The position numbers were made by a program, and so were the translations under genes. Under the pieces are notes generated by a model that saw only the letters and a list, made by a program, of their open reading frames with translations, searched no databases and was not told the DNA's origin. From Prevotellaceae bacterium (GTDB taxonomy: Bacteria > Bacteroidota > Bacteroidia > Bacteroidales > UBA932), in the NCBI GenBank assembly GCA_031290835.1, contig JAISLN010000271.1, positions 1-32,711 on the forward strand: 32,711 nucleotides of DNA. Direction: 5' to 3'. Below, piece by piece: positions 1 to 32,711 of this stretch (the stretch's first letter is position 1; every line of letters starts with the position of its first letter).

Positions 1-830
1 CGCTGCATCCGCTTCAGCGCAGGCTCAAAGCCCTTGGTGTTGATTGTTTTCTTGCCTGCCAGCACCTCCAGGATTTCCACGTACATGGGGTGTATAACAA
101 AGCTGTTGTAGTAGTCAAAAGCGAAGCGCGGACCATCGGAGTACCAGCCGTCGCCCACGTACCACTCCTCTATCTTGCGAAGCGCATAGCTGATGCGGTC
201 TTCGTCGTAGTCCGCGCCCACCGAGGCAAGAAACGTTTCGAGCATGGCGCAGAAGAGGAGCCAGTTGGTGCTGAATTGAGGTACCCGCCGCAAACCCTTG
301 AATTCTTCAATAAATCGTTGCTTGGTAGCGTCGTCCAGCGGCTCCCACAGCTGCTTGGGCGCGCGCAAAAAGCTGTTGGCGATGTAGGCGGCGTCAACCA
401 GCGGCTGACCCTCGCGCTTCCACTCTAGGTAGTCGGGGCTATCGGGGTTTACGGCGTTGGCGTAGCTCTTCAGCGCCCACTCCAGGAGCTGCTTGCGCTG
501 CTTTCCCTCTTGGGTATCATCTTCGGGCAGGGCGAGCCACGGCGCCAGGCCGGCCATCAGGCGACCAAAAGCCTCCATGTAGGATACGGTTTTGCTGCGG
601 CCGTCCCACGTGGGCGACAGCTCAAGCTCCATATTTTTCACCAGCTCCCCGCGGCTCATGTTGCTGAGCACAGGCTCCGAAATCTTGTACAGCAGGTCAG
701 CCCAGTACTTGCGGTCTTGCTCGCCCGTACTTGCCGCCTCTTTTTTCTTATCCTTGGCCGACAGCGCAACGGCACAGCCAAAAATTGCCGCACCCAGCAA
801 AAACCCTCGAAAAAACGTTCCTTTTTTCAT
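1..830 (-). CDS. DUF2264 domain-containing protein, C-terminus cut off by window edge
   Basis: The reverse strand is open from an ATG at 830 to the left edge, giving about 276 residues without a stop. The protein begins with a signal peptide-like stretch (MKKGTFFRGFLLGAAIFGCA), so it is probably exported, perhaps as a lipoprotein with Cys19. The body contains blocks typical of the DUF2264 family, such as KISEPVLSNMSRGEL near residue 50, a WDGRSKTVSYMEAFGRL block near 75, and WYVGDGWYSDGPRFAFDYYN near 225-245. DUF2264 proteins are alpha/alpha-barrel-like and are often found in polysaccharide utilisation regions of Bacteroidota; their activity is not established as far as I know. The nearby GH88 enzyme fits a carbohydrate role, but this is inference. 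The C-terminal half lies outside the window. Confidence 0.8.
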   Translation of the reverse strand, partial: MKKGTFFRGFLLGAAIFGCAVALSAKDKKKEAASTGEQDRKYWADLLYKISEPVLSNMSRGELVKNMELELSPTWDGRSKTVSYMEAFGRLMAGLAPWLALPEDDTQEGKQRKQLLEWALKSYANAVNPDSPDYLEWKREGQPLVDAAYIANSFLRAPKQLWEPLDDATKQRFIEEFKGLRRVPQFSTNWLLFCAMLETFLASVGADYDEDRISYALRKIEEWYVGDGWYSDGPRFAFDYYNSFVIHPMYVEILEVLAGKKTINTKGFEPALKRMQ

Positions 831-1028
831 GTAAGTTATTATATCTAATTGGTATTCAGAAGGATTGATGACAAACAAAACGTACGTCAGGTTATATATG
901 GCTTTCCTTACGAGTTAGTAAAAAGGCATTTAAGCAAAAGGAAATGATGCTACGCGCGGCTGTCGCCATTCCGAGCGCGAATATCAAGGCAGGAAGCAAC
1001 CCGAAGAAAACGCCCTTAGCGTGAGCTG

Positions 1029-1352
1029 CTATTGCAGCACGGCGGCAGCTTTACGGATGGGCGCATGGCGGTCGTTCACTTTGCTGTCCTCTTGCGCCGT
1101 CAGGTCGTAATCGGTTTGCATTCCGACAAGCATATACGCCGGAACCCCCAAAACGTCTTCTACGTATAGCGCAACATCAGCCGTTACCGGACGTTGACCA
1201 TTCAATATTTCATTAAATGTGGCGTACGGTAATCCTATCTGCTTTGCAAACTCCCTTTGCGATAGCTGACGACATTCCAATTCATCTTTCAAAAGTTCGC
1301 CCGGATGGTAGGGGCGAAATGATTTTAATTCGGTTGCTGTCGTTTTTGCCAT
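1029..1352 (-). CDS. higA: HigA-family antitoxin-like HTH regulator (orphan)
   Basis: This 107-residue protein has the HigA addiction-module layout: a PYHPGELLKDEL lead-in near residues 15-26, then an XRE-type helix-turn-helix (LSQREFAKQIGLPYATFNEILNGQRPV in two helices, about 30-56). In HigBA modules the antitoxin binds the HigB mRNA interferase and represses the operon. No HigB-like gene lies within 400 bases on either side: upstream are dispersed repeats and downstream a DUF2264 gene. It may therefore be a solitary regulator or the survivor of a broken module. The C-terminal 30 residues (EDSKVNDRHAPIRKAAAVLQ) are polar and do not match a domain I know. The ATG at 1352 is the natural start. 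Confidence 0.8.
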   Translation of the reverse strand: MAKTTATELKSFRPYHPGELLKDELECRQLSQREFAKQIGLPYATFNEILNGQRPVTADVALYVEDVLGVPAYMLVGMQTDYDLTAQEDSKVNDRHAPIRKAAAVLQ

Positions 1353-1407
1353 AATAGATTTACTTATAATGGTTTGTAATATCTTTTAACGAACAAACTT
1401 CAGCTTG

Positions 1408-1590
1408 GGTGTATTTGACTATGTCGATTTTCAATTCAAATTGTTGTGAGCATTAATCCGGTAGGGATTAACTTAAAAAAACATTCCGTACTTCTCTACT
1501 TTACTTTGCATCCCATAGGGATGCGTCTCTCGGTAGAAACGACAAAACCTTTCCTCTCTTTGCATCCCGTAGGGATGCGTCTCTCGGTAG
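1408..1590 (+). repeat. Dispersed composite repeat, copy 1
   Basis: The copy starts with a lead module (GGTGTATTTGACTATGTCGA, then TTTTCAATTCAAATTG) and goes on to a palindromic 'AATCC-GGTAGGGATT' segment. Two 'TTTGCATCCCRTAGGGATGC' palindromes follow, each trailed by GTCTCTCGGTAG. The same modules recur at 3469, 20256, 20650 and 30257 and, inverted, at 1592-1752. Short reading frames here are by-products of the repeat. Confidence 0.85.
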
Positions 1591-1591
1591 T

Positions 1592-1752
1592 GGTTGTTTG
1601 TATCCCGGATGCAGAGGTTGAACGAAACGGCAACATTTCTACCCAGAGATGCATACCTACGGAATGCCGCTTTAGATGATGCACATACATTTCTACCCAG
1701 AGATAATCCATATCTAAGATAATCCATGAGAGCGACAATTTGAAATGCACTC
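1592..1752 (-). repeat. Dispersed composite repeat, copy 2 (inverted and diverged)
   Basis: Read on the reverse strand this stretch gives GTGCATTTCAAATTGTCGCT, then ATGGATTATCTCTGGGTAGA and a GGCATTCCGTAGGTATGC palindrome with its trailing TCTCTGGGTAGAAA. These are the modules of copy 1 in the opposite direction, so the two copies face each other between the HigA-like gene and the tRNA. The lead module has lost its middle (GGCTACGTCGATTTTC), so this copy is degenerate. Confidence 0.7.
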
Positions 1753-1834
1753 GAACGGCAAGGGGGAATAGAATATGCTAATCCTCAATTTAGCCCCCAT
1801 TGTAGCAACAACCTCCAGATAAACAAGATATTTG

Positions 1835-1922
1835 CGGAGAGAATGGGATTCGAACCCATGATACCCTTTTGGAGTATACACACTTTCCAGGCGTGCGCCA
1901 TCGACCACTCGGCCATCTCTCC
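1835..1922 (-). tRNA. tRNA-Ser (anticodon GGA)
   Basis: The reverse strand folds as an 88-nt class II tRNA. The acceptor arms are GGAGAGA and TCTCTCC with discriminator G. A D arm (GGCCGAGTGGTCGATGGC) is followed by an anticodon loop CTGGAAA with anticodon GGA, a long variable arm typical of serine tRNAs, and the T arm GGGTTCGAATCCC. No CCA is encoded. It is transcribed in the same direction as the GH88 gene but lies downstream of it. Confidence 0.96.
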
Positions 1923-1953
1923 ATATTTAATGGCTATTTAATCACTATATTAA

Positions 1954-3276
1954 TCACTTGTTGAGCAGCGTACGGTAGCGCAGCAGCGCCTCCAAGAAAT
2001 AGTAATCGGCGTACACAAGGGGTACGTCTATTTCGGTTCCGTGCGGGATGCTGCCCACGCAATGCTTCAGCAAAAAGTTGGCGTTTTCGCCCAATCCGGC
2101 TTTGTAGGCGTCCGAAGCCAAGCTGTGGAGCATGGTTACGGCGCTTGTGAGGTAGGCTTCGCTTTGGGTGTGCGCGTAAAGCTCTAGGAGCGCCGACGCT
2201 ACAATGGCGCCTGCCGAGGCGTCGCGGTAGTGCGCAATGGGGAACTTGTCCGGCGGCACGGGGAAAAAGCTCGTCCGGTCGGGCCACGGGGCTGCGTAGC
2301 CTTCTTGCTGAGCGTTGAAGTCCCAGTAGGGAATTTTATCGGCGGGGAGGTTGGGGTGGTTCAGGAAAAAGTCAGCCAACTTTTTTGCCGTTTCCAGATA
2401 CTTTTCATCGCCCGTTTCGCGGTACATCATGGTAAAACCGTAAATTCCCCACGCCTGCCCGCGCGACCAGGTGGAGTTGTCGCTCCAGCCTTGGGCGGTG
2501 GTTTTGCTTTCCACCTCGCCCGTTTGCGGGTCGTAGCTAATCACGTGGTAGGTGCTGTAGTCGGGGCGGAGGTGGTTTTTGAGCGTTGTGTTGGCGTGGG
2601 TAACGGCAATTTCCCGAAACTTTTTGGCTTTTGCCTCGTCGCTTGTTGCCTTTGCCGCCCACATCAGCAGCTCAAGGTTCATCATGTTGTCTATGATAAC
2701 CGGAAATTGCCGCACCTTGCCGTCCCACGATTTGTTCGCTTCCCACGACTTGATGCAGCGCGTTTTTTCGCTGTAGCGGGTGCACAGCGCGGTGGCGCCC
2801 TGAGCTAAAATATCCTTGTATTCGGCGGTTTCGTTGGGCGTCAGGCGGTAGCCGTTCCCAAAGCTGCAGTACAGCATGAAGCCCAAGTCGTGGGTGCCGG
2901 TATGGGTTTTGAGCGGCTCAAGCGAAGCCGTCCACGCCTTTGCCTTTTGCTTGAACAGCTCGTCGCGGCTCAGCTCGTACAGGTACCACAGGTTGCCCGC
3001 AAAAAAGCCGCTTGTCCAGTCGTACATGTTGGCGGAGGCCAGCGAGCCGCTTTTGGTGGTGGTGCGGGGATACCTTTTCTTTACCAGATTGGTATCCACA
3101 GCCTGTAGCATTTGCTTTGCCTGCGCTACGGCAAGCTTGATGTTGCTTTCGACAAAAGCTCGCTCTTTTTTCCTGTCCGGCAGCGCAGCGCTCGGCTGCG
3201 CCTGCAACCGGTGAAGCGGCATGGCAAAAACGACCGCTAAAAGAATTGCCCAAGCATATTTTACGTTGAATACCAT
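1954..3276 (-). CDS. Glycoside hydrolase family 88 (unsaturated glucuronyl hydrolase)
   Basis: The 440-residue protein starts with a signal peptide (AWAILLAVVFAMPLHRLQAQ), so it is probably periplasmic. It matches GH88, which removes the 4,5-unsaturated uronic acid left on oligosaccharides by polysaccharide lyases. The two catalytic aspartates of the family are visible: D130 in THDLGFM and D196 in IIDNMMNLELLMWA. The DNSTWSRGQAWGIYGF block (about 268-283) and the DASAGAI block near 376 are also family hallmarks. Length is normal. It stands alone with its own promoter and no lyase in the window, so the exact substrate (chondroitin, hyaluronan, ulvan or other) cannot be told from sequence here. 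Confidence 0.92.
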   Translation of the reverse strand: MVFNVKYAWAILLAVVFAMPLHRLQAQPSAALPDRKKERAFVESNIKLAVAQAKQMLQAVDTNLVKKRYPRTTTKSGSLASANMYDWTSGFFAGNLWYLYELSRDELFKQKAKAWTASLEPLKTHTGTHDLGFMLYCSFGNGYRLTPNETAEYKDILAQGATALCTRYSEKTRCIKSWEANKSWDGKVRQFPVIIDNMMNLELLMWAAKATSDEAKAKKFREIAVTHANTTLKNHLRPDYSTYHVISYDPQTGEVESKTTAQGWSDNSTWSRGQAWGIYGFTMMYRETGDEKYLETAKKLADFFLNHPNLPADKIPYWDFNAQQEGYAAPWPDRTSFFPVPPDKFPIAHYRDASAGAIVASALLELYAHTQSEAYLTSAVTMLHSLASDAYKAGLGENANFLLKHCVGSIPHGTEIDVPLVYADYYFLEALLRYRTLLNK

Positions 3277-3299
3277 AAGTACTATTTTTGTAGTGGCTG

Positions 3300-3307
3300 C
3301 AAATATA
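3300..3307 (-). promoter_or_regulatory. -7 box for the GH88 gene
   Basis: The reverse strand reads TATATTTG, a perfect TAnnTTTG Bacteroidota -7 element, 23 bases before the GH88 start codon. No convincing -33 TTTG is seen. Expected transcript start is about 10 bases before the ATG. Confidence 0.6.
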
Positions 3308-3468
3308 ATACTTTTTATTCATAATGCAGGCGTTTCCTCAATATTTTGCAGCGCTTTGCCTGCGTATTTGCTGAGGCTGTGCGCCTTTGTGCCCGAAAAA
3401 TGTGCTTTTCTCACAGCAGCGCAAAAGTAAAATTTTTCTCAAATTCAAGCTAACTTCTAATCAGCATA

Positions 3469-3581
3469 GGTGCATTTGGCTACGCCGATTTTCAATTCAA
3501 ATTGTCGCTCTCTGAATAATCCCGTAGGGATTATCTCTCGGTAGAAGTACATCCTGCCGCCGCTCTTTGCATCCCGTAGGG
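3469..3581 (+). repeat. Dispersed composite repeat, copy 3
   Basis: This copy reads GGTGCATTTGGCTACGCCGA, then TTTTCAATTCAAATTGTCGC, an AATCCCGTAGGGATT palindrome with TCTCTCGGTAGAAG behind it, and finally TTTGCATCCCGTAGGG. Just after CCCGTAGGG (3573-3581) the expected ATGC of the palindrome is replaced by a transposon end (see 3582). It lies in the 605-base gap before the SusC operon; the rest of that gap (3277-3468 and 3641-3829) shows no gene. Confidence 0.85.
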
Positions 3582-3640
3582 TAGGGTGTTCAGACCTGCG
3601 TAATTTTTTCTGCTGATTTATGCCGAAAAAATATGCTTAA
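3582..3640 (+). mobile_element. Remnant left end of the 315-bp non-autonomous element
   Basis: The sequence TAGGGTGTTCAGACC at 3582 is identical to the 15-bp terminal repeat of the insertion sequence at 30396. The next 40 bases (TGCGTAATTTTTTCTGCTGA and on) match the left end of the element at 31976 closely. No matching right end is visible before the SusC operon, so only one end remains. It adjoins the CCC-GTAGGG core of repeat copy 3. The right limit is approximate. Confidence 0.65.
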
Positions 3641-3829
3641 CTTGCAGCAAAACAAGAAAATTCGTAGGCGTTGGTCGTCGCTGCTCTCAAAAATTTGGGG
3701 AAAATTTCTTACCTTATAATTTCTACAATAAATTTATTTATAGCATATTAAGGGCGGTAAGCTTCATTTCTTAAAGCTTTCTTCATAAACATGTCATCCG
3801 TTTGCAATAATGCTGTAATCTTCCAACCC

Positions 3830-3837
3830 TACTTTTG
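3830..3837 (+). promoter_or_regulatory. -7 box for the SusC/SusD operon
   Basis: TACTTTTG matches TAnnTTTG and lies 44 bases before the ATG at 3882. A TTTG at 3801-3804 is 25 bases upstream, somewhat further than the usual -33 spacing. It is the only good box in front of the operon. Confidence 0.55.
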
Positions 3838-3881
3838 CACCCGTAAAAAATATTTTGTTTAACGCTGAAAAAACGAAGAAA

Positions 3882-4445
3882 ATGAAAAAACAGAGATTTT
3901 ATTTGCTGCTTTTGATCTCATGCGCCGGCATGAGTAACGCCTTTTCGCAAACGCTCTTTGCGTCCTACAGCAAGGAATCGTGGGGTGCGAATAAAACAGC
4001 TTCTGCAAAGGCAGAGGCAAAATCCACCTACAAGTGGGAATTTTATTCCGTTATGCCCGACTCTTTCGACGCATCTACGTTCCGGAGCGTTGAGGAAGAC
4101 GATTTGGGGCAGCGGGTGGCTTGCCTGAAAACCTTGGTGGACAAATACTACATCCACAAGGAAGAAATTGTTCCGGGCGACCCAACGCTACGCACCATCA
4201 TTCACAAACCCAACATCTACAACGCTGCGCGTAAGGTGGAAAAGCACCTCAAAAAGGAGATAAAAAGGGGAAACCTTACGGTGCAGCAGGCGGCAGAGGA
4301 GCTGGCCTTTGTGCTGGAGGTGGCCATCGCCGCCATTGATGAGGCTGATACTCAAAGCTTCGAATCTTCGCTTCGCGCCTCAAAAGGTAGCGCAGACCAA
4401 CAAATTAGCGTGTTCAAACAGGTAAAAATCAATCGTCCTTATTAA
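3882..4445 (+). CDS. Secreted protein of unknown function, first gene of the SusC operon
   Basis: The frame is open from a TTG at 3855, but the ATG at 3882 gives a clean signal peptide (MKKQRFYLLLLISCAGMSNA, then FSQ) and is the better start, leaving a 187-residue product. The mature part is rich in lysine and glutamate. Its centre, about 105-150, looks helical (KVEKHLKKEIKRGNLTVQQA followed by AEELAFVLEVAIAAIDEA). I recognise no domain. It sits 24 bases before SusC and follows the operon's promoter, so it is probably a periplasmic or surface partner of that system. Function is unknown. Confidence 0.75.
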   Translation: MKKQRFYLLLLISCAGMSNAFSQTLFASYSKESWGANKTASAKAEAKSTYKWEFYSVMPDSFDASTFRSVEEDDLGQRVACLKTLVDKYYIHKEEIVPGDPTLRTIIHKPNIYNAARKVEKHLKKEIKRGNLTVQQAAEELAFVLEVAIAAIDEADTQSFESSLRASKGSADQQISVFKQVKINRPY

Positions 4446-4469
4446 GTTTACTTAAAACAATTAGCTATT

Positions 4470-7400
4470 ATGAAACCATTATTTGTACTTTTATTAGGTG
4501 CAGCGCTCTCAGTGGGAGGGGGGGGAAACCTCTACGCCCAAGCTATTGCGCTGAGAGGAAAAGTTTCCGACGCAAAAGGTGAAGCCTTGCCGGGAGTAAC
4601 CGTGCAGGTCAAAAACACGTCAAGGGCTACCATGACGGATTTAAACGGAACCTACTCCATCGAAGTTCCCGCAGGGCAAACCGTTGTTTTTTCCTACATT
4701 GGCTTCGTTACACACGAACAAGTTGTTGATGAACAAATCATTATCAACGTTACGCTAAAGGAGGAGCAGCAAAAGCTCGACGAGGTTGTCGTTACGGCAA
4801 TCGGTATCAAGCAGCAAAAAAAGAAGCTGGGATATACTACGCAGCAGGTTGACAACGAAGCTTTGCTGGAATCGCAAACGATGAATATCGGCAACGCTTT
4901 GTCCGGCCAAATTGCCGGGCTGACAATCAATAACCCGACCGGAATTTTTCAGTCGCCCCAAATTTCGCTGCGCGGTAAGGCGCCGTTGATAGTTTTGGAC
5001 GGCATCCCTGTGGAAACAGACTTTTTTGACGTCAACGGCGACGACATTGAGAGCATTAACGTGCTGAAAGGGCCAACGGCTTCCGCGCTTTACGGCTCAA
5101 GAGGAAAAAACGGCGCCATTCTCCTCGTTTCCAAAACCGCCAAAAAAGAGGGGCTGGAGGTGTCGATTTCTACCCAAAACATGGTTACAGCCGGTTTTAC
5201 GGTTTTCCCCGAATCGCAGAAAGAGTACGGAAGCGGCTCCAACGGGAAGTACGAATTTTGGGATGGCGCCGACGGTGGCATCTCGGACGGCGACATGACG
5301 TGGGGGCCAAAGCTGAACACCGGCGCTAAAATTCCCCAATGGAACAGCCCCATTCGCAATAAGCAAACGGGCGAAGTGATTGACTGGTGGGGAGATGTGA
5401 AGGGAACGGTTTACGACGACAAGTCGTTGTACGAAAGGGTGCCGATAGGCTGGGTGGCGCACGATAATCTGGAGGATTTTCTTCGCATGGGCGTTGTTAC
5501 CAACAACAACTTTTCCATCGCCCACCACAGCGCAAAGGCTCGCTACTACGTGTCCGGCAAGTATGCTTTTCAGCAGGGGCAGGTGCCCAACACTTCGCTC
5601 ACCACCGGCGGGCTGAACTTTAGCTCTTCGTTTGATATTACCAATAGCGTACAGCTCGATGCGTCGCTGTCGTACAACAACGTCTATTCGCCCAACTATC
5701 CGCGCTACGGATATGGCCCTAAAAATCACATCTACACCATTCTAATTTGGATGAGCGCCGACGTAAACGGGCAGGAGCTGGCCAAGCATTTCTACGTTCC
5801 GGGGCAAGAGGGCTATCGTCAGGCAAACTACAACTATGCGTGGTACAACAACCCCTATTTTGCCGCTTACGAGCTGGAGCAAACAAAAGATGTGAACGTG
5901 CTCAGCGGCAAAGCGCGCCTCAGCTGGCAAATCCTCCCGAATCTTTCCGTGCAGGGGCGCTTGGCTTTGCATCAAACAAAATCGTACGAGGACATGAAAA
6001 GCCCCAAGTCGTACATGAACTACGGGGATTCGCGCAACGGCGATTTCAAAATTTGGAACAGCGGCAGGCAAAACCTCGACGCCGACGTGCTGGCCTCGTA
6101 CTTTCGGAATTTGGGGTCGAACATCAACATTTCGGCAAATGCCGGGGCGGCCGTTTTTAACCGTCACGCTCAGTCCGAATACCAATCTACCGACGGGCTG
6201 ATTGTGCCGGCCCTCTACAGCTTGAGCAATACGCAAGGCCCTGTCATGGCGTCCAACAGCGCCGACGAGAAAGAAATCCGCAGCGTTTACGGAATGGCCA
6301 ATTTGGACTTTTACGATGCGGTGTTCCTGAACGTAACCGCCCGCAACGACTGGTCTTCTACGCTTCCGGCGTCCAACCGCTCGTACTTTTATCCGTCGGT
6401 GGCGCTGAGCACCATGGTTTCGGAATATCTCAAGCTGCCCAAAGCCGTTGACTACCTCAAGGCTTACGGCTCTTGGGCGCAGGTGTCGAGCGATTTGAGC
6501 CCGTACAGCATTTACTCTACCTACGGCAAAGGCGTAACGTATGGCTCAACTCCCTCGGTAGGCTACCCCGAAGTCATCACCAACCCCAACATTATGCCGG
6601 AAAAATCAACCTCGTACGAAGCCGGCCTATCAACGGCTTTCCTCAAGAACAAGCTGTCGCTGGAGCTGGTTTACTACCATATTCTGGATGAAAATCAGAT
6701 TATTGACCTGAACATATCCGAGGCGTCGGGTTTTAGCCGCAGAAAAGTAAACGGAAACGAGTACGCCACCAACGGCTACGAAGTGGTATTGGGAGCGCAA
6801 CCTGTTGCCAACAAGTTGCTTAAGTGGGATATTTCGGCAAACTGGAGCCGGTCGATAAAAAGGCTGACAAAAATATACGGCGATCAGCCAACGTACAATA
6901 ACCTGAAGGTGGGCGACCGTGCCGATACTTACATGGCTTCGGTTTGGCAAAAAAGCGCCGATGGGCAGCTAATACTTGACGCCAACAATTTGCTGCCCGT
7001 TAAAGACCCGTATGCTGCCAAGTTGGGGTATCTTGACCCGTCGTGGCGCTTGGGGCTTCGCAACACCTTCAATATAAAAAATTTTAAAATCGACGTAAGC
7101 ATAGATGGCGCATGGGGCGGCCTGATACGATCGCTGACGGTAGAAAAAATGTGGTGGGGCGGAAAACACCCCGCCTCCGTGGAGTACCGCGATGCCGAAT
7201 ATGCCGCCGGAAAACCCGTATATGTGCCCGATGGAGTGATTGTTACAGGTGGAGAGCTGAGCCGGGACGTGGAGGGGAACGTCATTTCCGACACCCGTGC
7301 CTACCGGAAAAACACCAACGCCGTAAGCTGGCAAACGTGGTGCCAAACGTATCCCTACCAAGCTCAGGTGCTGGATTCGGACGACGAAAAGTTTGCCAAC

Positions 7401-7625
7401 GTTTTTGACCGCTCTTTCCTCAAGCTAAGGCACTTATCTGTGGGGTACGATTTGGCCAAGCTGGCCGATTTCGGAAAAATCAAATCGTGCGAGCTGTCCC
7501 TGTTCGGCTACAACCTGCTGATGTGGAAAAAAGCGCCTTACGTCGATCCTGACTACGGCAACGATGACAACCTGCAGGATCCTAGCGCACGCTATGTAGG
7601 ATTTTCACTCAATGTTAAACTATAA
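4470..7625 (+). CDS. SusC/RagA-family TonB-dependent outer-membrane transporter
   Basis: This 1051-residue protein has the full SusC plan. There is a signal peptide (1-24, ending NLYAQA) and a carboxypeptidase-regulatory-like beta-sandwich at about 26-100 (LRGKVSDAKGEALPGVTVQV). The TonB box LDEVVVTAIG follows at 103-112, then a plug domain from about 115 to 225 (SLRGKAPLIVLDGIP; LKGPTASALYGSRGKNGAIL) and a long beta-barrel ending in FSLNVKL. SusC proteins form the pore under a SusD lid and use TonB energy to move oligomers across the outer membrane. SusD follows 12 bases later. The signal peptide is interrupted by four glycines encoded in a run of eight G bases (4518-4525), which could be slip-prone. 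The substrate is not shown by the sequence; a phosphoesterase rather than a glycosidase is the next enzyme gene. Confidence 0.96.
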   Translation: MKPLFVLLLGAALSVGGGGNLYAQAIALRGKVSDAKGEALPGVTVQVKNTSRATMTDLNGTYSIEVPAGQTVVFSYIGFVTHEQVVDEQIIINVTLKEEQQKLDEVVVTAIGIKQQKKKLGYTTQQVDNEALLESQTMNIGNALSGQIAGLTINNPTGIFQSPQISLRGKAPLIVLDGIPVETDFFDVNGDDIESINVLKGPTASALYGSRGKNGAILLVSKTAKKEGLEVSISTQNMVTAGFTVFPESQKEYGSGSNGKYEFWDGADGGISDGDMTWGPKLNTGAKIPQWNSPIRNKQTGEVIDWWGDVKGTVYDDKSLYERVPIGWVAHDNLEDFLRMGVVTNNNFSIAHHSAKARYYVSGKYAFQQGQVPNTSLTTGGLNFSSSFDITNSVQLDASLSYNNVYSPNYPRYGYGPKNHIYTILIWMSADVNGQELAKHFYVPGQEGYRQANYNYAWYNNPYFAAYELEQTKDVNVLSGKARLSWQILPNLSVQGRLALHQTKSYEDMKSPKSYMNYGDSRNGDFKIWNSGRQNLDADVLASYFRNLGSNINISANAGAAVFNRHAQSEYQSTDGLIVPALYSLSNTQGPVMASNSADEKEIRSVYGMANLDFYDAVFLNVTARNDWSSTLPASNRSYFYPSVALSTMVSEYLKLPKAVDYLKAYGSWAQVSSDLSPYSIYSTYGKGVTYGSTPSVGYPEVITNPNIMPEKSTSYEAGLSTAFLKNKLSLELVYYHILDENQIIDLNISEASGFSRRKVNGNEYATNGYEVVLGAQPVANKLLKWDISANWSRSIKRLTKIYGDQPTYNNLKVGDRADTYMASVWQKSADGQLILDANNLLPVKDPYAAKLGYLDPSWRLGLRNTFNIKNFKIDVSIDGAWGGLIRSLTVEKMWWGGKHPASVEYRDAEYAAGKPVYVPDGVIVTGGELSRDVEGNVISDTRAYRKNTNAVSWQTWCQTYPYQAQVLDSDDEKFANVFDRSFLKLRHLSVGYDLAKLADFGKIKSCELSLFGYNLLMWKKAPYVDPDYGNDDNLQDPSARYVGFSLNVKL

Positions 7626-7637
7626 AAATTATTCAGG

Positions 7638-9116
7638 ATGAAACGGATATATTCTATTTTAATCACGCTATGCTGCGGGTTGACCGCCTGCGAAGATTTT
7701 GAAACAATCAACGAAAGCCCCAACAACCCGAGGGAAGCTCACCCGCAGCTGCTGCTTACCCAAATTGAGTGGGACGCCTTCCGCTCCTATCAGGGAACGG
7801 GGCCGCTCTACACCAACAAAATGCTGGTGCAAACCGATGGCGAGAACAGCAACCAATACTACAAGTGGACGCGCAGCGGCTTTTCTTTCCTCTCCATACG
7901 AAATATACAAAAGATGATGGAGGAGGCCGAGCGCATTGACGAAAAAAGCTACGTTGCCTTGGGCAAGTTTTTCCGGGCTTACCATTTTTACAGCATGGCC
8001 TTGCAGTTTGGCGACATTCCCTACTCCGAAGCCCTCAAGGGAGAGGCGGCCGAAGTTTATACGCCTGCGTACGACAGCCAAAAAGCGGTTTTTATGGGGA
8101 TTCTTTCGGAGCTGGAGGAGGCCGATGATTTGCTGGAAAAGGAGAATACGATTATCCGCGGCGATATTATCTATGGCGGCTCAACTGACAAGTGGCGTCG
8201 GCTGGTAAATGCTTTTCGCTTGAAAGTTTTGCTATCTTTGTCGCAAAAAGAATCCGACGCGGAGCTGAACGTCAAGAGCCGTTTTGCCGCAATTGTTCAG
8301 AGTGAGCCGCTTATGCGGGATTTTGAGGATAACGGACAGCTAACCTATTTGAATCAGGAGGGGAATCGCTACCCCGAATTTAACTCAAGCAGCTACGGCT
8401 CGGGGATGTACATTGATTCTACGTTCATCCGTCGCTTGCAGGAGCACAGCGACCCCCGCCTGTTCGTTTTCTGCACGCAGACCAAGGAGGCCAAGGAGGC
8501 GGGAAAGGCGCTGGATGATTTCACGGCCTACGAAGGAGGCGACCCGGCTGCGCCCTACGGAACGGTGAACGAAAAGGCAACGCAGGGAAAAGTGTCGAAG
8601 GTGCTGGAGCGCTACCACCAAGATCCCACCAACGAGCCGTCGGTGCTGTTGGGGTATTCGGAGCAGCAGCTGATTCTTGCCGAGGCGGCGGTGCGCGGCT
8701 GGATAGCCGGCGACGCCAACGCCTACTACCAAAATGGCGTGAAAGCTTCGTTTAAATTTTATGAAACTTACGCTAAAGGCTTGGGACAATTTGTGAGTGA
8801 AGCAAAAGCAGAAGAATATCTGGGAAATCCCGTAAACGATTTGTCGCTAAAAGCGGCTGATGCAGAAAAAATTGAGGCCATCATTCTTCAGAAATATTTT
8901 CAGTCGTTCCTGCAAGGAAAGTGGACGCCGTTTTTTGATGCGCTGCGGACGGGCTACCCCGAATACCGTCGCCCCGCGGGCGTAAAGCTTCCTTTCCGGT
9001 GGATGTATCCGCAATCGGAGTACAGCTACAACGCCAAGAATGTAGCGGAAGCTATTAAAAATCAGTTTGGAGAAGGAAACGACAAAATTGACCAAAAAAC
9101 ATGGTGGTTGAAGTAG
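7638..9116 (+). CDS. SusD/RagB-family substrate-binding lipoprotein
   Basis: The 492-residue protein has a lipoprotein signal with lipobox LTAC and lipidated Cys18, followed by EDFETINESPNNPREA, the start typical of the SusD-like_2 type. Helical TPR-like segments follow (SYVALGKFFRAYHFYSMALQ; FGDIPYSEALKG near 130), and the C-terminus has WTPFFDALRTGYPEYRRP, a common SusD-like ending block. It is tethered at the outer membrane over the SusC pore and captures substrate. It is separated by 12 bases from susC and by 18 from the metallophosphoesterase, so these are one operon. Confidence 0.95.
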   Translation: MKRIYSILITLCCGLTACEDFETINESPNNPREAHPQLLLTQIEWDAFRSYQGTGPLYTNKMLVQTDGENSNQYYKWTRSGFSFLSIRNIQKMMEEAERIDEKSYVALGKFFRAYHFYSMALQFGDIPYSEALKGEAAEVYTPAYDSQKAVFMGILSELEEADDLLEKENTIIRGDIIYGGSTDKWRRLVNAFRLKVLLSLSQKESDAELNVKSRFAAIVQSEPLMRDFEDNGQLTYLNQEGNRYPEFNSSSYGSGMYIDSTFIRRLQEHSDPRLFVFCTQTKEAKEAGKALDDFTAYEGGDPAAPYGTVNEKATQGKVSKVLERYHQDPTNEPSVLLGYSEQQLILAEAAVRGWIAGDANAYYQNGVKASFKFYETYAKGLGQFVSEAKAEEYLGNPVNDLSLKAADAEKIEAIILQKYFQSFLQGKWTPFFDALRTGYPEYRRPAGVKLPFRWMYPQSEYSYNAKNVAEAIKNQFGEGNDKIDQKTWWLK

Positions 9117-9134
9117 TAAATTAAAAAAATAAAA

Positions 9135-10163
9135 ATGAAGATGAAAAAGTTTGTTTTTGGCATTTTAGCGCTATGGATGCTCGGCTGTACGAGCAAGCCG
9201 AGTGCGGAGCTGGCGTTTGGCAGGAATGGAAAATTCAAGATAGCGCAATTTACCGATATTCACTACCAAACGGGCACGGTAGGCTCCGCAAAAGCCGTTG
9301 CCATGATGCACAGGATATTGGATGCGGAAAAACCCGATTTGGTGGTTTTTACCGGAGATGTTATCACCTGTAAGCCGCAACAACGTGGTTGGGACGAGGT
9401 GCTGGCGGTGGCTATTGAGCGCAAGCTGCCTCACGCTGTCGTTTTGGGCAACCACGACGACGAGCACGATTGGACTCGCGGGCAAATCTTTGACTATATC
9501 GCGGCAAAGCCGTATTCCCTTTCACAAAGAGGGCATGATGATATAAAAGGGACGGGAAATTATATCCTGAAAATAGCCGACAGCGCAAAAAAGACAAGCA
9601 CCCTGCTGTATTTTTTCGATTCAAACGCCTACAACAGGGTCGGTAAACAGAAGGGCTACGATTGGTTTGGCTTTGATCAGGTAGCGTGGTACCGGCAAAG
9701 TAGCCGCGCTTTGACCCAAGCCAACGGCGGACAAGCGTATCCGGCATTGGCATTTTTTCATATTCCGCTGCACGAGTACACGTTGCTTCGGGATACGACA
9801 AAAAATTATGTGCACGTTTCGCCGGTATTTGGCGTTCGCGAAGAAAAAGAATGCGCGGGGATTTTGAATACCGGCATGTTTGCCGCCATGGTCGAATGCG
9901 GCGATGTGATGGGAACCTTTGTAGGGCACGATCACGATAACGACTATATTGGGTACCTTGACAGCATTTGCTTGGCCTACGGACGCTGCACGGGCGTGGA
10001 AAGCACGTACAACAAAATCGGCTTTGGCGCGCGTATTATCGAGCTAAAAGAACACAGCAGAACTTTTGAGACGTGGATACGGGACGAGCATGGCGAGGTT
10101 TTGCACAAGGTGGCCTATCCGGATTCGTTTGCGGCGCAACAAACCGCTCCTTCCCCGCAGTAG
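9135..10163 (+). CDS. Calcineurin-like metallophosphoesterase lipoprotein
   Basis: The product (342 residues) has a lipobox MLGC with Cys18, so it is likely anchored in a membrane facing the periplasm or surface. All metallophosphoesterase motifs are present: D41 and H43 in FTDIHYQ, GD at 74-75 in VFTGDVI, GNHDDE at 105-110, a lone His in FFHIPLHEY, and GHDHDND near 264-270. These bind two metals and hydrolyse phosphate esters. It resembles the purple acid phosphatase-like group often annotated in SusCD loci. A second ATG at 9141 is also possible. It ends the forward operon and converges on the glycerophosphodiester operon, so a shared role in phosphate-ester use is plausible but unproven. 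Confidence 0.9.
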   Translation: MKMKKFVFGILALWMLGCTSKPSAELAFGRNGKFKIAQFTDIHYQTGTVGSAKAVAMMHRILDAEKPDLVVFTGDVITCKPQQRGWDEVLAVAIERKLPHAVVLGNHDDEHDWTRGQIFDYIAAKPYSLSQRGHDDIKGTGNYILKIADSAKKTSTLLYFFDSNAYNRVGKQKGYDWFGFDQVAWYRQSSRALTQANGGQAYPALAFFHIPLHEYTLLRDTTKNYVHVSPVFGVREEKECAGILNTGMFAAMVECGDVMGTFVGHDHDNDYIGYLDSICLAYGRCTGVESTYNKIGFGARIIELKEHSRTFETWIRDEHGEVLHKVAYPDSFAAQQTAPSPQ

Positions 10164-10247
10164 CCGGATTTCATCCGCCTCGAAAAAGACGGAAAATCCA
10201 AAACGCTGCAAGCCGTCAAGCTGTAGCCTACTTTGATGCTTACCATA

Positions 10248-10286
10248 AAGAAAAAGCCGCCCTCCGAAAGAGAGCGGCTTTTTCTT
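10248..10286. terminator. Bidirectional intrinsic terminator
   Basis: AAGAAAAAGCCGC and GCGGCTTTTTCTT are perfect 13-bp inverted arms around a 13-base loop. The A-run on the left arm and T-run on the right arm make it work in both directions, between the convergent ends at 10163 and 10324. Confidence 0.9.
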
Positions 10287-10323
10287 GGGGCAAAAGCGGC
10301 ATGTTGGCTCACCGCCGTTTGCC

Positions 10324-11712
10324 CTAAAATGAAAGCATCATCTTGAGCTGCGCGGCGTGCATGTTTTTGTCCAAATCGTAGTAGTAGTGATCCACAAACG
10401 AATACTTGTACTCCGCCATCAGCTTGACGTGCTTGTTGAGCGTGTAGTTCAAGCCCAGCGTAGCGAGGTGCGCCAATCCGCCCGGCACGCTCGTGGAGGG
10501 AAGCGGGTAGTCGAAGTAGTACTCGTTGCTGTTGCTTGCCTGCGCGGCGTCGAAGGTGATTTCGCTTGGGTAAAACTTTTTGCTGCCCCTCAGGAAGTAT
10601 TCGCCCTTGTTGACGTCGTTGAGGTTGACGTAGCTGTATCGGGCTACGATTTCCAGCGCGTGGCTGTCGTTCATGCCGTTGAGGGTTGCCATTTCGTCGC
10701 TGTAGGTGTAGCGGTTGCCGAGCAGGAGGTAGCCTACTTCGGCGTATGCTCCATCGAACGAGTTGCTGCGAATGGGGTTGAGCTTTTGGTACGCTGCAAC
10801 GCTCCCTGCGCTCCACACGCCGCCCAGCTGCGCTTGGAGCAGCTCTTCGTCGGGGCGGGTTTTGCCAACGCGCTTCCAAATATATTCGCCGCGGGCAAAA
10901 AATTTGCCGGTGCGCAGCAGCAGCTCGCCGGAGGCGTTTAGGTTGCTCGAAGCCCACGGCAAGTCAACGTGCAGAAATTGCTCGTTGGCGTCAACGCCTG
11001 TTTCGAGGCTTGAGCCAAAGGATTGCGCCTGCCGAAAGATGTTGTTTTCCACCCATCCGGTGCTCATTTTGGCGTACCTTACGGCAGCGCCGGCGTGCAG
11101 CGTGAGGTTGTCGGAGTTGAGAATTTTGCACACCCACCGCCCGGCAAGGGTGAAGCCCTGATGCCCGGCAGCCTGATTGTTGTACCTGTTTTCGGCAAAA
11201 ATACCCTGGTCGAGCAGCAGGTACTTGCCGTACACCTTGTAGCTTGCGCCCAGCTGCCTGCCTGCCACCAGCGCCTGCACGGGCGCGGCGCGGGTGATAA
11301 AGTGGTACTGATAGCGGCTCGTGTTGTAGCTCATTGAGGACGGGTCGGCGTAGAATCCGGCCTTGAGGCTGTGCGCTATGCCGTCGCTCTCCGCAAGGTT
11401 GTAGCGCAGGTAGATATCTTTCTGCGAAAATTTGCCGCCGGTAAAGTCAAAGTCGGCGTAGAGGTACAGCTTGTCGTACGTGAGCGAGGCGCGTATCCGC
11501 GCGTCGCTGATTGCCGCGCCGGACTTGAGGACGGTGAAGTCGCTACGGTAGCCGGCAACGTCGCTCATCAGGCGACCGCCCGCCGTAAACTCCATCTTGT
11601 TGGCCGCCAGCGCAACGTTCAGCGCCTGCGGGTCGGAGCTGTCGCCTTGCGCAGGCGCGGCGCCGGTAAAGCTCATCATGGCGATGGCTAAAGTAAAAGT
11701 ATATTTGTTCAT
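10324..11712 (-). CDS. OprO/OprP-like outer-membrane porin
   Basis: This 462-residue protein starts with a signal peptide (YTFTLAIAMMSFTGAAPAQG) and consists of alternating amphipathic beta strands, ending in the terminal aromatic signature QLKMMLSF of a barrel. Blocks such as MEFTAGGRLMSDVAGY at the start, ARGEYIWKRVGK in the middle and LEIVARYSYVNLND near 355 match the phosphate-selective porin O/P family. That family forms anion-selective pores. It is the last gene of the glpD operon, 35 bases after the glycerophosphodiesterase, so it may admit glycerophosphodiesters, glycerol-phosphate or phosphate. The exact specificity is inference. Confidence 0.82.
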   Translation of the reverse strand: MNKYTFTLAIAMMSFTGAAPAQGDSSDPQALNVALAANKMEFTAGGRLMSDVAGYRSDFTVLKSGAAISDARIRASLTYDKLYLYADFDFTGGKFSQKDIYLRYNLAESDGIAHSLKAGFYADPSSMSYNTSRYQYHFITRAAPVQALVAGRQLGASYKVYGKYLLLDQGIFAENRYNNQAAGHQGFTLAGRWVCKILNSDNLTLHAGAAVRYAKMSTGWVENNIFRQAQSFGSSLETGVDANEQFLHVDLPWASSNLNASGELLLRTGKFFARGEYIWKRVGKTRPDEELLQAQLGGVWSAGSVAAYQKLNPIRSNSFDGAYAEVGYLLLGNRYTYSDEMATLNGMNDSHALEIVARYSYVNLNDVNKGEYFLRGSKKFYPSEITFDAAQASNSNEYYFDYPLPSTSVPGGLAHLATLGLNYTLNKHVKLMAEYKYSFVDHYYYDLDKNMHAAQLKMMLSF

Positions 11713-11747
11713 CTTATTTTGCTATTAAATATGTTGTCATTTTTTTG

Positions 11748-13211
11748 TTAATATCCAAGCCTTACCAAAACCTCCTGCGCGCTCTCCGTGCCCCTGTACT
11801 TTTGCTTTCCCTGTTCAAGGTAGAACTTCAGCGTGGCGTCGGCGTGGTTGGTGAACATGCCGTCGATGTAGCGGCGCACGTTTCCGTTTTCGTCAGCGTA
11901 GTTGTACTGCGTTTTCACGCCTTTGTCCCACACGCCGTAGTACTTGTTCATTTGCTCGTAGGTGTCGAACGAGTAGGGATGGTTGAGCAGCCCGGCCTTG
12001 TGGATGAGGTACGCCTGCCACGCTTCGTTGCACTCGGGGTAGCTGTTGGGCGCTCCCGCAATGCAGGGGCCAATGATGTGCGCCTTGTTGGCAACGGCGA
12101 GGTTGATGGACGAGGCGTACTCCGACGGCGTGCCGTCCAGCAGCGACCCGGATTGGGGCCACAGCAAAAAGGTCATCGGCACCTTTCCGCCAAAAACCTG
12201 CGACGTACGCACCAAGCTCGACAGCGCAAAGGTTTGCAAAACAACCTTGCCGTTGGTGCGCCCCACGTTCACGGTGTTGGCGGCGCCGGTGTAGAAGGGC
12301 GCGGTGGGGTCGGCAGGCTTGGTGATAATGTTCCAGCCGAGGCGGTCTAACTCGTCGTAAACCCTTTTCTCCATGTCGGAGGGGTTGAGCCACGATTCCT
12401 TAAACTCAAGGTAAATGCCGGGGCGGTTGCCGTTCCACTGCGTGGGGGCTTCATTTTCGTACTCAAAGCGGTAGGCGGCCTCGTACGATTTTGAGCCGTC
12501 AAACCATTCCCTGTCAATCATGGGCTTGGCCTTGCAGATGCTGTCTATCGTGCAGATGCGCGTTCCGGCGGCGTCCCGCTTCAGCTTTTGCCCTTCGGCA
12601 ATTCTCACCACGTCCTCCAGCGTCGAAATGTGCTGCCGGATGGCGCTGAACGCCTCGCGAGCCTGCTCGGGCTCTCCCGTTTCGGGCTTGATGTTAAACC
12701 ACGTTCCGGCGTCGAGCTTTGCCAGCTCGTCGTACATGTACGAGGCGGCGTAGTAGGGTTGGAATGTTTTCCGGTCTTCCTCCAGCTGCTTTTTTGCCTG
12801 CGCGGAGTCAAGCCCGTGCGCGGTGTAGTAGGCAAAGCGCGTGTTGGGGATAAATTCGCCGTACACGTTTTCGATGTTGGTGGTGCGCCTCAGGTTGTCG
12901 TCGTGCAGCGCAAGGATAACGCCGTCTTTGGAGCATTGCAGGTCGAGCTCGAGGTAGTCGGCGCCTATTTCTCGCGCCCAGCGGTAGGCCGCCTCGGTTT
13001 CTTCGGGCGTCCAGAAGGTAGAGCCCCGGTGCGCCATCACGGCGTCGGGCGCCACGTAGTCCCTCACGGCTTTCAGGTCGGCGGGCAGCTCATCTACCCG
13101 GACTTTGTCCACCTCTTTTCGGATATCTGTGTAGCGCTCTTCGTTGCACGACGCCAGCATCCAGCCGGCGGCGCATATCGCCGTTATTCTAATCAAAGTA
13201 TTTTTATTCAT
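11748..13211 (-). CDS. Glycerophosphodiester phosphodiesterase lipoprotein (GlpQ/UgpQ type)
   Basis: This 487-residue protein carries a lipobox LASC with Cys22. The GDPD catalytic residues are in place: H61-R62 in VMAHRGS, E88 and D90 in YLELDLQ, and H103-D104 in LALHDDNLRRTTN. Enzymes of this family split glycerophosphodiesters into sn-glycerol-3-phosphate and an alcohol using a metal ion. It is longer than a minimal GDPD because of an insert after residue 110 and a C-terminal region (from about 330) that includes substrate-side loops such as MTFLLWPQSG. The gene lies between the GlpT-like transporter (50 bases upstream) and the porin, which fits a periplasmic step before uptake. Confidence 0.92.
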   Translation of the reverse strand: MNKNTLIRITAICAAGWMLASCNEERYTDIRKEVDKVRVDELPADLKAVRDYVAPDAVMAHRGSTFWTPEETEAAYRWAREIGADYLELDLQCSKDGVILALHDDNLRRTTNIENVYGEFIPNTRFAYYTAHGLDSAQAKKQLEEDRKTFQPYYAASYMYDELAKLDAGTWFNIKPETGEPEQAREAFSAIRQHISTLEDVVRIAEGQKLKRDAAGTRICTIDSICKAKPMIDREWFDGSKSYEAAYRFEYENEAPTQWNGNRPGIYLEFKESWLNPSDMEKRVYDELDRLGWNIITKPADPTAPFYTGAANTVNVGRTNGKVVLQTFALSSLVRTSQVFGGKVPMTFLLWPQSGSLLDGTPSEYASSINLAVANKAHIIGPCIAGAPNSYPECNEAWQAYLIHKAGLLNHPYSFDTYEQMNKYYGVWDKGVKTQYNYADENGNVRRYIDGMFTNHADATLKFYLEQGKQKYRGTESAQEVLVRLGY

Positions 13212-13261
13212 ATTAATATTCTTTTTATGTTTATTGCTAATTTAGTTCATTAAAATTTTCA

Positions 13262-14614
13262 CTATTTGTTGCTGCCTTCTTTTTTGTAGGTAAACGCCAT
13301 GAGAACGATTGCCAGCAGGCAGCTTGCTATGAGCAGCCGGAAACCGTTTGACCATCCGTAATGCTCCACTACCTGTCCCATTACGATATTTGCCAGCAGC
13401 GAAGTGCCGACGAAGTAGCCAAAAAAGCCGGTGAGCCCGGCGGAGGTGCCGGCGGCGTTTTTGGGCGATAAATCCAGCGCGTGGACGCCTATCAGCATCA
13501 CCGGGCCGTAAACAAAAAATCCTATTGCGGTAAATGCAACCGTGTCCACCAGCTTTCCGTAGGGGCTGAGCCAGTACACCACGATGGCGGTCATCACCAG
13601 CAGCATGAAGATGATGGTGGTCATGGCGCGCTTGCCGCCAAAGAGCTTGTCGCTCACCCAGCCGCACAGCAGCGTGCCGGGAATGGCCGCCCACTCGTAG
13701 AGGGAGTAGGCGTTGCTGATTTCGGCCTGCGAATACCCCTTGACTTCGGAAAAGTAGGTGGGCGCCCAATCCTGCACCCCGTACCGGATGAAGTACACAA
13801 AGGCGTTGGCAACCGCCACAACCCACAGCATCTTGTTGTTCAGCACGTACTTGAAAAATATTTCCCTTGTGGTGAGCACCGTTTCCGATTGGGCGGAGTA
13901 GCCGGGCGGGTAGTCGTTTTTGTGCTTTTCTATGCTCGGCAGCCCTTGCGATTGGGGGTTGTCGCGTATTGTTAGCAGGGCGATGAGGGCGAGGATGAGG
14001 GCAATGGCTGCCGGAAAGTAAAAAATACCAACGCGCCACGCCATCGAGGAAAACCCTACCGACGCGCCGAACAGCACGCCCCACTTGACGACCTGCCCCA
14101 GCATGCCGCCGCCTACGTTGTGCGCCAAGTTCCAGACGGCCATTTTCGTTCCCCGCTCCTTCACCGAAAACCAGTGCGTCATCACCCGTCCGCAGGGCGG
14201 CCAGCCCATGCCGCCAAACCAGCCCACCAAGAACTGAAAAACGGCCATCACCGCAACGCTGTACATGCCGATGCTCGTGCCTGCGGCTATCGTTGCCGCC
14301 GCCGCCAGCGTAAGCCCCAGCGGCAAAAACAGCCGGGCGTTGCTCCTGTCCGAAACGCCGCCCATCAAAAACTTCGACAGCCCGTAGGCTATGCCGTTAA
14401 AGGCAAACGCTACGCCAAGGTCGGCTTTCGTAAAGCCCTCGGCCAGCAGGTAGGGCATGGCCAGCGAAAAATTTTTCCTTACGAGGTAGTACGCGGCGTA
14501 TCCCACAAAAATACCGATAAAGACCTGCCAGCGCATGCGCCTGTAGTCGTGCTCAACTTTTGCCTTATCGGTCATCGGCGGCTTGTGCGCCGGAGGTTGT
14601 AAAAAATGCTTCAT
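13262..14614 (-). CDS. glpT: GlpT-like organophosphate:phosphate antiporter (MFS)
   Basis: A 450-residue membrane protein with about 12 hydrophobic segments. It shows organophosphate:phosphate antiporter marks: YYLVRKNFSLAMPYL near residues 42-56, the loop GGVSDRSNARLFLPLG near 86-101, and FQFLVGWFGGMGWPPCGRV around 126-144, as in GlpT and UhpT. Such carriers exchange glycerol-3-phosphate or sugar phosphates for inorganic phosphate across the inner membrane. Lying 16 bases downstream of glpD and next to a glycerophosphodiesterase, glycerol-3-phosphate is the most likely substrate. A second start at Met14 would drop only a polar tail. Confidence 0.9.
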   Translation of the reverse strand: MKHFLQPPAHKPPMTDKAKVEHDYRRMRWQVFIGIFVGYAAYYLVRKNFSLAMPYLLAEGFTKADLGVAFAFNGIAYGLSKFLMGGVSDRSNARLFLPLGLTLAAAATIAAGTSIGMYSVAVMAVFQFLVGWFGGMGWPPCGRVMTHWFSVKERGTKMAVWNLAHNVGGGMLGQVVKWGVLFGASVGFSSMAWRVGIFYFPAAIALILALIALLTIRDNPQSQGLPSIEKHKNDYPPGYSAQSETVLTTREIFFKYVLNNKMLWVVAVANAFVYFIRYGVQDWAPTYFSEVKGYSQAEISNAYSLYEWAAIPGTLLCGWVSDKLFGGKRAMTTIIFMLLVMTAIVVYWLSPYGKLVDTVAFTAIGFFVYGPVMLIGVHALDLSPKNAAGTSAGLTGFFGYFVGTSLLANIVMGQVVEHYGWSNGFRLLIASCLLAIVLMAFTYKKEGSNK

Positions 14615-14630
14615 GTATTACTTTGTAAAA

Positions 14631-16193
14631 TTATGAAATAATGTAACCTGTTGCTAATGTTGTAAATTCGTTGATTTGTTGCTTCACCCACTCCTGATTT
14701 TTTCCCAGCTCTTTTGCCACGACCTCTGCCACCGTGGGCGCGGCGGCTATGGCTGCGCGGGCGTCGAGGTGCAGGAGCCTTACGCGGCGCGCCAGCACGT
14801 CCTCCACGTCGCGCGCCATTTCGCGGCGCACAGCCCACACCACCTCCGCCACCGTGTAGGGGTAGTCGGCGTGCAGCTTTTGGGCAAAATCGGGCGAGCT
14901 TTCCCGCAGCTCCCTTACGGCAGGCTCGTCGCTGCCGTACACGTGCAGGTGATTCGCCAAGTTAGCGTGGAGGCGGTAGCCGTAAACGTGAAGGCTTCTC
15001 GTCCGGCGCTTTCTTGCCTCCAGCAAGCCCAGCCGAATAGCTTTATCCACCGTATCCTCCGCCATCCGGCGGTAGGAAGTCCACTTGCCGCCGGTAATGG
15101 TGATGAGCTTGCTCGCCGACACGATAATCTTGTGCCCGCGCGACAGCTCCTTCGTGCTTTTGCCCTCGCGCTTCGGCGCCGCCAGCGGACGCTGCCCGGC
15201 AAATACCGAAAGAATATCGGAGCGCTGCGGCGGCGCTTCAAAGTAGAGCGCGGCGGTATTCAGGATAAAGTCAACCTCCTCCTTCAGCGGCGCAGGCTCC
15301 AGCTCGGCGGCAGGACGCACGGTATCGGTGGTGCCCGCCACCACCTTGCCGTGCCACGGTATGGCAAACAGCACCCGGCCGTCGCTCGTTTTCGGAATCA
15401 TCATGGCGTAGCCGTGCGGCAGGAATTTTTTATCAAACACCAGATGAATGCCTTGGCTCGGCGTAACCATTTTGCGGTGCTCGGGCGAATCCATCGCCAT
15501 GACCTCATCCACAAAAACGCCGCAGGCGTTCACCACCGCGCGCGCCCGGAGCAGCCTTTCGCCGCCCGTTTCGAGGTCGGTAAACCTCACGCCCGACGCA
15601 TTGCCGCGCTTGTCGTGCAGTATGCCCGTTACCTTTGCCCTATTCAGCGCCACGCCGCCCAGCGCCACGCAAGTCTGCGCCAAGGTTACCGCCATACGCG
15701 CATCGTCAAACTGCCCATCGTGGTACACAATTCCGCCCTTCAGCCCGTGCCGAATAGCGGTAGGCAGGCAGCCAAGCACCTTTTTGGCCGAAATAAAGCG
15801 GCTGCGCCCGTACCCAAAGCCCAGCGAGAGCATATCGTACAGCGTAAGCCCGCAGAAGTACAGGAGGCAGTCCCACCACGTGTAGCAGGGGATAACAAAG
15901 GATTGATCTTTCACTATATGCGGAGCGTTTTGCTTCATGCGTCCGCGCTCCCGAAGCGCCTCCAGCACCAGCCACACGTCGCCGTGCTGCAGGTAGCGCA
16001 CGCCGCCGTGCACCAGCTTGGTGCTCTTGCTTGAGGTGCTCTTGGCAAAATCCGCCATTTCGAGCAGCGCAACCTTGTAGCCGCGCGCGGCTGCATCCAC
16101 CGCCACGCCCAAACCCGTAGCGCCGCCGCCTACTACAACGCAATCCCACGTATCTGTTTCCTGCAGCTGCGCCATCATTTTATCTCTGTTCAT
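14631..16193 (-). CDS. glpD: FAD-dependent glycerol-3-phosphate dehydrogenase
   Basis: The frame is open from a TTG at 16220, but the ATG at 16193 leaves the usual short lead before the nucleotide-binding fold, giving 520 residues. The FAD-binding GxGxxG-type motif is VVVGGGATGLGVAVDAA (about 19-35), followed by KSTSSKSTKLVHGGVRYLQH, a signature of GlpD and GlpA proteins, and by GRVLFAIPWHGKVVAGTTDT in the middle. The C-terminal all-helical DAO_C region runs from about 385 on. It oxidises glycerol-3-phosphate to dihydroxyacetone phosphate at the inner membrane and passes electrons to quinone. As the first gene of the four-gene operon (glpD, glpT, GDPD, porin), it supplies the catabolic end of the pathway. 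Confidence 0.95.
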   Translation of the reverse strand: MNRDKMMAQLQETDTWDCVVVGGGATGLGVAVDAAARGYKVALLEMADFAKSTSSKSTKLVHGGVRYLQHGDVWLVLEALRERGRMKQNAPHIVKDQSFVIPCYTWWDCLLYFCGLTLYDMLSLGFGYGRSRFISAKKVLGCLPTAIRHGLKGGIVYHDGQFDDARMAVTLAQTCVALGGVALNRAKVTGILHDKRGNASGVRFTDLETGGERLLRARAVVNACGVFVDEVMAMDSPEHRKMVTPSQGIHLVFDKKFLPHGYAMMIPKTSDGRVLFAIPWHGKVVAGTTDTVRPAAELEPAPLKEEVDFILNTAALYFEAPPQRSDILSVFAGQRPLAAPKREGKSTKELSRGHKIIVSASKLITITGGKWTSYRRMAEDTVDKAIRLGLLEARKRRTRSLHVYGYRLHANLANHLHVYGSDEPAVRELRESSPDFAQKLHADYPYTVAEVVWAVRREMARDVEDVLARRVRLLHLDARAAIAAAPTVAEVVAKELGKNQEWVKQQINEFTTLATGYIIS

Positions 16194-16583
16194 AAGCCTT
16201 TTACTTATAAAAATAGCCAAGTGTGTAGCAAAATCAACATAAAGGTAAGAAATTTTTTTTATAAAGTAAAGTTTGCTTACATGCTGTCTATTCCGATTTT
16301 ACCTTTGACAATAGGATTTTTGCTTAAAAATATACACGTCCGCAACAAAAACAGCCATGAACAAAGATAAATTTTTTACAAATCGAAATTTCAGCAGCTC
16401 CCTTTTGCACAAAAAATAAGCGATGGCTTCAAAATATTAACCTGAAGTTGGGATTTAAGGAGAGATTAAGGGAGGGATAGGGTGATAATAAAGGATAATA
16501 AAGGAAAAATGCCGCAGACGTTTTAACCCGCCGTGAGGTTAACTTTGTGCATTACTTGTCCTCAAGGCAATAGTTCTCAACCA
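16194..16583. other. A/T-rich intergenic region without a recognised gene
   Basis: Between glpD and the palindromic array there is no credible reading frame. The stretch 16440-16510 is purine-rich (runs of GGAG, AAGGATAATAAAGG). No convincing glpD promoter is seen; TGATTTTG on the reverse strand near 16229-16236 is one base off the TAnnTTTG box. Confidence 0.6.
16540..16547 (+). promoter_or_regulatory. Possible -7 box upstream of the palindromic array
   Basis: TAACTTTG matches TAnnTTTG and would start transcription about 30 bases before the array, so the array may be transcribed. There is no clear -33 partner, so this could be chance. Confidence 0.3.
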
Positions 16584-16860
16584 TGCCGCTAAATTTGGTG
16601 GACATATCCGCCAAATTATGCCGAATTTGGCGGTTGTATCCGCCAAATTATGCCGAATTTGGTGGTTGTATCCGCCAAATTATGCCGAATTTGGTGGTTG
16701 TATCCGCCAAACTATGCCAAATTTGGTGGTTGTATCCGCCAAATTATGCCGAATTTGGTGGTTGTATCCGCCAAATTATGCCAAATTTGGTGGTTATATC
16801 CGCCAAATTATGCCGAATTTAGCGGATATATCCGAAAAAATCACCCTGATTTTTCGGATA
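16584..16860 (+). repeat. Array of 32-bp palindromic units (eight in phase)
   Basis: Units begin at 16605, 16637, 16669, 16701, 16733, 16765, 16797 and 16829, exactly 32 bases apart, with a partial unit before them. Each of the first seven reads TATCCGCCAAATTATGCCG followed by AATTTGG and a CGG-like end, so every unit is itself an inverted repeat (CCGCCAAATT / AATTTGGCGG). Several right arms have decayed to GGTGG. The eighth unit keeps TATCCG and CGGATA at its ends but has a different core (AAAAAATCACCCTGATTTTT) and a better hairpin. It ends 15 bases before the promoter box of the ATPase gene. No unique spacers are present, so it is not a CRISPR. Confidence 0.95.
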
Positions 16861-16875
16861 TCAATGCTTTTTACC

Positions 16876-16883
16876 TATCTTTG
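16876..16883 (+). promoter_or_regulatory. -7 box for the AAA ATPase gene
   Basis: TATCTTTG is a perfect TAnnTTTG element. The position of a -33 element falls in the right arm of the last palindromic unit (16851-16860), so anything bound to or folded at that unit would touch the promoter. The leader to the ATG at 16969 is about 80 bases. Confidence 0.6.
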
Positions 16884-16968
16884 TGCGGCATTGCCTATAA
16901 TTAATTTTGACGTAAGTTCTGACGAATGAGCTACAAATAGTAGATTTAAATTATTAAAAATCAATGAG

Positions 16969-18102
16969 ATGATACAAAGGAAACTTTCCCAAATCATAGG
17001 AAAAGATTTTTTCAAGCAGAAAATCATAGTGATATTTGGCCCTCGGCAGGTAGGGAAAACGACTTTGCTGAAGCAAATCGTAGGGGATAGCGACAGCGTG
17101 CTGATGTTCAACTGCGATAATCTCGACGAACGCGCGGCGCTTGAAAATAAAACCTCCACAGAGCTACGGCATTTATTTGGGAATCATAAGATTGTAATGA
17201 TTGATGAGGCGCAGCGCGTGAAAAATATAGGTCTGACCCTAAAAATAGCCGCCGATACTATACACGATGTCCAAGTTATTGCTACGGGTTCTTCGTCGCT
17301 TGATATAGGGCACGAAATCAACGAGTCGGCTGCCGGAAGGCTGCTGGAATACAAGCTTTTTCCGTTCAGCTGGCAAGAATTAGCTACCTTATCGTCGGTG
17401 CAAGCCGAGCATCGCTTGCTGGAGTCGCGCATGATTTACGGCATGTATCCCGAAGTCGTTACTAATCCCGACGACGCAAAAAGAATCCTTAAAACTCTAA
17501 CCAATAGCTATTTGTATAAAAATTTACTTTCCTATAAAGAAATTAGAAAACCGGACATTCTGCAAAAGTTGGTACAAGCCATAGCGCTACAGCTGGGAAG
17601 CGAGGTGTCGTACAATGAGCTGAGCCGTTTGGTGGGCATAGACAAAGAAACGGTGGAAAATTACGTTGACTTGCTCGAAAAATGTTTTATAATATTTCGC
17701 TTAGGCTCCTTTTCCCGCAACCTGTGTAAGGAAATACGTAAAGGGAAAAAAATATACTTTTACGATAATGGAATACGCAACGCCATACTATTCAACTTTG
17801 CTCCTCTGTCGCTACGGCAGGATGTGGGGGCTTTGTGGGAAAACTTTATGGTGAGCGAACGCTTAAAGTACAACGCTTACCTTGGCTACTGTCCTCAAAG
17901 CTATTTTTGGCGTACGCAAGATCAGCAAGAAATAGATTTGATAGAAGAAGAAGATGGGCAGATAAAAGCCTACGAGTTTAAGTGGAATGCGAATTTAAAG
18001 AAGATTAAGCAGCCGACAACATTTACCGAAAGCTACCCGCAATCGCAATGGGAGGTGATTACCCCCGACAACTACCGCAGCTTCGTAGGGCATGAGCGCT
18101 AA
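16969..18102 (+). CDS. AAA family ATPase with DUF4143 domain
   Basis: The 377-residue protein has a Walker A motif GPRQVGKTT (24-32), Walker B IVMIDEAQ (75-82) and a sensor-like ATGSSSLDI (106-113) followed by AAGR. A winged-helix-like middle (about 195-260) leads to the DUF4143 C-terminal domain. In that domain E291, E321-x-D323 and E336-x-K338 (EFKW) resemble a PD-(D/E)XK nuclease core. The family is common and multi-copy in Bacteroidota and archaea; its cellular role is not established. The gene has its own promoter next to the 32-bp palindromic array and its own terminator, and stands alone, which suggests self-contained regulation or a mobile cassette. Length and motifs appear intact. 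Confidence 0.92.
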   Translation: MIQRKLSQIIGKDFFKQKIIVIFGPRQVGKTTLLKQIVGDSDSVLMFNCDNLDERAALENKTSTELRHLFGNHKIVMIDEAQRVKNIGLTLKIAADTIHDVQVIATGSSSLDIGHEINESAAGRLLEYKLFPFSWQELATLSSVQAEHRLLESRMIYGMYPEVVTNPDDAKRILKTLTNSYLYKNLLSYKEIRKPDILQKLVQAIALQLGSEVSYNELSRLVGIDKETVENYVDLLEKCFIIFRLGSFSRNLCKEIRKGKKIYFYDNGIRNAILFNFAPLSLRQDVGALWENFMVSERLKYNAYLGYCPQSYFWRTQDQQEIDLIEEEDGQIKAYEFKWNANLKKIKQPTTFTESYPQSQWEVITPDNYRSFVGHER

Positions 18103-18123
18103 ACCGTAGCATCGTATTTTTTT

Positions 18124-18153
18124 AGGCAGTGGCTATGCGCTACTGCCTTTTTT
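18124..18153 (+). terminator. Intrinsic terminator after the AAA ATPase gene
   Basis: AGGCAGTGGC and GCTACTGCCT form a 10-bp stem with one G-U pair and a TATGC loop, followed by six T bases. The T-run lies on the forward side only, so it serves the ATPase gene. Confidence 0.85.
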
Positions 18154-18163
18154 GGTGTAGCTT

Positions 18164-20134
18164 TCAGCTCAGCATCACCTGCCCGCCGGTAACCGGAATT
18201 GCCTGACCTGTTTCGCAGGTTTGCTCTACCGCGTAGAGTACCGCCTTTGCCACGTCTTCGGGCGTTGTGCCTTTTTTCATGGGTACCTGCGACATGTAGA
18301 AGTTGCGCACGTCCTCTACCGTTTTTGCGCCGGGCACTTTTCCGGCCTTCAGGTACTGCACAAACAAGCCGTTTTGGGGGTCGCTCCACAGCGGACCCTC
18401 GTAGAAATTTCCCGGACAAATGGCGTTGACCTTGATGCGGAAGGGCGCCAGCTCCAGCGCAAACGACTGCGTAAGCCCCACGCCGCCGAACTTTCCGCCG
18501 GCGTAGGCAAAGTTGGCCTTGCTGCCGCGCAGCCCCGACTTGGAGTTGATTTGGATAATATCGCCGTAGCTCGTATCGCTGTACCTGTTTTGCAGCTTCA
18601 TCACGCGCGCGGCAGCCCGCGTGCAGTAGAAGTAGGCGTTGTAGTTGATTTTTGTAACCAGCTCAAAGCTTTCGGGCGTCATGTCGTCCAAGCCTCCGGC
18701 GCGGAGAATACCGGCGTTGCTGATGAACACGTCCAGCCCGCCAAAGTTCCTGACGGTAGCCTCCATGAGGCTGTCTATGCTGCTGACGTCGACCACGTTG
18801 GCGCGGGCAAAAACCGCGCGGTTGCTTTTTGCCAGCTCGTTGAGCCGCTGCACGGCTTGCGCACCGGCGGCTTCGTTGAGGTCGGCAACCACAATGTTGG
18901 CGCCCTCCCTGATGAGGCATTGCGCAATGCCCTCGCCAAAGCCCTGCGCTGCGCCGGTAACAACAATGATTTTGTTTTCCGCGCGACCTGCGCCGACGCC
19001 TGCGCTGACTTTTCGCCGGTAGTTCTCCACCTCCCAGTGGTCAATAAAGTCCACCTGCGCCTGCGTCATGGGGTGCTCTCCGCCAAAGGACTGCGCGAGG
19101 AAAGCAATTTTCATCATGTCCAGAAAAACGTCCAGAATAACGTCGCATCCGGCGGCGTTGTCGCCCACCGCAACCAAGCCCACGCCTTTGATGAGCATTA
19201 CCTTTGGCGTGTATCCGTGCTGTCCTGTGTAGGCGTCGATTTTTTTCTCCGCAGCAAGCAAAACCGCCTCTTCGCTGCTGCCGTCAACGTAAATGTAGCT
19301 CGACTTGCAGTAAACAATGACGTCCGGCGAAAAGGGGCGGGATATTTTTTTGAAGCTCTCTTCGGAGCTTCCAAAGTAGCGCGTGAGCGCGTTGCTCGCC
19401 ACCTTCAGCGTTTTCAGGCTTTGCCGGCTTAGCATTGTGCGTATGGCGGGAATTACTTTTTGCACGCTTACGCCGGTCGGGCAGGCTTCGCAGCCGCTCT
19501 TCTCCGGCAGCGGCGTTGCAATGGCGGCTTCAATTTTCCCCAGCACTTCGTTGTACGCGGCTTTTACCTTTTCGGTGGAGTGGGCGCCTACAAAAATGCC
19601 GTGGTTTTGCAGCAGAATAGCTTCCGGCTCGGCGCCATGCTTTGCCTTGTAGCTTTTGATGCGGGTTTCCACCTCTTTGAAGAGCACGTATCCGGGGTCA
19701 ATGTAGGGAATGTAGAGCGCTTTGCTGCCAAGTATTTCGGCGGTTAGCTTTTCGGCGTTTTGTGCGCACATCAGGGCGTTGACCAGCGTGGGGTGGAGGT
19801 GCACCACAAAGCTTGCGCTCAGGGCGTTGTGCAGGGAAGTCTCCACGCTCGGTCGGCGATCTTTGGTGATGCAGGCTGCCGCCAGATCATTTTTCACCTC
19901 CTCCTCGCGCAGGGCGGGGTCGGTGGGGTATGTTTTTTCCGAAATCACGCTCAGCTTGCTGCGGTCGAGCACGGCAAAGCCGTCTTCGGTAATGGCGGCA
20001 AGGCTGTAGCCGCTTGCTTTTACCCAAAGCTTTTCGCTGTTTTTGTACGAGGTGTTGCCGCCGCCGGCAATCACGTAGCGGCTGTCTTTGCCGTAGAATT
20101 GTGAGATTTGTACGAGGTCTTCAATTTCTTTCAT
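18164..20134 (-). CDS. Bifunctional class II aldolase / short-chain dehydrogenase (L-rhamnulose-1-phosphate type)
   Basis: The 656-residue protein is a fusion. Residues 1-210 form a class II aldolase domain: GGGNTSYK at 25-31, a zinc-binding H112-x-H114 in VHLHPTLVNA, and H178 in LLQNHGIF. Residues 388-656 form a short-chain dehydrogenase with the NAD motif TGAAQGFG (393-400), SNAG near 473, S531 and the YxxxK pair Y544/K548. Relatives cleave L-rhamnulose-1-phosphate to dihydroxyacetone phosphate and L-lactaldehyde, and the second domain acts on the lactaldehyde. The protein has no signal peptide and is cytoplasmic. No rhamnose isomerase, kinase or transporter lies in the window, so this copy stands apart from any rhamnose operon. 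Confidence 0.9.
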   Translation of the reverse strand: MKEIEDLVQISQFYGKDSRYVIAGGGNTSYKNSEKLWVKASGYSLAAITEDGFAVLDRSKLSVISEKTYPTDPALREEEVKNDLAAACITKDRRPSVETSLHNALSASFVVHLHPTLVNALMCAQNAEKLTAEILGSKALYIPYIDPGYVLFKEVETRIKSYKAKHGAEPEAILLQNHGIFVGAHSTEKVKAAYNEVLGKIEAAIATPLPEKSGCEACPTGVSVQKVIPAIRTMLSRQSLKTLKVASNALTRYFGSSEESFKKISRPFSPDVIVYCKSSYIYVDGSSEEAVLLAAEKKIDAYTGQHGYTPKVMLIKGVGLVAVGDNAAGCDVILDVFLDMMKIAFLAQSFGGEHPMTQAQVDFIDHWEVENYRRKVSAGVGAGRAENKIIVVTGAAQGFGEGIAQCLIREGANIVVADLNEAAGAQAVQRLNELAKSNRAVFARANVVDVSSIDSLMEATVRNFGGLDVFISNAGILRAGGLDDMTPESFELVTKINYNAYFYCTRAAARVMKLQNRYSDTSYGDIIQINSKSGLRGSKANFAYAGGKFGGVGLTQSFALELAPFRIKVNAICPGNFYEGPLWSDPQNGLFVQYLKAGKVPGAKTVEDVRNFYMSQVPMKKGTTPEDVAKAVLYAVEQTCETGQAIPVTGGQVMLS

Positions 20135-20255
20135 AAGTAACAGATATTTAATATTTTACTATAAATTAAATGCAGGATTCACTAAGCTAAAAGTGGCAAT
20201 TTGAAACGCAGCCTACCAAAAAAATAAATTTGTCCATTCAAAAAATTGGCATAGC

Positions 20256-20290
20256 GGGTGCATTTGGCTCCGTCGATTTTCAATTCAGGG
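20256..20290 (+). repeat. Dispersed composite repeat, lead module only (copy 4)
   Basis: GGGTGCATTTGGCTCCGTCG followed by ATTTTCAATTCAGGG is the lead module of the repeat family. The palindromic part does not follow. It flanks the small antitoxin-like gene on its 3' side. Confidence 0.8.
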
Positions 20291-20317
20291 TGTATTTTTG
20301 CCGAAAGTTCGGCTTAG

Positions 20318-20611
20318 TCAGCGGGAGAGATGCTTCTTCAGCTCCCTATCAAAGGTGTATATCGTATGATTACCATACTTTTCTTTCACGTTAATAGCCC
20401 ACGCATTTTTCTCCTGCTCTGCTAAGGCGGGATTGGCATACTGCCTCAAGCATCCCTTCATGCTGCCGGTAGCGCGAAATGCCTCCAACGCTTCTTTTGC
20501 CTCAACCACGGGCAGCACAATAACTTCAACCTTGCCGTTTTGCATTTGTAGAGGTAGCTGCATAACGGATGAAAGCTGCTGCGCGTGCATTATTGTTCTA
20601 ACCATTTTCAT
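20318..20611 (-). CDS. Small antitoxin-like protein, function uncertain
   Basis: The 97-residue product has an N-terminal half typical of small Phd/DUF-type antitoxins (MQNGKVEVIVLPVVEAKE). The C-terminal half (KGCLRQYANPALAEQEKNAW then AINVKEKYG) matches proteins I remember as small putative antitoxins of Bacteroidota, but I cannot name the family. It has a promoter box 20 bases upstream. There is no toxin gene (PIN, RelE or similar) next to it: a repeat copy lies on each side, and the next gene is a methyltransferase. The start may be Met1, Met3 or Met8. Confidence 0.6.
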   Translation of the reverse strand: MKMVRTIMHAQQLSSVMQLPLQMQNGKVEVIVLPVVEAKEALEAFRATGSMKGCLRQYANPALAEQEKNAWAINVKEKYGNHTIYTFDRELKKHLSR

Positions 20612-20631
20612 GATAAAATTTTATTTTTCTG

Positions 20632-20639
20632 CAAATATA
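20632..20639 (-). promoter_or_regulatory. -7 box for the small antitoxin-like gene
   Basis: The reverse strand reads TATATTTG, a perfect TAnnTTTG box, 20 bases before the ATG at 20611. This supports the small gene as expressed. Confidence 0.55.
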
Positions 20640-20649
20640 GGCAAATTTT

Positions 20650-20755
20650 GGGTGCATTTGGCTACGTCGATTTTCAATTCAAACTGCTGCGAGCGTTAAT
20701 CCTAAATGCTGCTTCCTCTTTGCATCCCGGTAGGGATGTATCTCTCGGTAGAGAG
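20650..20755 (+). repeat. Dispersed composite repeat, copy 5
   Basis: This copy has GGTGCATTTGGCTACGTCGA, TTTTCAATTCAAACTGCTGC, a shortened AATCC segment, then TTTGCATCCCGGTAGGGATG with its trailing TATCTCTCGGTAGAGA. It lies directly after the end of the methyltransferase gene and in the same direction as copy 4, so the antitoxin-like gene lies between two direct copies. Confidence 0.85.
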
Positions 20756-20758
20756 GCA

Positions 20759-21820
20759 TTACGCTTGCAGCAATTGTGCTGCTTCCTTTTCCAAATTCAA
20801 AAAATCAAACCTTGTTTTTCCGGAAAATAAGTTGTCCTGAATTTTATCAATCTTCTCCTTGGTAATTTTAATAGCCAAATCAGACTGATCAATGCCTATC
20901 CATCGGCGATTGTTGAGCTGTGCGGCTTTCAAAGTTGTACCGCTACCACAAAAACAATCTAAAACTATGCTGCTTTCGTTAGACGAAGTTTTAACTATAA
21001 GATCTAACATTTCAGCGTTTTTTTCGGTTGGATAGTCGGGGTATTGCGGGTCTTTGAACTCCCAAATATCCTGTACGCGCATACCTTCGCGCTCGTCCGC
21101 ATAAATGATTTTTCGCGGATTTCCTTTTGAAGACCATTCGATTAAGCCGTCCCTATCCCACTGCTCCAAGGTGGCAACATCCGTACGCCAATGCCTGCCG
21201 ACAGGTGGTAAGAGGCCCTTGAAAGGTTGGTTGGATTTGCCGTTTTCAGTTTCTCCGGGTGCATGAATAGGGACGGTGGTGTATCTTCGTCCCTGTTTGT
21301 TTTTTTTTGAGAATAAAGCTTCCAAATCTTTTTCGGAATATTTTCTTCGCGGTTCGCTCCAAATTGGCGATAAGGCTTTGGAGTAGAACAATATCAAATC
21401 TTTAATATTTCCGTAGCCAACTCTGTCAAAATTTTTCGGATTGCATTTTATGCGGGTAATATCATTTCTAAAATTCTCAATACCAAATACTTCGTCCATC
21501 ATCACCTTAACGTAATGGCCAATTTTGTAGTCAATGTGCAAGTAAATCGACCCTTTTTCAGATAAAAGCTCTTTCAACAGCATTAATCTTGCTCGCAAAA
21601 ATTCAATAAAATCAGCGCCCTTCAGCGTATCGGCGTATGCAATGCTACCGTTTTTGGAGCTGCTGATGGTGGTTGCTCTTCCGTTGGTAATGGTAAAATT
21701 GCCGCCCGTAGCGTAAGGAGGGTCAATATAAACGAGGTCAATTTTTCCGCCAAATCCACTATTTAAAAGATATTGTAATCCTTGTAGATTGTCGGATTGT
21801 ATGAGCAGGTTATTGTTCAT
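20759..21820 (-). CDS. Beta-class DNA methyltransferase (N6-adenine/N4-cytosine), orphan
   Basis: The 353-residue protein begins with the catalytic motif IV DPPY (IDLVYIDPPYATGG, about 27-40) and carries the S-adenosylmethionine motif I near its C-terminus (DCFCGSGTT, about 295-303), followed by RRWIGIDQS. This order (IV before I, with the target-recognition region between) marks the beta class, as in Mod subunits of type III systems and many solitary enzymes. It transfers a methyl group to adenine or cytosine in an unknown DNA site. No restriction gene is beside it, so it is either an orphan or its partner lies elsewhere. It has its own promoter and the reading frame looks intact. Confidence 0.88.
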   Translation of the reverse strand: MNNNLLIQSDNLQGLQYLLNSGFGGKIDLVYIDPPYATGGNFTITNGRATTISSSKNGSIAYADTLKGADFIEFLRARLMLLKELLSEKGSIYLHIDYKIGHYVKVMMDEVFGIENFRNDITRIKCNPKNFDRVGYGNIKDLILFYSKALSPIWSEPRRKYSEKDLEALFSKKNKQGRRYTTVPIHAPGETENGKSNQPFKGLLPPVGRHWRTDVATLEQWDRDGLIEWSSKGNPRKIIYADEREGMRVQDIWEFKDPQYPDYPTEKNAEMLDLIVKTSSNESSIVLDCFCGSGTTLKAAQLNNRRWIGIDQSDLAIKITKEKIDKIQDNLFSGKTRFDFLNLEKEAAQLLQA

Positions 21821-21870
21821 AGCTATAAGCCTATGTATTCATTCCCAGTAAATTCTTACTTTAAGAGCTG

Positions 21871-21878
21871 CAAAGGTA
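21871..21878 (-). promoter_or_regulatory. -7 box for the DNA methyltransferase gene
   Basis: The reverse strand reads TACCTTTG, a TAnnTTTG box, 50 bases before the start codon at 21820. No -33 element is obvious. Confidence 0.5.
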
Positions 21879-21929
21879 TAAATTTTTTCCTATCTGCCCG
21901 ATAGAGGCCGGAAATGGCTCTTTCCCCCA

Positions 21930-24695
21930 CTATTCCTGTTTTTTAACAAACCGGCGGCACGCCGTTCTCCCCTCATCCATAACCAGCTTGATAAAATAAA
22001 CGCCCGTTTCGTAGCTATTCGTATTCAGCGTTGTAGTTCCGGCAAGCAAGTTGCCCGAAAACCGCTGCTTACCTGCCGAATCATACACCGATACGTACCC
22101 GCTTTGCGGAATGGCTATCGACAAATCGGTGGCTACCGGATTGGGGTAGAGGCGGATTTTATCCTCAGCTGCTTCGGTAGAAACAGCTGTTTTCACGAGC
22201 GAGGTAACCGCTATGTCGTCCCACCGGGCAAGCGCGCTATAGGCGCGTACCCCTACGCTTCCCGATGCAAAAGAGGCGTCGTTGTGGTCAATCTTAGGAT
22301 TCTTCATGTCATCCACATAAATTTTGATGTTGCTTTTTTGGGCTACAATACGGATGTGATACCACCGGTTGGAGTTGATATTTAGCTCCGCAGCTGCCAG
22401 CGCCTGCCAGCTTCCGTTTGCCTTGCCCAGCTCCACTTTTTTGCCGGAGCTGCTGATTCCAACATAGTAACCGCTGTATTCGTCGGGGCCAAACGACAGG
22501 CGGCTTGTCCGGAACATCAAACCGCCGTCGCCGTCGCCGTTTACCTGCACTTTGGCGTCGTAAGTAAAATCGGAAAAAGACGCGGCGGGATAAACCGATT
22601 TTGAGCAGGGATGGCTTGCCTCCACGTGGCCGGCAACGTATTCGCCGTTTTCCACACGAAAACTCCCGCCGTATTGCACCCAACCGGCCTGACCGTCGGA
22701 AAAGTCTTCCGCAAAGGCAGTCGCGCCCGAAGCCGGCGTACCGATATAGGGGAGGCAGGTGGCGCGAAGCGTTCCCGATCCGTACGGCGTCAGCGTAATT
22801 TGCTCCTCGCGCCCCCACGCCTCCACCGGGCTGAAGGGCGGGTCGGTGGCTATGCAAGCGTTGTGGGAATAAGTCCACGAGCTAAGCTTCCGGGCGGAAA
22901 CGCTCAGCGTAACCGGCGTGGTTGCCTGAATGTATGGATTTTCGGGCATTTCGCTTTTATTTACCCGGATAGAAGCTTCCGGATTGTCTTTGTCGATGAG
23001 CAGCGCATAGCTCCATGCCGAAACCGGAAAGACTTCGCATTCCCTGAAGCCATTGCCGTAATCGCTGCGAACAGACCATTCTTCTTCGATTTTGAGCGCG
23101 TAAACCAACGGCCCGCGCCGGATGCTGACCGCGTTGTTCACCTCCTCATGAGCGGTAATGGACATGGGAAAGCTTACCTCAACCCGGTCGTTGTTGCTCC
23201 ACGTTCGGTTTATCGCGTAAAAGGCGCCCGGCTCCACCCCGGTTTGCGCTACGCCGTTGACTTTGATTTGGGGCGATTTGCACCACGCCGGAATCCGGAG
23301 CTTCAAAGGAAAATGGACGGCTTCGGGTAGGGTCAGCCGAAAGGTTATTTCTTCATCAAAGGGGTAGTAGGTAGCTTCGGAAATCGTTATCGGTACGCTA
23401 TTCGCCACCAAAGCCGTAACCGTAGAGGGGCCGTAAGCCATGACCGCTAAACCATTGTCGGCAGTAGCCGCCCACATTGTTTTTACAAAATAGGGAAACC
23501 CCATGTGGAAATCGAAACGGCAGCAACCGTAGCCCGAATACGGGCCGGGCATGTTGCCGTTGTCGTAGCTTTGCGCAAAGGCGCTATATCCGTGCTTGCT
23601 GATTACCTGATTGGCCTGCTGGTAGTACTGCAACCCCTTGATGTCGCTTGTCAATCCTCCGGGCAGCGCGTTGAACGCCACTTTTTCCAGCTGGTCGCCA
23701 ATTGTCGCATCGCCGAGTATCATCTGGGCGGTTTCGCACGACTGCATTTGCTCCACAGCCGAGCACAGCTCCAAGCCGGTTAAGGACGATCGGCCGGCAA
23801 GCATTTCGTTTCCCGACTGCATGCCATGCGGCTGACCGTGTTCGCACAGCAAATGCTCCCTGCCGCGCATATAGGCTTCTTTGTCCGCCTGTGATTGCGA
23901 TTTCTGGTAGTAAATTGCCGGCATTTTCATGGCCTGCGGGATGTTTACGTTGTGCTTCGGTTGAAAATCCGCCTCAAACCGGTTGAACGTATTATTCGTA
24001 AAAATATCCGTCCAGCTGTAGGCCTGATTTTTCAGCTTGTCGGCCAGCTCGAGCAAGAAAGCGTCGCCCGTCCGGTTGTAGAGCCAAAAAACGATTTCGA
24101 TGTTATCGCCGGCTCTGGATTTTCCCCAGCTGCTTAGCGGTTGAGCGTCGATGGTGTTGTTTTGGTACTGAAAATACTGGGTAAAAAAGGGAATAGCGCG
24201 GGCGTCGTTCGTTGCCTCGTAGTAATCGCGAATGGCGTAAAGCATCGGCATTCGCGCCCACCAGTCGCTGTTGCCGGAGGGTCCGAAGTAACCGCTTGGC
24301 TGCTGGCTGTTCAGCGACCAGCTTATCCATTTTTGAGCTTTTTCCTTGAGGCTTTGGTCGTCCAAAACGTAGGCTAGGGCAACAAGCCCCTTTACGTAGT
24401 AGGGCGGACGCTCCCAGCTGTCGCCCGTTCCGCCCAGCCAATCGCAGCCGGGGCCTAAGTCGCCGTTGCCGCTGTATAGCGATTCGGCATGGCCGGTTAG
24501 CCCCTCTTTTTGCAGCTGAAGCTGCTTGAGCAACCAGCCCTCAGCTCTGACGGAGCCTACAGGCAAGGGAGTAAACGGGACTTCCGCCAAAGGAGGCCTG
24601 TTTTTGGTGTAGTTGTCGGCTTTTGTTGCAGAGGGAAACGAAAAAAGACAGCAAAGTACTGTCAGCAATAATGCGGGGGTGTGTGTTCTTTTCAT
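21930..24695 (-). CDS. GH127-like (DUF1680) glycosidase with lectin-like domain and type IX sorting domain
   Basis: The 921-residue protein has a signal peptide (1-26). A DUF1680/GH127-type alpha/alpha barrel and beta-sandwich run to about 640. The zinc-cysteine centre of GH127 beta-L-arabinofuranosidases is recognisable: E309-x-C311 in TGLELCSAVEQ and the C391-C392 pair in GYGCCRFD, and E297 in SGNEMLAG may be the acid/base. Next comes a LamG-like domain (about 662-835; DFSDGQAGWVQYGGSFRVEN), which may bind sugar. The last 75 residues (LYPNPVATDLSIAIP and on, ending FVKKQE) are a type IX secretion sorting domain, so it is sent to the cell surface. The sugar released is likely arabinose-like but not certain. 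It is 3 bases after the PHP-domain gene. Confidence 0.88.
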   Translation of the reverse strand: MKRTHTPALLLTVLCCLFSFPSATKADNYTKNRPPLAEVPFTPLPVGSVRAEGWLLKQLQLQKEGLTGHAESLYSGNGDLGPGCDWLGGTGDSWERPPYYVKGLVALAYVLDDQSLKEKAQKWISWSLNSQQPSGYFGPSGNSDWWARMPMLYAIRDYYEATNDARAIPFFTQYFQYQNNTIDAQPLSSWGKSRAGDNIEIVFWLYNRTGDAFLLELADKLKNQAYSWTDIFTNNTFNRFEADFQPKHNVNIPQAMKMPAIYYQKSQSQADKEAYMRGREHLLCEHGQPHGMQSGNEMLAGRSSLTGLELCSAVEQMQSCETAQMILGDATIGDQLEKVAFNALPGGLTSDIKGLQYYQQANQVISKHGYSAFAQSYDNGNMPGPYSGYGCCRFDFHMGFPYFVKTMWAATADNGLAVMAYGPSTVTALVANSVPITISEATYYPFDEEITFRLTLPEAVHFPLKLRIPAWCKSPQIKVNGVAQTGVEPGAFYAINRTWSNNDRVEVSFPMSITAHEEVNNAVSIRRGPLVYALKIEEEWSVRSDYGNGFRECEVFPVSAWSYALLIDKDNPEASIRVNKSEMPENPYIQATTPVTLSVSARKLSSWTYSHNACIATDPPFSPVEAWGREEQITLTPYGSGTLRATCLPYIGTPASGATAFAEDFSDGQAGWVQYGGSFRVENGEYVAGHVEASHPCSKSVYPAASFSDFTYDAKVQVNGDGDGGLMFRTSRLSFGPDEYSGYYVGISSSGKKVELGKANGSWQALAAAELNINSNRWYHIRIVAQKSNIKIYVDDMKNPKIDHNDASFASGSVGVRAYSALARWDDIAVTSLVKTAVSTEAAEDKIRLYPNPVATDLSIAIPQSGYVSVYDSAGKQRFSGNLLAGTTTLNTNSYETGVYFIKLVMDEGRTACRRFVKKQE

Positions 24696-24698
24696 ATT

Positions 24699-25922
24699 TC
24701 ATGATTTTGGTGGTGGCATATATTTGTTTGGCGCTACTGCTTTTTTAATAATCTCGTTCCCATCCTTAATATATTCGTCGCGGTGGGCAATGTCGGCGTT
24801 GCCGCGGGCGTCGAGGTAGCCCTGCCGCCTGTTCAGCACGGCTTGCTGGTGCGACGCCACTACGCAGGCGCCGGCGTAGCCTATTTCCACAAGCGCCGGC
24901 GAAAGGGGCTTGCCGCCGCGCACCGAAAGCTTTACAGGCTCCATGGCGGGCGTGTTGTGCTCGCTGCCAAACGTTACCACAAAACCCTGCTCGTGCAGGT
25001 AGGTGGCGTAGCGCTCAAGCGCCTCCGTGGAGTTGCGCGTGGTGATAAACTCTACCGAGTAAATGCCGCGCTGCTTCAGCACTTCGGCGGCTTTTGCTAC
25101 GTCCTGCTCAAAGTCGGTGAAGCCGCCTTTGGCGTCGTCCGCAAGGAAGGGGTAGGTGGGAATGCCGCCCGCCGCCAAGATAATTTTGCAAACGTTGTCC
25201 AGCGGCAGGAATGCCTTCGGGTTTTCCGGCACAAAAGCTGCGCCGCCCGCCTTGAGAAGGTTGCCGCGTATTTCGTTTTCTACCGCCGCGTGGTTATCCG
25301 CGTCGGCTTGCAGCTTTTTTCCGCCGAATAGGGCTTCAAAAAAATCGGCGACCTCCTCCTTGCCTTTGTACCTTTTGTACGCCTCCATGCGCAGGGCTTT
25401 TGCGAGGTGGCGCTCGCGGATGCTGCCTTTGGTCAGCTCCTTTTTGATGGCGGCAAAGTTGAGCCGGAAATCTGCGCCGGCGCTTGCCAAAAGCTCATTC
25501 AGCTTGCCGCACATTTTTTCTACGTGGGCGTTCGACTCCTCGCGCACTTCCGCCAGCTCGCCCGCAAAAGGCTCGGTCAAGATGATGGGGTACGCCAAGC
25601 CTTTTCCGCTCAGGTAGGTTCGCCCGGGGTTGTTGGGGTCGTTTACGCGAACGCCCGCCGCCATATCCTCCTTTTGGAGCGAAATAAATTCAATGTTGAA
25701 CAGGGGGTACAGCCTGCGCAGGAAGCACTCCAAGTTCCAATCTAAGTACCCGTCCATGGAGTAGAAATCGTTGATGCCAACCACCGAGACATCCTCCTTT
25801 TTTGCCCTGTCCAGCGCGTCTGTCAGCGTGTCGAAGGCGCTGAACGAGTAGGGCGTGTGCAGGTGCGCGTTGACGTTGAGCGATGTGCCCACCAATTTTG
25901 ATATGTTTTGAACTTCGGACAT
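24699..25922 (-). CDS. PHP-domain metal-dependent phosphoesterase-like protein
   Basis: This 407-residue cytoplasmic protein carries the start of a PHP domain: NAHLHTPYSFSAFD (18-31) holds the first metal-binding His pair, and GINDFYSMDGYLDW near 49-62 gives the DxY-type second motif. FGSEHNTPAM near 335 and VVASHQQAVLNRRQ near 367 supply further His residues. PHP proteins hydrolyse phosphate esters with two or three metals; the substrate of this long variant is unknown. The GH127-like gene begins 3 bases after its stop codon, so the two are co-transcribed. No clear TAnnTTTG box lies before it. Confidence 0.82.
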   Translation of the reverse strand: MSEVQNISKLVGTSLNVNAHLHTPYSFSAFDTLTDALDRAKKEDVSVVGINDFYSMDGYLDWNLECFLRRLYPLFNIEFISLQKEDMAAGVRVNDPNNPGRTYLSGKGLAYPIILTEPFAGELAEVREESNAHVEKMCGKLNELLASAGADFRLNFAAIKKELTKGSIRERHLAKALRMEAYKRYKGKEEVADFFEALFGGKKLQADADNHAAVENEIRGNLLKAGGAAFVPENPKAFLPLDNVCKIILAAGGIPTYPFLADDAKGGFTDFEQDVAKAAEVLKQRGIYSVEFITTRNSTEALERYATYLHEQGFVVTFGSEHNTPAMEPVKLSVRGGKPLSPALVEIGYAGACVVASHQQAVLNRRQGYLDARGNADIAHRDEYIKDGNEIIKKAVAPNKYMPPPKS

Positions 25923-26243
25923 AATTTTTTTATATTAATTCCTAAATAACTCTGTTACAGCAAATAATATGTTACCTAAAATTGGATAGCCGCAAGCATA
26001 AGATTTTGCCGAATTGGCATCTCCGGTTTTTGCTATCAGCTATGGGTAAGCTAATTGCCAAAAACGCGGTGCTTTTTATCAAATTTACAAATGGCTGATA
26101 ATCAATATAGAATTTTTGCAAGCAATGGCCGTAAAGGTAGCAAATATTTACCTGCATATCAAAATATCATTGTATAATTTTAGCGAAAAAAGGAAATTTT
26201 AGAGGTGCAAACTTAGCGCCGATACAATATGTTGAATTTTCAA
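25923..26243. other. Divergent intergenic region, no gene seen
   Basis: This stretch lies between the divergent PHP and Flx operons. It contains only short frames and A/T-rich DNA. Reading the 26229 frame as an N-terminal extension of FlxD gives a sequence unlike the family, so it is treated as leader. Confidence 0.6.
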
Positions 26244-26244
26244 G

Positions 26245-26274
26245 TTGTAATTAGTAAAAAAAACCGTATTTTTG
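26245..26274 (+). promoter_or_regulatory. Promoter of the Flx operon
   Basis: TTG at 26245-26247 is followed after 19 bases by TATTTTTG (26267-26274), a full Bacteroidota -33/-7 pair. The leader to the ATG at 26325 is about 40 bases. Confidence 0.65.
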
Positions 26275-26324
26275 GGGTTCAATTATGCCACCCAATCGCT
26301 AACCACAACCGCAAATTAAAAAAC

Positions 26325-26801
26325 ATGAGCGCAGAGTTTGAGCCGAAAATCCTTGCCTTTGTATGCAACTGGTGTACCTACGCGGGCGCCGACCTTACGG
26401 GTACAAGCCGCATCAAGTACGCCTCCAACGTAAAAATTATCCGCTTCCCGTGCACGGGTCGCATCGACTTTATGCTTCTCCTGAAAGCATTTGCCGGCGG
26501 GTCGGACGGCGTTATCGTGTCGGGTTGCCACCCGAACGATTGCCACTATACGTCGGGCAACTTTCACGCGCGTCGCCGCTGGATGCTCTTCCGCGGGCTG
26601 CTCGATTTTTTGGGGATAGACGTTCGCCGGATACGGTTTTCGTGGGTTTCCGCCGCCGAGGGCGCCAAGTGGGCGGAGGTGGTGAACCAAACGGTGGCCG
26701 ACGTGCGCGCACTCGGCCCCTACTCCGAGTACCAAAAAGCCGCCGAGTTTGTGGCGGGCAACGAGGATGTTTTACTTAAGGAACAGGAGGTAGCCCAATG
26801 A
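26325..26801 (+). CDS. flxD: FlxD-like (MvhD family) iron-sulfur protein
   Basis: The ATG at 26325 gives a 158-residue protein that starts as this family does (FEPKILAFVCNWCTYAG); a longer frame from 26229 adds an unrelated leader. The five cysteines of the MvhD fold are at 14, 17, 43, 68 and 73 (FVCNWC; FPCTGRID; SGCHPNDC) and hold a [2Fe-2S] cluster. MvhD passes electrons between a hydrogenase and heterodisulfide reductase in methanogens; FlxD does so in the bacterial FlxABCD-HdrABC complex. The start of the next gene overlaps the stop by four bases, so the genes are tightly coupled. It opens the operon after a good promoter. Confidence 0.88.
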   Translation: MSAEFEPKILAFVCNWCTYAGADLTGTSRIKYASNVKIIRFPCTGRIDFMLLLKAFAGGSDGVIVSGCHPNDCHYTSGNFHARRRWMLFRGLLDFLGIDVRRIRFSWVSAAEGAKWAEVVNQTVADVRALGPYSEYQKAAEFVAGNEDVLLKEQEVAQ

Positions 26802-27586
26802 ATGCGCTGAGAAGTACGGTAAAGGAGCTGCTGGGCAGCGGTGCGATAGACGTGTTTGTCGGCTACGAGAAGGGCACGCGGCTTCCGCGCCCGCTGCTTG
26901 CCGCCTCCGCCGATGAGGCCGACAAGCTGATATTTGACGAAACCTGCACGGGAAACCTCGCCGTTTACCTCACCCGCAAAGACCTTGTGGGCGGCAAAAA
27001 GGCGGGCGTTGCGGCGTCGTGGTACGCCATGCGCAGCATTTGCCGCTTGCTGGACGAAAATCAGCTGCAGGAGGGCGCGGTAAAAGTCTTCGGGCTAACG
27101 CCGGAGGGCGACCTGAAGCCGTTTGATACGCTTGCCGACCTGAAGCAGCACGTGCAGGAAACCCCGCCGCCGCCAAAGCCGGTGGAGGACGAGTGGGTGC
27201 GGGAGATAGACGCCATGCCGGCGGCAGAGCGCTGGAAGTTCTGGACGGGCGAGCTCTCCAAGTGCTTTAAGTGCTACGCCTGCCGCGCCGCCTGCCCCAT
27301 GTGCTACTGCACCAAGTGCATTGTGGAGGTCAACCGTCCGCAGTGGCTGCAACCGTGGGCGGCCACCATGAGCAACGTGGAGTGGCAGCTCAACCGCGTA
27401 ATGCACATGGCAGGCCGCTGCGCCGACTGCGGAGCCTGCGGCGCCGCCTGCCCCCTGGGGCTGCCGGTGCACATCATTGCGCACAAAATGGCAAAGCTGG
27501 TTGCGCAAAGCTTTGGCGAGCCAACCGACAAAGGCTCCGTGCTGTCCACGTTCAACCCAAATGATGAAGAAAACTTTATTCTGTAA
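26798..27586 (+). CDS. flxC: FlxC-like iron-sulfur protein
   Basis: The 262-residue protein has two cluster motifs in its C-terminal half: CFKCYACRAAC (C156, C159, C162, C166) followed by further cysteines at 169, 171 and 174, and CADCGACGAACPLG (C208, C211, C214, C218). These would carry two [4Fe-4S] clusters. The N-terminal 120 residues (GTRLPRPLLAASADEADKLI) look like a regulatory or F420-hydrogenase beta-type start and I cannot place them firmly. The position between FlxD and FlxB genes, with the start overlapping the previous stop, supports FlxC. It probably relays electrons between the flavin subunit and FlxD. Confidence 0.75.
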   Translation: MNALRSTVKELLGSGAIDVFVGYEKGTRLPRPLLAASADEADKLIFDETCTGNLAVYLTRKDLVGGKKAGVAASWYAMRSICRLLDENQLQEGAVKVFGLTPEGDLKPFDTLADLKQHVQETPPPPKPVEDEWVREIDAMPAAERWKFWTGELSKCFKCYACRAACPMCYCTKCIVEVNRPQWLQPWAATMSNVEWQLNRVMHMAGRCADCGACGAACPLGLPVHIIAHKMAKLVAQSFGEPTDKGSVLSTFNPNDEENFIL

Positions 27587-27592
27587 AAAGAG

Positions 27593-28612
27593 ATGGAGCA
27601 GAAGTATATCCCAAAATCGTCGCTAAAAGCGTGGCTGGCAAAGGTAAAGGACGGCGGCAAACAAATTTACGCCCCCGTAACCGAAGGCGGAAAAACGAGC
27701 TTCCGGCGGGTGAAATCGGTTGACGACATTTCGATGGAGCACGTTCAAACGGCGCAATCGGCCAAGGGCGTGGCGTTCCCGCGCACCGAAAAGCTGTTTT
27801 CCTACGCCATGCAGCCGGGCGGCGTGGCGCTACAGGATTACGATTCCGCCAACATCCCCCACACGGTGGTGTTTGGGCTGCACCCGTGCGATGCGGCAGC
27901 GTTTAAGCCGCTGTCGGGCATTTTTGGCTGGGATACCGGCGACAAGCCGTTTGGCGAGCGTATGCAGCGGGTAACCCTTGTGAGCCTTAGCTGTAGCAAG
28001 TGCGACGAGCTTTGCTTTTGCACCTCCGTTGACGGCAGCCCGGGCAGCGCCGTCGGCAGCGACATTTTGCTGACCGCCGTGGGCAGCGAGGGCTACCTTG
28101 TGGAAATCGTTACCGACAGGGGTCGAGCCTTAACCGAGCCGCACGCCGCGCTCTTTGAGGCCGCGCCAGACGTGAACAAGGAGGAGCTGCTGGCGCACGT
28201 GCCGGTCAGGTTTAGCGTTGGCGCCGTTGAGCGCAGCCTTGCCGGCGCGTTTGAGAGCGATGTTTGGAAACAACAGTCTGCGCGGTGCCTTGGCTGCGGG
28301 GCGTGCGCGTTTGTATGCCCCGCCTGCGCCTGCTTCGACATTCAGGAAAACCCCAAGGGCAGCGCCTCCGGCGACCGTATTCGCTGCTGGGACTCGTGCG
28401 GCTTTTCGCTCTTCACGCTCCACACTTCGGGTCACAACCCGCGCAGCGTGCAGAGTCAGCGCTGGCGTCAGCGCCTGCTGCACAAGTTCAGCTACATGCC
28501 GCGCCGCCTTTCGGTGCGCGGCTGCACCGGCTGCGGACGCTGCTCCCGCGCCTGCCCGGTGGACATGAACCTGTGGGAGCACCTGAGCGAGCTTGAAAAT
28601 CTGAAGAACTAA
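27593..28612 (+). CDS. flxB: FlxB-like [4Fe-4S] protein (sulfhydrogenase beta / AsrA-like)
   Basis: This 339-residue protein resembles the beta subunit of sulfhydrogenases and the AsrA subunit of anaerobic sulfite reductase. It has a cysteine set near the middle (C134, C137, C141, C143: SCSKCDELCFC) and two ferredoxin motifs, CLGCGACAFVCPAC (232-246) and CTGCGRCSRACPV (311-323), plus C265 and C269. The block HTVVFGLHPCDAAAF (90-104) is typical of this family. It most likely carries three clusters and links the flavin subunit FlxA to the rest of the complex. It starts 6 bases after FlxC. Confidence 0.85.
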   Translation: MEQKYIPKSSLKAWLAKVKDGGKQIYAPVTEGGKTSFRRVKSVDDISMEHVQTAQSAKGVAFPRTEKLFSYAMQPGGVALQDYDSANIPHTVVFGLHPCDAAAFKPLSGIFGWDTGDKPFGERMQRVTLVSLSCSKCDELCFCTSVDGSPGSAVGSDILLTAVGSEGYLVEIVTDRGRALTEPHAALFEAAPDVNKEELLAHVPVRFSVGAVERSLAGAFESDVWKQQSARCLGCGACAFVCPACACFDIQENPKGSASGDRIRCWDSCGFSLFTLHTSGHNPRSVQSQRWRQRLLHKFSYMPRRLSVRGCTGCGRCSRACPVDMNLWEHLSELENLKN

Positions 28613-28626
28613 AAATAGCACCACCC

Positions 28627-29463
28627 ATGAGCGATAACATTTACCTCCCCTACCTCGTTACCATCGAAAAAATTACGCAGGAGGCTCCGGGCGTGAGGAC
28701 GCTCCGCCTGAAGTTTAACGACGAAGCGCTTGCCCGGTCTTTTGAGTTCAAGGCGGGGCAGTTTGGCGAATACTCCGCCTTTGGCGAAGGCGAGAGCACG
28801 TTTTGCATAGCCTCGTCGCCCACGCGCAAGGGCTACATTGAGTGCACCTTTCGCGAGGCGGGCAGGGTAACCTCTGCGCTGGCAAAGCTGGAGGAGGGGC
28901 AAACCATGGGCTTTAGAGGTCCCTACGGCAACACGTTTCCGCTGGACGAGTGGAGGGGGAAAAATCTGCTGTTCGTGGCCGGCGGTATCGCGCTGCCGCC
29001 CATGCGCTGCGTGATATGGAACGCGCTGGACACGCGGGGCAGCTTTGGCGACGTGAGCATCCTGTACGGCGCCAAAACCGTTGCCGACCTCGTGTACAAG
29101 CACGAGCTGAAGGAGTGGGACGAGCGCCCCGACGTGCGGCTGGTGACCACCGTTGACCCGGGCGGCGAAACGCCCGAATGGAAAGGCGAGGTGGGATTTG
29201 TTCCGGCGGTGCTGGAAAAAATGAATCCTTCGGCCGAAAACACCATCGCCATCGTCTGCGGCCCCCCCGTGATGATTAAGTTTACGTTTCCCGTGCTGGA
29301 CAAGCTGGGCTTTGCGCCCGAAAACATTTACACCACGCTCGAAAACCGCATGAAGTGCGGCGTTGGCAAGTGCGGACGCTGCAACGTGGGCGACAAGTAC
29401 GTCTGCAAAGACGGCCCCGTATTTTCGCGCGCGCAGCTGGAGGCGCTGCCGGCGGAGTTTTGA
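28627..29463 (+). CDS. flxA: FlxA-like FAD/NAD(P)-binding oxidoreductase
   Basis: The 278-residue protein is a ferredoxin-reductase-type flavoprotein related to HydG, AsrB and PyrK. An FAD-binding barrel (about 1-100, GQFGEYSAFGEGESTFCIAS) is followed by an NAD(P)-binding domain (FVAGGIALPPMR near 115; CGPPVMIKF near 216). A C-terminal [2Fe-2S] loop is formed by CGVGKCGRC and a fourth Cys in KYVCKDG. It would oxidise NAD(P)H and feed electrons to FlxB, or the reverse. It is the last gene of the operon, 14 bases after FlxB. In Desulfovibrio the order is flxABCD then hdrABC; here the order is reversed and no hdr genes follow. Confidence 0.85.
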   Translation: MSDNIYLPYLVTIEKITQEAPGVRTLRLKFNDEALARSFEFKAGQFGEYSAFGEGESTFCIASSPTRKGYIECTFREAGRVTSALAKLEEGQTMGFRGPYGNTFPLDEWRGKNLLFVAGGIALPPMRCVIWNALDTRGSFGDVSILYGAKTVADLVYKHELKEWDERPDVRLVTTVDPGGETPEWKGEVGFVPAVLEKMNPSAENTIAIVCGPPVMIKFTFPVLDKLGFAPENIYTTLENRMKCGVGKCGRCNVGDKYVCKDGPVFSRAQLEALPAEF

Positions 29464-29526
29464 GAAAATTAAAAATTTAAGAATGTGCTTGTGGTATAGG
29501 TTATGTATGATGCCATCAAATTTTGT

Positions 29527-29534
29527 TATCTTTG
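29527..29534 (+). promoter_or_regulatory. -7 box for the MntA-HepT operon
   Basis: TATCTTTG matches TAnnTTTG and ends 16 bases before the ATG at 29551, allowing a very short leader. It separates the pair from the Flx operon. Confidence 0.55.
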
Positions 29535-29550
29535 AGAGAAAATAAGGGTT

Positions 29551-29844
29551 ATGAAAACAGCGAGTGAATATTGTCTTCTGTTGCGCGACTATAAGCACAA
29601 ACATGCGGCGGAATATGGCATTGAGCGCATGGGGATTTTTGGCTCGGTAGCCCGCGGCAACCAAACCGAGGATAGCGATGTGGACATATACATAGAAGCG
29701 CCCCAAATGAGCCTGCTTGGATTGGCGAATCTTCATATTGCACTGGAGAACTACCTGAAAACGCCCGTAGATATTACCTGCAAGCACGACAACATGAACT
29801 CCTATTTTAAGCAACGGATAGAGGAGGAGCTGATATATGTATGA
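29551..29844 (+). CDS. mntA: MntA-type minimal nucleotidyltransferase antitoxin
   Basis: This 97-residue protein is a minimal nucleotidyltransferase. The catalytic GSVARG motif at 31-36 is followed by SDVDIYIE with D43 and D45, the metal-binding pair. In studied MntA-HepT pairs the MntA protein neutralises the HEPN toxin by adding AMP groups to a tyrosine in the toxin's active motif. The HepT gene starts before this one stops (8-base overlap), so the two are translated together. All key residues are present. Confidence 0.92.
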   Translation: MKTASEYCLLLRDYKHKHAAEYGIERMGIFGSVARGNQTEDSDVDIYIEAPQMSLLGLANLHIALENYLKTPVDITCKHDNMNSYFKQRIEEELIYV

Positions 29845-30226
29845 CAAGCTACTGCTGTTAAATTCATTGCAATATATGGCGACGTCACTGCAAAAAATCA
29901 TTGAGCGGACAGCGGACGTTACTTCCGTTGATGATTTTGTGGGTTCACCTTCCGGAATGGATTTGTTGGATATTGTTTGCATGAGACTTTTTGCCGTTGG
30001 TGAAACCGTGAAAGCGATTGACAAACACACCAATAAATTGTTTTTGTCGCGTTACCCTTCTATTAATTGGCAGGAAATAATGAGAATGCGGGATGTTATT
30101 GCCCATCATTATTTTGAAATTGACGCCAATAGAGTATTCAACACTGTTCGGAATGATATTTTGCTACTATTTCAAGTCATTGAACAAATGCAGGAAGATT
30201 TAAAGAATCATGATTTAAATGTTTGA
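29837..30226 (+). CDS. hepT: HepT-type HEPN toxin (DUF86)
   Basis: This 129-residue protein carries the HEPN RNase motif RX4HXY as R85-DVIA-H90-H-Y92 (MRDVIAHHYF). The surrounding RLFAVGETVKAIDK block (50-63) is typical of DUF86 proteins. HEPN toxins cleave RNA when not neutralised; Y92 is the expected AMPylation target of the partner. It overlaps mntA by 8 bases. Both genes look intact. Repeat copy 6 follows 30 bases downstream. Confidence 0.92.
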   Translation: MYDKLLLLNSLQYMATSLQKIIERTADVTSVDDFVGSPSGMDLLDIVCMRLFAVGETVKAIDKHTNKLFLSRYPSINWQEIMRMRDVIAHHYFEIDANRVFNTVRNDILLLFQVIEQMQEDLKNHDLNV

Positions 30227-30256
30227 ATTATGGAATATTGTCTGACATTACCGAAA

Positions 30257-30395
30257 GGTGCATTTGGCTACGTCAATTTTCAATTCAAAATTGTCGCGAA
30301 CATGGATAATCCCGCAGGGACGACACGCTATTAACCGTAGGGATGCATCTTTTGGTAGAAACGTCGTTACACGGCGTTTTTTGCATCCCTACGGG
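30257..30395 (+). repeat. Dispersed composite repeat, copy 6, cut by the insertion sequence
   Basis: The copy reads GGTGCATTTGGCTACGTCAA, TTTTCAATTCAAAATTGTCG, AATCCCGCAGGGA, then GTAGGGATGCATCTTTTGGTAG and TTGCATCCCTACGGG. The last nine bases (30387-30395) are the left copy of the target duplication. The expected ATGC continuation is found only after the next element, at 32300. Confidence 0.85.
30387..30395 (+). repeat. Target-site duplication CCCTACGGG, left copy
   Basis: The same nine bases follow the right end of the insertion sequence at 31967-31975, in the same orientation. Confidence 0.85.
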
Positions 30396-30426
30396 TAGGG
30401 TGTTCAGACCCATCAAAAACCGCCCG

Positions 30427-31683
30427 CTAAGCAGAGAGCAATTCTCTTCGCTTAACTGTCCTATTTTCAGATAAATGGTCGTCTCTCCAAGTAGCTAAAT
30501 CTTGCAGAGAAACGCGCTCCAAGTACAGCTTAAAGCACCCCTTATCTATCCCCGCTTTTTGCTTCATCCGCGTCCGAAGCGGAAGTAACAAAATTTGCTT
30601 CGTAACGCCGTTCATGGCGTTGGGCGATTGGCGCGCCTTGTAGCTCCCAAACAGCGATTCAATAATGTCCGACGAGATGTGACACCTTGCCTGCTCATCG
30701 GGTAGCTTGCTGCACTCCTTCGCAAGGTACTCCTCGATGAGCTTGCCGACAGCCGCTACTCGCCGCTTGGAGGAGGTTAGCAAGGGGCGTATTTTTGACA
30801 GGCACTCCTTAGCGCTTGACGAGGAAAGCCCTTCATTTTTCAGCTGCTGTAGCACGGGGTTGACCACCTGAAATACCCCGCTTAATTCTTTTATAATCGC
30901 TTGCTTGTCCTTTATAAAGCGGAAAACCTTCCGCTCATCCTTGCTCAAGCGGGAAAATGATTGCAGCAGCGCCATCGCCCATTTTACCGTGCCGGACAGG
31001 TTCATGAACCGGGCAATCGTCCGCTGCTTCGGGGGAAGTAGGTACGCCGGCGGACGCATTACCTCCTTGAACTTTACGCCGCTAATCTCATCCATAAGGG
31101 ATTGAAAAACTTCCGCTTTTTCATAAATCTTCTGCATAAAAAGGCCAAAGGTATGGCCCACATCCCGAAGATGGGTATAGCCCTTGTCGCGAACGGCTTT
31201 ACTTATCGTGCTCGCGTTGTCGCTGATGACGTAGGCGGGAGGGGCCTCCATTTTTTCTTCCACCTGCGCAAATACTTCGCCTATGCTCGCGCTGTTCCAG
31301 CTGGTATTTACGCTCATATTCAATATTTTGACTTCTCCCTCCGTCAAGCTTGTATCGGTGGTTTTCGCCGCCGGAATGCCCACGGTAAGCAGCAACTTTT
31401 CACTCCCAACCATCATGCTCTCGTCAACTATGGCGGCGTAGTCCTCCGTAAAATCGTCGGCGCCCGTATCGTCGTACACGCAGTAGCCGCTCTTTTGCAC
31501 CCAGCTCGCTATGCTGTTGTACGAGGGGAGCTCCTCCGCCTGCCATTGGAAGGCAGTATTTAGCACCTCCAGTATTTTTACGACCATGCGCAAGCTGCAA
31601 CCGCATGTGGCGTAGAGCGATACGCTTAACGAAACAATGAAATCAGTGTACTTATGTCGTTCAATGTACTGCTCGGCAGGCAT
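30427..31683 (-). CDS. DDE-type transposase, catalytic frame (orfB)
   Basis: From its own ATG the frame is 418 residues. A helix-turn-helix-like N-terminus (about 28-66: SLRMVVKILEVLN; SYNSIASWVQ) precedes an RNase H-like core. Candidate catalytic acids are D87 (AIVDESMMVG), D155 (YVISDNASTI) and E342 (DIIESLFGSYK); the last block is typical of several bacterial transposases. A helical insert of about 180 residues separates the second and third acids. The frame stays open upstream of the ATG (AAA CGG AAA ATC GGA ATG) to the A9 run, so a -1 shift from orfA would add about 70 residues and yield one protein of roughly 490 residues. Confidence 0.82.
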   Translation of the reverse strand: MPAEQYIERHKYTDFIVSLSVSLYATCGCSLRMVVKILEVLNTAFQWQAEELPSYNSIASWVQKSGYCVYDDTGADDFTEDYAAIVDESMMVGSEKLLLTVGIPAAKTTDTSLTEGEVKILNMSVNTSWNSASIGEVFAQVEEKMEAPPAYVISDNASTISKAVRDKGYTHLRDVGHTFGLFMQKIYEKAEVFQSLMDEISGVKFKEVMRPPAYLLPPKQRTIARFMNLSGTVKWAMALLQSFSRLSKDERKVFRFIKDKQAIIKELSGVFQVVNPVLQQLKNEGLSSSSAKECLSKIRPLLTSSKRRVAAVGKLIEEYLAKECSKLPDEQARCHISSDIIESLFGSYKARQSPNAMNGVTKQILLLPLRTRMKQKAGIDKGCFKLYLERVSLQDLATWRDDHLSENRTVKRRELLSA

Positions 31684-31886
31684 TCCGATTTTCCGTTTTT
31701 TTTTACGCTCTCCGCCGCTTTTAGCGCTTGCGTCAGGCGCTTCACCTTTACTTTATACCGATCGCGGCTTTGGGACATGTCCCGATTTTTTTGGCGCTCT
31801 ACATGATTTTTTTGGCGCTCTACATGAAAGGCTTGCTTATAGGCTGCCAGCTGCGCACGCAATTTTTCTTCCTGTTTAGTTCTCAT
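31626..31886 (-). CDS. Insertion sequence orfA, small coiled-coil protein
   Basis: From the ATG at 31886 the frame is 86 residues (a TTG at 31919 would add 11). It is strongly charged and helical (KLRAQLAAYKQAFHVERQK, then a repeated HVERQKN, then SRDRYKVKVKRLTQALKAAE), so it is probably a coiled coil. It overlaps orfB by 58 bases. orfB lies in its -1 frame, and the A9 run near codons 63-66 lets a -1 slip fuse the two. The short tail after the shift site (GKSECLPSSTLNDIS and on) is not conserved-looking and is likely an out-of-frame reading of orfB. Confidence 0.72.
   Translation of the reverse strand: MRTKQEEKLRAQLAAYKQAFHVERQKNHVERQKNRDMSQSRDRYKVKVKRLTQALKAAESVKKNGKSECLPSSTLNDISTLISLFR
31696..31704 (-). 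other. A9 slippery run, likely -1 frameshift site
   Basis: In the orfA frame the reverse strand reads GTA AAA AAA AAC GG. A -1 slip on A AAA AAA or A AAA AAC gives AAA CGG AAA ATC GGA ATG, which leads straight into orfB without a stop. Polymerase slippage on the run would have the same effect. Confidence 0.7.
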
Positions 31887-31916
31887 AATATCTTTATAGC
31901 TAAATATGTTAAGCCG

Positions 31917-31924
31917 CAAAGATA
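31917..31924 (-). promoter_or_regulatory. -7 box of the insertion sequence
   Basis: The reverse strand reads TATCTTTG, a TAnnTTTG box, 30 bases before the orfA ATG and about 30 bases inside the right end. Confidence 0.6.
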
Positions 31925-31966
31925 GCCTTTTTTAGAAGAACTTTATCAAGAGGTCTGAACACCCTA

Positions 31967-31975
31967 CCCTACGGG
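31967..31975 (+). repeat. Target-site duplication CCCTACGGG, middle copy
   Basis: These nine bases are shared between the insertion sequence on the left and the 315-bp element on the right. Confidence 0.85.
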
Positions 31976-32290
31976 TAGGGTGTGCAAACCTGCGTAATTT
32001 TTTCCGCTGATTTGTGCCGAAATTAATTGCCTCAACAACCTCATTTTTACCTAATTTCTCAAACAAAACGGCCTCAGTAGCCATGGAATACGCCACCTGC
32101 AACCCAACCTCATTAACCTCATTGGGCTATGCTGCGGGCAAACAATGAGGTAATGAGGTGTTGTTCGCATCATATACTTTTGCTACTGAGGTGGTTTTGT
32201 TTGAGAAATTAGGTAAAAATGAGGTTGTTCGCTGCCTCCTTTTCCAGCTCAATTTTCGGCAGAAAAATTTCGTACCTTCTGAACACCCTA
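31976..32290. mobile_element. 315-bp non-autonomous element (MITE-like)
   Basis: The element begins TAGGGTGTGCAAACC and ends with CTGAACACCCTA, whose reverse complement is TAGGGTGTTCAG, so both ends resemble those of the insertion sequence beside it. It is bounded by CCCTACGGG on both sides (31967 and 32291). It has no coding frame that looks real; most of it is inverted repeat. A related left end is at 3582. It would need a transposase from elsewhere, most simply that of the adjacent element. Confidence 0.75.
32034..32229. repeat. Long inverted repeat inside the 315-bp element
   Basis: The arms 32034-32081 and 32182-32229 are 48 bases each and pair at 46 positions; the two mismatches are a GG/CA pair. 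Between them lies a second, shorter inverted repeat of ACCTCATT-type blocks (near 32108-32125 and 32146-32163). Transcribed, it would fold into a long hairpin. Confidence 0.88.
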
Positions 32291-32299
32291 CCCTACGGG
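32291..32299 (+). repeat. CCCTACGGG, right copy
   Basis: The copy is followed by ATGCAAAG, the continuation of the repeat palindrome GCATCCC-TACGGG-ATGC, so the original target repeat resumes here. Confidence 0.8.
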
Positions 32300-32407
32300 A
32301 TGCAAAGAAAATGCGGAAGTTAGCCGACATTTTTCTTAACTTGACGACGCAGGGTCAACGACCTGCGGCCATGAAGATACGGCCCCTTTCAGGGCAGCCG
32401 CGCGTAG

Positions 32408-32436
32408 CGTCATTGCGAGCAAAGCGAAGCAATCCA
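32408..32436 (+). repeat. Short palindromic repeat of the GTCATTGCGAG type
   Basis: GTCATTGCGAGCAAAGCGAA followed by GCAATCC matches a dispersed repeat seen across many bacterial genomes. It lies in the stretch 32300-32585, which otherwise has no gene; a small hairpin (CGCAGG and CCTGCG) lies near 32349-32369. Confidence 0.7.
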
Positions 32437-32585
32437 GCAAGCTATGGCATCATACAACAATGTGGCGCCCGCAAAGTTTTTTTGCGAAAAAAATTAATTT
32501 GTTACAAAAATATTAAATAATATTTATTGCGTAGATGTTTATGATACGTTAGCTGTTTGTTTTCACCATATCAAATTTTTTGTTT

Positions 32586-32593
32586 TACATTTG
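32586..32593 (+). promoter_or_regulatory. -7 box for the last, partial gene
   Basis: TACATTTG matches TAnnTTTG and ends 24 bases before the ATG at 32618. A TTTG at 32556-32559 is 26 bases upstream. Confidence 0.5.
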
Positions 32594-32617
32594 CGGCAAT
32601 TAAAAGAAACAATTAAA

Positions 32618-32711
32618 ATGTACATTGGCTTTTGTAACCGGATTATTGCTGTTCTTGCCGTCGCACAAAAAGTAGCGGCGAGCGCTCCGGTACACCTAAC
32701 CGAATGGTTGG
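32618..32711 (+). CDS. Start of an unidentified gene, cut by the window edge
   Basis: The first 31 codons (MYIGFCNRIIAVLAVAQKVA, then ASAPVHLTEWL) run open to the edge after a good promoter box. The hydrophobic stretch may be a signal peptide or membrane anchor. Nothing more can be said about function. Confidence 0.5.
   Translation, partial: MYIGFCNRIIAVLAVAQKVAASAPVHLTEWL

Follow-up and report, generated by a model that had tools for sequence, protein, structure and literature searches.

A probable composite miniature element in a Prevotellaceae genome: Y1 transposon ends nested in a MITE found at REP-like palindromes

The window analysed here is a whole stretch of 32,711 nt from a Prevotellaceae bacterium (contig JAISLN010000271.1). 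Near its right end an insertion sequence (IS) and a short hairpin element lie side by side among three copies of the 9-bp site CCCTACGGG, in the order site-IS-site-element-site. The left site (30387-30395), the centre of a REP-like palindrome, borders the 1571-bp IS (30396-31966), and the middle site (31967-31975) is common to the IS and the 315-bp element (31976-32290). The right site (32291-32299) is followed by ATGCAAAG, the other arm of the interrupted palindrome. CCCTACGGG occurs six times in the window, compared with 0.14 occurrences expected from shuffled sequence. To the left of the IS, two overlapping small genes (29551-29844 and 29837-30226) resemble a nucleotidyltransferase (GSVARG..DSDVD) and a HEPN-type partner (RDVIAHHYF); judged by eye, they are possibly a toxin-antitoxin pair.

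The ends of the 315-bp element (TAGGGTGTGCAAACC...TCTGAACACCCTA) and those of the adjacent IS (TAGGGTGTTCAGACC...GGTCTGAACACCCTA) are common over 13-15 bp, and both elements have CCCNNNGGG as their flank; beyond these ends, a repeat search of the window found no repeats linking the two. The element contains an inverted repeat of 57 nt (89%; 32034-32090 and 32173-32229), within which a second hairpin, AACCTCATTAACCTCATT / AATGAGGTAATGAGGT, is nested, and its fold stands far from those of shuffled sequences on each strand (z of -12.9 and -15.6). These features agree with an earlier note on this DNA, which had described a hairpin element of this length between 9-bp sites, an inverted repeat with another hairpin inside it, and ends related to those of the IS. 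Repeat searches and comparison of copies and relatives divide the element into a left outer part (31976-32033, beginning TAGGGTGTGCAAACCTGCGTAATTTTTTC), an inner module (32034-32229) and a right outer part (32230-32290, ending CAGCTCAATTTTCGGCAGAAAAATTTCGTACCTTCTGAACACCCTA). By alignment, the left half of the module carries, on the minus strand, blocks of the C type (AAATTAGGTGAAAATGAGGTT; 32037-32057) and the A type (GCTACTGAGGTTGTTTTGTT; 32062-32081); the right half carries, on the plus strand, block B (AATGAGGTAATGAGGTT; 32144-32160), block A (32182-32201) and block C (32206-32226). Three repeats meet here: the inner hairpin belongs to one family, the outer ends to another, and a third, of REP-like character, has CCCTACGGG at its centre.

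The main transposase frame of the IS (P0001, 418 aa; 30427-31683, minus strand) is of the DDE type, with invariant D87, D155 and E342. Its predicted fold resembles most nearly the Hermes and ISCth4 transposases, in a model of moderate confidence (pLDDT 58.7). The transposase has no match in Pfam, and its NCBIfam matches are all far below cut-off; ISH6 (NF041731) reaches 19.6 bits against a cut-off of 240, which speaks against membership in ISH6. An upstream frame (MRTKQEEKL..., 31626-31886, minus strand) is in a different reading frame from the main one, with the split falling at a run of nine A residues (31696-31704). A 61%-identical IS in a sister genome (L072) has the same frame split and the same A9 run (at about 1481-1489), and the frames are fused in another genome (G010); the split at the nine-A run is likely to represent programmed frameshifting or transcriptional slippage rather than decay. 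The IS was found once in its own genome.

We then considered the site itself. CCCTACGGG is the centre of the palindrome GCATCCCGTAGGGATGC, which has the tail (A/G)TCTCTCGGTAGAA. Allowing up to one mismatch, the own genome contains 57 uninterrupted GCATCCCKWMGGGATGC palindromes, and the reversed control contains none; they are often clustered about 53 bp apart. Two such uninterrupted units lie in the window at 1501-1600 (CATCCC(A/G)TAGGGATG, tail GTCTCTCGGTAG) and fold alone (z of -5.2 and -4.3), and a unit with the same tail (CCGTAGGGATGCATCTTTTGGTAGAAA; 30332-30359, plus strand) adjoins the insertion. In one relative (G011), close variants of the target palindrome stand in inverted pairs around another Y1 gene. 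Because it is self-folding and such pairs flank a Y1 gene, we regard the target palindrome as REP-like; GCATCCCGTAGGGATGC is also present in high copy and in clusters, as REPs are. A Y1 gene of the own genome (on contig C299) was rejected as the partner of this repeat, since no target REP flanks it.

Joining the window flanks (up to 30395, and from 32300 onward) restores TTTGCATCCCTACGGGATGCAAA, with 10-bp arms. Across 33 copies of the element, the consensus flank on both sides is CCCNNNGGG, the REP-like palindrome centre, and almost all copies carry it, which bears out the earlier suggestion that the IS and the element both target one site. A site common to the two is understandable, because the duplicate left by one insertion can receive the following one. 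Only some copies, the window copy (exact) among them, show a clear 9-bp target duplication: the two flanks of the same copy agree at 6.06 of 9 positions, compared with 5.71 between different copies (P about 0.05), and are identical in 5 of 33. Left and right flanks of one copy often differ (e.g., CCCGTAGGG and CCCTACGGG), beyond what the apparent age of the copy suggests; recombination between copies, age, or assembly from a mixed population could produce such mismatches. Correction towards the palindrome, as inverted agreement of the flanks (CCCGTAGGG left, CCCTACGGG right), was rejected, as agreement did not exceed that of shuffles (P 0.51). Over all copies, flank complementarity beyond 9 bp was also no higher than in shuffles; therefore, joined flanks restore a whole palindrome in some copies only.

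The own genome (2.69 Mb in 315 contigs, 87% complete) matches the element in about 40 places, many of them at full length, with 84-93% identity. Being short (315 bp), non-coding and this numerous, the element has the properties of a MITE. Pairing of left and right ends recovered 34 complete copies, comprising 13 short copies (117-130 bp), which have the same outer ends without the module, and 21 long copies (262-378 bp, most 304-325). Similarity among the long copies is equal in the outer (0.896) and inner (0.913) parts, so these copies multiplied as one unit. The short copies nearest the long ones (L263, 118 bp; L035, 117 bp) are uninterrupted at the module point, and L263 forms an empty/filled pair with the long copy L042: CAACA|ACCTCCTTTTTCAGCTC in the former, and CAACA|ACCTCATTTTCACC..module..GGTTTTCGCT|ACCTCCTTTTTCAGCTC in the latter. 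L042 itself is a short/long chimaera, and the pair could alternatively reflect deletion of the module between ACCTC(A/C)TTTT repeats. In a tree of the outer sequences, in which few branches are well supported, long copies group non-randomly (3 label changes, compared with 10.7 in shuffles). The simplest reading would be a single capture of the module followed by amplification. The greater divergence of the short copies of 124-130 bp suggests that the short form is the older one.

To place the inner module, we searched 149 genomes, the own genome and its relatives. The module (about positions 59-254 of the query) matches in 24 other genomes without the outer ends, and hits to the ends of the 315-bp query are almost absent elsewhere. 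It is present in 9 of 10 genomes of the same genus and also stands free in the own genome (C272), where free modules are few. Its blocks are conserved in the mirror order C-A-B | B-A-C. In one relative (G064), the same halves in the same order are separated by 460 bp, with an intact Y1 gene between them (PF01797, 7.8e-17; 54.1 bits with an IS200-like profile whose cut-off is 55). In another (G004), a Y1 gene is flanked by module halves, one side being intact, and in the own genome the same halves surround a broken Y1 gene (C78:127-636). Y1 genes with PF01797 between module-type ends occur at L055/L088, at L280 and, broken, at C78. Inverted ends of a related kind (AACCTTATT...) accompany related genes from other families of the order. 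Because the same halves enclose Y1 genes elsewhere, we conclude that the module consists of both ends of a Y1 element, minus the gene.

Single module halves (about 85 nt) fold no better than shuffles (z near 0); they show neither the subterminal hairpin at each end that marks IS200/IS605 nor, in the same comparison, the small self-folding palindrome that makes up each REP/REPIN unit. A coding role for the arms was also considered, as the right arm reads FATEVVLFEKLGKNEVV and the reversed left arm MATEAVLFEKLGKNEVV. It was rejected: arm length changes in relatives, and the common reading follows from the palindrome.

The Y1 proteins contain EHVH/DHVH, WQ, and YIENQKEHH or similar, and so carry the signature of subclass 1.2 (DH[IV]H, WQ, Y---Q--HH), a putative placement by motifs only. 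Subclass 1.2 has been described as close to IS200, generally without IS ends or REPs, and as not sharing the properties of IS (PMC6006769). The lack of IS ends is a reported trait of the subclass and not its definition, and at the loci studied here inverted repeats surround the Y1 gene in most of the 22 examined. Inverted ends are now assigned to a Y1 subclass that was reported without them.

At least 118 stretches of a species-genome collection contain block A (20 bases). Among the matches listed, its carriers include Prevotellaceae, Dysgonamonadaceae, Tannerella, Paludibacter, Symbiothrix and Odoribacteraceae, together with twelve Planctomycetaceae bins and one Cloacimonadota. We take the titles of the MAGs with block A to refer mostly to a termite-gut series. 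Many of the planctomycete-labelled contigs hold both halves of the module arrangement, and several encode long Ser/Thr kinases or secretin, so the Planctomycetaceae label fits. In one of these bins (Im510_bin130), the same ends surround an intact Y1 gene whose protein is 78% identical to a Bacteroidales one; the other genes of that contig do not settle the phylum. Transfer of the module across phyla is likely from these sequences, with binning error as the alternative. REP-type repeats are usually treated as vertically inherited, and the present distribution suggests that they can also cross phyla. The MAGs labelled as other phyla (Planctomycetaceae and Cloacimonadota; L118-L235) come from the same kind of habitat. 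In Im510_bin130, an alternating tandem array of modules with a period of about 459 bp, BIME-like in appearance, lies by the intact Y1 gene (L280, 249-2032).

We consider it very probable that the 315-bp element is a composite MITE, in which a Y1-derived mini-element is nested in a DDE MITE and the whole has been amplified as a unit through the IS transposase acting in trans. The outer 58 + 61 bp would be a non-autonomous offshoot of an IS family with a DDE transposase and the ends TAGGGTGTNCARACC; these ends are present on both the IS and the MITE, and likewise in sister species. The enzyme of this family would insert at CCCNNNGGG, the centre of REP-like palindromes. One MITE lineage would have gained the module of ~196 bp, a Y1 (HUH) transposon reduced to its inverted ends by loss of the transposase gene, in the middle of the element, presumably by insertion rather than recombination. 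The composite would then have spread to about 40 sites through its outer ends, with the module now a passenger. The copy number, the common ends, the target motif, the module with and without a gene, and the short copies lacking the module can all be read directly from the sequences, and we infer that the IS transposase is the mover. The earlier proposal of a MITE mobilised in trans gains support from the copy number, from the ends and flank in common with the IS, and from sister species, where the same outer MITE family occurs with other interiors and the same IS type has the same flank. Absence of other copies, which would have counted against that proposal, is clearly contradicted by the copies in the genome. 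The part that did not stand is the large hairpin as the MITE's own structure; it appears instead to be a captured Y1-type element. Points against the composite reading are the slight agreement between the two flanks of a copy, the alternative of module deletion for the empty/filled pair, the few resolved branches and the 3 label changes of the outer-sequence tree, the mere 13-15 bp that MITE and IS have in common, and the fragmented assembly of the genome.

Selection of the hairpin as a transcribed RNA, acting in mRNA stability, in termination or as a small RNA, would account for its very stable fold on both strands, and a role in mRNA is possible for bacterial MITEs and REPs (PMC3733652). The element has no Rfam match at E 1, however, and the covariation term (+0.77) gives no support, pairs being kept mainly as sequence. 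Spacers within the arms are often unpaired in relatives, and the copies are dispersed with unrelated flanks, so that we find this reading improbable. Nor is it at all probable that a Y1/REP-type enzyme moves the unit, with the outer ends as passengers. The module is indeed the more widespread layer and has several gene-bearing relatives, but it is the outer ends and CCCNNNGGG, not module ends, that delimit the copies, free modules are scarce, and the only close Y1 gene of the own genome is broken (in an assembly 87% complete). That the hairpin is simply integral to a MITE of 315 bp, formed from the neighbouring IS by internal deletion and owing nothing to a second transposon, is suggested by adjacency and by the common ends and target. 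We judge this very improbable, given that the module occurs elsewhere without the outer ends and flanks Y1 genes, is absent from the 13 short copies with the same ends, and that nothing beyond the ends links IS and MITE. An assembly or binning artefact behind the tandem IS-MITE arrangement, conceivable with so many contigs and with repeats at many contig ends, is hardly credible when copies lie inside many contigs with different flanks, a second tandem pair occurs at C64 and the family is present in independent genomes.

The composite MITE combines features of several known systems. Like RUP, NEMIS, Nezha and ERIC (PMC3733652), which are 70-300 bp long, it is non-coding, foldable and present in many copies with IS-type terminal repeats; unlike them, it has a foreign mini-element midway and uses REP-like centres as its target. 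IS directed at REPs occur in five known families, IS3, IS110, IS4, IS256 and IS5, and IS1397, ISPsy8, ISPa11 and ISPpu9, like the IS and MITE here, are inserted at a fixed point of a REP palindrome (PMC1525189); the present transposase differs from those families in its lack of a Pfam match and its NCBIfam scores far below cut-off. The module resembles the REPINs and REPtrons of TnpA-REP (RAYT) in its dispersed inverted doublets, in copies flanking a Y1 gene and in a GTAG in its conserved block (PMC3116915, PMC6006769). Unlike a REP, each half is about 85 nt long, does not fold by itself and acts as a long inverted end. In TIRYTs, too, a Y1 gene lies between terminal inverted repeats, but these are mostly GGGG[AT][CG]A[CG] and the proteins mostly of subclass 2.1 (PMC3733652, PMC6006769), whereas the protein here has the subclass 1.2 signature. 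REP dimers also lie within longer palindromes in A. variabilis GTAG-15 and H. neapolitanus CGTC-1, a similar nesting of one palindromic repeat in another; there, the surrounding palindrome was not seen on its own (PMC3733652), whereas here empty copies were found, as were partners of each layer that carry a gene.

What is new is therefore a composite of known kinds, a REP-targeting DDE MITE with a Y1-derived miniature element. A Y1-type repeat appears to multiply inside the MITE of another transposon. How REP-type repeats spread has been described as unresolved (PMC8266576); the steps are testable here, because the MITE can be seen with and without the module, and each layer has visible partners that carry a gene. 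We see evenly balanced chances for a wider proposal from the same comparisons: that a Y1-derived REP-like repeat is spread as a hitch-hiker in a DDE MITE whose own targets are REPs belonging to a second Y1 transposase, and that the Y1 lineage of the module (subclass 1.2) is genuinely mobile, has inverted ends of ~85 bp and has moved between Bacteroidota and Planctomycetota within gut communities.

Other members of the outer MITE family were also seen. A truncated one lies in the window at 3582-3760, directly after CCCGTAGGG; it has a different interior (AATTTATTTATAGCATATTA), found as well in C278, and a similar form occurs in two relatives (G004 and G010). Two degenerate composite copies of 262-263 bp in the own genome (G000:C76:23375-23635 and C277:256-507) have the right flank GACCATCGGGATGCAAAGAGAGG in common, and therefore look related by duplication rather than by separate insertions.
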